DNA of 49,021 nt from Candidatus Omnitrophota bacterium (GCA_013285735.1 JABDGZ010000011.1:63-49083); one strand, 5' to 3'. Shown: positions 1 through 49,021, counted from the stretch's first letter. Notes: generated by a model not told the origin, from the sequence alone. Numbers and translations are program-made.

Positions 1-2
1 GT

Positions 3-77
3 GCCTTGTTTACAGGTTTCAAAATCTTTACCGGCATTTGGATATTGTACGGCAATCCCAGAAGGAGTAAAAATTAA
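3..77 (+). CDS. Possible 3' end of an upstream gene (partial)
   Basis: The window opens inside what may be the tail of a gene. Frame 3 reads a hydrophobic stretch (FTGFKIFTGIWILYG) followed by a basic end (NPRRSKN) and a stop at 75-77, which looks like the last membrane segment of a membrane protein. Frame 2 is also open, to a stop at 68-70, with a charged tail (YRHLDIVRQSQKE). I cannot decide between them from about 25 codons, and it is possible that neither is real. Confidence 0.3.
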   Translation, partial: ALFTGFKIFTGIWILYGNPRRSKN

Positions 78-84
78 TTCTGGA

Positions 85-112
85 TTCATCTTTTTTTAAT
101 TTTCAATATGGT
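85..112 (+). promoter_or_regulatory. Promoter-like motif TTCATC-N16-TATGGT
   Basis: TTCATC at 85-90 and TATGGT at 107-112 are separated by 16 bp, in front of the DUF6515 gene at 166. The 39 bases at 76-114 match those at 8952-8990 at about 31 positions without gaps, and the second copy also precedes a small stress-type membrane gene. Weaker versions lie at 12351 and 16602. It is inferred to be a -35/-10 pair of one promoter class; no start site is known. Confidence 0.5.
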
Positions 113-165
113 AAGGTAAAAGTGAGAAGGCGAACACCTCTATTGTTGGGTGTAAGGAGGTCAAT

Positions 166-567
166 ATGAAAAAGATCATGGTTTACTTAGGTTTTATTGT
201 TGTTTGGACGATAGTATGCCCTTTGCCAGCTCGTGCATTTTATTTGCAGCAATCAATTGAATTTTCTCAACCCAATCATTCACCATACCCGTATGTGCTA
301 AGCCAGCCGATAAACATCCTTCCTCAGGGATTTGTGACAATTAATGTGGGGGATGACACTTTTTATTATTGTAATGGAGTTTTTTATCAAAGGATTATGC
401 GGGATCAAAAGTATGTCATTGTTCCTCCACCGATTGGGGCAGTTGTTTTTAATATTCCTCAGGGGTATGAGCTTATGTTCATGGATGGATTAACTTATTA
501 TGAGTACCAAGGGGTTTATTATAAACGTACGTTGGCAGGGTATAAGGTCATCTATCCGCCGGTGTAG
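166..567 (+). CDS. DUF6515-family exported protein
   Basis: This 133-residue protein has a clear Sec signal peptide (MKK, a hydrophobic core, cleavage probably after PARA, residue 24). The mature part contains two tandem copies of a Tyr/Gly-rich module. Each has a YY-x3-G-x-(F/Y)Y core, then a Y-x-V-I and double-proline end (VPPPIGAVV and IYPPV). This is the layout of DUF6515 proteins, whose function is unknown. The start is supported by TAAGGAGG at 153-160. A paralogue with a His-rich N-terminus lies at 13101. The protein is predicted to be periplasmic or surface exposed. The family call is good; no activity can be assigned. Confidence 0.8.
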   Translation: MKKIMVYLGFIVVWTIVCPLPARAFYLQQSIEFSQPNHSPYPYVLSQPINILPQGFVTINVGDDTFYYCNGVFYQRIMRDQKYVIVPPPIGAVVFNIPQGYELMFMDGLTYYEYQGVYYKRTLAGYKVIYPPV

Positions 568-593
568 AGGATTGCAGAAAAAGGGGGAAAATT

Positions 594-1283
594 ATGAATA
601 GAATAAATTCTTTAAGTGATTTATTAATGGAAGAGTTAGTTGATTTAATAAACGCAGAGAATCAATTGATTGAAGCATTGCCTAAAATGTCGGAAATTAG
701 CCAGGCGCCATCATTAAAAACCGTCTTGGAAGACCATCTTGAAATGACAAAGAAACACGCTGGTCGATTGCAGGATATCTTTAATAAAATCGGACAACAG
801 CCACAGGTAAGAATTTGTGAAGCCATCAAAGAGCTTGTTGTAGAAAGTCAGGATATAGCAAACAGGTCGGAGAAAGGATCGGCCCGTGATGCTGACATTA
901 TCAACGTGGCCCAACGGGTGGCACAATATGAGATTTTCAGTTACCAAACGGCACGCGAGCATGCAGCTGATCTTGGCCACACAAGAATGGTGGAATTATT
1001 AACAGACACTTTAAATGAGGAGAGGGCGATGAACCTTCATTTGAACGAATTGGCCCAAAATAGGATTAATGTTCAAGCCACTAGTCCTCTTCATTCATCC
1101 CAAGAAGCAGGTCAGCAAAAAGATATTTCTTCTCCCAAAGAGGGAGGATTTTATATGCCCAAAGGAAAATTTGGTAGAAAAGGCATTAAGAAGAAATATA
1201 AAAGCAAAGATATTTCCCGTTTTATAGATGAAGGAAATCCCAATATCCAGGAGTCACAAGAGAAAGGAAAAGAGGATCTATGA
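594..1283 (+). CDS. Ferritin-like DUF892 (YciE/YciF-type) protein with charged tail
   Basis: Residues 1-155 match the DUF892/YciF ferritin-like family: a four-helix bundle with INAENQLIEALPKM near residue 20, HLEMTKKHAGRL near residue 48, an AQRVAQYEIFSYQTAREHA helix and a closing NEERAMNLHLNELA helix. The Glu and His residues in these helices are those expected to bind a metal pair. Family members are general-stress proteins of unclear reaction. After residue 155 comes an extra tail of about 70 residues rich in Ser, Gln, Lys and Glu with a basic patch (GRKGIKKKYKSKD), which the usual 160-170 residue members lack. The ribosome site AGGGGGAAA precedes the ATG. The last four bases overlap the next start (ATGA), so the two genes are probably translated together. 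Confidence 0.85.
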   Translation: MNRINSLSDLLMEELVDLINAENQLIEALPKMSEISQAPSLKTVLEDHLEMTKKHAGRLQDIFNKIGQQPQVRICEAIKELVVESQDIANRSEKGSARDADIINVAQRVAQYEIFSYQTAREHAADLGHTRMVELLTDTLNEERAMNLHLNELAQNRINVQATSPLHSSQEAGQQKDISSPKEGGFYMPKGKFGRKGIKKKYKSKDISRFIDEGNPNIQESQEKGKEDL

Positions 1284-1741
1284 GAGAAAAAATATCCAAC
1301 CTTCCTAACATTATTATCACAGCTTTACTGGTATTCCAATTAACAGGATGTGGAACCCTGATGTATCCTGAACGACGAGGACAGCTAGGAGGACATTTAG
1401 ATGCAGGGGTCGTTGTTTTAGATGCCATCGGTTTACTTTTTTTTATTATACCTGGTGTCATTGCTTTTGCTGTTGATTTTAGCAATGGGACAATTTATTT
1501 GCCTGCCAGACCACCGATCATCATCGAACGCAGTGTTGAATTAAGGCAGATTAAATTTGACCCTAAGCATACTTCAATAGCCCAAATTGAAAAAATAATT
1601 AAAGATCAAACAGGATATGCGGTGAGATTGACCCAGGGGAACATGCGTATTAGTCGATTAAAATCGCAGAAAGATATGACCTTGCATTTTGCGCAAGCAA
1701 TATCAGATATACAGGACAATCGGCTCGCTTATGCCCGTTAA
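1280..1741 (+). CDS. Small lipoprotein with one membrane-like segment
   Basis: This 153-residue protein begins with a lipoprotein signal ending in LTGC (Cys near residue 24), so it is predicted to be lipid-anchored in the envelope. Right after the anchor comes a conserved-looking block, GTLMYPERRGQ, then LDAIGLLFFIIPGVIAFAVD and GTIYLP. I have seen this block in short proteobacterial lipoproteins of unknown function. The C-terminal half (KFDPKHTSIAQIEKIIKDQTG and onward) is soluble and resembles no enzyme I recognise. Its ATG overlaps the stop of the ferritin-like gene (ATGA, 1280-1283), so it belongs to the same operon. Confidence 0.75.
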   Translation: MREKISNLPNIIITALLVFQLTGCGTLMYPERRGQLGGHLDAGVVVLDAIGLLFFIIPGVIAFAVDFSNGTIYLPARPPIIIERSVELRQIKFDPKHTSIAQIEKIIKDQTGYAVRLTQGNMRISRLKSQKDMTLHFAQAISDIQDNRLAYAR

Positions 1742-1765
1742 GATTTGTTCAGATAAGGAGAAAGT

Positions 1766-1903
1766 ATGTTTACAAAATTTAAAGTAATGTTAAAGATCGT
1801 ATTTTGTGCAATTTTAACATTGCAGGTGGGAGGTTGTATATTTGTGGATCATGATCATGACCATTGGCATCATGACCATACAGACGTTGTTTATGTCCAT
1901 TGA
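1766..1903 (+). CDS. 45-residue His/Asp-rich mini-lipoprotein
   Basis: This is a short gene of 45 codons. ATG 1766 follows AAGGAG (1755-1760) at 5 bp. The product has a basic N-terminus, a hydrophobic core (KIVFCAILTLQ) and a lipobox VGGC with Cys24. The remaining 21 residues include seven His and five Asp (VDHDHDHWHHDHTD). After processing it would be a lipid-anchored metal-binding peptide, perhaps for zinc, copper or nickel; that role is inference from composition. It sits 24 bp after the lipoprotein gene and is followed by a strong terminator, so it closes the first operon. The ribosome site, lipobox and position support a real gene despite its size. Confidence 0.7.
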   Translation: MFTKFKVMLKIVFCAILTLQVGGCIFVDHDHDHWHHDHTDVVYVH

Positions 1904-1981
1904 TACCGTAATGAGGGGTATCAATATTTTAACTGTCCGCAGCTCTTTGCCGCCGTACAATCCTCAAAATCTCCACCAATG

Positions 1982-2020
1982 AAAGCCGTGATTATCATAG
2001 GGTAATCATGGCTTTTATCT
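1982..2020 (+). terminator. Rho-independent terminator
   Basis: AAAGCCGTGATTATC (1982-1996) pairs with GGTAATCATGGCTTT (2001-2015) over 15 bp with two G-T wobbles and a 4-base loop. A T-rich tail (TTTTATCTTTATTT) follows. It ends the operon that begins at 166. Confidence 0.85.
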
Positions 2021-2132
2021 TTATTTCCGTTCACTTAGGGATTAATCCTGTTTTAACCTTTTCTTCATGTATGAATTGTTAATATGCCAGAGGTTTAGAC
2101 CGGTGTGTAATTATGAAGAAAGGAGAGTCATT

Positions 2133-2303
2133 ATGTTGAATTGGTCAGTAACTTTCTTAATTGTTGCTATTATCGCGGCTTTTTTAGGGTTTGGCGGTAT
2201 TGCGGGGACAGCCACCGATATTGCCAAAGTTTTATTTATGGTATTCTTGGTTCTTTTTGTGCTTTCTTTCTTGATGGGGCGTCGTGTACCACCTGCTGCC
2301 TAA
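2133..2303 (+). CDS. DUF1328 (YtjA-type) small membrane protein
   Basis: This 56-residue protein has two hydrophobic segments, [20 protein letters not shown] and [20 protein letters not shown], joined by a short TATD turn. This is the exact layout of the DUF1328/YtjA family of inner-membrane stress proteins. The ATG at 2133 is chosen because AAAGGAG lies at 2119-2125; an upstream in-frame start at 2067 has no ribosome site and would add an unrelated leader. Its function is unknown. It is a single gene between a terminator and a pair of hairpins. Confidence 0.85.
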
Positions 2304-2374
2304 TGGTAGCCACGAGTAATGGCAGCAGTTGAGGAGTGAAGCCTCTGCTTGTTTTTGTAAGCGGGGCTTCACTC
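2293..2374 (+). terminator. Two consecutive hairpins after DUF1328 gene
   Basis: The first inverted repeat, CTGCTGCC (2293-2300) with GGCAGCAG (2321-2328), straddles the stop codon. The second is stronger: GAGTGAAGCC (2334-2343) pairs with GGCTTCACTC (2365-2374), with further partial pairing inside. Only a short T-run (2389-2393) follows, right before the next gene, so this could be a terminator or a control hairpin in the leader of the 2396 gene. Confidence 0.5.
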
Positions 2375-2395
2375 TCCTGAGAGGCGGGTTTTTAT

Positions 2396-4648
2396 ATGTG
2401 GTTTTTATGGAAATTTATTTTGAGACGTTTAGCCAAGGCCCAGGGATTTCTGGATCCCATGGTGGTGTTTTCGAATTTACAACATTTTTCAAAACCATCA
2501 GAAGTATGGGTTCCCGTTGAATTATTGCGTTCGGGTGCTGTTCTACAGGCCCGGGGTTTGATCAATAGTCAGGCAATACAGAATAATCTGGATTGGGTGT
2601 GGCCTTTCTGGGTAGAAAGGCAATTTAATCCAAATGATAAGGCCTTTATTCCTAGGGCATTTAGTTTGACACATATTAATTTAACTCATCGTAATTGGAC
2701 AGCCGTGGGGATGCCGGATTGTGGGGAGCTTCCCATTGTTGATCCATGTGGCCTGGTAACTCCTTTTTTTGACGGATGGTCGGTAGATGCATGGATCATC
2801 AATGAGAAAAATCGATTTATTCCTTCCCGCCTGGACCATGTGGAGCAGGACCTGGACATTGAACATACGTTCGCTGTTTTAAGCATTACACAATCTGATA
2901 ATTTCTTTTTAAAATCGCGTACTGAAGTGCTGAAGGAAGAGGATTTGGTTTGTACCATTTCTTTCAATGCGTGGGCGAGTCAGAAATCATGGTTAATGAT
3001 CTGTGTACGACCATATAATCCTGAGGGGGTGAGTTTTATTAAAAGTATTGGGCGGCTTAAGGGGCCTGAAGGATGGGTTGTTAATAATAAAGAAGAAGTA
3101 TATTTGGATAAAAAACCATTTCGGTATATGTTTTCCAATTATAGGGGTGGTGATCTTTGTAATAGAGTTTTTACAATTAAACCGGAAAATATGCCCGAAG
3201 TGAAGGCTGGAGAGTCGATTTCATGTGCCGTTGGTATGGCCACCAGCGCTGCCCTTTATCCTCTCATTCCTGGTCAGCAAGAACAGGTTTCGGTTAGAAT
3301 TCCTCTACCCCCTAAAAAGTCAGGTATAGCCAGCAGCTGGACCGATCATATGCAGAAGGCTTGCCTGTTGAAAGTCCCTGACCAACAGTTTCAATTTCTT
3401 TTTAAAGTCGCTATCAAGACAATGATTTTGCATTCCCCGGGGGATATATACCCAGGGCCTTTTACGTATAAGCGGTTCTGGTTTCGGGATGCTGCTTATA
3501 TTTTACAAGCCATGTTGGCAGCAGGCTTGTTAAAAAATGTAGAAAAGATTATGGATCACTTTACCAGCAGGCAGACTCCCATGGGTTATTTTATGTCCCA
3601 AGACGGTGAGTGGGATTCTAACGGACAGGCGATTTGGGCGATGAAGAAGTTTTTTGATATTACCAATAAAAATATAAAAAAAGAATGGGTTGAAAGTATT
3701 AATCGTGGTGCCCAATGGATCGAACGCAAACGCCATTCTTCTGGCAATGATCCTTTGCATACCGGACTTTTGCCGGCGGGTTTCAGCGCGGAACATTTTG
3801 GCCCCAGTGATTTTTATTATTGGTATGATTTTTGGTCAGTGGCTGGGTTAAGAGATGCCTCCTTAGTGGCTAAAGCAGAAGATTCAAAGCTGGCGGAAGA
3901 ATTTAAGAGTCAGGCAGATGATTTATTAAATGCTATTGAAGACAGCATAACTTCCTTGCATAGCCGTCTGCATCATCCTGGTATTCCAGCTTCTCCTTCA
4001 CGGCGTATGGATGCCGGAGCTATTGGCTGCCTGGTTGCTAGCTATCCTTTACAGATTTATCCTGACAAGGATGAGCGAATATTACAGACCGCCAAATTTT
4101 TAATGGATAAATATTTTTTACAAGGTGCCTTTTATTATGAAATCAGCCATTCGGGCATTAATATTTATTTGACCCTTCATATAGCGCAGGTATTGCTGCG
4201 TGCGGGAGACCAAAAGTTTTTTGATATCGTTAAGTCCGTAGCGAGCCTGGCAACACCAACCGGCCAATGGCCGGAAGCCATCCATCCAAGGACAAAGGGT
4301 GGTTGTATGGGAGATGGCCAACATGTATGGGCATCAGCGGAATGGGTGATGATGATACGTAATATGTTTGTAAGGGAGGAGCAGGCTGAGCGAATGCTTG
4401 TTTTATGTTCTGGAATCCCGCAGGAATGGATTAAACCTGAAGAAGTTCTTTTTTTAGGCCCTACTCAAACATTGTATGGTGAAATTACTGTGACCATCAA
4501 GGTAAAAGAAGACATTGAGGTAAGTTGGCAGGCCCGATGGCATCATACAGCCCCTTGGATTGAAATACGGTTACCGGGCTATGAACCATGCAAGGTGGGC
4601 GGGCATGTTACGTCTGTAAGAATAAAGATGGCGGAGGCTGTTATATGA
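2396..4648 (+). CDS. (alpha/alpha)6-barrel glycoside hydrolase-like protein
   Basis: This 750-residue protein has no signal peptide and is probably cytosolic. The N-terminal 300 residues look like a beta-rich domain. From about residue 310 there is a six-hairpin barrel of the glucoamylase/debranching type: YKRFWFRDAAYILQAMLAAG near residue 360, a GYFMSQDGEWDSNGQAIWAM block, and a late WPEAIHPRTKGGCMGDGQ segment before a helix with HVWASAEWV. These recall GH15, GH63 and amylo-1,6-glucosidase enzymes, but I cannot place it in one family or name the substrate. A weak ribosome site (GAGGCGGG) precedes the ATG. Its stop overlaps the start of the glycosyltransferase (ATGA at 4645), so the two probably act on the same glucan or glycoside. 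Confidence 0.65.
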   Translation: MWFLWKFILRRLAKAQGFLDPMVVFSNLQHFSKPSEVWVPVELLRSGAVLQARGLINSQAIQNNLDWVWPFWVERQFNPNDKAFIPRAFSLTHINLTHRNWTAVGMPDCGELPIVDPCGLVTPFFDGWSVDAWIINEKNRFIPSRLDHVEQDLDIEHTFAVLSITQSDNFFLKSRTEVLKEEDLVCTISFNAWASQKSWLMICVRPYNPEGVSFIKSIGRLKGPEGWVVNNKEEVYLDKKPFRYMFSNYRGGDLCNRVFTIKPENMPEVKAGESISCAVGMATSAALYPLIPGQQEQVSVRIPLPPKKSGIASSWTDHMQKACLLKVPDQQFQFLFKVAIKTMILHSPGDIYPGPFTYKRFWFRDAAYILQAMLAAGLLKNVEKIMDHFTSRQTPMGYFMSQDGEWDSNGQAIWAMKKFFDITNKNIKKEWVESINRGAQWIERKRHSSGNDPLHTGLLPAGFSAEHFGPSDFYYWYDFWSVAGLRDASLVAKAEDSKLAEEFKSQADDLLNAIEDSITSLHSRLHHPGIPASPSRRMDAGAIGCLVASYPLQIYPDKDERILQTAKFLMDKYFLQGAFYYEISHSGINIYLTLHIAQVLLRAGDQKFFDIVKSVASLATPTGQWPEAIHPRTKGGCMGDGQHVWASAEWVMMIRNMFVREEQAERMLVLCSGIPQEWIKPEEVLFLGPTQTLYGEITVTIKVKEDIEVSWQARWHHTAPWIEIRLPGYEPCKVGGHVTSVRIKMAEAVI

Positions 4649-5937
4649 ATATTTTAATAATGACTAATACGTATAAGCCGCTTTTAGGTGGTTTGGAGAA
4701 ATCCATAGAATCATTTACTAAAGAATACCGTAAACATGGCCACCGTGTCATCATTGTCGCTCCTCAATATCCAGACATGCAGCCTGAAGAAGATGTGATC
4801 CGTATTCCGGCTGTTGAAAAATTTAATGGCACGGATTTTTCTTTGCAATTACCTCTTCCTGGCGTACTGCAAGAGGCTCTCGGGGATTTTCGTCCTGATA
4901 TCGTGCATTCCCAACATCCTTTTTTGGTTGGAGATACAGCCTTGAGAGTCGCTTCCAAATACAATGTACCGCTGGTGTTCACTCATCACACCTTGTATGA
5001 AGAAAATGTGCATTATATGCCTGGTAACGAAGAGGCATTAAAGCGTTTTATGATCGAATTATCCTCGGGATATGCCAATTTATGTGATGGTGTATTTGCT
5101 CCCAGCGAAAGCATTATGAAGATGATGGAAGAAAGGGGAGTGCGGGTACCTATACATGTTGTGCCTACAGGGATTTATGTCAATAATTTTTCACGCGGGG
5201 ATGGCGGGGCTTTTCGTAAAAAATGGCAGATACCTCACGATGCATTTGTCGTGGGACATATCGGTCGTCTGGCTCCTGAGAAAAATCTGGAGTTTTTGAG
5301 TCAGGCAGTAGTCCAATTTGTGAAGAAACATCCGCAAGCTTGCTTTTTAGTTGGCGGCCAAGGCCCATCGGAACAAAGTATTCAAGATATTTTTACCCAA
5401 GCAGGCCTCAGCGACCGCTTGCATATGGCAGGAATATTGGAAGGCAAAGAATTGGTGGATGCTTACCACGCGATGAATGTTTTTGTATTTGCCTCTCAAA
5501 GTGAAACCCAGGGATTGGTATTGGATGAGGCCATGGCTTCATCCGTACCTGTTGTTGCGGTGGATGCTCCTGGGGTGCGTGAAGTTGTCCTGGACCATGT
5601 TAATGGATGTTTACTAGCCCATGAAAATATTGATGATTTTGTCTCAGGGCTGGAATGGATTCAACAATTGCCGGCAACAAAATTAAAGAATATCAAGACA
5701 GTTTGCAGGCAAACAGCAGATTATTTTTCGATGAATAAAAGTGCCCAAAAAGCTTTAGGGATATATACATCTTTATCTATACAGGGATTTTCCCGCAAGA
5801 CCATTGAACAAAGTTATTGGGACAGCAAATTACGATTAATGCAGGCCCAGTGGAATTTGGTCAAGAACTTGACCAGGGCTACTACGGCATTGGTAGGAGG
5901 GAACACAACAAGCGAGGCAGGTCATGCAAGGTTCTGA
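4645..5937 (+). CDS. GT4-family glycosyltransferase
   Basis: This is a GT-B fold, family 4 retaining glycosyltransferase. The N-terminal acceptor domain begins with MNILIMTNTYKPLLGGLEKS, including the Gly-Gly loop. The C-terminal nucleotide-sugar domain has GRLAPEKN, then SETQGLVLDEAMASSVPVV carrying the two Glu residues of the EX7E motif, then DAPGVREVV. About 40 extra residues follow at the C-terminus. It resembles enzymes that put glucose on diacylglycerol or extend glucans; the acceptor cannot be told from sequence. ATG 4645 is chosen over an upstream in-frame start because GGCGGAGG precedes it at 7 bp and it overlaps the upstream stop. It overlaps the next gene by 14 bp. Confidence 0.85.
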   Translation: MNILIMTNTYKPLLGGLEKSIESFTKEYRKHGHRVIIVAPQYPDMQPEEDVIRIPAVEKFNGTDFSLQLPLPGVLQEALGDFRPDIVHSQHPFLVGDTALRVASKYNVPLVFTHHTLYEENVHYMPGNEEALKRFMIELSSGYANLCDGVFAPSESIMKMMEERGVRVPIHVVPTGIYVNNFSRGDGGAFRKKWQIPHDAFVVGHIGRLAPEKNLEFLSQAVVQFVKKHPQACFLVGGQGPSEQSIQDIFTQAGLSDRLHMAGILEGKELVDAYHAMNVFVFASQSETQGLVLDEAMASSVPVVAVDAPGVREVVLDHVNGCLLAHENIDDFVSGLEWIQQLPATKLKNIKTVCRQTADYFSMNKSAQKALGIYTSLSIQGFSRKTIEQSYWDSKLRLMQAQWNLVKNLTRATTALVGGNTTSEAGHARF

Positions 5938-7555
5938 TTTGTTTGTCAAATGTCTGGAAAATGAAGGTGTCCAGTATATTTTTGGTCTCCCGGGTGAGGA
6001 GATGGAAGATATTCTATTTTCTTTGGAAAAATCTTCTATTAAATTTATTCCGACTAGACACGAGCAAGGGGCTGCCTTTATGGCAGATATGTGGGGGCGC
6101 TTAAGCGGAAAAGCAGGGGTGTGCCTGTCCACCCTGGGCCCAGGCGCCACTAATTTAGTGACGGGTGTGGCAGATGCCAATTTAGATAAAAGTCCGGTGG
6201 TCGCTATTTCAGCACAGGCTGGAATACAGAAGCTTCATAAAGAAAGTCATCAGTATATTGATTTGGTAGACTTGTTTCGCCCTGTCACCAAATGGAATGG
6301 GAGCATTTCCAGTGGGCAGGTGATAGCGGAGATTGTGCGTAAAGCATTCAAAATGGCTGAGAGTGAAAAACCAGGTGCTGCCCATATCGAATTTTCTGAA
6401 GATGTGGCAGGCAGCGAAGTTCAAGGAGAACCCATTCTTTCCAAGCGGGTGCGCAGGCCTGACCCGGATAATGCTGCAATCGATGAAGCCGTGGCTTTGT
6501 TGAAAAAAGCACAGCATCCTATGATCATCGCAGGCAATGGTGCTGTGCGTAAAATGGCGTCCGATGAGCTTACTGAATTGGTTAAAAAACACCATATACC
6601 GGTGGCGCATACCTTGATGGGACAAGGCGCTGTTTTAGATTGTGAAGCACAGTCTTTATTCAGCATAGGGTTTGGTTTTCGCGATATCGTGATGGATGCG
6701 GTGGAGCAAGCGGATTTAATTATTGCCGTTGGGTATGATATCGCTGAATACGCGCCTGATGCTTGGAATCCTGATAGTACTAAGAAAATCATCCATATTG
6801 ATTTTACACCAGCAGAAGTGTACACGCATTATCAGCCGAATGTAGAGATAGTGGCGGATATTCCCGCTACTTTAAAGGCACTCAATCAAAAACTTGATAG
6901 CAACGATGTCTCTTTTGACAGTAGTTGGTATAAGCCCATCCGTGAACATATGGTGGAAGACAGAGCTAGTTATGTCCTCAGAGAAGGTCAGCCATTTACC
7001 GTCCCAGGTGTGCTGAATATTTTGCAGACGATCATGCATAACGATGATTTACTTATCAGCGATGTCGGCAGTCACAAAATATGGATAGCCCGGAATTTTT
7101 CAGCATGCTGTCCTAATGGATGCATTATTTCCAATGGTTTAGCTAGTATGGGGATCGCTTTGCCAGGTGCCATAGCCGCCGCCCTACATTCTCCTGGCCG
7201 TCGGATCGTTGCGGCCATGGGCGACGGCGGTTTTTTAATGAATTCTCAGGAGCTAGAGACAGCCAAACGTTTGAATTTGGGATTCACGGTCATTGTTTTT
7301 AATGATAATGATTATGGATTGATTAGTTGGAAGCAGCAGATGAGCCGGCAGCAAAGTACTGGAACAAAAATCACCAATCCGGATTTTAAAGCCTATGCCG
7401 AAAGTTTTGGCATCAAAGGTTATCGTCCCAAAGATGCCAGGGAACTTAGGGAACAATTGGCGCGATCTCTTGAATTAAGAGAATTAAGTGTTTTTGAAAT
7501 CCCTATTGATGTCAGTGTCAATCAGCAACTGATAGAAAAATTGAGATCAAATTGA
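5924..7555 (+). CDS. TPP enzyme, acetolactate synthase-like; candidate 2-oxoglutarate decarboxylase
   Basis: This 543-residue thiamine-diphosphate enzyme has the three-domain order of acetolactate synthases. The N-terminal Pyr domain holds the catalytic Glu47 in TRHEQGAAFMAD and a TLGPGATNL loop. A central domain follows, then a C-terminal PP domain with GDGG at about 433 and the closing ND of FNDNDYGLI. SHKIWIARNF and GYDIAEYAPDAWN recall catabolic AlsS more than FAD-binding IlvB, and no small regulatory subunit is present. The next gene is a succinate-semialdehyde dehydrogenase. In Synechococcus PCC 7002 such an adjacent pair converts 2-oxoglutarate to succinic semialdehyde and then succinate. 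That function is inferred here from the pairing; acetolactate synthase is the alternative. Confidence 0.8.
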   Translation: MQGSDLFVKCLENEGVQYIFGLPGEEMEDILFSLEKSSIKFIPTRHEQGAAFMADMWGRLSGKAGVCLSTLGPGATNLVTGVADANLDKSPVVAISAQAGIQKLHKESHQYIDLVDLFRPVTKWNGSISSGQVIAEIVRKAFKMAESEKPGAAHIEFSEDVAGSEVQGEPILSKRVRRPDPDNAAIDEAVALLKKAQHPMIIAGNGAVRKMASDELTELVKKHHIPVAHTLMGQGAVLDCEAQSLFSIGFGFRDIVMDAVEQADLIIAVGYDIAEYAPDAWNPDSTKKIIHIDFTPAEVYTHYQPNVEIVADIPATLKALNQKLDSNDVSFDSSWYKPIREHMVEDRASYVLREGQPFTVPGVLNILQTIMHNDDLLISDVGSHKIWIARNFSACCPNGCIISNGLASMGIALPGAIAAALHSPGRRIVAAMGDGGFLMNSQELETAKRLNLGFTVIVFNDNDYGLISWKQQMSRQQSTGTKITNPDFKAYAESFGIKGYRPKDARELREQLARSLELRELSVFEIPIDVSVNQQLIEKLRSN

Positions 7556-7566
7556 AAGGAATAGTC

Positions 7567-8928
7567 ATGCACACCACTGATCCTACAACAGGTAAGAGAA
7601 TAAAAGTCTACCCTGAGTTTTCGTTGCGCAAAGTCGATAGTATTTTAAATCGTGCGGAGAAATCTTTTCAATCCTGGAGGCTTCTGTCTTTTAAAGATCG
7701 TCGTGTCATGATGATGAAGGTTGCCGGAATTTTAAGGAGGAATAAAGATCAGTATGCCAAGCTGATGGCCCAGGAGATGGGTAAACCATTGGCACAGGGC
7801 CAGGCTGAAATTGAAAAATGTGCGGTTGTATGTAATTTTTATGCCCAGCAGGCAGAGCATTTTTTATCCCCAGAACTTATTCACACCGAGGCAAGTAAAA
7901 GCTTTATTACCTATCTTCCACTGGGCATTGTCCTGGCCGTGATGCCATGGAATTTTCCATTTTGGCAAGTTTTTCGATGTGTTGCACCAACCCTGATGGC
8001 GGGCAATGCCGTTGTTTTAAAACATGCTTCTAATGTGTGCGGGTGTGCGCTGGCTATTGAGCATATTTTTAAAGAAGTGGGTTTTCCGCCAGGACTTTTT
8101 TCTAATGTATTTATTTCAAGCCCAAAGGTCAAAGATTTGATTGAGCACCCTCTTGTTAAGGCGGTGAGTTTGACGGGGAGTACAGGGGCAGGCATGAGCA
8201 TTGCTTCTCATGCGGGAGCAGTGTTGAAGAAAGCTGTTTTGGAATTAGGGGGTAGTGATCCCTATATTATTTTGGAGGATGCTGATTTGGAAATGGCAGT
8301 TGAAACATGCGTTAATTCCCGGCTTATCAATGGCGGACAAAGCTGTATAGCTGCCAAGCGGTTTATTGTAGAAGATTCTGTTTTTAATGAATTTGAAGAA
8401 AGATTTACGGCCCGCATGCAATTGCAGCGCATAGGGCCGCCCTTGCATGAAGGGATTAATTTGGGGCCTATGGCACGTCATGATTTGCGTGACCATTTGC
8501 ATGGGCAGGTGCAGAAAAGCATTAAGCAGGGGGCCAAGCTTCTGTTGGGTGGAGCCATTCCTTTGGGGAAGGGTTCATTTTACCCGCCGACGGTTTTGAC
8601 TCATGTTCGACCAGGGATGGTGGCATATCAAGAAGAATTATTTGGTCCGGTAGCTGCCATCATTAAAGTGGCAGATGAACAAGAAGCAATTCAAACGGCC
8701 AATGATACAGTATTTGGGTTGGGGGCAGCTGTTTTTACCCGTGATATCAAACGCGGCGAGCAGATTGCCGCCAAGGAATTGCAGGCTGGATGCTGCTTTG
8801 TGAACGACTTTGTTAAATCTGATTTTCTTTTACCGTTTGGCGGTATTAAACAGTCAGGGTATGGCCGCGAGTTGGGTGAATTGGGCATACGGGAGTTCGT
8901 TAATATTAAAACTGTCTATGTTAAATGA
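7567..8928 (+). CDS. NAD(P)-dependent succinate-semialdehyde dehydrogenase family
   Basis: This 453-residue aldehyde dehydrogenase has the usual motifs. PWNFPFWQ lines the cofactor site, SLTGSTGAG is the Rossmann loop, LELGGSDPYI carries the general-base Glu, and NGGQSCIAAKRF carries the nucleophilic Cys. EELFGPVA and LPFGGIKQSGYGRELG complete the family pattern. The short length and GGSDPYIIL are typical of the GabD/YneI succinate-semialdehyde group. I chose ATG 7567, which has AAAGGA 6 bp upstream, over TTG 7552 inside the end of the previous gene. It is the last gene of the 2396-8928 operon and would complete a bypass from 2-oxoglutarate to succinate together with the TPP enzyme. Confidence 0.85.
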   Translation: MHTTDPTTGKRIKVYPEFSLRKVDSILNRAEKSFQSWRLLSFKDRRVMMMKVAGILRRNKDQYAKLMAQEMGKPLAQGQAEIEKCAVVCNFYAQQAEHFLSPELIHTEASKSFITYLPLGIVLAVMPWNFPFWQVFRCVAPTLMAGNAVVLKHASNVCGCALAIEHIFKEVGFPPGLFSNVFISSPKVKDLIEHPLVKAVSLTGSTGAGMSIASHAGAVLKKAVLELGGSDPYIILEDADLEMAVETCVNSRLINGGQSCIAAKRFIVEDSVFNEFEERFTARMQLQRIGPPLHEGINLGPMARHDLRDHLHGQVQKSIKQGAKLLLGGAIPLGKGSFYPPTVLTHVRPGMVAYQEELFGPVAAIIKVADEQEAIQTANDTVFGLGAAVFTRDIKRGEQIAAKELQAGCCFVNDFVKSDFLLPFGGIKQSGYGRELGELGIREFVNIKTVYVK

Positions 8929-8960
8929 CGATCGGAAACTTTAAGAAATATAATTCTAAC

Positions 8961-8988
8961 TTCATCTTATTTTCATTTTGATTATAGT
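8961..8988 (+). promoter_or_regulatory. Promoter-like motif TTCATC-N16-TATAGT
   Basis: TTCATC (8961-8966) and TATAGT (8983-8988) have exactly the same 16-bp spacing as the copy at 85-112, and the surrounding bases also match (AATTCT upstream, GTAA downstream). It lies 48 bp before the DUF883 gene and is the likely promoter of the 9037-12352 operon. Confidence 0.55.
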
Positions 8989-9036
8989 AAAATTAATTTG
9001 TCAAATATGCCACCATCAATCGAGGAGGGTAATACT

Positions 9037-9288
9037 ATGCAAGACACCTACATCAGAGAAAAACAAAAAGATGATCTTTCTAAAACCATTGAGCAAGGAG
9101 GAGACAATTCAAAGAATTCTACCTGGGATGTTCAAAAACAATTGAAACAGGGACAAGAACAAGTCCAACATTTGATAAGCCAGGCGGATAAACAACTTCA
9201 TGAGAATCCGTGGCCGGTCGTCGCCGGTGTGGCGGTAAGTTGTTTGTTTCTTGGTTTTATCGTGGGAACCAGCAGAGCCAGGAATTAA
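9037..9288 (+). CDS. YqjD/ElaB-like (DUF883) membrane-anchored protein
   Basis: This 83-residue protein has a soluble, Gln/Lys-rich helical N-terminus (WDVQKQLKQGQEQVQHLISQ). It ends in a single C-terminal membrane helix starting NPWPVVAGVAVSCLFLGFIV, with a short basic end. That is the DUF883 (ElaB/YqjD) pattern, a tail-anchored inner-membrane protein that in E. coli is stationary-phase induced and binds ribosomes. ATG 9037 follows GAGGAGGG at 7 bp; an upstream TTG at 8998 is not needed. It is the first gene of a small operon that resembles yqjD-yqjE. Confidence 0.75.
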   Translation: MQDTYIREKQKDDLSKTIEQGGDNSKNSTWDVQKQLKQGQEQVQHLISQADKQLHENPWPVVAGVAVSCLFLGFIVGTSRARN

Positions 9289-9309
9289 TGCGTCTCCCAA
9301 GAGGTGAGG

Positions 9310-9642
9310 ATGAAAAATTCAGAAAATTCGATAGACAATGTCCTGATGGCTTTAGAAGAAGCGATTAAAGACAGAAGGACGCAAATGCAAAATGCCGAGA
9401 CGCCATCAGAAGTTTCGCAGTTGTATTCAGGAATTTTTAATAGAGTGGGCAGCTATTATGCGCAAATGACAAGTGCCTTGGGAAATGGTAAGGAACTTGC
9501 CCAAGGATTTTTGAATAAAGCATTGCAAGACATGCATGAAGAGCCTTGGGAATTTGTGCGTAAAACAGCGATGTACAGTTTTGCCATAGGTTTATTCTTA
9601 AGTCTTCGTCAGAGAAAAGTACCAACGGAGAAAAAAGAATGA
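9310..9642 (+). CDS. Small helical protein with C-terminal membrane segment
   Basis: This 110-residue protein is helical and polar at first (DNVLMALEEAIKDRRTQMQ). It then has EEPWEFVRKTAMYSFAIGLFLSLRQRK, which mimics the NPW-plus-membrane-helix end of the preceding DUF883 protein. I recognise no named family, but the similar layout suggests a diverged partner of that protein. ATG 9310 is preferred over GTG 9304 because AGAGG lies 5 bp upstream. It is separated from the upstream gene by 21 bp, so the same transcript is likely. Confidence 0.6.
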   Translation: MKNSENSIDNVLMALEEAIKDRRTQMQNAETPSEVSQLYSGIFNRVGSYYAQMTSALGNGKELAQGFLNKALQDMHEEPWEFVRKTAMYSFAIGLFLSLRQRKVPTEKKE

Positions 9643-9720
9643 GAAAAAGGTCTATGGACATTCTTATTTTTATGGGCATCCTCCGCCATTAAAAGATTGC
9701 AGGTTAATCAGGGAGGGCAT

Positions 9721-10059
9721 ATGGAGTTGGCCCGTCTTAAAATGTCCTTGGTTTATGTGAGGGCCATTAAAACCTCCCGTTTATTATTCATGAGTTTTTT
9801 AGGGATAGGACTGTGCATGGTCCTTTTGTTCATGGGCCTCGTTCTTTTTCATGTTTCTCTGTTTTTATATGCTCCCTGGAGCATGGAAACTAAAATGATG
9901 GTCGGACTTTTGTGTTCGGCAGTCTATTTTTTGATCACTATTGCGTTATTTTATAAAATTTTTGCTCAAGATGAATGGTTGAGGATTTTTAATGCTGAAG
10001 GCATCATGGAGCAGTTAAAAGAGGAGGTCAGCCCAAGGCGAGAGGGCAGTGAAAAATGA
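9721..10059 (+). CDS. YqjE/holin-superfamily-like membrane protein
   Basis: This 112-residue protein has two membrane helices, LLFMSFLGIGLCMVLLFMGL and MVGLLCSAVYFLITIALFY, with cytosolic charged ends. Size and topology match the YqjE / phage holin III-like family, whose genes usually follow a yqjD-type gene, as here. The family's function is unknown; lysis is not implied. ATG 9721 has a strong GGGAGGG at 9711-9717. The end overlaps the next gene by 11 bp. Confidence 0.65.
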   Translation: MELARLKMSLVYVRAIKTSRLLFMSFLGIGLCMVLLFMGLVLFHVSLFLYAPWSMETKMMVGLLCSAVYFLITIALFYKIFAQDEWLRIFNAEGIMEQLKEEVSPRREGSEK

Positions 10060-12352
10060 TTCACTAAATTCGATTATGATCAGCCGCGTAGAAGTTTTTT
10101 TGAGAAATCTTAAACGTATTTTCAGCCGCAGCGAATGGACGATACGTTTATTGCGGCTGGTGAAATTAAAACAAGCTGTTCCGGAACCTGGTCTGGTGAT
10201 GGTCCAGATTGATGGATTGTCCATGACCCAGTTTAACCGGGCCCTGCAAAAAAGAAACCTGCCATTTCTTCAAGGGTTATTATCTAAAGAACGTTACATC
10301 CTGCGTTCGTTTTATTCTGGATTACCTTCCAATACGCCAGCGGTACAGGGGGAATTATTCTACGGAGTCAAAGGCTGTATCCCGGCCTTTCACTTTTTAG
10401 ACCGCCAAAGCGGCCGTACAGTTAAGATGTTAGACATTGCTTTTGTGAAAGAGTTTGAAAAGCGTTTGAGTGCTCAAGGGTCTGGTTTATTGGCAGGGGG
10501 AAGTTCTTATTCTGATATTTTTACAGGTTCAGCTAAAGAGTCGCATTGCTGTTGGTCGCGCATGGGCTGGGAAGGAGTCTTATGGGCGGCTAATCCGTTT
10601 GTTTTTCCTTTTTTGGTCATATTATATGCCGACATTTTTATCCGTACCTTTGTTTTGGTTTTTATAGAATTTTTTCTTGCTCTTTTTGAATGCATGCGCG
10701 GCACGCTTAAAGGAAGATTGTTTTTTAGAGAATTGGAATTAGTATGGCAGCGTTCGTTGGTCTGTGTTTTTTTACGTGAGTTTATCACCGCTGGGGTGTG
10801 TATAGATATCATGCGTGGAGTACCGGTGATCCATGTGAATTTTTTAGGTTATGATGAGCAAGCCCACGGCCGTGGGCCTTCCTCGAAATTTGCCCATTGG
10901 TCTTTGCGAGGCATCGATGATGCTATTAAACGTATTGATAATGTCATCCAACAGTCCCCGTACCGTCACTATGATCTATGGGTCTATTCTGATCATGGCC
11001 AGACTAAAACCACTCCTTATTTTGTAAAATACGGCCGAACTATTGAAGAAGCGGTAAAGGAATTATTTGATGATGCTATCGTGACAGCCATGGGACCTTT
11101 AGGACATATATACGTCAATAAGGGTTTAAATACCGAGGATGTATATTCTTACGCCAAGAAATTGGTTTCACAGGCTAAAATTCCGTTGGTTTTGACTAGG
11201 GATGGATCCAGGGTCCTTGCCTGGACTCCGCGGGGATGTTTTATGTTGATGGATGAAGCTCATCAAATATTTGGACAAGACCATCCTTTCTTGGAAGAAA
11301 TCAAAGAGGACCTGTTGCGCGTGTGTTTTCATCCGGATGCTGGTGAGTTTGTCATAGCCGGATGGTGTGAAGGCACAGAAGCTATTAGTTTTCCATTGGA
11401 ATATGGAGCCCATGCATCCATGGGCCCTGAAGAAACGCACGCCTTCACACTTCTTCCTATGGATGCTCCGGTAGAAATAGAGAATAATAAGAATTATTTG
11501 CGCCCGGTGGATTTGCGGCATACGGTACAGCATTTTTTAAATAAAAAATCACGCGGTCCTTTGGTTTTACCTGATCAGGGTGTTTCTTCAAAGAGTTTAC
11601 GGATGATGAGTTACAATATTCATGGCTGTGCCGGGATGGATGGCTGTATTTCCACTGAACGTATTGCCAGGGTGATCGCCCGGTATAATCCCGATATCAT
11701 TGCTTTACAAGAGTTGGACGTCGGGCGCCTGAGATCAGGGAGAATTGATCAGGCGGAGATGATTTCCAGAAAATTGGAAATGAGATACCATTTCCATCCG
11801 GCTTTTCGTTGGAAGGATGAGCAGTATGGTAATGCCATTTTAAGTAGGTATCCCATGGCATTGATTAAGTCTGGCTCCTTACCAAGAATAACAGACAAGA
11901 AAAATCAGCATGAGCCGCGGGGCGTGCTATGGGTTGCCGTCGAATTTGAAGGAAGAAAGGTACAGGTTTTTAATACTCATTTAAGTTTGTGGCCCAAGGA
12001 GAGGATTCTTCAGGTAGAGTCTTTACTAAGTGAGCAATGGCTGCAGCATCCTGACTGCCAGGGGCCTGTTATGCTTTGTGGAGATTTTAATGCCCTCCCC
12101 AGGTCAGCGGTACACAGGAAAATTTGCCACAAGCTTTATGACAGCCAAGCTGTTTTGGCCGGCCATCGCCCGCGCAGCACATGGTCCGGGCATTATCCCG
12201 TAAGCCGCATTGACTATATTTTTATCAATGATAGTTTCCATGTTTGTTCCATTATTGTTCCTCGTACGGATCTTGAAAAAATAGCTTCAGACCACCTGCC
12301 ATTGATTACTGAACTTAAATTTATCAATAGATTTAATGGAGGATTAGTTTAA
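10049..12352 (+). CDS. Phosphodiesterase-like / EEP phosphatase fusion with internal membrane hairpin
   Basis: This 767-residue fusion has two hydrolase parts. Residues 45-500 form an alkaline-phosphatase-superfamily (type I phosphodiesterase-like) domain: metal ligand Asp55 in VQIDGLS, likely nucleophile Thr96 in PSNTPAV, LGYDEQAHG, and SDHGQ at 314-318. A hydrophobic hairpin (about residues 182-215, NPFVFPFLVILYADIF and FVLVFIEFFLALF) interrupts this domain and would pin it to the membrane. From residue 519 there is a complete endonuclease/exonuclease/phosphatase domain (SYNIHG, ALQELD, GDFNALP, closing SDHLPLI). Relatives cleave phosphodiesters in lipids, nucleotides or inositol phosphates. 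With YqjE-like neighbours a phospholipid or envelope substrate is plausible but unproven. The start is GTG 10049, overlapping the upstream gene. Confidence 0.75.
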   Translation: MKNDSLNSIMISRVEVFLRNLKRIFSRSEWTIRLLRLVKLKQAVPEPGLVMVQIDGLSMTQFNRALQKRNLPFLQGLLSKERYILRSFYSGLPSNTPAVQGELFYGVKGCIPAFHFLDRQSGRTVKMLDIAFVKEFEKRLSAQGSGLLAGGSSYSDIFTGSAKESHCCWSRMGWEGVLWAANPFVFPFLVILYADIFIRTFVLVFIEFFLALFECMRGTLKGRLFFRELELVWQRSLVCVFLREFITAGVCIDIMRGVPVIHVNFLGYDEQAHGRGPSSKFAHWSLRGIDDAIKRIDNVIQQSPYRHYDLWVYSDHGQTKTTPYFVKYGRTIEEAVKELFDDAIVTAMGPLGHIYVNKGLNTEDVYSYAKKLVSQAKIPLVLTRDGSRVLAWTPRGCFMLMDEAHQIFGQDHPFLEEIKEDLLRVCFHPDAGEFVIAGWCEGTEAISFPLEYGAHASMGPEETHAFTLLPMDAPVEIENNKNYLRPVDLRHTVQHFLNKKSRGPLVLPDQGVSSKSLRMMSYNIHGCAGMDGCISTERIARVIARYNPDIIALQELDVGRLRSGRIDQAEMISRKLEMRYHFHPAFRWKDEQYGNAILSRYPMALIKSGSLPRITDKKNQHEPRGVLWVAVEFEGRKVQVFNTHLSLWPKERILQVESLLSEQWLQHPDCQGPVMLCGDFNALPRSAVHRKICHKLYDSQAVLAGHRPRSTWSGHYPVSRIDYIFINDSFHVCSIIVPRTDLEKIASDHLPLITELKFINRFNGGLV

Positions 12353-12359
12353 TTTTATT

Positions 12360-12389
12360 TTCATGTTTCCTTAATTTTGTATTTGTTAT
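12360..12389 (+). promoter_or_regulatory. Weak copy of the TTCAT promoter-like motif
   Basis: TTCATG at 12360-12365 with the flanking AATTTT and a downstream GTTATGG echoes the motif at 85 and 8961, though the -10-like part is less exact. It precedes the rhodanese gene by about 60 bp. Confidence 0.3.
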
Positions 12390-12428
12390 GGTGCAGGTAG
12401 TGATTAAACCTTTAAGGGAGGAAAAACT

Positions 12429-12767
12429 ATGAAAATATCTACGGCAAATCCTAAAGTCAGAACAATAACCAAGGAAGAACTTGCTCAAAAGATCAAAAAT
12501 GCCAAGCCAGTTCAAATAGTTAATGTTCTAGGGCCAGAACATTATAATTTAGGGTTTATTAAAGGTTCTATAAGGATTCCATTGGATCAACTGGATAATC
12601 GTTGGGGGGTGCTTGATAAAAACATAGAAGTGGTAACTTACTGTGCCAGTTATGATTGTCCAGCCTCTGGTCAAGCCGCTGAAAAACTTTTAACCAAAGG
12701 GTTCAAGGTAAGTGCTTACGAGGGAGGTATTAACGAGTGTAAAGAAGCAGGATTACCAATAGAATAA
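12429..12767 (+). CDS. Single-domain rhodanese-like protein
   Basis: This 112-residue protein is one rhodanese domain. It has the entry motif VQIVNVLGPEHYNLGFIKGSIRIPL and the active loop VTYCASYDCPAS with candidate catalytic Cys72. The closing helix and strand end in VSAYEGGINECKEAGLPIE. A second Cys (Cys77) sits in the loop, unlike classical thiosulfate sulfurtransferases, so a redox or persulfide-carrier role is possible. No signal peptide is seen, so it is cytosolic. GGGAGG lies 10 bp upstream of the ATG. It heads a run of five closely spaced small genes (12429-14306). Confidence 0.85.
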   Translation: MKISTANPKVRTITKEELAQKIKNAKPVQIVNVLGPEHYNLGFIKGSIRIPLDQLDNRWGVLDKNIEVVTYCASYDCPASGQAAEKLLTKGFKVSAYEGGINECKEAGLPIE

Positions 12768-12771
12768 AACT

Positions 12772-13074
12772 ATGAAAAGAATTGTTAATTTATTTTTTGT
12801 GACAGTTTTTTTCATCGCACTGACTTCTATGGCTAATAGTCAGGCTATTGGAGGAGCTTCATTATCGTTTGGCATTGTTGGGATCAATGAAGTATTGCCG
12901 GCCAATGCCACCTTGATTAGCAAGGGAGAAGTGGTGAGCGTTAGTCAAGAAGATCACACGGTGTCTGTGCGTGACTCAAGCAGTGGTATTGTTAATGTGT
13001 ATTCCATTACTAATCAGCAAGTGTTGGGTAGCGTCAACCAAGGAGAGATGATAAAGGTTTTTTCTCAACCATAA
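12772..13074 (+). CDS. Small exported protein of unknown function
   Basis: This 100-residue protein has a typical signal peptide (MKR, a hydrophobic core, probable cleavage after ANSQA near residue 25). The mature part is Ser/Val-rich and likely all-beta: LISKGEVVSVSQEDHTVSVRD looks like a short OB- or barrel-like strand pair. I recognise no family. It starts 5 bp after the rhodanese stop without an obvious ribosome site, so translation probably depends on the upstream gene. Confidence 0.6.
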   Translation: MKRIVNLFFVTVFFIALTSMANSQAIGGASLSFGIVGINEVLPANATLISKGEVVSVSQEDHTVSVRDSSSGIVNVYSITNQQVLGSVNQGEMIKVFSQP

Positions 13075-13100
13075 AATCATTAATAAGGCAGGAGTAAAAG

Positions 13101-13577
13101 ATGAAGATTCTATATTCTTTATTGATTTTCTTATCGGTATCGATCTTATTGATTTGGCCTAAGATCTCTTACGCTGATGGGGATGACGGACACCATGCGG
13201 GGAATCATGGGGAACATCAGTACTACCATTATCATGATCGCCCTTATTTTGGCCGTCACGTAGATAATTTTTATCCTAACGAGTATTACTGGGTTTCGGT
13301 GGGAGGATCAAGGTATTATTATGATGATGGGATCTATTATGATTATGTGGGGGGGAATTATGTGGTGGTGAGGCCTCCTATAGGTGCTATTGTCGCAACG
13401 ATACCTTCTGATTTTCGTCTGGTAGTGATTGGTGGTATGACCTATTACACGGATAACGGGATTTATTATGTCTATACCCCCACTGGTTACCTCGTGGTTT
13501 CACCGCCGGTTGTTCAATCTGTACCAGTAACGGCTGTTAATGGTGTTGTACAAGTACAATCTACCTATGGAAGGTAA
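13101..13577 (+). CDS. DUF6515-family exported protein, His-rich N-terminus
   Basis: This 158-residue paralogue of the gene at 166 has a signal peptide ending near SYA. A His/Asp/Tyr-rich mature N-terminus follows (DDGHHAGNHGEHQYYHYHD), then two Tyr/Gly modules: VGGSRYYYDDGIYYDYVGG closing with VVVRPPIGAIV, and IGGMTYYTDNGIYYVY closing with VVSPPV. The repeat plan is the same as in the first copy. The His-rich part could bind metal ions; the modules' function is unknown. GGAG precedes the ATG. It probably acts in the periplasm. Confidence 0.8.
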   Translation: MKILYSLLIFLSVSILLIWPKISYADGDDGHHAGNHGEHQYYHYHDRPYFGRHVDNFYPNEYYWVSVGGSRYYYDDGIYYDYVGGNYVVVRPPIGAIVATIPSDFRLVVIGGMTYYTDNGIYYVYTPTGYLVVSPPVVQSVPVTAVNGVVQVQSTYGR

Positions 13578-13606
13578 GGATACGATTAAAGAAAGGGGTG
13601 ATGTCT

Positions 13607-13864
13607 ATGTACGATGAATATGGCCGATGGCATGATGTTTATTGGAATGACATGTATTGGCATCATGTGGGATTACTATTTAACATTATTATTCTGTTAC
13701 TAATTATATTTGGTGCAGTGTATTTATTTCAACGTTATTCAAAAAATCCGATAGGGGGCGCTAAGCAGCAAGATTCAGCCATGGATACTCTAAAGAAACG
13801 ATACGCTGCAGGTGAGATTAAGGCGGAAGAGTTTGCGCAAAAGAAAAAAGATTTGGAATCCTGA
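13607..13864 (+). CDS. SHOCT-domain membrane protein
   Basis: This 85-residue protein starts with an aromatic/His-rich stretch (WHDVYWNDMYWHH). A single membrane helix (VGLLFNIIILLLIIFGAVYLF) follows, then a C-terminal SHOCT motif (MDTLKKRYAAGEIKAEEFAQ). SHOCT is a short oligomerisation helix pair found at the ends of many bacterial membrane proteins. ATG 13607 is chosen because AGGGG lies 8 bp upstream; GTG 13598 and ATG 13601 sit on or against that site. Confidence 0.8.
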   Translation: MYDEYGRWHDVYWNDMYWHHVGLLFNIIILLLIIFGAVYLFQRYSKNPIGGAKQQDSAMDTLKKRYAAGEIKAEEFAQKKKDLES

Positions 13865-13880
13865 AAAAAGGAGGATGTCT

Positions 13881-14306
13881 ATGAAGGTTAAGGAAATTAT
13901 GACTTCTCGCCCAACATGCTGCTCACCGCTGACTAATTTAAAGGAGGTGGCGCAAATGATGCTGGAGCGTGATTGCGGAGAAATACCAGTGGTTGAGAAT
14001 ATTAATGATTTAAAACCAATAGGGGTCATTACGGACCGTGACATTGTTTGCCGTGTCCTTGCGATAGGAAAAAACCCGTTGGAAATGACAGCTGGTGAAT
14101 GCATGAGTAAACCATGCATTACAGTCAACTCTGAAACAGAAGTTGAGGATTGCTGTAGGATTCTTAAAGAAGGTCATATCCGGCGTCTTCCTGTTGTTGA
14201 TGAACAAGGACGTTGTTGCGGCATCGTATCTCAGGCAGATTTTGCAACGCATCATCTTAAGGTTGAAATTGGTGATATATTAGAGCAGGTTTCCCAAAGA
14301 AGATAG
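13881..14306 (+). CDS. Two-CBS-domain protein
   Basis: This 141-residue protein consists of two CBS motifs: VKEIMTSRPTCCSPLTNLKEV through VIDRD-like VITDRDIVCRVLA, and CMSKPCITVNSETEVEDC through RRLPVVDEQGRCCGIVSQADF. Paired CBS domains bind adenosine nucleotides and act as energy sensors or regulators; the partner is unknown here. ATG 13881 is used because AAGGAGG (13868-13874) is 6 bp upstream. The reading frame is open further upstream, over the SHOCT gene, without any ribosome site. It closes the small-gene run before the first copy of the repeated control element. Confidence 0.85.
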   Translation: MKVKEIMTSRPTCCSPLTNLKEVAQMMLERDCGEIPVVENINDLKPIGVITDRDIVCRVLAIGKNPLEMTAGECMSKPCITVNSETEVEDCCRILKEGHIRRLPVVDEQGRCCGIVSQADFATHHLKVEIGDILEQVSQRR

Positions 14307-14314
14307 TCAATTAC

Positions 14315-14352
14315 GTAGAAAAAAGTCAGTAAGAAGTGGAAATGAGCCATGT
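14315..14352 (+). promoter_or_regulatory. Repeated control element, copy 1
   Basis: First half GTAGAAAAAAGTCAG, second half TAAGAAGTGGA, then GCCATGT at 14346. AAGTC and AAGTG lie 11 bp apart, as in tandem OmpR-type operators. It is 88 bp upstream of the OmpR-type regulator gene. Beyond the core it matches copy 4 (35789) for about 40 more bases, including GTAAACTAAATTA. In this copy that part forms an inverted repeat GGTAA-ACTAAA-TTACC (14371-14386). Confidence 0.65.
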
Positions 14353-14440
14353 GCAATTCATGGTGTATTAGGTAAACTAAATTACCTATGTTTAGAACTT
14401 TTTCCCTCCAATTATCTCAAACTTCTGAAGGAGATGGATT

Positions 14441-15115
14441 ATGCGCATTCTTATCGTAGAAGATGAAAAACGTATTGCAGATTTCATCGCACGAGGGCTT
14501 AAAGAAGAGCATTATGCCGTTGACATCGCCTATGATGGAGAACAAGGCCTGTATCTGGCTGAAATCAATCCGTATGATTTGATGATCTTTGATATTATGC
14601 TCCCTAAATATGAGGGGGTAGACATGTGCCGTCAGCTGCGTTCCAAGAAAAATAATACTCCTATCCTGATGTTGACCGCTCGGGCTGCGGTGAAGGACAA
14701 GGTCACAGGACTTAACGCTGGTGCGGATGATTATTTGACCAAGCCTTTTTCTTTTGAAGAATTACTCGCCCGTGTTAAAGTTTTATTAAGGCGTCCAACG
14801 GCCAACAAGACTTCTGTTTTAAAAGTAGCTGATTTGGAATTAAACCAGCTCAATCATGAAGTCAAAAGGATAGGAAAAAAAATGATACTAACGGCCAAAG
14901 AGTTTGCGTTATTGGAGTATCTCATGCTTAACGCTGGCCAAGTCATCAGCCGGTCCATGATTTCTGAGCATATATGGAATGAACAATTTGACAGCATGAC
15001 CAATGTCATCGATGTCCACATCCGTAATTTACGCAATAAGATCGATGGTGCGTCCAGTAAAAGATTGATCCATACCTTGCGTGGATCAGGGTATATGCTT
15101 AAACATGCTGCATGA
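14441..15115 (+). CDS. OmpR/PhoB-family response regulator
   Basis: This 224-residue protein has a receiver domain (residues 1-115: acidic pair Glu7/Asp8, phospho-acceptor Asp51 in IFDIMLP, LTARAA, conserved Lys in TKPFSFEEL). A winged-helix DNA-binding domain follows (residues 125-222: LTAKEFALLEYLMLN, then VIDVHIRNLRNKID and the hairpin TLRGSGYML). It resembles the CzcR/CusR/QseB subgroup. GAAGGAG lies 5 bp before the ATG. The stop overlaps the start of its kinase (ATGA, 15112), which fixes the pair. A copy of the repeated element lies upstream, so it may control itself and, by inference, the other element-bearing genes. Confidence 0.95.
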   Translation: MRILIVEDEKRIADFIARGLKEEHYAVDIAYDGEQGLYLAEINPYDLMIFDIMLPKYEGVDMCRQLRSKKNNTPILMLTARAAVKDKVTGLNAGADDYLTKPFSFEELLARVKVLLRRPTANKTSVLKVADLELNQLNHEVKRIGKKMILTAKEFALLEYLMLNAGQVISRSMISEHIWNEQFDSMTNVIDVHIRNLRNKIDGASSKRLIHTLRGSGYMLKHAA

Positions 15116-16581
15116 AATTAAATTCCATTAAATTTGAAATCAGTATCCTTTACACGGCTATTTTAGGCCTCATCCTCATTGTCTTCAGCGGTGTTTTGTA
15201 TCTCATTTCCAATGCCTTTCTACACGAAGTTGATCAGCAGCTTAAAGTCAAGGCCCAAGCTGTCGATGTGACTATTAAGTCATACCTAAATGCTCTAGGA
15301 GAGAATCATGATGCTTTGGTAAAAGCCGTTGGAAAAACGATGGTCATGAAGAATGAGAATTTCCTTCAATACAAGACTTGGAAAATTTCCAAGAGATGGT
15401 TCGCCCAAACGCAATCATTTAATTTAAGCAGGGATTATATTAATTTTGTCAGCAAAGGCGCAAAAGAAGTGTTTAGTTCTCCTAATTTGGATAAAAATTT
15501 GCGGGTTGTTTTTTTAGAAGATATACAATTCCCTTCACGAGGGCACGTTTCATACAGAACTTTGAATGAGGAGTATAAAAATATCCGGGTGATCAACTAT
15601 CCATTTACAGACAGGGTGCTCGGTCAATATTTAATTCAGGTAGGAGTGGCTCAAGATCCCTTTATGCGGCAATTGCGTAACTGGCTGTATTCGATTGCGA
15701 TCAGCGTTCCTTTGATCCTGCTTTTGACAAATTTTATTGGAAGAATTTTGGCTGCAAGAATTCTACGGCCAGTTTATGAAATCACAGATATGGCAAACCA
15801 GATAACACAAAATGATTTGAGTGCGCGGATTAAAACCAAACATTTCGATCGAGAAATGGAATCTTTAATTGATTCTTTTAATGGAATGATCGACCGTTTG
15901 GAGAAATCTTTTAAACATATTGAACAGTTTAGCTACCATGTGGCCCATGAATTAAAAACTCCGTTGACGATCATTCAAGGGGAAGCGGAACTTTTGCTGC
16001 GTAAAGAACGCTCTAAACAGGAATACCAACAGGCTCTACGGATTGTGATGGAAGAGTCTCAGCGTGTACTTAAGACAGTTGATGATTTATTATTGGTGAC
16101 CAAACTAGGTTACCAACCAGAGATATTTAAGTTTGAACAATTTGATTTTATTGAATTTTTTAGTGAAATTATCGAACAGAACCGTCTTTTAGCAGCCAAC
16201 AAAGGGATTGGGATAAGGATGAATTTCCAATATATTACTCAACCGCTGATGATTAAAGGCGACAGGCTTCACTTGCGTCGGTTATTCTTTAATATTATCA
16301 GCAATGCTATCAAATTTACACCTGAAGGCGGTTGCGTAGATATGCGTATTGAGTGCAGTCATGGTCAAGTGACGAGTTTTATCAGTGATACAGGCCCAGG
16401 CATCGCTCCTGAGAATTTGGAGAAAATATTTGAAGAATTTTACCGTGCGGACAAAAACACCCCAGGCAGCGGTCTGGGGTTATATATTGCCTATACGATC
16501 GCCAAGCTGCATCATGGAGAGATCCAGGTTGATAGTCAGTTGGGTCAAGGCAGCACCTTCAGGGTCATACTTCCTTCCTAA
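15112..16581 (+). CDS. Membrane sensor histidine kinase (CusS/QseC-like)
   Basis: This 489-residue kinase has membrane helix 1 (about 13-35) and a periplasmic sensor region of about 150 residues without a recognisable fold. Membrane helix 2 follows (about 197-220), then HAMP (about 215-270), a HisKA dimerisation domain with His279 in VAHELKTPL, and a HATPase domain with the N box (FFNIISNAIKF), DTGPGIAP and GSGLGLYIA. It should phosphorylate the preceding OmpR-type regulator, with which it overlaps by four bases. The signal is unknown; the CusS/CzcS-like order would fit metal or envelope stress, but no metal-binding residues stand out in the sensor part. Confidence 0.93.
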   Translation: MKLNSIKFEISILYTAILGLILIVFSGVLYLISNAFLHEVDQQLKVKAQAVDVTIKSYLNALGENHDALVKAVGKTMVMKNENFLQYKTWKISKRWFAQTQSFNLSRDYINFVSKGAKEVFSSPNLDKNLRVVFLEDIQFPSRGHVSYRTLNEEYKNIRVINYPFTDRVLGQYLIQVGVAQDPFMRQLRNWLYSIAISVPLILLLTNFIGRILAARILRPVYEITDMANQITQNDLSARIKTKHFDREMESLIDSFNGMIDRLEKSFKHIEQFSYHVAHELKTPLTIIQGEAELLLRKERSKQEYQQALRIVMEESQRVLKTVDDLLLVTKLGYQPEIFKFEQFDFIEFFSEIIEQNRLLAANKGIGIRMNFQYITQPLMIKGDRLHLRRLFFNIISNAIKFTPEGGCVDMRIECSHGQVTSFISDTGPGIAPENLEKIFEEFYRADKNTPGSGLGLYIAYTIAKLHHGEIQVDSQLGQGSTFRVILPS

Positions 16582-16610
16582 AAATCTTATTTTTTAGAAT
16601 TAATTATCAA

Positions 16611-16642
16611 TTCATCTCGTTTTAATCTTCAAAATTTTATAC
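16611..16642 (+). promoter_or_regulatory. Weak copy of the TTCATC promoter-like motif
   Basis: TTCATC at 16611-16616 and the flanking AATTATCAA / TTTTAATCTTCAA match the motif at 85 at about 29 of 39 positions, but the -10-like part (AATTTTATAC) is less clear. It lies about 100 bp before the DUF3568 lipoprotein gene and may start the trehalose transcript. Confidence 0.35.
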
Positions 16643-16715
16643 TTTAATTGATGAACCTGCAGGATCCTGCTGGAAAAGTTAGTGACAAGTAAGGGATCCA
16701 ACAAGGGAGGGTAAT

Positions 16716-17120
16716 TTGCTAAAAAGGATATTATTAATGATTTTTTCAGGAATATTGACATTGAATTTATGCGGTTGTTTTGCCTTATTTGCAGGGGTGG
16801 CAGGTGGGGCAGGGACAGCGGTTTGGCTTTCTGGGAAATTGACGCAGGAATTTCACACCTCGTATCAAGCAACCATCGATGCAACAAAGGCAGCGCTTCA
16901 AGCACTTGATTTACAGGTAATCAAAGAAACATACGATCAGAATGTAGCACAGATAAAAGGTTCCTATACCGATGGACGGGAAATGTGGATTGATATTCAT
17001 CGATTGACAGATGATTCTACCAAGGTAGAAGTTCGGATTGGTGGAGTCAGACCAGATAAAGAAGCTGCGGGTAAAGTGCTCAGAAAAATACAGAGCTTTC
17101 TGTCACAGGGGCTGCTTTGA
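16716..17120 (+). CDS. DUF3568-family lipoprotein
   Basis: This 134-residue lipoprotein has a signal ending in LCGC (Cys21). A glycine-rich segment follows (FAGVAGGAGTAVWLSGKLTQEF), and then a compact alpha/beta domain (SYQATIDATKAALQAL, YTDGREMWIDIHRL, KVEVRIGG). This is the DUF3568 plan, of unknown function, anchored in the envelope. The start is TTG 16716, supported by the strong GGGAGGG at 16705-16711; no ATG fits. It opens the run that ends with the trehalose genes. Confidence 0.75.
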   Translation: MLKRILLMIFSGILTLNLCGCFALFAGVAGGAGTAVWLSGKLTQEFHTSYQATIDATKAALQALDLQVIKETYDQNVAQIKGSYTDGREMWIDIHRLTDDSTKVEVRIGGVRPDKEAAGKVLRKIQSFLSQGLL

Positions 17121-17140
17121 AATGATTTGAGGAAATGATT

Positions 17141-17671
17141 ATGATAATTTTTGATTTGATATTTGGTTTTTTGATGGTGTGCGCCGGCAGAAATCTTTTC
17201 TGGCTGTGTGTTGGTATTGTCGGTTTTTTAGTTGGTATGCAGTGTTCCACGGCATTGGGTTTTTTCAATAGCTGGATGGCATTGTTTGCAGCCCTTGCCT
17301 TTGGCACGCTGGGGGCATGGTTGGCCGTCAGTTTTGAATGGCTTATGATTGTATTAGGAGTGGGGTTTTTAGGAGGAGGATATTTATTAATGGATGTATT
17401 TTCATCAACAGTTGGGCAAGATCCGTATTCATGGTTAATTTTTGTGGTGGGGGGCATCATTGGCATGTGCCTGATGGTCATCACTTTTGATTTGGCATTA
17501 ATTTTAATTTCTTCACTATTGGGAGCAACATTAATCGTTAATGCTTTTCATGGGTCAGAGGGGTTGCGGGAAACCATGTTTATCGTTTGTATGGTCATGG
17601 GCATTGTTGTGCAATATTCGACAAAAGGTGACGTTTCTTCGACGACGGATAGTGGTAAAGAATCCGCTTGA
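17141..17671 (+). CDS. Polytopic membrane protein (DUF4203-like)
   Basis: This 176-residue protein has about six or seven closely packed hydrophobic helices rich in Gly and Phe (for example GVGFLGGGYLLMDVF and VVGGIIGMCLMVITFDLALI). It has a short polar C-terminus (SSTTDSGKESA). The topology resembles DUF4203/TMEM198-type proteins, whose role is unknown. ATG 17141 is 7 bp after GAGGA; ATG 17135 is too close to that site. It lies between the lipoprotein and OtsA, with small gaps on either side. Confidence 0.6.
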   Translation: MIIFDLIFGFLMVCAGRNLFWLCVGIVGFLVGMQCSTALGFFNSWMALFAALAFGTLGAWLAVSFEWLMIVLGVGFLGGGYLLMDVFSSTVGQDPYSWLIFVVGGIIGMCLMVITFDLALILISSLLGATLIVNAFHGSEGLRETMFIVCMVMGIVVQYSTKGDVSSTTDSGKESA

Positions 17672-17687
17672 TTCAAAGGAGGTTTTG

Positions 17688-19187
17688 ATGCTTGTTAAGG
17701 AAGATTTACAAGAATTTGTTCAGGAAAAGCTGGACGATTATCGTTTTGTCGTCGTGTCTAATCGGCAGCCGTATGAACACGTTTATAATAAAGGGAAGAT
17801 TGAATGCCGTCGTCCGTCAGGAGGGGTCATTACCGCGCTTGATCCTGTGATGAAGGCTTGCCATGGTTTATGGATAGCTGCCAGTAGCGGTGAGGCAGAC
17901 CATCGGGTCACTGATCGATTCAATAAGATTGAAGTTCCGGTGGATAATCCTGCGTACACACTCAAACGGGTTTGGTTAAATAAACAAGAAGAAGAGGGAT
18001 ATTACTACGGGTATTCTAATGATGCCCTTTGGCCGCTATGCCATACGGCTTTCCAGCGTCCATTTTTTAAACAGGAAGATTGGCAGCATTACATTAATGT
18101 TAACCAGAAATTTGCCAATGCTGTGATGGAAGAAATCGGTACAGCAAAGGCCTTTATCTGGATTCAGGATTATCACTTTTGCCTGCTGCCTAAATTACTA
18201 AAAGACATGGCTGCGTCTAATCAATTGATCATCGCTCATTTTTGGCATATCCCTTGGCCAAGCTACGAAGCTTTTCGTATTTGCCCGCAGAAAAATGAAA
18301 TACTGGAGGGGATGTTGGCTAATGACATGATCGGTTTTCATACCCATTATCATTGTAATAATTTTCTTGAGGTGGTGGATCGGCAACTGGAAAGTAAAAT
18401 TGACCGGGAACGTTTTTCTGTTATCCGTCGCGACCATGAGACTCTAATTAGGCCATATCCTATCAGTGTTGATTTTGAAGAAATTAACAGGAAGGCTCAA
18501 GCGGATAATTCCCAAAAGATTGAAAGTGATTTGGCGGAAGAATTTCATTTGGGTAACTGTCAGATTTTGTTGGGGGTTGACCGTATTGACTATACCAAGG
18601 GTATACCCGAGAGATTATTGGCGATCGACCGTTTACTAGAAAAGCACCCGGAATTAATAGAAAAGATCGTATTTTTGCAGGTGGGGGTGTTAAGCCGCAT
18701 TCACATTGCTAAATATAAAACCCTTAATGATGAAATCAATTTTTTAGTTGAGAAAATCAACTGGAAATATTCTACGGATGACTGGAGTCCAGTGATTTTT
18801 ACCCGCAGCAACATGCCGTCATCAAAATTATTGGTACTTTACCGTATGGCGCAAGTTTGTATTGTCAGCGCTCTGCACGACGGGATGAATTTGGTGGCCA
18901 AGGAATATGTCGCTGCTCATTACGATGAAGACGGGGTCTTGGTTTTGAGCCAATTCGCGGGCTCTGCCCGGGAATTGACGGAGGCGATGTTAATCAATCC
19001 TTACGACAGCGAACAATTTAGTGACGGTCTTTACCAGGCACTGACCATGCCGGAAGAAGAGCGCCGTAAACGCATGGTCAAGATGCGCCAGACGGTGCAT
19101 GAAAACAATATATTCCGGTGGGCAGCTAAATTTTTATCGGGGTTATTAAAAATAGAGTTTAAAGAACAGGAGGTGATGGTGGTATGA
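17688..19187 (+). CDS. otsA: Trehalose-6-phosphate synthase (GT20)
   Basis: This 499-residue GT20 enzyme transfers glucose from a nucleotide sugar to glucose-6-phosphate. Visible motifs are VVSNRQPYEHVY with a following SGGVITALDPVM loop, IWIQDYHFCLLPKLL, HFWHIPWPSYEAFR, GVDRIDYTKGIPERL with donor-binding Arg and Lys, HDGMNLVAKEYVA, and LSQFAGSARELTEA. The SGGVITALDP N-terminus differs from E. coli OtsA and fits a subgroup often found beside GH15 genes. A glucosylglycerol-phosphate synthase role cannot be excluded. ATG 17688 follows AAAGGAGG at 5 bp; the upstream open frame overlaps the membrane-protein gene and is ignored. It overlaps otsB by ATGA. Confidence 0.88.
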   Translation: MLVKEDLQEFVQEKLDDYRFVVVSNRQPYEHVYNKGKIECRRPSGGVITALDPVMKACHGLWIAASSGEADHRVTDRFNKIEVPVDNPAYTLKRVWLNKQEEEGYYYGYSNDALWPLCHTAFQRPFFKQEDWQHYINVNQKFANAVMEEIGTAKAFIWIQDYHFCLLPKLLKDMAASNQLIIAHFWHIPWPSYEAFRICPQKNEILEGMLANDMIGFHTHYHCNNFLEVVDRQLESKIDRERFSVIRRDHETLIRPYPISVDFEEINRKAQADNSQKIESDLAEEFHLGNCQILLGVDRIDYTKGIPERLLAIDRLLEKHPELIEKIVFLQVGVLSRIHIAKYKTLNDEINFLVEKINWKYSTDDWSPVIFTRSNMPSSKLLVLYRMAQVCIVSALHDGMNLVAKEYVAAHYDEDGVLVLSQFAGSARELTEAMLINPYDSEQFSDGLYQALTMPEEERRKRMVKMRQTVHENNIFRWAAKFLSGLLKIEFKEQEVMVV

Positions 19188-19987
19188 AGAATTTACTTGA
19201 AGATTGGGACAATATGGCACAGGTATGCGCGGATAAGAATATTATCTTGTTTTTAGACTATGACGGCACATTGGCGCCTATCGTTAACAGCCCGTGGGAA
19301 GCGGTTTTGTCCCAAGAAAATAGAGAATTGATCGAGTGGCTGGTTTTAATCCCTCGGTATCAGGTGGTTATTATTAGTGGCCGTACCTTGGTGGATATAA
19401 AACAGATGGTGGGTATTGAGGGGGTTATTTATATCGGAAACCACGGGTGGGAGATAGAAGGTTCCTCCATGCACTTTGAAAGCCTTATATCTGTAAAAGT
19501 TTCTTCAACCATGGAAAAGATCAAATATGAGTTAATTACAGAATTATCCAGCATTCCAGGTGTTTTTGTGGAAGACAAGGGAATGACGCTAAGTGTGCAT
19601 TACAGGATGGCTGCACGGGACAAGGAGTTTTTAGTAAGAAGAATTTTTGAACATATTTGTATGCCTTATTGCAGGCAAAATATAATCAAGGTTCATGAAG
19701 GCAAGAAGGTGCTTGAACTAAGACCGCCCGTGGAATGGGATAAAGGTAAAGCAGCTCTGTGGCTTTTAAGAAAACAGGAAATTCTTAGGGGTAAAGGCAA
19801 TGTACTGCCGATTTATATTGGAGATGATACCTCCGATGAAGATGCTTTTAGGGTGCTTAAAAATAAAGGGATCACTGTTTTTGTGGGAACATCAGGATCA
19901 TCCGAAGCCCAGTATTATTTGGCAGGACCGCAGGAGGTGACAGAATTTTTAAAACATATGATTTATGGAGTATATGAAAAATTATGA
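19184..19987 (+). CDS. otsB: Trehalose-6-phosphate phosphatase (HAD family)
   Basis: This 267-residue HAD-type phosphatase removes phosphate from trehalose-6-phosphate. HAD motif I is FLDYDGTLAPI with the nucleophile and acid/base Asp, motif II is VIISGRTL, and the magnesium site is IGDDTSDEDAFRVL. The cap region carries the family pattern (IGNHGWEIEG, VEDKGMTLSVHYR, GKKVLELRPPVEWDKGKA). It starts inside the stop of otsA (ATGA, 19184-19187), which couples synthesis of the two proteins, and its end overlaps the GH15 gene. Confidence 0.92.
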   Translation: MKNLLEDWDNMAQVCADKNIILFLDYDGTLAPIVNSPWEAVLSQENRELIEWLVLIPRYQVVIISGRTLVDIKQMVGIEGVIYIGNHGWEIEGSSMHFESLISVKVSSTMEKIKYELITELSSIPGVFVEDKGMTLSVHYRMAARDKEFLVRRIFEHICMPYCRQNIIKVHEGKKVLELRPPVEWDKGKAALWLLRKQEILRGKGNVLPIYIGDDTSDEDAFRVLKNKGITVFVGTSGSSEAQYYLAGPQEVTEFLKHMIYGVYEKL

Positions 19988-21830
19988 CTGTTACAGCATC
20001 ATAGGTAATTGTACAAGTGCCGCCCTGATTTCTGCTGACTGCAGCATGGAATGGCTGTGCCTGCCTTTTTTTGACTCACCGTCTTTATTTGCGCATATTC
20101 TGGACGAAGAAAAAGGAGGATATTTTAGAATCTCAGGAGTGGATACGCTAAAGACCTACCAGAGTTATATTTATCGAACCACCATTCTCAAAACTGTTTT
20201 TGAAACCAAGCATGGCATTTTTGAGGTCAGGGACTATATGCCCCGTTTTCATACGTCCCAGGGACAGGTGTATTATCCGCCGGAGATCCATCGCAATATC
20301 CGAGTGATTTCAGGTGTCCCGCAGATTATTGTTGAATTTAAACCGATGCCTAATTATGCCTTGGGTGAACCGCGGTTTATCTGTGGTCAATCTTGTGTAG
20401 AAATTATTTCTCAGAAAGGCGATTATGATAACTTCTTTTTATATACCAATTTAGATACCCATCGTGTCATTGCGGGCGATCCTATTGAACTTAAGGAATC
20501 TTCCTTCTTTCTTCTTTCTTATCATGAAAAATTACAGGACCTTAATTTACACAAAATTTATGTGGAGTATGAAAAAACAAAAAGTTATTGGTTAGATTGG
20601 GTTTTACGTACAGAACTTCCGGAAAAACATTTGGAAATGGTGATTCGTTCCATGTTGACCCTGAAGTTGTTGACCTATGAAAGGACAGGGGCGGTGATTG
20701 CGGCGCCAACGACATCATTGCCTGAGATCATCGGCCGTGACCGCAATTGGGATTACCGGTTTTGTTGGGTGCGCGATGCATCCATGATCATTGATCTTTA
20801 TGTGCGCATGGGGCATTTACAGTTAGCCACCCGCTATATTAATTTTATTCTTAACCGGATGCTGCTTAAGCATGACAATATCGCTGTTCTTTATGGTATC
20901 AATGGAGAAAAAGAACTGACAGAAATAGAATTGACACATTTGAGCGGCTATGAATCTTCCCGTCCGGTACGTATCGGTAATGATGCCTGGCGTCAGAAAC
21001 AAAATGATGTTTACGGGGAATTGATGGAAACTATTTACGCGTATTTTTTTATTAATCATCGCACCCAGATTTATTTGGAAGAAGAGATGTGGACGGTAGT
21101 ATGTTCTTTAGTCAAATATGTAGAGGATGTATGGAACGGGCCTGATTGCGGGATATGGGAACGCCGCGGTGAGCCTAAACATTACGTGCATTCCAAGATG
21201 ATGAGCTGGGTGGCCCTGGACAGGGCAGCCAAAATTGCCCAGTTTGTAGGGAAAAAAGAAGTAGCCCAACGCTGTCAAAAATTTGCGGTACAGATCAAAG
21301 AGGATATTTTGAGTCATGGATGGAATCAGGACATACAATCATTTGTGATGTATTACGGAGGCACAGAGCTGGATGCCTCAGCGCTTTTAATGCTCCATTA
21401 CGGATTTCTTGACCGCAAAGATCCGCGGATGGTCAGTACTGTCAAACAAATCTATAAACAACTAGTTAAAAATAATTTTGTTTTTCGTTATGTGGAGGCT
21501 GACGATTTCGGTATCCCTGAAAATGCATTTATTGTTTGTACTTTCTGGATGATTAACGCTTTATACCTGATTGGTGAAGAACAAAAAGCCCGTCAAATGT
21601 TTGAAAATATCCTCACCTGTGCTAATCCTTCAGGACTTTTTTCGGAACACATAGAGGTCACCACCCATCGTCTGACAGGTAATTTCCCTCAAGGATATTC
21701 TCACCTAGCTTTTATCCAGACAGTTTTGCTTTTAGAGACTGATTATAACTGGAGCGACATTTCCGGTGTCAAAAATTGGCTTGCTGATCATGAGCATAGG
21801 CAGATGTTAACCCCCCGCATAGAAAAATAG
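19974..21830 (+). CDS. GH15 glucoamylase / trehalase-like enzyme
   Basis: This 618-residue GH15 protein has an N-terminal beta-domain with the family opening IGNCTSAALISADCSMEWLCLP. An (alpha/alpha)6 barrel carries GRDRNWDYRFCWVRDASM (substrate binding), then GIWERRGEPKHYVHSKMMSW with the likely general-acid Glu, and NAFIVCTFWMINAL. GH15 members include glucoamylases and, in mycobacteria and Thermoplasma, trehalases. Next to otsAB, trehalose or a glucan end is the likely substrate. ATG 19974 is chosen because GGAG (19967-19970) precedes it; the in-frame ATG at 19965 lacks a site. The gene overlaps otsB by 14 bp. The last base of its stop is the first base of the repeated control element. Confidence 0.85.
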   Translation: MKNYDCYSIIGNCTSAALISADCSMEWLCLPFFDSPSLFAHILDEEKGGYFRISGVDTLKTYQSYIYRTTILKTVFETKHGIFEVRDYMPRFHTSQGQVYYPPEIHRNIRVISGVPQIIVEFKPMPNYALGEPRFICGQSCVEIISQKGDYDNFFLYTNLDTHRVIAGDPIELKESSFFLLSYHEKLQDLNLHKIYVEYEKTKSYWLDWVLRTELPEKHLEMVIRSMLTLKLLTYERTGAVIAAPTTSLPEIIGRDRNWDYRFCWVRDASMIIDLYVRMGHLQLATRYINFILNRMLLKHDNIAVLYGINGEKELTEIELTHLSGYESSRPVRIGNDAWRQKQNDVYGELMETIYAYFFINHRTQIYLEEEMWTVVCSLVKYVEDVWNGPDCGIWERRGEPKHYVHSKMMSWVALDRAAKIAQFVGKKEVAQRCQKFAVQIKEDILSHGWNQDIQSFVMYYGGTELDASALLMLHYGFLDRKDPRMVSTVKQIYKQLVKNNFVFRYVEADDFGIPENAFIVCTFWMINALYLIGEEQKARQMFENILTCANPSGLFSEHIEVTTHRLTGNFPQGYSHLAFIQTVLLLETDYNWSDISGVKNWLADHEHRQMLTPRIEK

Positions 21831-21867
21831 TAGAAAAAAGTCAGTTTTAAGTGGAAGTAGGCAATAC
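21830..21867 (+). promoter_or_regulatory. Repeated control element, copy 2
   Basis: First half GTAGAAAAAAGTCAG, second half TTTTAAGTGGA, then GCAATAC at 21861. The half-site spacing is the same 11 bp as in the other copies. It begins at the last base of the GH15 stop codon and lies about 115 bp before the stand-alone receiver gene at 21982. Confidence 0.6.
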
Positions 21868-21981
21868 ACAAACTATTTTTCTTATTTATAATTATCTCAC
21901 AAAAATATTTCTCCGTATATCCAATAGTTCCTTATATTTACCCCAAGGAAGTCAAAAATAAATATCAATGGGAGAATGAAT

Positions 21982-22341
21982 ATGGGACAGAAAATTCTGA
22001 TTATTGATGATGACAAAGCTGATATACAATTGCTGCAGGAACTTTTTAAGATGAGCGGTTCTAATTATCAAATTTTATGGGCAGATAATGGTATGGATGG
22101 TCTGGCAATAGCCCAGAAAGAAAAACCTGAAATTGTTCTTTTGGATATAAGGATGCCAACATTTGATGGGCATGCTATTTGCCAACAATTAAAAAATCTA
22201 GGGATGAAATTTATGCATGTTATCTTGATGACAGGGTCTTTAGATGCCGCAGCCGAAGCAAAGGCCAAGAGCTGTGGGGCAGATGGACTCTGTTTAAAAT
22301 TACCTGATCCTATTTTTTCTCAAATGGTACGTTTTAGTTAA
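21982..22341 (+). CDS. Stand-alone receiver (CheY-like)
   Basis: This 119-residue single receiver domain has the acidic triplet in LIIDDDKAD, the phospho-acceptor Asp in VLLDIRMP, and Thr in LMTGSLDAA. The conserved Lys lies in LKLPDP, where the usual Lys-Pro is spaced by one residue. No output domain is present, so it should pass phosphate on or act by protein contact. ATG 21982 has GGGAGA 6 bp upstream; ATG 21976 touches that site. It stands alone after copy 2 of the repeated element and may be the first gene of the phosphorelay island. Confidence 0.85.
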   Translation: MGQKILIIDDDKADIQLLQELFKMSGSNYQILWADNGMDGLAIAQKEKPEIVLLDIRMPTFDGHAICQQLKNLGMKFMHVILMTGSLDAAAEAKAKSCGADGLCLKLPDPIFSQMVRFS

Positions 22342-22351
22342 GACAAAATTA

Positions 22352-22380
22352 ACATAATCGCGGTTTAGCGATATTATTTA
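22352..22380 (+). terminator. Weak hairpin between receiver and TonB receptor genes
   Basis: ATCGC (22357-22361) pairs with GCGAT (22368-22372) around a 6-base loop, with A/T pairs extending it and a T-containing tail. It is too short to be sure of termination. The 106-bp gap holds no recognisable riboswitch. Confidence 0.25.
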
Positions 22381-22447
22381 AATCGTTCTATATAAAGGTA
22401 GATAGCGAGCTGTTCATTACTATGTTGAAAAAATGTAGGCAACTATT

Positions 22448-24412
22448 ATGAAGAAAATAGCGGGCCCGCTAATCCTGACATTCTTTTTCTTCAACTATAC
22501 CAATGCATTTTCCCAAACAACAGACCTAACAAATTTAAATCTAGATCAGCTGATGAATGTTGAGGTGACTTCAGCTGAAAAGAAGCCGGAAAAATATTTT
22601 ACAACACCTGCCGCTATCTATGTAATTACTGCCGAAGATATCGCCCGCAGCACCGCCACTAGCATCCCTGAATTATTACGCATGGTCCCCGGAGTTAATG
22701 TACAACGGATTACTTCTAATACCTGGACTATTACCATTAGAGGTTTTAATGGTTTAAACGGTCTTGGTCTTAATGGTTCTTTATTTGTTAACAAGGTGCT
22801 TGTTTTAATTGATGGCAGGGCGGTGTATTCACCGATTTATGGAGGGGTTTATTGGGATGTGCAGGGTGTTCCTCTGGAAGATATTGAACGCATCGAAGTC
22901 ATTCGCGGCTCCGGCGGGACACTTTACGGGGCCAATGCTGTTGATGGCGTTATTAATATTATAACAAAAAGGCCAAAAGAGACCCAAGGGGGTTTTGTTA
23001 CAGCAACAACAGGATCGCAGGACAGGCTTTCTTCAACTGTTCAAGTCGGAGCAAAGTCAGGAGGTTGGGATTATAGGGCATATGGAACGGGATTTCGTCA
23101 GGATCAGGGAATTGAGGGGTCCCAAGTTGATGATTGGGAAGAGGGACAGGGAGGGTTTCGCGCCGAAAAGGACAAATGGAATATTCAAGGAGATTTTTAT
23201 CAAGGCTATATTGGCCAACAAACATTCGTAGATACGTCTACCCTATCTTCTTTGCCTCAGGTCAATGAACAGGAGGAGGTTCGTGGTTGGAATTTATTGA
23301 GCCGCTATCAAGACGATGATCTCTCTTTGCAGGCATATTGGGACAGGACAGAACGGTATTCTATAGCATTTGGTTATAGACTTGACACCATTAATTTAGA
23401 TTATACCCAGCACCTTCAACTTACAGACATGCACGAGCTCGTTTGGGGATCAGGCTATAATTTAGATGTAGAAGACGATATAAATACCGATATAACCCAG
23501 ATCACGAAACCACTAGAAACTAATCAAGTGTTCAGTTCATTTTTGCAAGATGAAATGACGCTCACGGACAAGCTTAAATTTATTTTGGGTAGCAAGTTCG
23601 AATACAATATCTTCACGCATTTTGAAATGGAACCTAACGCGCGCCTGTCCTATGAATTAAATGATACAAACTTTTTATGGGCCGCCGCTTCCCGTGCTGT
23701 GCGCACACCCTCACGTTTTGAAGAAGACGGTATATACAATTTACATGATGCTACCCCTTTTCCGAATCTGGCAGGTTTGGAGATATCAGGCAGCGACGAT
23801 TTAAAGTCAGAAAAGATGCTGGGTTACGAACTTGGGTACCGCAATAAACCAACCGACAATTCCTTGGTGGATATATCAACATTTTACGATCAATATAGTG
23901 ATTTAACCACGTTGACAGCTGGGAATTTTTATATTAATCAGGGGCTTGTTTACTTACCTTTTCAGTATGTTAACGGGATGACAGCACGTACCTATGGCCT
24001 TGAAGTATCCGCGGAAGATAAAATTAAAGAGTGGTGGAAGGTCAAAGGAGACTATACATTGACAAAGCTTAATTTAAACACCATTCCTTCTATCTCTAAT
24101 GCGCCGTCTTTAGGAACAGATATACAGGGAGAAACGCCGTTAAATGCTGCGTATCTTCAATCATCTTTTGATTTACCCAAAGGATTTGAATTTGATCAGA
24201 CTCTTCGTTATTCGGACAGGACGGTGGAAAATCAAGTGATTGCGCCACCCTATTTAGAGTTGGATTTGCGCTTAGGCTGGACGCATAAAAGTTGGAAAGT
24301 GGAACTGGTGGGGCAGAATCTGCTTCAACCGCGACACCGCGAAAATGCTTTATCAACAATAGCAGAAGAAGTCCAGCGCGGCGGGTACATTAAAATAACG
24401 AAAAAGTTTTAA
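22448..24412 (+). CDS. TonB-dependent outer-membrane receptor
   Basis: This 654-residue protein has a signal peptide (about residues 1-23) and a plug domain: SIPELLRMVPGVNVQ, IRGFNG, VLVLIDGRAVYSP, and the closing LYGANAVDGVINIITK. A 22-strand-type beta-barrel follows and ends in a terminal Phe (YIKITKKF). The substrate cannot be told; no B12 riboswitch or iron box is visible in the short leader. The next genes are YfiR-like and a CHASE8 kinase, an arrangement in which the receptor may serve as a signal or nutrient port for the sensor rather than only as an importer. No clear TonB box was found near the N-terminus. Ribosome site weak. Confidence 0.88.
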   Translation: MKKIAGPLILTFFFFNYTNAFSQTTDLTNLNLDQLMNVEVTSAEKKPEKYFTTPAAIYVITAEDIARSTATSIPELLRMVPGVNVQRITSNTWTITIRGFNGLNGLGLNGSLFVNKVLVLIDGRAVYSPIYGGVYWDVQGVPLEDIERIEVIRGSGGTLYGANAVDGVINIITKRPKETQGGFVTATTGSQDRLSSTVQVGAKSGGWDYRAYGTGFRQDQGIEGSQVDDWEEGQGGFRAEKDKWNIQGDFYQGYIGQQTFVDTSTLSSLPQVNEQEEVRGWNLLSRYQDDDLSLQAYWDRTERYSIAFGYRLDTINLDYTQHLQLTDMHELVWGSGYNLDVEDDINTDITQITKPLETNQVFSSFLQDEMTLTDKLKFILGSKFEYNIFTHFEMEPNARLSYELNDTNFLWAAASRAVRTPSRFEEDGIYNLHDATPFPNLAGLEISGSDDLKSEKMLGYELGYRNKPTDNSLVDISTFYDQYSDLTTLTAGNFYINQGLVYLPFQYVNGMTARTYGLEVSAEDKIKEWWKVKGDYTLTKLNLNTIPSISNAPSLGTDIQGETPLNAAYLQSSFDLPKGFEFDQTLRYSDRTVENQVIAPPYLELDLRLGWTHKSWKVELVGQNLLQPRHRENALSTIAEEVQRGGYIKITKKF

Positions 24413-24421
24413 CCACCGATC

Positions 24422-24868
24422 ATGAAAAAGATTTTCATCATTTTTATCTTGTTAGGCTGCACTTCTGCCCTTGGGAACGAGATCGTTACCCAAGAATCCC
24501 TCGAAGCCGCTTTTATTTTTAATTTCCTCAAATTTGTCCAATGGAATGATACCCGTCCTACCTATGATATTTGTATTCCTGATGACGAAAATTTAAGAAA
24601 AGTTGCCACGGCATTATTGGAAGGCAAAGCGCTTAATGACCGGCAGATTGATGTTGTCAACCGCACCGATAACTGTCACGTCCTTGTTTCCAGCACTTCT
24701 CCAAACCCAGACAGTACATTGACTATAGGTTCCCTTGACCAGGGGGCCATGTTTGAATTTTTAGTGATCGACAATAAGCTTAAATTCGCGATTAATATTG
24801 ATAATATCAGGAAATCTAAATTAAAAATAAGCAGCCAACTGCTGAGGTTAGCTGTACCCAAGGAATAA
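24422..24868 (+). CDS. YfiR/DUF4154-family periplasmic regulator
   Basis: This 148-residue exported protein has the YfiR family pattern: EAAFIFNFLKFVQWND after the signal, YDICIPDDENL, the conserved DNCHVLVSS (the Cys pair is likely a disulfide), LTIGSLDQGAMFEFLVIDNKLKFAINIDNIRKS, and a SSQLLRLAV end. In Pseudomonas, YfiR binds the periplasmic CHASE8 domain of the cyclase YfiN and holds it off. The next gene has a CHASE8 domain on a histidine kinase, so YfiR probably controls that kinase. The signal can be read either as cleaved after ALG or as a lipobox LLGC (Cys13). Confidence 0.85.
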   Translation: MKKIFIIFILLGCTSALGNEIVTQESLEAAFIFNFLKFVQWNDTRPTYDICIPDDENLRKVATALLEGKALNDRQIDVVNRTDNCHVLVSSTSPNPDSTLTIGSLDQGAMFEFLVIDNKLKFAINIDNIRKSKLKISSQLLRLAVPKE

Positions 24869-24875
24869 TAGACAG

Positions 24876-26099
24876 ATGACAGAAGATCAACAGGCCAAGA
24901 CAAGAAAAAGAATAATTTTATTAGGGATTGCCAGCGCGGTCATTGCCCTTTTGTTGGCTTTTTTGACTTTAGGGTTTTATGAATTTTATAAATTAAAAGA
25001 AGAGACGGTTAACAAGCTTGAGTCGCAAACAGATATGCTTATTTTTGGTGTTGGACCAGCATTGATGTTTGATGACAGAGATTCCGCCGATAAGACCTTG
25101 GAATCTCTTCGCAGTGATCGATCAATTAATAGGGTGCGGATTTATAATACCAAGGGCCAGGAATTTACGAGTTTTATTGCCTTGGATCAAGACGGGGACA
25201 TTCATTTTAAGAAAGATATCATTTATCAAAATGAAAAAATAGGAAGGCTTGAAATTGATGCACGGTATGTAGGGTTTGTAGACAGGTTTAGGAATTATTT
25301 TATTATTATTCTAATCATTTTTATTTTTTCTATCCCTATTACATTTATTCTTTCAGCCCCTTTGCGCAATCAAGTATCAAAAGCTGTCGGGCAGTTATCG
25401 GAACTGACCACCAGATTGGAGCAGTCTAACGGGGAACTCGAAACCTTACTTTATATTGTTTCGCATGACTTAAAAGAGCCGTTACGAAGCATTGAGTATT
25501 TTTCTACGTCAGTTAAAGAGGAATATTTCAATAAACTTGATGACAAGGGAAAAGATTATTTCGATCGGGTCATCCTGGCCGCCAGCCGTATGCGTCTATT
25601 GCTCGATGATATCCTGATGATGTCCCGCGCAAGGCGGATGAAGCCCCCTGATGAAATGGTGAATGGCGAAAATATCATCAATGATGCCCTGGCCCGTTTA
25701 GAAGGAAAAATTAAACAAGTTAATGCCAGGATAACCATCGCCAAAGAATTTCCCAAATATAAGGTTGAACGGATGTGGGCAACACAGGCCGTATTAAACC
25801 TTATTGCTAACGCTCTTAAATTTACTAATGAAGGAGAAGTTCCTAATATTGAAATATGCCCTTATAACGAAAAAGGACAGACAGGTATTATGGTTTCTGA
25901 CCGGGGGCCGGGTGTTCCTCCTGAGCACACCAGGAAAATTTTTGAGTTATTTCAACGTGCTGTAGAAAGGAAGGTTGAAGGAACAGGCGCTGGTTTAGCC
26001 ATTGTCCTTGAGGTTGCGCACCGGCATAATGGGGATGCTTGGGTCCAGCCTCGAGAAGGGGGCGGTTCAGAATTTATCATCACATTCGCCAAAGCTTAG
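24876..26099 (+). CDS. CHASE8-domain sensor histidine kinase
   Basis: This 407-residue inner-membrane kinase has helix 1 (about 12-35) and a periplasmic CHASE8-like domain (about 40-135) with the family pattern GVGPALMFDDRDSADKTL and VRIYNTKGQEF. Helix 2 follows (about 140-165), then a phytochrome-type HisKA with His197 in VSHDLKEPL and a HATPase (NLIANALKF, DRGPGVPP, GTGAGLAI). CHASE8 usually sits on GGDEF cyclases of the YfiN type; here a kinase takes that place. The YfiR-like gene just upstream is the likely periplasmic partner, and the receiver just downstream (26113) the likely phosphate acceptor. Confidence 0.85.
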   Translation: MTEDQQAKTRKRIILLGIASAVIALLLAFLTLGFYEFYKLKEETVNKLESQTDMLIFGVGPALMFDDRDSADKTLESLRSDRSINRVRIYNTKGQEFTSFIALDQDGDIHFKKDIIYQNEKIGRLEIDARYVGFVDRFRNYFIIILIIFIFSIPITFILSAPLRNQVSKAVGQLSELTTRLEQSNGELETLLYIVSHDLKEPLRSIEYFSTSVKEEYFNKLDDKGKDYFDRVILAASRMRLLLDDILMMSRARRMKPPDEMVNGENIINDALARLEGKIKQVNARITIAKEFPKYKVERMWATQAVLNLIANALKFTNEGEVPNIEICPYNEKGQTGIMVSDRGPGVPPEHTRKIFELFQRAVERKVEGTGAGLAIVLEVAHRHNGDAWVQPREGGGSEFIITFAKA

Positions 26100-26112
26100 G
26101 CAAGGAGAGCTT

Positions 26113-26550
26113 ATGGATTCAAACAAAAAATTGATCAAAATACTGCTCGCGGAAGATAATGATGATGACATTGTCATGATTCAAGACGCGTTCGCACGCT
26201 CAAGAATTATTAATTCTTTTGATGTTGTCAAAAATGGAGAAGAAGCGCTTAAATTTTTGCGTAAAGAAGGACAGTATGCAGATAGGGATAGACCAGGCCT
26301 TATCTTGCTTGATATTAATATGCCTAAGAAAAATGGATTTGAAGTCCTGGAGGCGTTAAAACAAGATACACGGTTTGATTATATCCCGGTGATTATGTTA
26401 ACGACAAGCGAGAGGGAAGAAGACATTGTTAAATCATATAAAGAAGGTGCTTGTTCTTATATAACAAAACCCGTTAATTTTAATAATTTTTCTAAGGTTA
26501 TAGAACAGTTTGCGCTCTATTGGGCCTTAATTTCAAAGATACCGAGTTAG
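26113..26550 (+). CDS. Rcp1-type stand-alone response regulator
   Basis: This 145-residue single receiver belongs to the Rcp1 group that partners phytochrome-type kinases. It has LLAEDNDDDIVMIQDAF, the longer loop NGEEALKFLRKEGQY, acceptor Asp in ILLDINMPKKNGFEVL, LTTSEREEDIVKSY, ITKPVNF, and the aromatic end (FALYW). ATG 26113 follows AAGGAGA, 14 bp after the CHASE8 kinase stop; the open frame upstream overlaps that kinase and is not used. It is very probably the direct partner of the kinase at 24876. Confidence 0.9.
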   Translation: MDSNKKLIKILLAEDNDDDIVMIQDAFARSRIINSFDVVKNGEEALKFLRKEGQYADRDRPGLILLDINMPKKNGFEVLEALKQDTRFDYIPVIMLTTSEREEDIVKSYKEGACSYITKPVNFNNFSKVIEQFALYWALISKIPS

Positions 26551-26554
26551 AATA

Positions 26555-28141
26555 ATGGTGAAAATCTTATACATCGAAGACAATGAGGATGATTATTTAA
26601 TCCTCCGCAGTATCATGGGTAAGATACCTAATAGTTCTTACGTGCTTGAGAATGTTAATTCCATTCAAAAAGCCCTTGATTATCTATTCAAAGAGAAGAC
26701 GGATCTTATTTTTTTGGATTTAGGGCTTCCAGGATGCTCGGGCAAAGAAGCGTACGGCAAGCTTGTTGAGTCATTTCCTAACATTCCGGTGATTATCATG
26801 AGCGGTAACGAAGATAAAAATGTGGCTTTTGAATTGATCGCCTTGGGCGCAGAAGATTTTTTTATTAAAGGTAACATACAGCCGGACCTGTTAGACCGGG
26901 GCATTACGTATTCTTTAAAACGGCATGAGTTGAAATATTTGTTAAAAGAAGAAGCGATTCGCAGAAGAAAAGTTGAAGAAGCATTGCTCAAGGCACACGA
27001 TGAATTAGAAGCCCGTGTCAAGGAGCGTACTCAAGAGCTTAGGGAAGCCAATAAAGCGTTACGCGAATCTGAAGAAAACTATCATTATTTGCTCGATTCA
27101 ATGGGCGAAGGCTTTTGCATCGTTGAAATGATTTTTGACGAAGACGAAAAGCCAATTGACTATCGTTTTTTGCAGGTTAGCCCATCGTTCGAGAAGCAAA
27201 CGGGACTCAAGGACGCGCAGGGTAAACGGATGCGTGAGCTTGCGCCGCAACACGAAAATTATTGGTTTGAAATTTATGGCAAAATTGCTTTGACAGGTCA
27301 ACCTGCTCGCTTTGAAAATCGCGCTGGACAATTGCACCGGTGGTATGAGGTGTACGCTTTACGTTTCGGAGAGCCGGCAGCCCGGCAAGTTGCCATATTT
27401 TTCAATGACATCACCGAACGCAAAATAGCCCAGGATGAAATCCAGAAAAAGGCGGAGGAATTAAAACGTTCTAACGAAGAATTGGAACAATTTGCTTACG
27501 TTGCCTCTCATGATTTACAGGAACCAATCCGTAAAATTGTTGGTTTTTCCCAGATTTTTGCTGCCAGATTTGAAGGACAGATCGATGAAAAGTCAAAAGA
27601 ACATTTGGATTATGTCGTTGATGGCGCGAAGAGGATGCAGGCGCTGATCCAGGACCTTCTTCTATATTCCCGGATAGGCCGCAACGAATTAACATTGGAG
27701 GTTTTAGATTTTAATGGGGTGGTTAAAGAAGCTATCGGCAATTTGGAATTAGTGATTAAAGAAACAAAGGCTGAAGTTATTTATAGTCAGCTGCCTAGTC
27801 TTCTTGCGCATAAATCATTTATAGTCCAGATTTTTCAAAATCTTATCAGCAATTCTTTGAAATACCGGTCCGAAAAAAATCCGCGCGTTGAAATTTCTGC
27901 TCAACAAAAAAATAACTTATGGGAATTTACCATTGCTGACAATGGCATTGGTATTGATTTTCAGTTTGCCGATAAATTGTTTGTGATTTTTCAACGGCTG
28001 CATGCAAAGGGCAAGTATCCGGGGACAGGCATTGGGCTCGCTGTTTGCAAACGGATGGTGGAGCGGCACAACGGCAAAATCTGGATTGAACCGCATAGGA
28101 GTGGGGCAGTGTTCAAATTCACTTTACCTGATTTGGGATAA
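26555..28141 (+). CDS. Receiver-PAS-histidine kinase, cytosolic
   Basis: This 528-residue soluble protein begins with a receiver (1-120: IEDNEDDYLIL, acceptor Asp in IFLDLGLPG, SGNEDKNVA, FIKGN). A coiled coil follows (about 130-172), then a PAS domain (about 175-290), a phytochrome-type HisKA with His319 in VASHDLQEPI and a HATPase (FQNLISNSLKYRS, DNGIGIDFQ, GTGIGLAVCKRM). Having the receiver first suggests the kinase is itself switched by phosphate from another kinase. No membrane helix is present. It begins 4 bp after the Rcp1-type gene, and two more Rcp1-type receivers follow. Confidence 0.92.
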   Translation: MVKILYIEDNEDDYLILRSIMGKIPNSSYVLENVNSIQKALDYLFKEKTDLIFLDLGLPGCSGKEAYGKLVESFPNIPVIIMSGNEDKNVAFELIALGAEDFFIKGNIQPDLLDRGITYSLKRHELKYLLKEEAIRRRKVEEALLKAHDELEARVKERTQELREANKALRESEENYHYLLDSMGEGFCIVEMIFDEDEKPIDYRFLQVSPSFEKQTGLKDAQGKRMRELAPQHENYWFEIYGKIALTGQPARFENRAGQLHRWYEVYALRFGEPAARQVAIFFNDITERKIAQDEIQKKAEELKRSNEELEQFAYVASHDLQEPIRKIVGFSQIFAARFEGQIDEKSKEHLDYVVDGAKRMQALIQDLLLYSRIGRNELTLEVLDFNGVVKEAIGNLELVIKETKAEVIYSQLPSLLAHKSFIVQIFQNLISNSLKYRSEKNPRVEISAQQKNNLWEFTIADNGIGIDFQFADKLFVIFQRLHAKGKYPGTGIGLAVCKRMVERHNGKIWIEPHRSGAVFKFTLPDLG

Positions 28142-28157
28142 AGGGATGAGGTGTTGA

Positions 28158-28595
28158 ATGTTATTGGAAGGTATTGAAATTTTAATTGTTGAGGATGATT
28201 TGGGCGATGTCGAATTGATCAGAGAATCGCTTAAAATGTCAAAACTTAAAATGGTGCTCAACCATGTTCCTGATGGACAGGAGTGCATGGAGTACTTGCG
28301 GATGCAGGGTCAATATAAAGCAGCGAAAAAACCGGATCTTGTGTTGCTTGATCTTAATTTGCCCAAGAAGGACGGCCGTCAGGTTTTAGCGGAAATGAAA
28401 ACAGACCCATTGTTTAAAAGAATCCCTGTTGTCATCTTGACGACATCAGATAACGAAGCAGACATTAACAAGACCTATGCGCTTGGCGCAAATTGTTTTG
28501 TGACCAAACCTGTTGATTTTCCTCAGATTAAAAAGATCGTCAATGAAATAGCAGAATTTTGGTTTACAGTGGTGAAATTACCGGCTGGCAAGTAA
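28158..28595 (+). CDS. Rcp1-type response regulator, tandem copy A
   Basis: This 145-residue stand-alone receiver has VEDDLGDVELIRESLKMSK, DGQECMEYLRMQGQY, acceptor Asp in VLLDLNLPKKDGRQVL, LTTSDNEADINKTY, VTKPVDF and an end NEIAEFWFTVVKLP. It is closely similar along its whole length to the next gene, so the two arose by tandem duplication. The likely donor is the PAS kinase just upstream, which has the phytochrome-type HisKA that pairs with Rcp1 proteins. No output domain. Confidence 0.9.
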   Translation: MLLEGIEILIVEDDLGDVELIRESLKMSKLKMVLNHVPDGQECMEYLRMQGQYKAAKKPDLVLLDLNLPKKDGRQVLAEMKTDPLFKRIPVVILTTSDNEADINKTYALGANCFVTKPVDFPQIKKIVNEIAEFWFTVVKLPAGK

Positions 28596-28612
28596 AAAAG
28601 GGGGCGTAGATC

Positions 28613-29062
28613 ATGGCAACAGACATTGAGGTTCTCTTAGTCGAAGATGATTTAGGTGATGTTGAATTGATGAAAGAATCACTTAAAATGTCAAAATTGT
28701 ATATCAACATTGTTCATGTTCGTGATGGGCAAGAATGCATGGAGTATTTAAGAAGAACGGGTAAATATGAAACAGTCAAAACCCCGGATCTTGTGTTACT
28801 CGATCTTAATATGCCCAGGAAGGACGGCCGGCAGGTCCTGGCAGAGATGAAAGCAGATAAATTTTTAAAAGATATCCCTGTTGTTGTTTTGACGACGTCA
28901 CATGAAGTGGCAGATATTAGCAAAACCTATGGGATGGGGGCCAATCATTTTGTGACCAAACCCATCGATTTTTATCAGTTTAATGAGATCGTCAATGAAA
29001 TAGCCCAATTTTGGTTTACGGTGGTGAAATTACCAGATGGGAAAAAGGGGGAGGCAGCATGA
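28613..29062 (+). CDS. Rcp1-type response regulator, tandem copy B
   Basis: This 149-residue stand-alone receiver is a paralogue of the preceding gene (shared VEDDLGDVEL, DGQECMEYLR, DGRQVLAEMK and FWFTVVKLP). Differences are concentrated in helix alpha1 and the loop before the acceptor Asp (LYINIVHVRDGQ versus LKMVLNHVPDGQ), where kinase partners are read, so the two copies may have different donors. Its stop overlaps the start of the next receiver (ATGA at 29059). Confidence 0.9.
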   Translation: MATDIEVLLVEDDLGDVELMKESLKMSKLYINIVHVRDGQECMEYLRRTGKYETVKTPDLVLLDLNMPRKDGRQVLAEMKADKFLKDIPVVVLTTSHEVADISKTYGMGANHFVTKPIDFYQFNEIVNEIAQFWFTVVKLPDGKKGEAA

Positions 29063-29436
29063 ATCAACCAACAAAACTGTTGATTATCGATGACGATGCC
29101 ATCGACCAAAGATTAATCCGGGAGTCTATTAAAAGTTCAGGATTTGAAGTTGAGATCATGGTTGCCTTCAGCGGGGAAGAAGGGATCAAAAAAGTAAATG
29201 ATTTAAAGCCTGACGTTATTATAGTCCTGGACACCATTTTGCCAGGGATGAATGGTTTTGAAGCCTGTAAGAAAATAAAAGAGATAGATAAGAATTTCAG
29301 GATCATTATTTGTACGGGAGTCGTGGATGCCGTGGATGCCGCCAAGGCAAGGGCTGTGGGGGCCGATGATTATTGTGTCAAGACCGCCGATTATCTGACC
29401 TTAATCAATGCGATTAAAAAACTTACTTTGTCATAG
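29059..29436 (+). CDS. Stand-alone receiver (CheY-like)
   Basis: This 125-residue single receiver has LLIIDDDAIDQRLI, acceptor Asp in IIVLDTILPGMNGFEAC and ICTGVVDAVDAA. The conserved Lys is in CVKTADY, where Thr replaces the usual Pro. ATG 29059 is chosen: it overlaps the upstream stop and has AGGGGGAGG before it. It probably works with the hybrid kinase that starts 5 bp after its stop. Confidence 0.87.
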   Translation: MNQPTKLLIIDDDAIDQRLIRESIKSSGFEVEIMVAFSGEEGIKKVNDLKPDVIIVLDTILPGMNGFEACKKIKEIDKNFRIIICTGVVDAVDAAKARAVGADDYCVKTADYLTLINAIKKLTLS

Positions 29437-29441
29437 AATAA

Positions 29442-30959
29442 ATGTTTAAGAATAAATTCAAGATTTTAATTGTTGAAGATAATCCCGTTGACATGAAGTC
29501 ATTAGTGGGAATATTGAACAATATGGGTGAAGATTTTGAAGTGCGGACGGCTGGTTCTTGCCAGGAGGCCGAAGAAGATTTTCAAAAAGTTGTTCCGGAC
29601 CTGGTTTTGTTGGACATATATCTGCCGGATCGTGATGGTTTTTATTTTCTAAAGGAGGTCCATCAAAACGGGCATGAAGACATCCCGGTGATCTTGATTA
29701 CTGCTTTTTTAAATGAAGATGATAAATTAAAGGGCTTTGCGCTGGGGGCAACGGATTTTATCCATAAACCTGTGGTGGCAGAAGAATTTAAAGCCAGGGT
29801 TGCCCTTCAAATCAGGTTAAAAAAGATAATGGATGATCACCTGTGGGCCTCCCAAAAGACCAATGAAGGTATTAAGATTTTATATAAGGAGCTTGAAAAT
29901 AAAAATAAACAATTAGAACAGCTTGACCATCTGAAAGATGAATTTGTCAACAATGTTTCTCATGAGTTGAGGACGCCCCTAACAATTATCCAGGAAAGTA
30001 TCAGCATTATTACGGATGGGCTGCTCGGTGAAATTAATGAAAAACAAAATAAACAGCTTAAGGTCTCTTTAGAAAATGTGGACAGATTAGGCAAGATCAT
30101 CAATGACCTGCTCGATATTTCGACCATTGAAAATGGAAAATTAAAACTTTATAAAGAGGAAGTCAATATTGTTGATCTAGTCCAAAATGTGGTCTCCAAT
30201 TTTACCACTCTCGTTCAGAAAAAAGGTTTAGAAATCAAGTGCCTTGTTCCCGAGGCGCAAGTCAATGTTTTTATCGATAAAGAACGGATCATTCAGGTTT
30301 TGGTCAATTTGGTCAATAATGCGTATAAATTTACAGACAAAGGCAGCATTGAGGTGTCGGTCGTGGAAAATGAGAATACCGTTGAATGCCGTGTGAAGGA
30401 CACAGGCATCGGGATGTCTTCCTCAGATATACCGAGACTTTTTTCTAAATTTGATCAAATAGGCAGGCAATCAGGTGCCGGAGCAAAAGGGACTGGTTTG
30501 GGGCTGTCTATTGCAAAGGGTATTATTGAAGCGCATCATGGGCAAATAAAGGTTGAAAGTAAGCTGGGAGAAGGAACCTTGTTTACAATTATATTATCCC
30601 CATCGCGCATTCCTAAACAGTATAGAAATTTAATGGACTGTTTGTCAGAAGTGACGCAGGAATGTAATGATTACTCTGTCATAGCCATCGCTATTAAAGA
30701 TCCTGATGGGAGAAAAGATGAATTATTGAATGAATTAGAGCTGTTAATTAAAGAGCAGCTTTATCGAAAAGCAGACAAAATAGTTCGTGATGAAGCGTCT
30801 TTGTATGTTGTTTTAATTCATACTAAAAAAGAAGATGCTTTAATTTTAATGAATCGAATCCGTAAAACTATTAACGAAAAGAGTGGGCAGGAGCTGTTTA
30901 ATAATTTTAAAGGTTTTGATTTTAAAATAGTAAGTTTTCCGGAAGATATCAGTCCCTAA
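29442..30959 (+). CDS. Receiver-histidine kinase with degenerate GGDEF-like tail
   Basis: This 505-residue soluble protein has a receiver (1-125: VEDNPVDMKSL, acceptor Asp in VLLDIYLPDRDGF, TAFLNEDDKLKG, HKPVVAEEF). A short coiled coil follows (about 140-165), then HisKA with His174 in VSHELRTPL and a HATPase (VNLVNNAYKF, DTGIGMSS, GTGLGLSIAKG). After about residue 388 come another 115 residues with the spacing of a diguanylate cyclase core: YSVIAIAIKDPDG, then ADKIVRDEASLYVVLIHTKK and a final helix. However, RDEAS stands where GGDEF should be. It is therefore probably an inactive, perhaps structural or nucleotide-sensing, relic. That reading is inference from pattern. Confidence 0.88.
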   Translation: MFKNKFKILIVEDNPVDMKSLVGILNNMGEDFEVRTAGSCQEAEEDFQKVVPDLVLLDIYLPDRDGFYFLKEVHQNGHEDIPVILITAFLNEDDKLKGFALGATDFIHKPVVAEEFKARVALQIRLKKIMDDHLWASQKTNEGIKILYKELENKNKQLEQLDHLKDEFVNNVSHELRTPLTIIQESISIITDGLLGEINEKQNKQLKVSLENVDRLGKIINDLLDISTIENGKLKLYKEEVNIVDLVQNVVSNFTTLVQKKGLEIKCLVPEAQVNVFIDKERIIQVLVNLVNNAYKFTDKGSIEVSVVENENTVECRVKDTGIGMSSSDIPRLFSKFDQIGRQSGAGAKGTGLGLSIAKGIIEAHHGQIKVESKLGEGTLFTIILSPSRIPKQYRNLMDCLSEVTQECNDYSVIAIAIKDPDGRKDELLNELELLIKEQLYRKADKIVRDEASLYVVLIHTKKEDALILMNRIRKTINEKSGQELFNNFKGFDFKIVSFPEDISP

Positions 30960-31006
30960 AGAAGAATGAATTAATAGATGGGAAATCAATAAGGAGGCTA
31001 TTAAAA

Positions 31007-31393
31007 GTGAAAAAAATTCTCGTGGTTGATGATGATCCGCAAATTGTTGATTTAATCGAAATCCGGTTAAAAGCAAATAATTATAAGGTTATCACGAGTT
31101 CGGATGGGGATGATGCCATACTGAAAATTCAAAAAGAGCAGCCGGATTTGGTCATCATGGATATCATGATGCCCCATATGTCGGGAGGGGATGCGGTCAG
31201 GTTTTTGATGAAAGATAGTAAAACCAAGGATACTCCCATTATATTTTTAACGGCGCTTACAGCTGATTTACCTTATGAGGAAGACCATAAAAGCATCATC
31301 AATGTCGATGGTCATTATTTTCCAGCTATACCTAAACCTTTTAAACCGGAAAAATTGCTGCTTGAGATCAAAAAAATCATAGGGGATGCTTGA
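31007..31393 (+). CDS. Stand-alone receiver (CheY-like)
   Basis: This 128-residue single receiver has ILVVDDDPQIVDLIE, acceptor Asp in VIMDIMMPHMSGGDAV and FLTALTADLP. An insert (YEEDHKSIINVDGHYF) comes before the conserved Lys in IPKPFKPEKL. The start is GTG 31007, with AAGGAGG 9 bp upstream (30991-30997) and no ATG in reach. Its stop overlaps the next gene's ATG by one base. Confidence 0.88.
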   Translation: MKKILVVDDDPQIVDLIEIRLKANNYKVITSSDGDDAILKIQKEQPDLVIMDIMMPHMSGGDAVRFLMKDSKTKDTPIIFLTALTADLPYEEDHKSIINVDGHYFPAIPKPFKPEKLLLEIKKIIGDA

Positions 31394-32193
31394 TGATGAA
31401 AGGTACAATTTTAGTCGTTGACGATGAACCCGCTATTGTTGAAGTCATCAAGGTAAGACTTGAAGCCCAACAGTATGAAGTTTTTAGTGCTCATAATGGG
31501 GTAGAAGGGCTTGAGAAATTAAAGAAAATAAATCCCGATTTAATCATCCTTGATTTAAATATGCCTAAAATGGGAGGGATTGAATTTTATCAACGTATTT
31601 GTGATTCAAATTCAAAATTAAAATACCCCGTCTTGGTCCTTACGGCAAGGGCGAATATGGAACAATTATTTAGGGAATTTAATGTCAATGGATTCCTTCA
31701 TAAGCCTTTTAAAGGAGAACAACTTTTAGATGAAGTGCGGACAATCCTTCGTGAAGAAGACAGGAAACGGATCTTTAGGACGCCGCGAGAGATCACTATT
31801 GTTGAGAATGATACCGATGAATTGTCTAAAATTTCTTCATTATTTACGGCTAATAATTATAAAGTCATGGCGGTGGGGGATGGGGCAACAGCTATTGAGA
31901 AGATTTCAAATGATTTGCCGGACTTAGCATTAATTCAGCTTGGATTAAGTGATATCGCAGGGGATTTGGTTATTTTACGGCTTGGGCAACTATCTAAAAC
32001 GAAACATATTCCTTGTGTTTTATATGTTCGTAATAATTATAAGCATGATAAGACTGTGATAGAAAACTTTGGCAGTAAACTCGGCGTCCATGTCATCAAA
32101 GAATATGATAATCCGCAGGATCTGTTGACGGTTGTTAATAAATTTTTTCAAGAAATAGAGCAGAAAGAACTGAAACGCAGAGGACTTGTATGA
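31393..32193 (+). CDS. Tandem double receiver; second one degenerate
   Basis: This 266-residue protein has two receiver folds and nothing else. The first (about 1-122) is complete: VVDDEPAIVEVIK, acceptor Asp in IILDLNMPKMGG, LTARANMEQL, LHKPFKGE. The second (about 133-255) keeps the acidic start (IVENDTDEL) and the overall length. It has Gln in place of the acceptor Asp (ALIQLGLSDIAG) and lacks the Thr/Lys pair, so it cannot be phosphorylated in the normal way. Such pseudo-receivers often act as docking domains. ATG 31393 is used (AGGGG 7 bp upstream) rather than TTG 31390. Confidence 0.82.
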   Translation: MMKGTILVVDDEPAIVEVIKVRLEAQQYEVFSAHNGVEGLEKLKKINPDLIILDLNMPKMGGIEFYQRICDSNSKLKYPVLVLTARANMEQLFREFNVNGFLHKPFKGEQLLDEVRTILREEDRKRIFRTPREITIVENDTDELSKISSLFTANNYKVMAVGDGATAIEKISNDLPDLALIQLGLSDIAGDLVILRLGQLSKTKHIPCVLYVRNNYKHDKTVIENFGSKLGVHVIKEYDNPQDLLTVVNKFFQEIEQKELKRRGLV

Positions 32194-32223
32194 CGGATTA
32201 ATTGAAGGGGCGAAATTCTTAAA

Positions 32224-32253
32224 TTGATTAATTGCCTGTGGAAATAGTATACT
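32224..32253 (+). promoter_or_regulatory. Possible sigma70-type promoter
   Basis: TTGATT (32224-32229) and TATACT (32248-32253) are 18 bp apart in the 93-bp gap before the MASE1 kinase gene. The -10 part lies in a near-palindrome (AATAGTATACTAGTATT). It suggests that the 32287-35113 pair has its own promoter. Confidence 0.4.
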
Positions 32254-32286
32254 AGTATTGGGAAGTAGATTTAAAAAGGTGGTTTT

Positions 32287-34740
32287 ATGACACTACTTAG
32301 AAAATTTCAACTGCTACCTACCAGCCGCCTGTCTTTCGTCATCGCCATTTTCTACGCCATTATTGCCTATGGTTCTCTTCAATTATCTTTTACAGGCACC
32401 AATGCTTCGCCTGTTTGGCCTCCCTCCGGAATTGCTTTTACTGCTGTTTGGTTTTTGGGATACCGCGTTTGGCCTGGCATATGGCTGGGAGCTTTTATAG
32501 CTAATGTGGTGGTTTTTATCCATAACGGGTGGACAGATATCCCGGCAGCCCCTGTTTCGGCGTTGATCGCTACAGGGAATACGCTAGAGGCTTTGTTTGG
32601 GGTCTATCTTTTACGTTGTTTTGCCGAAGATACTATTTTTCTATCTAAGATCAGGGATATTTTTAAATTTGTTTTTGCTGTCCTGATCGCTTGTTTAACC
32701 AGTGCCACTATCGGAACATCTGCTGTTTATTTTATTCATCCTGCCGCAGGGGTTTCTTTTGACATGGTTTGGTTTACATGGTGGTTGGGGGATGTCATTG
32801 GTATCCTGGTCATTGCTTCCATATTTTTGACCTTTCATAGGCAATCGTGGCGTATAAGTTCAGTGCAGAATGCTTTGGAGGCTATTTTAGTATGCCTGGT
32901 TTTAATTTTAGTTAATGCCGGAATATTCATGGGGAAATTTCCGGAATATGGATTTTATTCTCATGTGACTTATTTGGCATTGCCTTTTGCCATATGGGCC
33001 GCCTATCGTTTTGGTTTTCCAGGGGCGACGGTATCCATTTTAACAACGTCCATTATTTCGATAGTTGGATCTATCTATCATTTGGGGCCTTTTGTCGGCC
33101 ATCGCGCTCCGGAAGAATTAGTGATCGTGGAGTGTTTCATAGGCGTTATCGTGATTACTGTCCTGACCTTGGCCGCAGCTTTGTATGAGCGTCAGAAGGC
33201 AGAGGAAGACATCAAGTATAAGGAAGCGCGTTTTAGAAGTTTGGTGGAGAACAGCTTTGAAGTCGTTGCCATGGTGGATATTGAATCCAAGGTGCTTTAT
33301 ACAAGCCCTCCGACGAAAAATGTGTTGGGCTATGATCATTCAGAACTTATAGGGCATTCTATGTTCGAGTGGATGCATCCGGAGGATGTTCCCGGTGTTC
33401 TTGAAATATTTCAAGGATTGTTAAAAAATCCAGGAGTGACCATCAATGCGACATGCCGTATGCGGCGTAAGGATGGCACATGGCGCTGGATGGAGGGTTC
33501 AGGATGCAATCTTCTACACCAACCGGCTGTTGCAGCGGTGGTGGTTAATTACCGTGATATTACGGAACGCAAAAAAGCGCAATTGGCCATCGAAGAAAGC
33601 GAGTTGCGTTTCAGGACCATGGCGGATACTGCACCCGTCATGATCTGGATGTCAGGGCCTGATGGGCATTACAGCTTTTTTAATAAAGCTTGGATAACAT
33701 TTATAGGAAATGTTGCTGATGATGAATTTAAAAACGGCTGGAGACAAAGGATCCATCCGGAAGATTTTTCACGTTGTACGCAAATTTATTCAAAAGCTTT
33801 TGCGGATCGTGAAAAATTTACCTTGGACTATAGGCTTAAACGCGAGGACGGGGTGTACCGCTGGGTCTTGGATACCGGGGTGCCGCGTGTTAGTTCTGAT
33901 GGTTATTTTGGAGGCTTTATCGGTTCCTGTATTGATATTACAGACAGGAAATCAGCTGAAGAAGTTTTAAAACGTGACAAAGATAGTTTGGTGCAAATGA
34001 TTGATGAGCGTTCCAAAGAATTAATAAAAACACAGAAAGAACTCAAACAGTTTAGTCGCTTGGCAGACATAGGGACCTTGGCCGCGACCGTGGCCCACGA
34101 ATTGCGTAATCCGTTGGGGGTTATTCATTTGGCAGCATATAACTTAAGGAAAGAAAAAAGCGATTTGAATGCGAATAAGCATTTGGTGAATATTGAAAAA
34201 AAGGTTTGGGAAGGCAATCAGATCATTGACAATCTCCTTAGTTACGCGCGCATCAAAATACCTAATTATGAAAATGTCCGTATTCTCAATATTCTTGATG
34301 AGTGTGTGGCATCAGCTCAAGGGCGTTTTGAAGAGAAAGGTGTGATCATTGAGAAAAAATACGGTGAGGGTCTGGATTTTATTGAAGCTGATCCCAATCA
34401 GATCCGGGATGTTTTCTTGAATATATTGAATAATGCTTGTCAGTCTTTTATAACGCCCGGAGGTAAGATTGAGCTAAAGATTGTGCGTGACGGGGATATG
34501 GTCAAGGTCAGCGTGCAGGATACCGGTGTGGGCATTGCTCCAGAAGATTTAGATAAAGTCTTTGAGCCTTTTTTTACCCGTAAATCTAAGGGGACGGGTT
34601 TGGGGTTGACCATTTGTAATGAATTAGTCAATTTGCATCAAGGTAAGATTGAAATTAATAGTCGGCAAGGGCAGGGAACAACGGTTACGATATCACTGCC
34701 AGTGCACAGGAGCGATCATGCTGAAATTGCTCATCATTGA
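32287..34740 (+). CDS. MASE1-PAS-PAS histidine kinase
   Basis: This 817-residue membrane kinase has an N-terminal MASE1 sensor with about eight helices (residues 15-300; signature NASPVWPPSGIAFTAVW). Two PAS/PAC units follow (about 312-430 and 436-558, each ending ...YRDITERK or CIDITDRK). A coiled coil leads into HisKA with His604 in VAHELRNPL and a HATPase ([31 protein letters not shown]). The NtrB-like HELRNPLG motif differs from the phytochrome-type kinases nearby, so its partner is likely the next gene, with which it overlaps by 23 bp. MASE1 ligands are unknown. AAGGTGG precedes the ATG. Confidence 0.93.
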   Translation: MTLLRKFQLLPTSRLSFVIAIFYAIIAYGSLQLSFTGTNASPVWPPSGIAFTAVWFLGYRVWPGIWLGAFIANVVVFIHNGWTDIPAAPVSALIATGNTLEALFGVYLLRCFAEDTIFLSKIRDIFKFVFAVLIACLTSATIGTSAVYFIHPAAGVSFDMVWFTWWLGDVIGILVIASIFLTFHRQSWRISSVQNALEAILVCLVLILVNAGIFMGKFPEYGFYSHVTYLALPFAIWAAYRFGFPGATVSILTTSIISIVGSIYHLGPFVGHRAPEELVIVECFIGVIVITVLTLAAALYERQKAEEDIKYKEARFRSLVENSFEVVAMVDIESKVLYTSPPTKNVLGYDHSELIGHSMFEWMHPEDVPGVLEIFQGLLKNPGVTINATCRMRRKDGTWRWMEGSGCNLLHQPAVAAVVVNYRDITERKKAQLAIEESELRFRTMADTAPVMIWMSGPDGHYSFFNKAWITFIGNVADDEFKNGWRQRIHPEDFSRCTQIYSKAFADREKFTLDYRLKREDGVYRWVLDTGVPRVSSDGYFGGFIGSCIDITDRKSAEEVLKRDKDSLVQMIDERSKELIKTQKELKQFSRLADIGTLAATVAHELRNPLGVIHLAAYNLRKEKSDLNANKHLVNIEKKVWEGNQIIDNLLSYARIKIPNYENVRILNILDECVASAQGRFEEKGVIIEKKYGEGLDFIEADPNQIRDVFLNILNNACQSFITPGGKIELKIVRDGDMVKVSVQDTGVGIAPEDLDKVFEPFFTRKSKGTGLGLTICNELVNLHQGKIEINSRQGQGTTVTISLPVHRSDHAEIAHH

Positions 34741-35113
34741 TGACGACGAAGAGTTATGCACGGAATTAGCTCAAGTTCTTGCTGCGGAAGGCTTTGAGGT
34801 GGACGTGGTCTTTGACGGCCTGCAAGGTTTGCAATATTTGCAAGAGAAACAGTATAAAATAGTAATCTTAGATTTGAGATTACCAGGCATGAATGGATAC
34901 GGTATTCTTAAAGGTATTAGAAAAATAGCTAAACCTTTTAAAGTTTTGGTGCTTTCAGGGCGGCCTTTAGGGGAGCCGCTGCTTAAAGAGGACGGGGTTT
35001 CACAGGATGAAGAAGAAAAAGTTTTGAGTATGGCAGATTTTGTGATCAATAAGCCATTTAAGGTAGAAAATTTTCTTCAGAAGGTTAAGGAGTTATCAAG
35101 TCAAATAACTTAA
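34718..35113 (+). CDS. Stand-alone receiver paired with MASE1 kinase
   Basis: This 131-residue single receiver has LLIIDDDEELCTEL, acceptor Asp in VILDLRLPGMNGYG and LSGRPLGEP. A polar insert (LLKEDGVSQDEEEKV) precedes the conserved Lys in INKPFKVENF. ATG 34718 has AGGAG 5 bp upstream and lies within the end of the kinase gene, so the two are coupled. The insert between beta4 and beta5 is unusual and may give partner specificity. Confidence 0.87.
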   Translation: MLKLLIIDDDEELCTELAQVLAAEGFEVDVVFDGLQGLQYLQEKQYKIVILDLRLPGMNGYGILKGIRKIAKPFKVLVLSGRPLGEPLLKEDGVSQDEEEKVLSMADFVINKPFKVENFLQKVKELSSQIT

Positions 35114-35130
35114 TGGAGGCAGGCCTTTTA

Positions 35131-35168
35131 GTAGAAAAAGGTCAATAAAAAGAGGAATCATGCCATTG
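35131..35168 (+). promoter_or_regulatory. Repeated control element, copy 3
   Basis: First half GTAGAAAAAGGTCAA, second half TAAAAAGAGGA, then GCCATTG at 35162. It is the most diverged copy, but all positions align without gaps. It lies 85 bp before the receiver gene at 35254, in a 140-bp gap with no other feature. Confidence 0.5.
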
Positions 35169-35253
35169 TCATTTTAGTGCAGGTAGGATATCCTTAAATC
35201 AGAGGTAAACCCCCATTTAGAAAGTTATTGTAGGGCAGGGAAAGGAGTACGTT

Positions 35254-35709
35254 ATGACAAGTACAGTATTTGAACCTCAACAGGAGCAGGAAGTGGCGTC
35301 GGCAAAAGCTAAGCCTCGTATCATGATCGTCGATGATAATGCTGAGCTTTTGGAAGAATTGGAAAATTTATTGAAATTAGGAGGTTATGACGTTATCGCT
35401 ATTAACGATTGCACCAAGGCTGTTGATGTAGCTTTGAATCATAAACCTGATCTTATTTTATTGGATTTGAAAATGAGTCCTAAAAGCGGATTTCAGATCG
35501 CTGATGAGATAAGAAATTCATTCTTTCTTAAAAAGATCCCGGTTATTGCCATGACAGGGTTTTTTACGGAGAATCAGCATTTTTTGATGATGAAATTATG
35601 CGGTATAAAGACATCCATCTTGAAGCCTTTTAGACCGATTAATCTCATTACCAAGATTGAGTTTGCTCTGGGCAATCGCCTGGAAGAGTATGAAACCGAC
35701 GGGACATAA
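35254..35709 (+). CDS. Stand-alone receiver with N-terminal extension
   Basis: This 151-residue protein has about 22 polar leading residues (FEPQQEQEVASAKAKP) and then a receiver: IMIVDDNAELLEEL, acceptor Asp in ILLDLKMSPKSGFQI, MTGFFTENQ, LKPFRPINL. Ser takes the place of the usual Pro after the acceptor loop. AAAGGAG lies 8 bp before the ATG. It is a single-gene transcript, bounded by copy 3 of the repeated element upstream and a strong terminator downstream. Confidence 0.87.
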   Translation: MTSTVFEPQQEQEVASAKAKPRIMIVDDNAELLEELENLLKLGGYDVIAINDCTKAVDVALNHKPDLILLDLKMSPKSGFQIADEIRNSFFLKKIPVIAMTGFFTENQHFLMMKLCGIKTSILKPFRPINLITKIEFALGNRLEEYETDGT

Positions 35710-35746
35710 ATAGCGAACAGATAAAAACAGTTCTCGTCGAAGAACG

Positions 35747-35775
35747 CCCGGCTCCGCAACGGAGCCGGGTTTTTT
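35747..35775 (+). terminator. Strong rho-independent terminator
   Basis: CCCGGCTCC (35747-35755), loop GCAAC, GGAGCCGGG (35761-35769), then six T residues. It is a perfect 9-bp GC-rich stem. It ends the 35254 transcript and insulates the poly-HAMP kinase gene. Confidence 0.95.
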
Positions 35776-35788
35776 ATTGTTTAAGAAA

Positions 35789-35826
35789 GTAGAAAAAAGT
35801 CAGTAAAAAGTGGAGCCAGGCCATGT
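35789..35826 (+). promoter_or_regulatory. Repeated control element, copy 4
   Basis: First half GTAGAAAAAAGTCAG, second half TAAAAAGTGGA, then GCCATGT at 35820. It is the closest copy to the consensus and matches copy 1 for about 75 bases in total, including AACTCACGGTGTAT and GTAAACTAAATTA. It lies just after the terminator and 107 bp before the poly-HAMP kinase gene, so it can only serve that gene. Confidence 0.7.
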
Positions 35827-35933
35827 ACAACTCACGGTGTATAAGTAAACTAAATTATCTTATGTTAAAGGTTTTTTCATCACATTTATCACTACCAAAG
35901 GCCTGTCTATAACCAGCGAATAGGAGAAGACGC

Positions 35934-38900
35934 ATGACACCAATTACGTTTTTAGAGAATGAAAATAAGCAAAAAGTTAATGAGTCAACACCTGTTCCTG
36001 CTGCTGCTGATAATAGTAGTGAAGGACTTAAAAAAGACCAATTAAGGAAAATGCTTCATATAGCCAAAGCAGTGCGGCAGGGCAATCTGTCCGTACGTTT
36101 TCCTGTAGAAGAAGACGGTATACCCAGCGAAATAGGTGAGGTTCTTAATGATATTTTAGATTTGAATGAAAACATGATCAATGAATTTGCCCGTGTCAGT
36201 GCTATTGTTGGTGAAGAGGGTAAATTAACTGAACGCGCCTCCATCGGACCTGTCAAGGGAGCCTGGGCCACAGGCATGGATTCCATCAATTCCCTAATAT
36301 CTAATCTGGTCCAACCTACCAATGAATTCGCTCGCGTTATTACATCGGTCGCTAAAGGTGATTTGTCACAAAAAATGCCGTTGGAAATTGAGGGCCGGGT
36401 TTTAAAAGGGGAATATTTACGTATCGGAACGGTTGTTAACGCGATGCTGGATCAGTTGAGCTTTTTTTCATCGGAAGTTTCGCGTGTGGCTAAGGAAGTA
36501 GGTTTGGAAGGAAAATTAGGCGGTCAGGCAGACGTTAAAGGGGTATTGGGTGTTTGGAAAGATTTAACGGATAACGTTAACGTTTTGGCCGGAAACTTAA
36601 CGAATCAGGTGCGTAACATTGCCAAGGTTACCACCGCTGTAGCTAAAGGCGACTTGTCACAAAAGATCACCGTCGATGCTAAAGGTGAAATTTCTGAGCT
36701 TAAAAATACGATCAACATCATGGTGGACCAACTCAACTCGTTCGCGGCGGAAGTTACCCGTGTGGCCAAGGAAGTAGGTACGGAAGGAAAACTTGGAGGT
36801 CAGGCCGACGTCAAGGGTGTTTCTGGTACCTGGAAGGATTTAACGGATAACGTTAACGTTCTGGCCGGAAACTTAACGAATCAGGTGCGTAACATCGCCA
36901 AGGTTACGACCGCTGTCGCTAAAGGCGACTTGTCACAAAAGATCACCGTCGATGCTAAGGGTGAAATCCTGGAGTTGAAAAACACGATCAACATCATGGT
37001 GGATCAACTCAACTCGTTTGCGGCGGAAGTTACCCGTGTGGCTAAGGAAGTAGGTACGGAAGGAAAACTTGGAGGTCAGGCTGACGTTAAGGGTGTTTCG
37101 GGTACATGGAAGGATTTAACGGATAACGTTAACGTTCTGGCCGGAAACTTAACGAACCAGGTGCGTAATATTGCGAAGGTTACGACCGCTGTAGCTAAAG
37201 GCGACTTGTCACAAAAAATCATGGTCGACGCTAAAGGAGAAATTTCAGAGCTTAAAAACACGATCAACATCATGGTGGACCAACTCAACTCTTTCGCGGC
37301 GGAAGTTACGCGTGTGGCCAAGGAAGTAGGTACAGAAGGTAAACTCGGTGGTCAGGCAGACGTCAAGGGTGTCTCTGGTACATGGAAAGATTTGACGGAT
37401 AACGTAAATCAGCTCGCTGGTAACTTAACGAATCAGGTGCGTAATATTGCCAAGGTTACGACGGCTGTAGCTAAAGGCGACTTGTCGCAAAAAATTACCG
37501 TCGATGCCAAGGGAGAAATCCTGGAGTTGAAAAACACGATCAACATCATGGTGGACCAGCTGAACTCTTTTGCGGCAGAAGTTACGCGTGTGGCCAAGGA
37601 AGTAGGTACGGAAGGAAAACTTGGTGGTCAGGCAGAGGTTAAGGGTGTTTCGGGTACATGGAAGGATTTGACGGATAACGTTAACTTCATGGCCGGAAAC
37701 TTAACGAACCAGGTGCGCAATATTGCGAAGGTTACGACCGCTGTCGCTAAAGGCGACTTGTCACAAAAGATCACCGTCGATGCTAAGGGTGAAATCCTGG
37801 AGTTGAAAAACATGATCAACACCATGGTGGACCAGCTCAACTCGTTTGCAGCGGAAGTTACCCGTGTGGCTAAGGAAGTAGGTACCGGCGGTAAACTTGG
37901 AGGGCAGGCCTTCGTTAAAGGTGTTTCAGGGGTTTGGAAAGATTTAACAGATAACGTCAACGTTTTGGCCGGTAACTTAACAGATCAAGTGCGTAACATT
38001 GCGAAGGTTACGACCGCTGTAGCTAAAGGCGACTTGTCACAAAAGATCACCGTCGATGCTAAGGGTGAAATCCTGGAGTTGAAAAATACGATTAATATCA
38101 TGGTGGACCAACTCAACTCGTTTGCGGCTGAAGTTACCCGTGTGGCTAAGGAAGTAGGTACGGAAGGAAAACTTGGAGGTCAGGCTGACGTTAAGGGTGT
38201 TTCTGGTACATGGAAGGACTTAACGGATAACGTCAACGTTTTGGCCGGAAACTTAACGAACCAAGTGCGTAACATTGCGAAGGTTACGACCGCTGTAGCT
38301 AAAGGCGACTTGTCACAAAAGATCACCGTCGATGCTAAGGGTGAAATCCTGGAGTTGAAAAATACGATCAACATCATGTTGGATCAGCTTAACTCCTTCG
38401 CGGCGGAAGTTACCCGTGTGGCCAAGGAAGTAGGTACAGAAGGGAAACTGGGTGGTCAGGCAGAGGTTAAGGGAGTTTCTGGTACCTGGAGAGACTTAAC
38501 CGAAAACGTCAACTTCATGGCTGGTAACTTAACGAACCAGGTGCGTAATATTGCCAAGGTTACAACAGCGGTCGCGAAAGGTGACTTGTCACAAAAGATC
38601 ACCGTCGACGCCAAGGGAGAAATTCTGGAGTTGAAAAACATGATCAACACCATGGTGGACCAACTCAACTCCTTTGCAGCTGAAGTTACCCGTGTAGCCA
38701 AGGAAGTAGGTACAGAAGGAAAGCTTGGTGGTCAGGCCGACGTTAAGGGTGTTTCGGGTACCTGGAAGGACTTGACGGATAACGTTAACTTCATGGCCGG
38801 TAACTTGACCAAACAAGTACGCGGTATTGTCAAGGTCGTTACTGCCGTTGCTAATGGGGACTTGAACCAAAAATTTGTTTTGGAAGCTAAAGGTGAAGTG

Positions 38901-41354
38901 GCGGCACTTGCAGAAACTATCAATAATATGATTGATACGCTCAGTACCTTTGCTGACCAAGTAACCACGGTCGCCCGTGAAGTAGGTATCGAAGGGCAGC
39001 TTGGTGGTCAGGCAAAGGTACCTGGAGCATCTGGTGTATGGAAGGACTTGACGGATAACGTTAACTTCATGGCCGGTAACTTGACCAAACAAGTGCGCGG
39101 TATTATCAAGGTCGTGACCGCGGTTGCTAACGGGGACTTGCGGGAAAAGTTCGTTCTGGAAGCCAAAGGTGAGGTTGCAGGTTTGGCGGAAACAATTAAT
39201 AGTATGACCGACACCTTGAGAACTTTTGCCGACCAGGTAACAACCGTGGCTCGTGAGGTAGGTATCGAAGGAAAGCTTGGTGGTCAAGCCAAGGTTCCGG
39301 GTGCATCCGGTATCTGGAAAGACTTGACAGGTAACGTCAATCAGTTGGCAGGTAATTTAACTTCTCAGGTTCGTGCAATTGCAGAGGTTTCAACCGCTGT
39401 TACCAAGGGTGACTTGACCCGGTCTATTACCGTCGAGGCCCAAGGGGAAGTCGCGGCGCTAAAAGACAATATTAACCAGATGATTACAAACTTAAAAGAC
39501 ACGACCGCCCAAAACAAAGACCAGGACTGGTTAAAAACGAATTTGGCTAGGTTCTCCAGCATGATGCAAGGACAGCGTAATTTGACCGCGGTGGCGCAGC
39601 TGATCATGTCGGAACTGACACCTATTGTTGACGCTCAACATGGGGCTTTTTTCGTCGCACATCCGGTAGATAATGATACTGAATTGACCCTTATTGCAAG
39701 TTACGCATTTAATGAACGCAAAAATCTTTCCAGCACCTACCGCCTGAAAGAATCCTTAGTCGGTCAATGCGCGTTTGAAAAGAAACGTATTTTAATTACC
39801 AAGCCGCCACAAGATTATATCTCTATTACATCGGGCCTCGGAGAAGCAACACCGCAAAATATTCTTCTTCTGCCGGTTGTTTTCGAAGGTGGATTGAAAG
39901 CTGTTATTGAGCTTGCAAGCTTCCAGCCATTTAGCGTTAACTACTTAAACTTCCTGGATCAGCTCATGGACAGCGTCGGTGTTATCTTAAATATGATCTC
40001 ATCCACCATGCGTACCGAGGAGCTTTTGCAAGAAGTTAAACGTTCCAACTCGGAATTGGAAAATCAAGCCAAGGAACTCGAAGACAAGGCCAAGCTGCTC
40101 GAGCTTAAGAACAAAGAAGTTGAGATGGCGAGTTTGTCATTGGAGGAAAAAGCCGAACAGTTGTCATTGATTTCGAAATATAAATCAGAATTTTTGGCCA
40201 ACATGTCCCATGAGCTTCGTACTCCGTTAAACAGTTTGCTTATTCTTTCCAAAGCTTTATCTGAAAATAAAGACAGCAATTTGACCCCGGACCAAATTAA
40301 ATATGCTTCAACCGTACATTCGACAGGCCAGGATCTTTTGACCTTGATTAACGAGATCCTTGATTTGTCCAAGGTCGAAGCCGGTAAAATGTCCATCGAG
40401 CCGCAGGAAATCCTCTTACCTCAGATTTCCGAATACCTGGAACATAATTTCCGGCCGCTGGCAGAGCATAAGAACCTGACGTTTACTATCGACGCCAGCA
40501 GTGATCTTCCCAAAACAGTGTTTACAGATAACAACCGCTTGCAGCAAATCCTTAAGAACTTGTTATCCAATGCCATTAAATTTACCGAAAAAGGTGAAGT
40601 CAACATGGAAATCAGGTTGGTTGAAAAGGATAAGAAGTTTGGGATAGAGACCCTGGATAAAAGTCCTTCTGTCCTGGCTTTTGCCGTGAGGGATACGGGT
40701 ATTGGTATTCCCGTCGAGAAACAAAACATTATTTTTGAGGCATTCCAACAAGCTGATGGGACAACCAGCCGTAAATATGGGGGTACCGGCTTGGGGCTCA
40801 CCATCAGCCGCGAAATAGCCCGGTTGCTCGGAGGTATTATTAAGGTTGAAAGCGCCCCTGGCATGGGTAGTATTTTCACTCTTTATTTGCCAGGAAAATA
40901 TATTGGCGCAGAAACAGTAAGTAAGAGCGGCAGTAACAGAAAAGAAACAGCATATCCGATATTGCCCAAGAATGCTGATTTTAAAGGCAAGAAGATCCTT
41001 ATTGTCGATGATGATATGCGGAACATCTACGCATTGACGAGTGTGCTTGAGCCTTGGGGCATGATTGTCACCCATGCGGACAACGGCAAATCAGGTATCC
41101 GGCGTTTACAAGAGAAGCCGGATACGGATTTAATATTGATGGATATCATGATGCCGGAGATGAACGGATTTGATGCCATTAAAATGATCCGTAAAATACC
41201 AAACTTTGAATCGTTACCTATTATTGCTTTAACAGCTAAAGCAATGAAAGGAGATCGCGAGCAATGTTTGGATGCAGGGGCGTCTGATTATATTACTAAA
41301 CCCGTGGACACTGACCGTCTTCTCGCGGTAATGCACTCATGGCTGAACAAATAA
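35934..41354 (+). CDS. Giant poly-HAMP / GAF hybrid histidine kinase
   Basis: This 1806-residue soluble hybrid kinase shows no membrane helix. Residues 40-1200 are about 13 HAMP units of 92 residues, each probably a canonical plus a divergent HAMP pair (core [45 protein letters not shown]). They are followed by a GAF domain (about 1210-1365), a coiled coil (about 1370-1415), HisKA with His1426 in MSHELRTPL, a HATPase ([24 protein letters not shown]) and a C-terminal receiver (about 1686-1802) with Asp1737 in LMDIMMP. The plan is that of fungal Nik1/Os-1 osmosensor kinases, with more HAMP units. HAMP arrays relay conformational signals; the GAF ligand is unknown. The gene has its own control element and overlaps the next gene by 16 bp. 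Confidence 0.93.
36561..39596 (+). repeat. Eleven tandem 276-bp repeats encoding HAMP units
   Basis: Unit starts fall at exact 276-bp steps from 36561 to 39321 (anchor GATTTAACGG or GACTTGACGG). Units 1-8 are nearly identical in protein and differ mostly at third codon positions. Units 9-11 are more diverged. Two earlier, more diverged HAMP units lie at about 36040-36560 and are not counted here. Variant residues (VLAG, QLAG, FMAG; KNTINIM versus KNMINTM) show that units 5 and 8 share a type, suggesting a block duplication of three units. Confidence 0.93.
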
Positions 41355-42916
41355 CAGAAACTAAAACATGGGTTGAAACCCAGCCATTAACGCGGGCCAA
41401 TGTTTTAGTGGTGGATGACAGGCCGGATGGATTGCTTGCCTTGGAGGCTGTGCTTTCCTGTGATCAATACGATCTTTTTAAAGCCAGCAGCGGCCAGGAA
41501 GCTTTGCGGGCCGCTTTATTTAATGATTTTGCAGTCATCCTCCTCGATGTGCAAATGCCGGAAATGGATGGTTTTGAAACCGCCAAATTATTGCGGGAAA
41601 CCAACCGTTCACAATACACTCCTATTATTTTTGTGACGGCCATCAATAAAGAGATCCGTCACATCAACCAGGGATATGAAAGCGGGGCAGTGGATTATGT
41701 TTTTAAACCTTTTGATCCATTTATCCTTAAATCAAAAGTAAAAGTATTTGTCGAACTCTTTGAAAAAAATATGCAGATCAAACGGCAGGCCGCTTTATTA
41801 AGGCATATAGAAGCAGAAGAACAAGAACGGAAAATCCTTGAGTTAAAGCAGGAAAGTTACCGTAGTTATAAATATTTATCCGATGCTGTTCCTCATGCCA
41901 TTGTGAAGGTGAAGCCTTCGGGACAAGTGGAGTATTTTAACCAGCAGTGGTTGGAATATACGGGGTTTAAATCAGAAATAGATTGGAAAGCAATAGTTCA
42001 CCCCCAGGACAGAAGAAAGTTCCTGGCTTTTTGGTTACGGATGTGCCAGAAAAATAAACAGACCCACGAGATAGAAATGCGCCTGCGTTCTGCCCAGGAT
42101 GGTATCTACCGATGGCATTTGGTGAGGGCTGTCCCGGAAATAAAGAATGGTGAGAATATTTGCTGGATCGCCAGTTGCACCGATATAGATAATATTAAAA
42201 GAACGGAAGAGTCGTTTAAAGTGTTGTCTCAAGAACTCAATCGATCAAATAAAGAATTGGAAGAGTATGCGTATGTGGCGTCACATGACCTAAAAGAACC
42301 TTTGCATGTGGTATCTTCTTTTGTTTACCTTCTGGAGAAACGTTTCCAGCCTAAATTAGATGAGCATGACCGGCAATATTTAAAATTTATTAAAGAGGGT
42401 GTGGGCCAAGCGCAAAGATTGATCAAAGATTTATTGGAATATAGCTGTATTGGCAGAGAGAAGTTGTATGAAGTGGTAGATACCGCGTCGGTGGTAACGG
42501 AAGTATTGGCCAATTTGAAAACTATTATTGAAAATGAAAAAGCCACCATCACGTGTGGCTCAATGCCAAGAATAATAGCCAATTATTTTGAGATTGTTCA
42601 GCTTTTTCAGAATTTAATTATTAATGCCGTTAAATACAAGAGTCGAAAACCATTGGAAATACAAATCAATGCCAGATTTGAAAATGATAAGTGGATTTTT
42701 TCAATCAAAGATAATGGTATAGGTATTGATTCCCAATATAAGGATCGTATTTTTGATATGTTTCAAAGACTTCACGGAAAAAATGAATATTCCGGCACCG
42801 GCATAGGACTAGCTATATGCAAGAAGATTGTTGAGAGTCATGGTGGAAGAATATGGTTCGAGTCCGTGTTAGGTGAAGGGTCGGTGTTTTATTTTACATT
42901 CAAACATGGGGCATGA
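41339..42916 (+). CDS. Receiver-PAS-histidine kinase, cytosolic
   Basis: This 525-residue soluble protein has a receiver (about 18-140: [13 protein letters not shown], acceptor Asp in [30 protein letters not shown]) and a coiled coil. A PAS/PAC domain follows (about 175-295: [17 protein letters not shown]), then phytochrome-type HisKA with His316 in [10 protein letters not shown] and a HATPase ([34 protein letters not shown]). Its receiver-first layout parallels the kinase at 26555. It starts inside the end of the poly-HAMP kinase gene (16-bp overlap), so the giant kinase's phosphate may be passed to this receiver. Confidence 0.92.
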
Positions 42917-42930
42917 AGAAAGGTGGGAGT

Positions 42931-43602
42931 ATGAGCCAATCAACCAAAATAAATGTAGAAAAACATTTAGATTTATCTGTCATTGATTTAGATAAGGTTT
43001 ATGAAGCGACTCTGAAAACGTTGCCGTATGATTATATCATCGTTTCAGATTTTATTAGACAGGAGTGGAAAGACAGGCTGCTGCGTTCTTATCCTAAAAT
43101 TAAATCGGCTGGAAGTTTTCCATTATCGAGTGTATCTTGCGACAGCGAGTTTATGCAATTGATCAATGAAATGAACAGTGCTGCTTTCCGGCATGCTATT
43201 GAAGAAAAATTTTCTCTTGATCTCGAAGGGAAACCCACCATGTTCACTGTTCGTGGTAAATGCCGGCTTAAAGATGGCCAAGTCCATACCGATTCAGAAA
43301 GCAAGATCATTACTGTGCTTTTATATATGAATCCATCTTGGGGCGATCAAGATGGAGGGCGGCTTAGAGTTTTGAACAGCCCTAATATTGATGATTTTGC
43401 GTCTGAAATTTTTCCCAAAATAGGGGAATTATTAATTTTTAGACGTTGTGACCATTCCTATCATGGGCATCTGCCTTTTGAAGGTGCACGTCAAGTCATT
43501 CAAATGAATTGGGTGACCCATCAGAAATTTGTTGATCATGAGCAAAAACGTCACCGGTTGTCGGCATTCTTTAAAAGATTTAACCTTGGGGATAAAAATT
43601 AA
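42931..43602 (+). CDS. 2-oxoglutarate/Fe(II)-dependent oxygenase
   Basis: This 223-residue protein has the double-stranded beta-helix signature of 2OG-Fe(II) oxygenases, prolyl-4-hydroxylase-like group. The iron ligands are His119-x-Asp121 (QVHTDSESKIITVLLYMN) and a distal His (His178 in SYHGHLPFEG), and Arg187 in GARQVIQMNW would bind the 2-oxoglutarate carboxylate. GGRLRVLN and GELLIFRRCDHS complete the fold. Substrates of this group range from protein side chains to sugars or nucleotides; none can be chosen here. ATG 42931 follows AGGTGG at 4 bp; an in-frame ATG at 42913 overlaps the kinase stop. It begins a three-gene insert between signalling genes. Confidence 0.85.
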   Translation: MSQSTKINVEKHLDLSVIDLDKVYEATLKTLPYDYIIVSDFIRQEWKDRLLRSYPKIKSAGSFPLSSVSCDSEFMQLINEMNSAAFRHAIEEKFSLDLEGKPTMFTVRGKCRLKDGQVHTDSESKIITVLLYMNPSWGDQDGGRLRVLNSPNIDDFASEIFPKIGELLIFRRCDHSYHGHLPFEGARQVIQMNWVTHQKFVDHEQKRHRLSAFFKRFNLGDKN

Positions 43603-43604
43603 AA

Positions 43605-44600
43605 ATGATGGGGAATAATGCGTCTGTTTGGGTTGTCACGGAAGGTTTGAAGGGACTGCAAAACCAAGCTATAGGTTTGGCCCAAGCTCTGGGATTTCCT
43701 TATGTTTATAAGGAGATTATGAAACCCAAAAGTATTTGGCGGGTACTGCCAGCTTCTTATTGGCCTGACCCGTTATTATTGCTGGTAGATGATCAGAAAT
43801 TTACCCCGCCGTGGCCAGATTTATTAATTTCATGCGGTCGGTGTAGTACCGCCACTTCTTTGGCCATAAAGAAGGCAAGTGCTGGAAAAACATTTACTGT
43901 TCATATCCAGCATCCTCAAGTTGATCCTGGAAAATTTGACATTGTTATTGCACCACTGCATGACCGCTTGAGCGGCAGTAATGTTTTGGTTACTCAGGGG
44001 GCAATTCATCATGTCACGAATGAAAAACTCGTTAGTGCAGCCAGTCATTTTCGTCCGTTGCTGTCTTCATTGCCCCGTCCTTTGATTGGTGTATTAATGG
44101 GTGGAAACAATAAATATCAGGAATTTACTGCTGTTGCTGCACAGGATTTTGCTGATAAATTATCAGCGGCTGCGTGGAGTACCCATGGCGGGCTTGCCAT
44201 CACCCCGTCGCGCCGGACGAATTCGAAAAATAAGGAAATATTAAGGCAAGGTCTTAAAGGAGTACCTGCCTACATTTGGGACGGCCAGACAGAAAATCCT
44301 TATTTAGGTCTGCTTGCTTTAGCGGATGTGATCGTGGTTACGAGCGATTCTATTTCAATGATTTCTGAGGCTTGCTTTACGGGAAAACCGATTTATGTTT
44401 ATGAATTACCAGGCGGCGGCAGAAGGCATAAAAAATTTCTGGATGATCTGATGAAAAAGGGCATCGTGCGTCCTTTTTTAGGCAAGATTGAGGCATGGAA
44501 GTATCCGCCGCGGGATGAGACCAGGCGTGCGGCTGATTTCGTGCGGGAGCGTTTTTTAGAAAGAAAGTCAATGGATCAAAAATTGTGTTGTACTCCCTAG
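43605..44600 (+). CDS. ELM1-family (DUF1022) protein, GT-B-like
   Basis: This 331-residue protein matches the mitochondrial-fission ELM1 / COG3660 family. It has the N-terminal VWVVTEGLKGLQNQAIGLAQAL, PDLLISCGRCSTATSLAIKK, VHIQHPQVDPGKFDIVIAPLHD, GVLMGGNNKY, and a C-terminal VIVVTSDSISMISEACFTGKPIYVYE. The two-lobed layout resembles GT-B glycosyltransferases, and bacterial members are often placed near envelope polysaccharide genes, but no activity is established. It starts 2 bp after the oxygenase stop. In this context a sugar- or lipid-modifying role under phosphorelay control is possible. Confidence 0.82.
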   Translation: MMGNNASVWVVTEGLKGLQNQAIGLAQALGFPYVYKEIMKPKSIWRVLPASYWPDPLLLLVDDQKFTPPWPDLLISCGRCSTATSLAIKKASAGKTFTVHIQHPQVDPGKFDIVIAPLHDRLSGSNVLVTQGAIHHVTNEKLVSAASHFRPLLSSLPRPLIGVLMGGNNKYQEFTAVAAQDFADKLSAAAWSTHGGLAITPSRRTNSKNKEILRQGLKGVPAYIWDGQTENPYLGLLALADVIVVTSDSISMISEACFTGKPIYVYELPGGGRRHKKFLDDLMKKGIVRPFLGKIEAWKYPPRDETRRAADFVRERFLERKSMDQKLCCTP

Positions 44601-44610
44601 GAGGCAAAAA

Positions 44611-46539
44611 ATGCAAACGCAAATAAGTCAGGAAAAGCCTCTTAAAATCAAGACATTTAGTACAACCGGTGCATCGGCACTTTTTAAGGCTCTGGGGCAT
44701 CCATTAACCGTCCCTAAAATGCATACACTGATCCATAGGCTATCTTCATTTCAATCCGTAGCCATTTACGATCCATTAGGTCAGGCAGGAGAGGTTGAAG
44801 TATTGTATGATTTTTCACAGGTGAACATTGTCGACATTTTTGTGCAGAATGTCGTCAATGTCGGTGAACAATTATTCGGTCTGGAGGCAAAGCCAATCAC
44901 TGCCATTCAACAGATGAATATTGATGCTATTTTTGTCACTACCTTTGATGCCGCGCGTATGATCGCCCAGGTCCGTCATTTCTTGCCTGCCCATGTAAAG
45001 ATATTCTCACTTGATGATGTGCGACTACCGGATGAGTATCTGACCAATACGCGTAATTATCTCGACAGTTTGAATTTTGCGACAAATTTTGTTTTTTTTC
45101 GGGAAGAAAAAGGCCAGCATACGCGCTTGGTCACAGCTAATTATTGGGCTGGGTATCATGCAAAGAATGTCGGCCTATGGTGTTGTTTGTTTGATAAGAA
45201 CGGTAATATGCTGGCTCAATGGAAAGAGCTGCTTGAAAACAGCGTTCATACCATAACTCTTGATAGCCGTCAGATAAAGCAGCGTTTTGGACTTGGAGAT
45301 TTTACGGGCAGTCTTTTTTTGCATTTCACAGGAGCTATGGGGCATGACGTTGTTAAGTATGCCTTGGATACTTATGGTGATGATAATTCAGTTCTTTCCT
45401 GCACTCATGATGCGAACTCCTGGCCTGCTGATCTTTATGCAGGTCTGCCTGCTCCCCGGAGTGGAGAAAAAGTTCTTTTATGGGTACAAAACAGCCATCC
45501 ATGTTCCATCCCTGCCAATAGTATCGGATTAAATGTAATGGGTTCAGGGGAGATTAGTACGTTTGATAAGCCAATAGCTCCTTTTGCCACTTGTGCGATA
45601 GACGTTGCGGATCTTTTACCAGAGGCCCAATGGCCGCAACAATTGGAAGTCCATGCGGGAAAATATTTTGTTCGTCCCCGTTATGAAGTTTTGTCTGAAA
45701 ATAAACGTAGCCTGATCGCGCACACCAATGTCGAGCGTATTGATCTTAAGCAAGATCCTGGTATTCCTACAATTGGTGCTTTGATGGGAAAGGGTTATAT
45801 TCTGCCAGCACCCATCTTACCGCCTGCGCGTTGGAAGAACATTGTCTTGCCAACCCCCATGTCGACATGCCAGGACAATCTTCCCTTGGCGCTCATTATT
45901 TACAACAGTCAAGGTCAACAGATCATGCGTCATTTTCTTGGTAAATTTGACAGGGGCAATATTAAAGCCATTGATATTAATGATTTATTAGGGAAGAATT
46001 CGTTTACAACATTTGGCCACCTGGAGTTAGTTTATGATTTCTCACAAGGCGGCGGTGCTGATGGCTGGCTGCATTCATTGTTCCGTTATGAGGATACTAT
46101 CAGCGGGCATGCTGCTGAAACAAGTTTTGGAGCGCATATTTTTAATACGGTTTTGGTTTATAAGAATGAACCACAATCTTACGCGGGCCGTCCTCCGGGG
46201 TTAAGCACACGGCTTTTTTTACGTCTGAGTGACGATGAAAATGTCGATGCCATGTGCCATTTAATTTACCCATCTTCGGCCACCTGGCATGCGCAATCGA
46301 CAACTGACTTGATTTTATGTAATGCCAATGGAGCAGAAATATTTAAAAAAACGGTGCACATTGCTTGCAGCGGTTCTTTGTTATGGAGTTATCATGACAT
46401 CTTTGATAAAAATCAACGCCTTAGTGCTGGTCGTGATGCCTATATGGTGATACGTGACGCGACCTGCAGATTGTTTGGTTATCACGGTCTAATCAGAGGA
46501 AATCAAGCTTTTAGCTTTGATCACATGTTTGGTTTTTAA
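44611..46539 (+). CDS. Unrecognised 642-residue modular beta-rich protein
   Basis: I do not recognise this protein. It has no signal peptide or membrane helix. Residues 60-200 look like an alpha/beta (Rossmann-like) region (IDAIFVTTFDAARMIAQVRHFLP and KIFSLDDVRLPDEYL). From about residue 185 there seem to be three copies of a beta-rich module. Each starts like LFDKNGNMLAQW, IIYNSQGQQIMRHF or LILCNANGAEIFKK, and each ends in a Ser-x(2-3)-His turn: SCTHDANSW, SFGAHIFN and SFDHMFGF. The phrase LxYDFSQ occurs in both the N-terminal and the second module. AGGAGG at 44599-44604 supports the start. It follows the ELM1-family gene by 10 bp, so it probably acts with it. Confidence 0.6.
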   Translation: MQTQISQEKPLKIKTFSTTGASALFKALGHPLTVPKMHTLIHRLSSFQSVAIYDPLGQAGEVEVLYDFSQVNIVDIFVQNVVNVGEQLFGLEAKPITAIQQMNIDAIFVTTFDAARMIAQVRHFLPAHVKIFSLDDVRLPDEYLTNTRNYLDSLNFATNFVFFREEKGQHTRLVTANYWAGYHAKNVGLWCCLFDKNGNMLAQWKELLENSVHTITLDSRQIKQRFGLGDFTGSLFLHFTGAMGHDVVKYALDTYGDDNSVLSCTHDANSWPADLYAGLPAPRSGEKVLLWVQNSHPCSIPANSIGLNVMGSGEISTFDKPIAPFATCAIDVADLLPEAQWPQQLEVHAGKYFVRPRYEVLSENKRSLIAHTNVERIDLKQDPGIPTIGALMGKGYILPAPILPPARWKNIVLPTPMSTCQDNLPLALIIYNSQGQQIMRHFLGKFDRGNIKAIDINDLLGKNSFTTFGHLELVYDFSQGGGADGWLHSLFRYEDTISGHAAETSFGAHIFNTVLVYKNEPQSYAGRPPGLSTRLFLRLSDDENVDAMCHLIYPSSATWHAQSTTDLILCNANGAEIFKKTVHIACSGSLLWSYHDIFDKNQRLSAGRDAYMVIRDATCRLFGYHGLIRGNQAFSFDHMFGF

Positions 46540-46548
46540 GGCAAGCCT

Positions 46549-46968
46549 ATGAACATTTTAGTGGTAGAAGACAATAAACCTGAACAGGTAATCATGAAAG
46601 AGGCTTTTAAAGAAGCAAGGGTTAATCATGATTTATATATGGTCAGGGATGGGGTGGAAGTTTTTGAATTTCTTAGCGGTCAAGGGGCTTTTCATGATGC
46701 TCCCAAGCCGGACCTTATCATTCTTGATTTGAACATGCCTAGAAAAAATGGTTTGGAAGTTTTAGCGGATATTAAAAATAATCCCATATTGGAACATATA
46801 CCCATTTTAGTTTTTTCTAATTCAGAGTTCTCTAGGGATATTTGCAAGTGTTATACCTTGGGCGCAAATGCGTATCTTACCAAGCCTGTTGATTTTCAGG
46901 GGTTTATAGACCTCGCTCATGTGATTGATGTATTTTGGTTTAAAATGGTCAGGTATTGTTCACATTAA
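46549..46968 (+). CDS. Rcp1-type response regulator
   Basis: This 139-residue stand-alone receiver of the Rcp1 group has VVEDNKPEQVIMKEAFKEA, VRDGVEVFEFLSGQGAF, acceptor Asp in IILDLNMPRKNGLEVL, FSNSEFSRDICKCY, LTKPVDFQGF and a terminal FWFKMVRY. Ser takes the place of the first Thr of the usual LTTS. It resumes the signalling run after the three-gene insert, 9 bp downstream. The phytochrome-type kinase at 41339 is the nearest likely donor. Confidence 0.88.
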   Translation: MNILVVEDNKPEQVIMKEAFKEARVNHDLYMVRDGVEVFEFLSGQGAFHDAPKPDLIILDLNMPRKNGLEVLADIKNNPILEHIPILVFSNSEFSRDICKCYTLGANAYLTKPVDFQGFIDLAHVIDVFWFKMVRYCSH

Positions 46969-46985
46969 GCAACGAGGATTGTCCT

Positions 46986-47444
46986 ATGACGAAAAAAAAG
47001 ATCATTGTTGTCGATGATGAACCTTTAATCCCGGTTTTGATGAAAGAGATTATTGAAGAAGACCAGGAGTTGGAAATGGCGCAGATTGCCACTGGAAAGA
47101 ATGAGTTTTTCAATTTAGTGAGCCACCATTATTTTGATGCCGCTTTAATTGATATTTCATTGGGAGGACGTGAAGGAGGGATTGAATTATTACAAATGGT
47201 GAAAGATAAAGCCATTAATCTGCCTGTGATTATGCTATCTGCGCATGACGAACTTCAATATGCCCTTAAAGCTTTGAAGGCAGGGGCCCGAGGGTACATT
47301 AATAAAAGATATATTTGCACGGATGTCATACCGTGCTTAAAGAAAGTGCTTGGCGGGGATTTATTTGTATCTGGAGATAAAGGAGAGCAGATTTTAAAAC
47401 AATACAAAGAATTAAATGCTTCTGTAGGAGCAGAGTCCCGTTAA
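46986..47444 (+). CDS. NarL-type receiver lacking its DNA-binding domain
   Basis: This 152-residue receiver has VVDDEPLIPVLMKEII, acceptor Asp in ALIDISLGGREGGIELL, LSAHDELQYALKALKAGARGYINK, and a linker LKKVLGGDLFVSGDKGEQILK. These are typical of NarL/FixJ regulators, in which a LuxR-type helix-turn-helix would follow. Here the protein ends after that linker (YKELNASVGAESR) and the next gene starts 10 bp later. No helix-turn-helix remnant is visible in the gap, so the loss looks old. ATG 46986 is chosen (GAGG 8 bp upstream) over a TTG at 46956 inside the previous gene. Confidence 0.83.
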   Translation: MTKKKIIVVDDEPLIPVLMKEIIEEDQELEMAQIATGKNEFFNLVSHHYFDAALIDISLGGREGGIELLQMVKDKAINLPVIMLSAHDELQYALKALKAGARGYINKRYICTDVIPCLKKVLGGDLFVSGDKGEQILKQYKELNASVGAESR

Positions 47445-47454
47445 GAGGTGGGTC

Positions 47455-48201
47455 ATGAATGCACATAAGAAAATTCTTGTCGTTGATGATGAGCCAGGAT
47501 ACAGGGCTCTTATCAATAAGGAACTAAGGACAGCCGGCTATCAAACTGTTTTGGCTCAGAGTGGAGAGGAGGCATTGGTCGCCTTATGGGAGAAAAAACA
47601 TATTGATTTAGTGCTTCTTGACGTTCGTTTGGCTGTTGTTCATGGTTTGAATATTTTTGAAATTATCCGTAAGAAATTCCCAGATCAAAGAATCATTGTC
47701 ACCAGTGTACTTCAAAAACATGAACAGCGATTTCTTATTTACGATGCGGATGATTATTATGATAAGTCTGAGAATTTGTCAGTATTGATGGAAAAGATTG
47801 ATAATGCCTTGAACAATGGTGCCGTGAAATGGAATTCAAGAGAGCATGATAAAAGAAGTTTTAGAAGAATGCCGGTCAATGTTCTCGCCAGTTGTGAACG
47901 TAATAATGTTTACGCGTCTCCTGCGGGCGCGCACTTTCTTTCTTACACCAAAGATCTTTCTATGTGGGGGGGAAGATTTATTATTGGTGAAAATGTCAAA
48001 GTGGGTCAGCATCTGACCATAGCTTTGGAATTGCCTGTTAATTTTTTGCCTTTATTGATTGATTGCGAAGTGGTATGGGTTAAAAAATTGGAAGAATTCA
48101 CCTCGAAAACCAAAGGACGGATTGAAGCTGGTGTCAGGTTTGTTAAATTAGATTCACCGAGTGATCAGAAAAAATTGAAAAATTATTTAAATTGTGTTTA
48201 A
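47455..48201 (+). CDS. Receiver-PilZ response regulator
   Basis: This 248-residue protein combines a receiver (1-120: VVDDEPGYRALI, acceptor Asp in VLLDVRLAVVHGLNI, TSVLQKHEQ, degenerate YDKSEN in place of Lys-Pro) with a C-terminal PilZ domain (about 130-248). The cyclic-di-GMP motifs are present: RxxxR at Arg134-Arg138 (KRSFRRMPV), and DxSxxG at Asp167, Ser169 and Gly172 (DLSMWGG). It should link phosphorelay input to c-di-GMP level, affecting motility, adhesion or polysaccharide. No cyclase or phosphodiesterase for c-di-GMP with an intact active site is seen in the window. GAGGTGG lies just before the ATG. Confidence 0.88.
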   Translation: MNAHKKILVVDDEPGYRALINKELRTAGYQTVLAQSGEEALVALWEKKHIDLVLLDVRLAVVHGLNIFEIIRKKFPDQRIIVTSVLQKHEQRFLIYDADDYYDKSENLSVLMEKIDNALNNGAVKWNSREHDKRSFRRMPVNVLASCERNNVYASPAGAHFLSYTKDLSMWGGRFIIGENVKVGQHLTIALELPVNFLPLLIDCEVVWVKKLEEFTSKTKGRIEAGVRFVKLDSPSDQKKLKNYLNCV

Positions 48202-48219
48202 AGTCCACCTGGGTATACT
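48192..48219 (+). promoter_or_regulatory. Possible promoter placing the transcript start at ATG 48226
   Basis: TTGTGT (48192-48197) and TATACT (48214-48219) are 16 bp apart. A start 7 bp after the -10 box would be the A of the ATG itself, giving a leaderless message. No ribosome site precedes this ATG, which fits. Confidence 0.35.
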
Positions 48220-48225
48220 TAATTC

Positions 48226-48963
48226 ATGGCCTATCAAATCTTAGTGGTGGATGACGATGCTGACTTTCGTGAAGAACTGCGAGATTCTCTGGAAGAGTAT
48301 ACCGTCATAGAAGCATCCAATGGGATTGACGCGCTGTCCATTTTAAAAAAGCCCAATGCCATTGACTTAGTGATTCTTGATGCTGTCATGCCCCATTTAT
48401 CAGGAACAGAGGTGTTGCGGGAAATTAAGAAAATCAGGCCTTCTCTTGCCATCATCATGTTGACCGGCCAGAGCAACAAGGACATTGCGATTGATGCCCT
48501 TAAAGGCCGTGCCGATGATTACATTGAAAAACCTGTCAATATCGGTAGATTTTTGGAAATAATCCAATCTACTCTTGCCGCAAAAGCCTTGAAAGGTTTC
48601 GCGTATACTCGTGGTATTCATGCCAAAATTGAGCAAGCCAAGCAGTTTATCGAACGCAATTTCGACAAAAAAATAACGTTGGAAGATATGGCAGGGCAAG
48701 CTTGTTTAAGCCCGAAATATTTTAGTCGGATTTTTAAAGAGATTACGGGCACAGGTTTTAATGAATATCGGCTTTCTATTAAAATCGCCCAGGCATGTGA
48801 GCTTTTGAAGAATTCAGATTATACGGTCACAGAAATCGCAAGTCATTTTGGGTATAAGAACTTAGAGTCATTTATTCGCATGTTTGAGAAGATTATGAAA
48901 TCCAGCCCCATGCAATACCGCCGTAAACATCAAAAAAAGAACCTGAAAAAACACTCTCCGTAA
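48226..48963 (+). CDS. Receiver-AraC-type response regulator
   Basis: This 245-residue protein has a receiver (1-118: VVDDDADFREEL, acceptor Asp in VILDAVMPHLSGTEVL, LTGQSNKDIAIDAL, IEKPVNIGRF) and a C-terminal AraC-type double helix-turn-helix (about 140-240: ITLEDMAGQACLSPKYFSRIFKE, then VTEIASHFGYKNLESFIRMF). It is one of only two DNA-binding regulators in the window and so a candidate output of the whole island. It lacks an obvious ribosome site and may be translated from a leaderless message. Copy 5 of the repeated element begins 13 bp after its stop. Confidence 0.93.
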   Translation: MAYQILVVDDDADFREELRDSLEEYTVIEASNGIDALSILKKPNAIDLVILDAVMPHLSGTEVLREIKKIRPSLAIIMLTGQSNKDIAIDALKGRADDYIEKPVNIGRFLEIIQSTLAAKALKGFAYTRGIHAKIEQAKQFIERNFDKKITLEDMAGQACLSPKYFSRIFKEITGTGFNEYRLSIKIAQACELLKNSDYTVTEIASHFGYKNLESFIRMFEKIMKSSPMQYRRKHQKKNLKKHSP

Positions 48964-48975
48964 GGCAATATCTAA

Positions 48976-49013
48976 GTAGAAATAAGTCAGTAAAAGGTGG
49001 CTGAAGCCAATGG
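48976..49013 (+). promoter_or_regulatory. Repeated control element, copy 5
   Basis: First half GTAGAAATAAGTCAG, second half TAAAAGGTGGC, then GCCAATG at 49006, one base closer than in the other copies. It lies at the window edge. By analogy a gene should start about 100 bp further on, outside the window. Confidence 0.6.
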
Positions 49014-49021
49014 TTAATCCT

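Follow-up and report, generated by a model that had tools for sequence, protein, structure and literature searches.

Three adjoining genes in this Candidatus Omnitrophota genome, coding for a 2OG-Fe(II) oxygenase (OXY), a protein of the ELM1 family and an orphan protein (P3), form a real conserved unit, of which we are practically certain. The recurrence of the set in four genus mates of the host and across Alphaproteobacteria puts this cassette beyond chance. Its known part is ELM1, a family with one characterised lipopolysaccharide (LPS) enzyme; its new part is P3, which lies outside every known family searched. We hypothesize that the cassette is a horizontally acquired, relocatable module for the LPS inner core, a mechanism to which, taken as a whole, we give about an even chance.

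The window, i.e. the whole stretch of DNA of 49,021 nucleotides that was analysed, belongs to an assembly of 1.84 Mb in 69 contigs that is 71% complete. The features discussed here are collected in Table 1. Gaps of 2 bp (OXY/ELM1) and 10 bp (ELM1/P3) separate the genes of the cassette, and its margins measure 14 bp to the upstream kinase and 9 bp to the downstream regulator, so that in total 3632 bp lie between the kinase stop (42916) and the regulator start (46549). An earlier sequence-only reading of the same DNA had described these three open reading frames, their gaps and the phosphorelay genes on both sides, and the coordinates agree; that the three genes are non-signalling is supported, and Pfam agrees with its calls of an oxygenase, an ELM1-family protein and a third protein without a recognisable family. 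The start of OXY at 42931 is preceded by a Shine-Dalgarno-like AGAAAGGTGGGAG just upstream and gives an N-terminus in agreement with the lengths found in relatives; on both counts it is preferable to an alternative in-frame ATG at 42913. Promoter and terminator scans returned no promoter-like sites above chance level.

Table 1. Features of the cassette and its flanks (positions counted from the first nucleotide of the window).
Feature	Positions	Strand	Length	Basis or remark
Hybrid histidine kinase, 11 HAMP stretches (upstream flank)	35934-41354		1806 aa	Pfam
REC-PAS-HisKA-HATPase kinase, outside unit	41339-42916	+		Pfam
Whole cassette versus empty site of relatives	42917-46548	+		kinase stop to regulator ATG
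Oxygenase (OXY), 2OG-Fe(II), prolyl-4-hydroxylase-like superfamily	42931-43602	+	223 aa	PF13640, PF13661
ELM1, candidate GT-B-type glycosyltransferase, ELM1/KdoT family	43605-44600	+	331 aa	PF06258, SRRT
P3, orphan protein	44611-46539	+	642 aa	no Pfam family; AlphaFold2 model
Response regulator, outside unit	46549-46968	+		PF00072

OXY, ELM1 and P3 occur in the same order and on the same strand in four of six genus mates (G001, G003, G004 and G006), at 56-74% identity. P3 was not found elsewhere in the family and phylum of the host, as judged from 92 relatives and a 384-genome sample of the phylum; Omnitrophota P3 is confined to one genus, with three occurrences in the phylum sample and five among the relatives. 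A profile scan of genome contigs recovered further P3 copies with 46-58% identity; most were in alphaproteobacterial MAGs and adjoined ELM1 and/or OXY; on plasmids, none was found. Of 385 genomes sampled from Alphaproteobacteria, 85 carry P3 and 314 carry ELM1. ELM1 accompanies P3 in 84 of the 85 P3-bearing genomes, compared with its overall frequency of 314/385 (hypergeometric P = 7e-8, with relatedness ignored).

Synteny was counted at the 68 P3 loci of Alphaproteobacteria for which upstream sequence was available. At 56 of these, ELM1 lies on the same strand no more than 3.5 kb upstream of P3, and two further loci (L108 and L052) carry an ELM1 that overlaps at the level of the open reading frame. 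OXY is present at 36 of the 68 loci, and every locus having both ELM1 and OXY (32/32) shows the gene order ELM1-OXY-P3. The common setting, with gene names read from sequences, is carA-carB-greA, an lrp-type regulator encoded on the other strand, ELM1, (OXY), P3, and then trxB-lysR. From these linkage counts, ELM1 and P3 constitute the core of the unit, and OXY is a frequent accessory, as roughly half of the P3 loci lack it. The survey thus exposed the notion of a conserved three-gene unit to its refuting case, i.e. scattered and unlinked genes, and the linkage held up.

In the window the cassette is embedded in a signalling operon, the downstream flank of which (46549-48963) holds four response regulators, of which one contains PilZ and another AraC-HTH. 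The orthologous kinase-kinase-regulator operon exists without the cassette in G004 (locus L181), G001 (L182) and G003 (L183). The large kinase has full-length orthologues with about 96% identity in G004 and G001; at L181-L183 the orthologues of the second kinase (69-79% identical) have no adjoining cassette, and those of the regulator (62-83% identical) follow the kinase directly, kinase and regulator overlapping by 4 bp (ATGA) at L181 and similarly at L182 and L183. In the genus mates a Kir-type channel gene (PF17655) comes next after the cassette, and then a membrane protein. A CrcB-like gene is also located 3' of the cassette at three mate loci (L006, L007, L008), and galT-like genes are located 5' of it at two (L006, L009). 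In the window genome, galT and Kir adjoin on another contig with no cassette between them. Hence the genus has the cassette at two different sites, and its placement in the signalling operon is lineage-specific: among the Omnitrophota genomes compared, it lies inside the phosphorelay operon in the window genome only.

These empty sites bear on the idea, put forward in the sequence-only reading, that the cassette may be the physiological target of the phosphorelay around it. The near-seamless junctions of 14 and 9 bp leave little space for a separate promoter, for which reason co-transcription with the phosphorelay is likely in the window genome, and the cassette may be expressed in this manner there. 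However, G004, G001 and G003 have the whole operon with no cassette in it, and in the same three genomes the cassette resides at another site, before the Kir gene. The island does not need the cassette, the signalling-target hypothesis is contradicted as a general statement, and we regard such a role as highly improbable.

The direct and inverted repeats that were searched for across 42400-47500 are absent, and no recombinase gene is present at the ends of the cassette, where the surrounding open reading frames are all signalling genes. A mobile element of transposon or integron type is not supported, given this absence of terminal repeats and of a recombinase at the cassette ends. The two empty sites document a compact multi-gene unit inside a foreign operon without visible traces of a mobile element.

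The five Omnitrophota P3 sequences form one fully supported clade inside the alphaproteobacterial tree (midpoint-rooted). This nested position and the narrow distribution in Omnitrophota strongly support a single transfer, by which the cassette was probably acquired from Alphaproteobacteria by an ancestor within this Omnitrophota genus; as the root was set by midpoint, the direction of transfer rests mainly on the distribution. Exchange of the window's cassette within the genus was considered by comparing gene groupings: neighbouring genes place the window genome (G000) with G001 and G004. The P3 tree rejects this grouping (AU p 0.011) and puts the P3 of the window outside all four mates, while the OXY tree is compatible with it (AU p 0.48). 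Relocation and re-acquisition are both possible routes for the cassette of the window.

P3 has no sequence relatives in Pfam, NCBIfam or PDB, and its N-terminal domain, used as a separate query, retrieved no credible relative. AlphaFold2 with 73 homologues yielded a confident model (pLDDT 93.8, pTM 0.92), which was used in place of a model from only 5 close homologues (pLDDT 51, unusable). It comprises a Rossmann-like N-domain (about residues 1-145), followed by some four beta-sandwiches in a chain, a domain count taken from the secondary-structure string of the model. Foldseek against PDB and viral models found no global match, only diffuse multi-sandwich matches with TM ≤ 0.13 to the query. 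The top matches are proteins of the complement/alpha-2-macroglobulin type, with which P3 has beta-sandwich chains in common; at a TM-score to the query of about 0.1 and a large rmsd, they are not homologous to P3. The structure and fold comparison that the sequence-only reading had called for therefore gave a confident beta-sandwich protein without a global counterpart in PDB. Internal repeats are restricted to B3-B4, a weak profile match (38.8% probability); an apparent B1-B2 repeat was discarded, as the match arises from overlapping windows. About 5 of the invariant columns of P3 fall into the Rossmann part and the others into the sandwiches, and many of them are His, Asp, Asn, Arg and Glu; H245, D267, R357, H470 and H638 are among the invariant residues. 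Since most invariant residues lie there, the predicted active or binding surface is probably in the beta-sandwich part. P3 has no strongly hydrophobic, transmembrane-like stretch and, judged by this feature of its sequence, is probably cytosolic.

The ELM1 of the window matches PF06258 (Mito_fiss_Elm1) over the whole domain (E 2e-98, 329.7 bits, cut-off 27) and is a candidate GT-B-type glycosyltransferase. It carries the motif SRRT at residues 202-205; among 66 cassette ELM1 copies, 62 have SRRT and 1 has SRRS. The bacterial role of ELM1 proteins was obscure before work on A1S_2903 of Acinetobacter baumannii, now KdoT, an ELM1-like CMP-Kdo transferase that adds a third Kdo, requires the SRRT motif for activity and, in models, has this motif near the carboxylate of CMP-Kdo (PMC10936431, PMC12856342). 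In the literature on ELM1, this A. baumannii work was the only relevant material found. The link of the cassette to LPS is drawn in part from SRRT in 62/66 cassette ELM1s, the motif that KdoT requires.

A second ELM1 of this Omnitrophota family is, in the copies examined, a fusion in which a Lip_A_acyltrans domain (PF03279) makes up the N-terminal part. The G006 locus reads waaA-lpxK-[acyltransferase::ELM1]-glycosyltransferases; waaA and this second ELM1 share one contig, about 3 kb apart, in all six mates, and SRRT is present in 14/14 Omnitrophota fusion ELM1s examined. Of the independent signs that ELM1 domains act on Kdo-lipid A, this fusion, with lpxK and waaA as neighbours, is the best. 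A search of the window genome, which is 71% complete, found neither waaA nor the fused gene. A PAP2 phosphatase gene is located between ELM1 and P3 at locus L119, with a similar arrangement, by eye, at L121; its presence at L119 is consistent with a lipid setting.

It is possible, though we think it rather unlikely, that the cassette makes another envelope glycoconjugate, such as a capsule, exopolysaccharide, glycolipid or protein glycan, in which case ELM1 would use a donor other than Kdo, OXY would oxidise the sugar or the aglycone, and P3 would bind or process carbohydrate. The ELM1 family is diverse and has one characterised activity, and the alphaproteobacterial neighbourhood of the cassette is devoid of LPS genes. 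In G002, an ELM1 gene without P3 has a RidA-like gene and two oxygenase genes directly behind it, which suggests other chemistry. However, the near-invariant SRRT, which is close to the CMP-Kdo carboxylate in the KdoT models and required for activity, and the fusion with a lipid A acyltransferase near lpxK and waaA point to lipid A-Kdo.

OXY matches PF13640 (2OG-FeII_Oxy_3; E 9e-10) and PF13661 (E 8e-7). The Fe triad HxD...H and the 2OG arginine are whole in the window OXY (H125, D127, H184 and R193, in numbering from 42913), and the iron/2OG motif is present in all 42 OXY homologues. At E ≤ 1 the Pfam search returned these two families and one unrelated weak match, but not PF11004, the Kdo hydroxylase (KdoO) family; OXY as a member of that family was ruled out for this reason. 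Paralogues of OXY were observed in three mates, where their neighbours are a RidA-domain protein and another oxygenase, and at alphaproteobacterial locus L124 ELM1, both oxygenases and P3 occur together.

The closest solved chains to OXY by sequence are P4H-domain hydroxylases, then Egl nine, and such prolyl-hydroxylase-type relatives could indicate that the cassette modifies a protein, e.g. a regulator or surface protein that becomes hydroxylated and glycosylated, and that P3 serves as the substrate or as a scaffold. P3 is indeed large and multi-domain, as scaffolds and substrates can be; its many invariant polar residues of catalytic type would nevertheless be odd for a mere substrate, and about half of the P3 loci have no OXY. 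Protein modification therefore appears improbable.

For the LPS inner-core module we infer the substrates, the reaction order and the role of P3 as follows. ELM1 would take an acidic sugar in CMP-activated form, either Kdo or one closely related to it, and transfer it onto Kdo-lipid A on the cytoplasmic side of the inner membrane. OXY, where present, would then hydroxylate the added sugar, by analogy with the Kdo-to-Ko conversion by KdoO. P3 would be the obligate partner, a cytosolic protein of several sandwiches whose most likely task is to bind or process the glycolipid or a sugar intermediate. Against this module speak the alphaproteobacterial setting amid housekeeping genes (carA-carB-greA ... 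trxB-lysR) and not LPS genes, the lack of a PF11004 match in an OXY that is only accessory, and the failure to find waaA in the window genome. From the sequence-only reading, which saw a likely biosynthetic or surface-modification unit and a possible target of the phosphorelay, a surface-glycan (LPS) role is retained as the best fit, and the part concerning the phosphorelay was dropped.

A more far-reaching version, which we offer tentatively and with some doubt, is that P3 founds a new class of enzymes or assembly factors of the envelope and, with ELM1, builds a modified (e.g. hydroxylated) ulosonic-acid inner core, made by about a fifth of Alphaproteobacteria and passed on to Omnitrophota a single time, already complete as a module. 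ELM1 is present in 314 of the 385 Alphaproteobacteria sampled, yet its name still derives from plant mitochondrial fission, and one bacterial ELM1 activity, that of KdoT, was published only recently. One ELM1 branch is now tied to an accessory oxygenase and to the well-conserved, uncharacterised P3 family of 640 aa, whose fold is modelled with confidence. The acyltransferase::ELM1 fusion and the linkage with P3 make the roles of ELM1 and P3 directly testable.

Among known systems, KdoT and the cassette ELM1 have in common the assignment to an ELM1-type family and the SRRT motif, the two features by which they were compared. KdoT belongs to a core-oligosaccharide locus with GnaT, the descriptions of which mention neither an oxygenase nor a P3-like gene; in contrast, the cassette ELM1 is located outside any LPS core locus, i.e. 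next to signalling genes in the window, the Kir gene in the mates, and greA/trxB in Alphaproteobacteria. The donor specificity of the cassette ELM1 may differ from that of KdoT. The fusion ELM1 and the cassette ELM1 share about 25-34% identity, and both carry SRRT; the locus of the fusion contains the LPS genes waaA and lpxK, but neither P3 nor OXY. KdoO is an Fe2+/2OG-dependent Kdo 3-hydroxylase of the LPS inner core (PMC8533242). OXY, of PF13640/PF13661, is of a different Pfam family, but it would resemble KdoO in performing 2OG-Fe(II) chemistry on an inner-core ulosonic acid, an activity that for OXY is proposed only.

The cassette's ELM1, a candidate GT-B-type glycosyltransferase (PF06258), has counterparts in Omnitrophota whose ELM1 domain is joined to a lipid A acyltransferase domain (PF03279) in one natural fusion, an arrangement of which no description was found in the literature searched. 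In genome G006, the fusion gene is flanked by lpxK and glycosyltransferase genes, with waaA one gene away. Two 2OG-Fe(II) oxygenases are clustered elsewhere with a RidA-domain protein of about 390 aa; in genome G002, an ELM1 gene immediately precedes this cluster.

In genomes of the same genus, the Kir-type channel gene (PF17655) is kept downstream of the cassette, and most of them carry a CrcB-like gene near it. In some Alphaproteobacteria (loci L119 and L121), ELM1 and P3, the 642-aa protein, are separated by a PAP2 phosphatase gene, an assignment Pfam-tested for L119 alone. The P3 loci L048, L050, L051 and L056 are titled Anaerolineae, Rhizobium, Asaia and Gammaproteobacteria, which does not fit their close similarity to those of other Alphaproteobacteria; these MAG labels are probably mis-assigned.

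The large hybrid kinase of the window displays about 96% identity over its full length with the orthologues of G001 and G004, and its neighbours, at 69–84%, lie far below this value.

Coordinates of the features in the window and in the compared loci
Feature	Location	Remarks
Kir-type inward rectifier potassium channel gene	L007:4572-5501; L177:9289-10194	L007 gene and orthologues
Acyltransferase::ELM1 fusion	L174:9639-11606	G006
Acyltransferase::ELM1 fusion	L016:349-2301	G022
Acyltransferase::ELM1 fusion	L017-L029	additional copies
PAP2 phosphatase gene	L119:5508-7100	also L121
RidA-domain and two-oxygenase cluster	L038:7304-10858	G002
RidA-domain and two-oxygenase cluster	L039:7225-9790	
RidA-domain and two-oxygenase cluster	L040:7005-9748	
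Hybrid kinase	window 35934-41354	1806 aa; 11 HAMP stretches, GAF, HisKA, HATPase, REC
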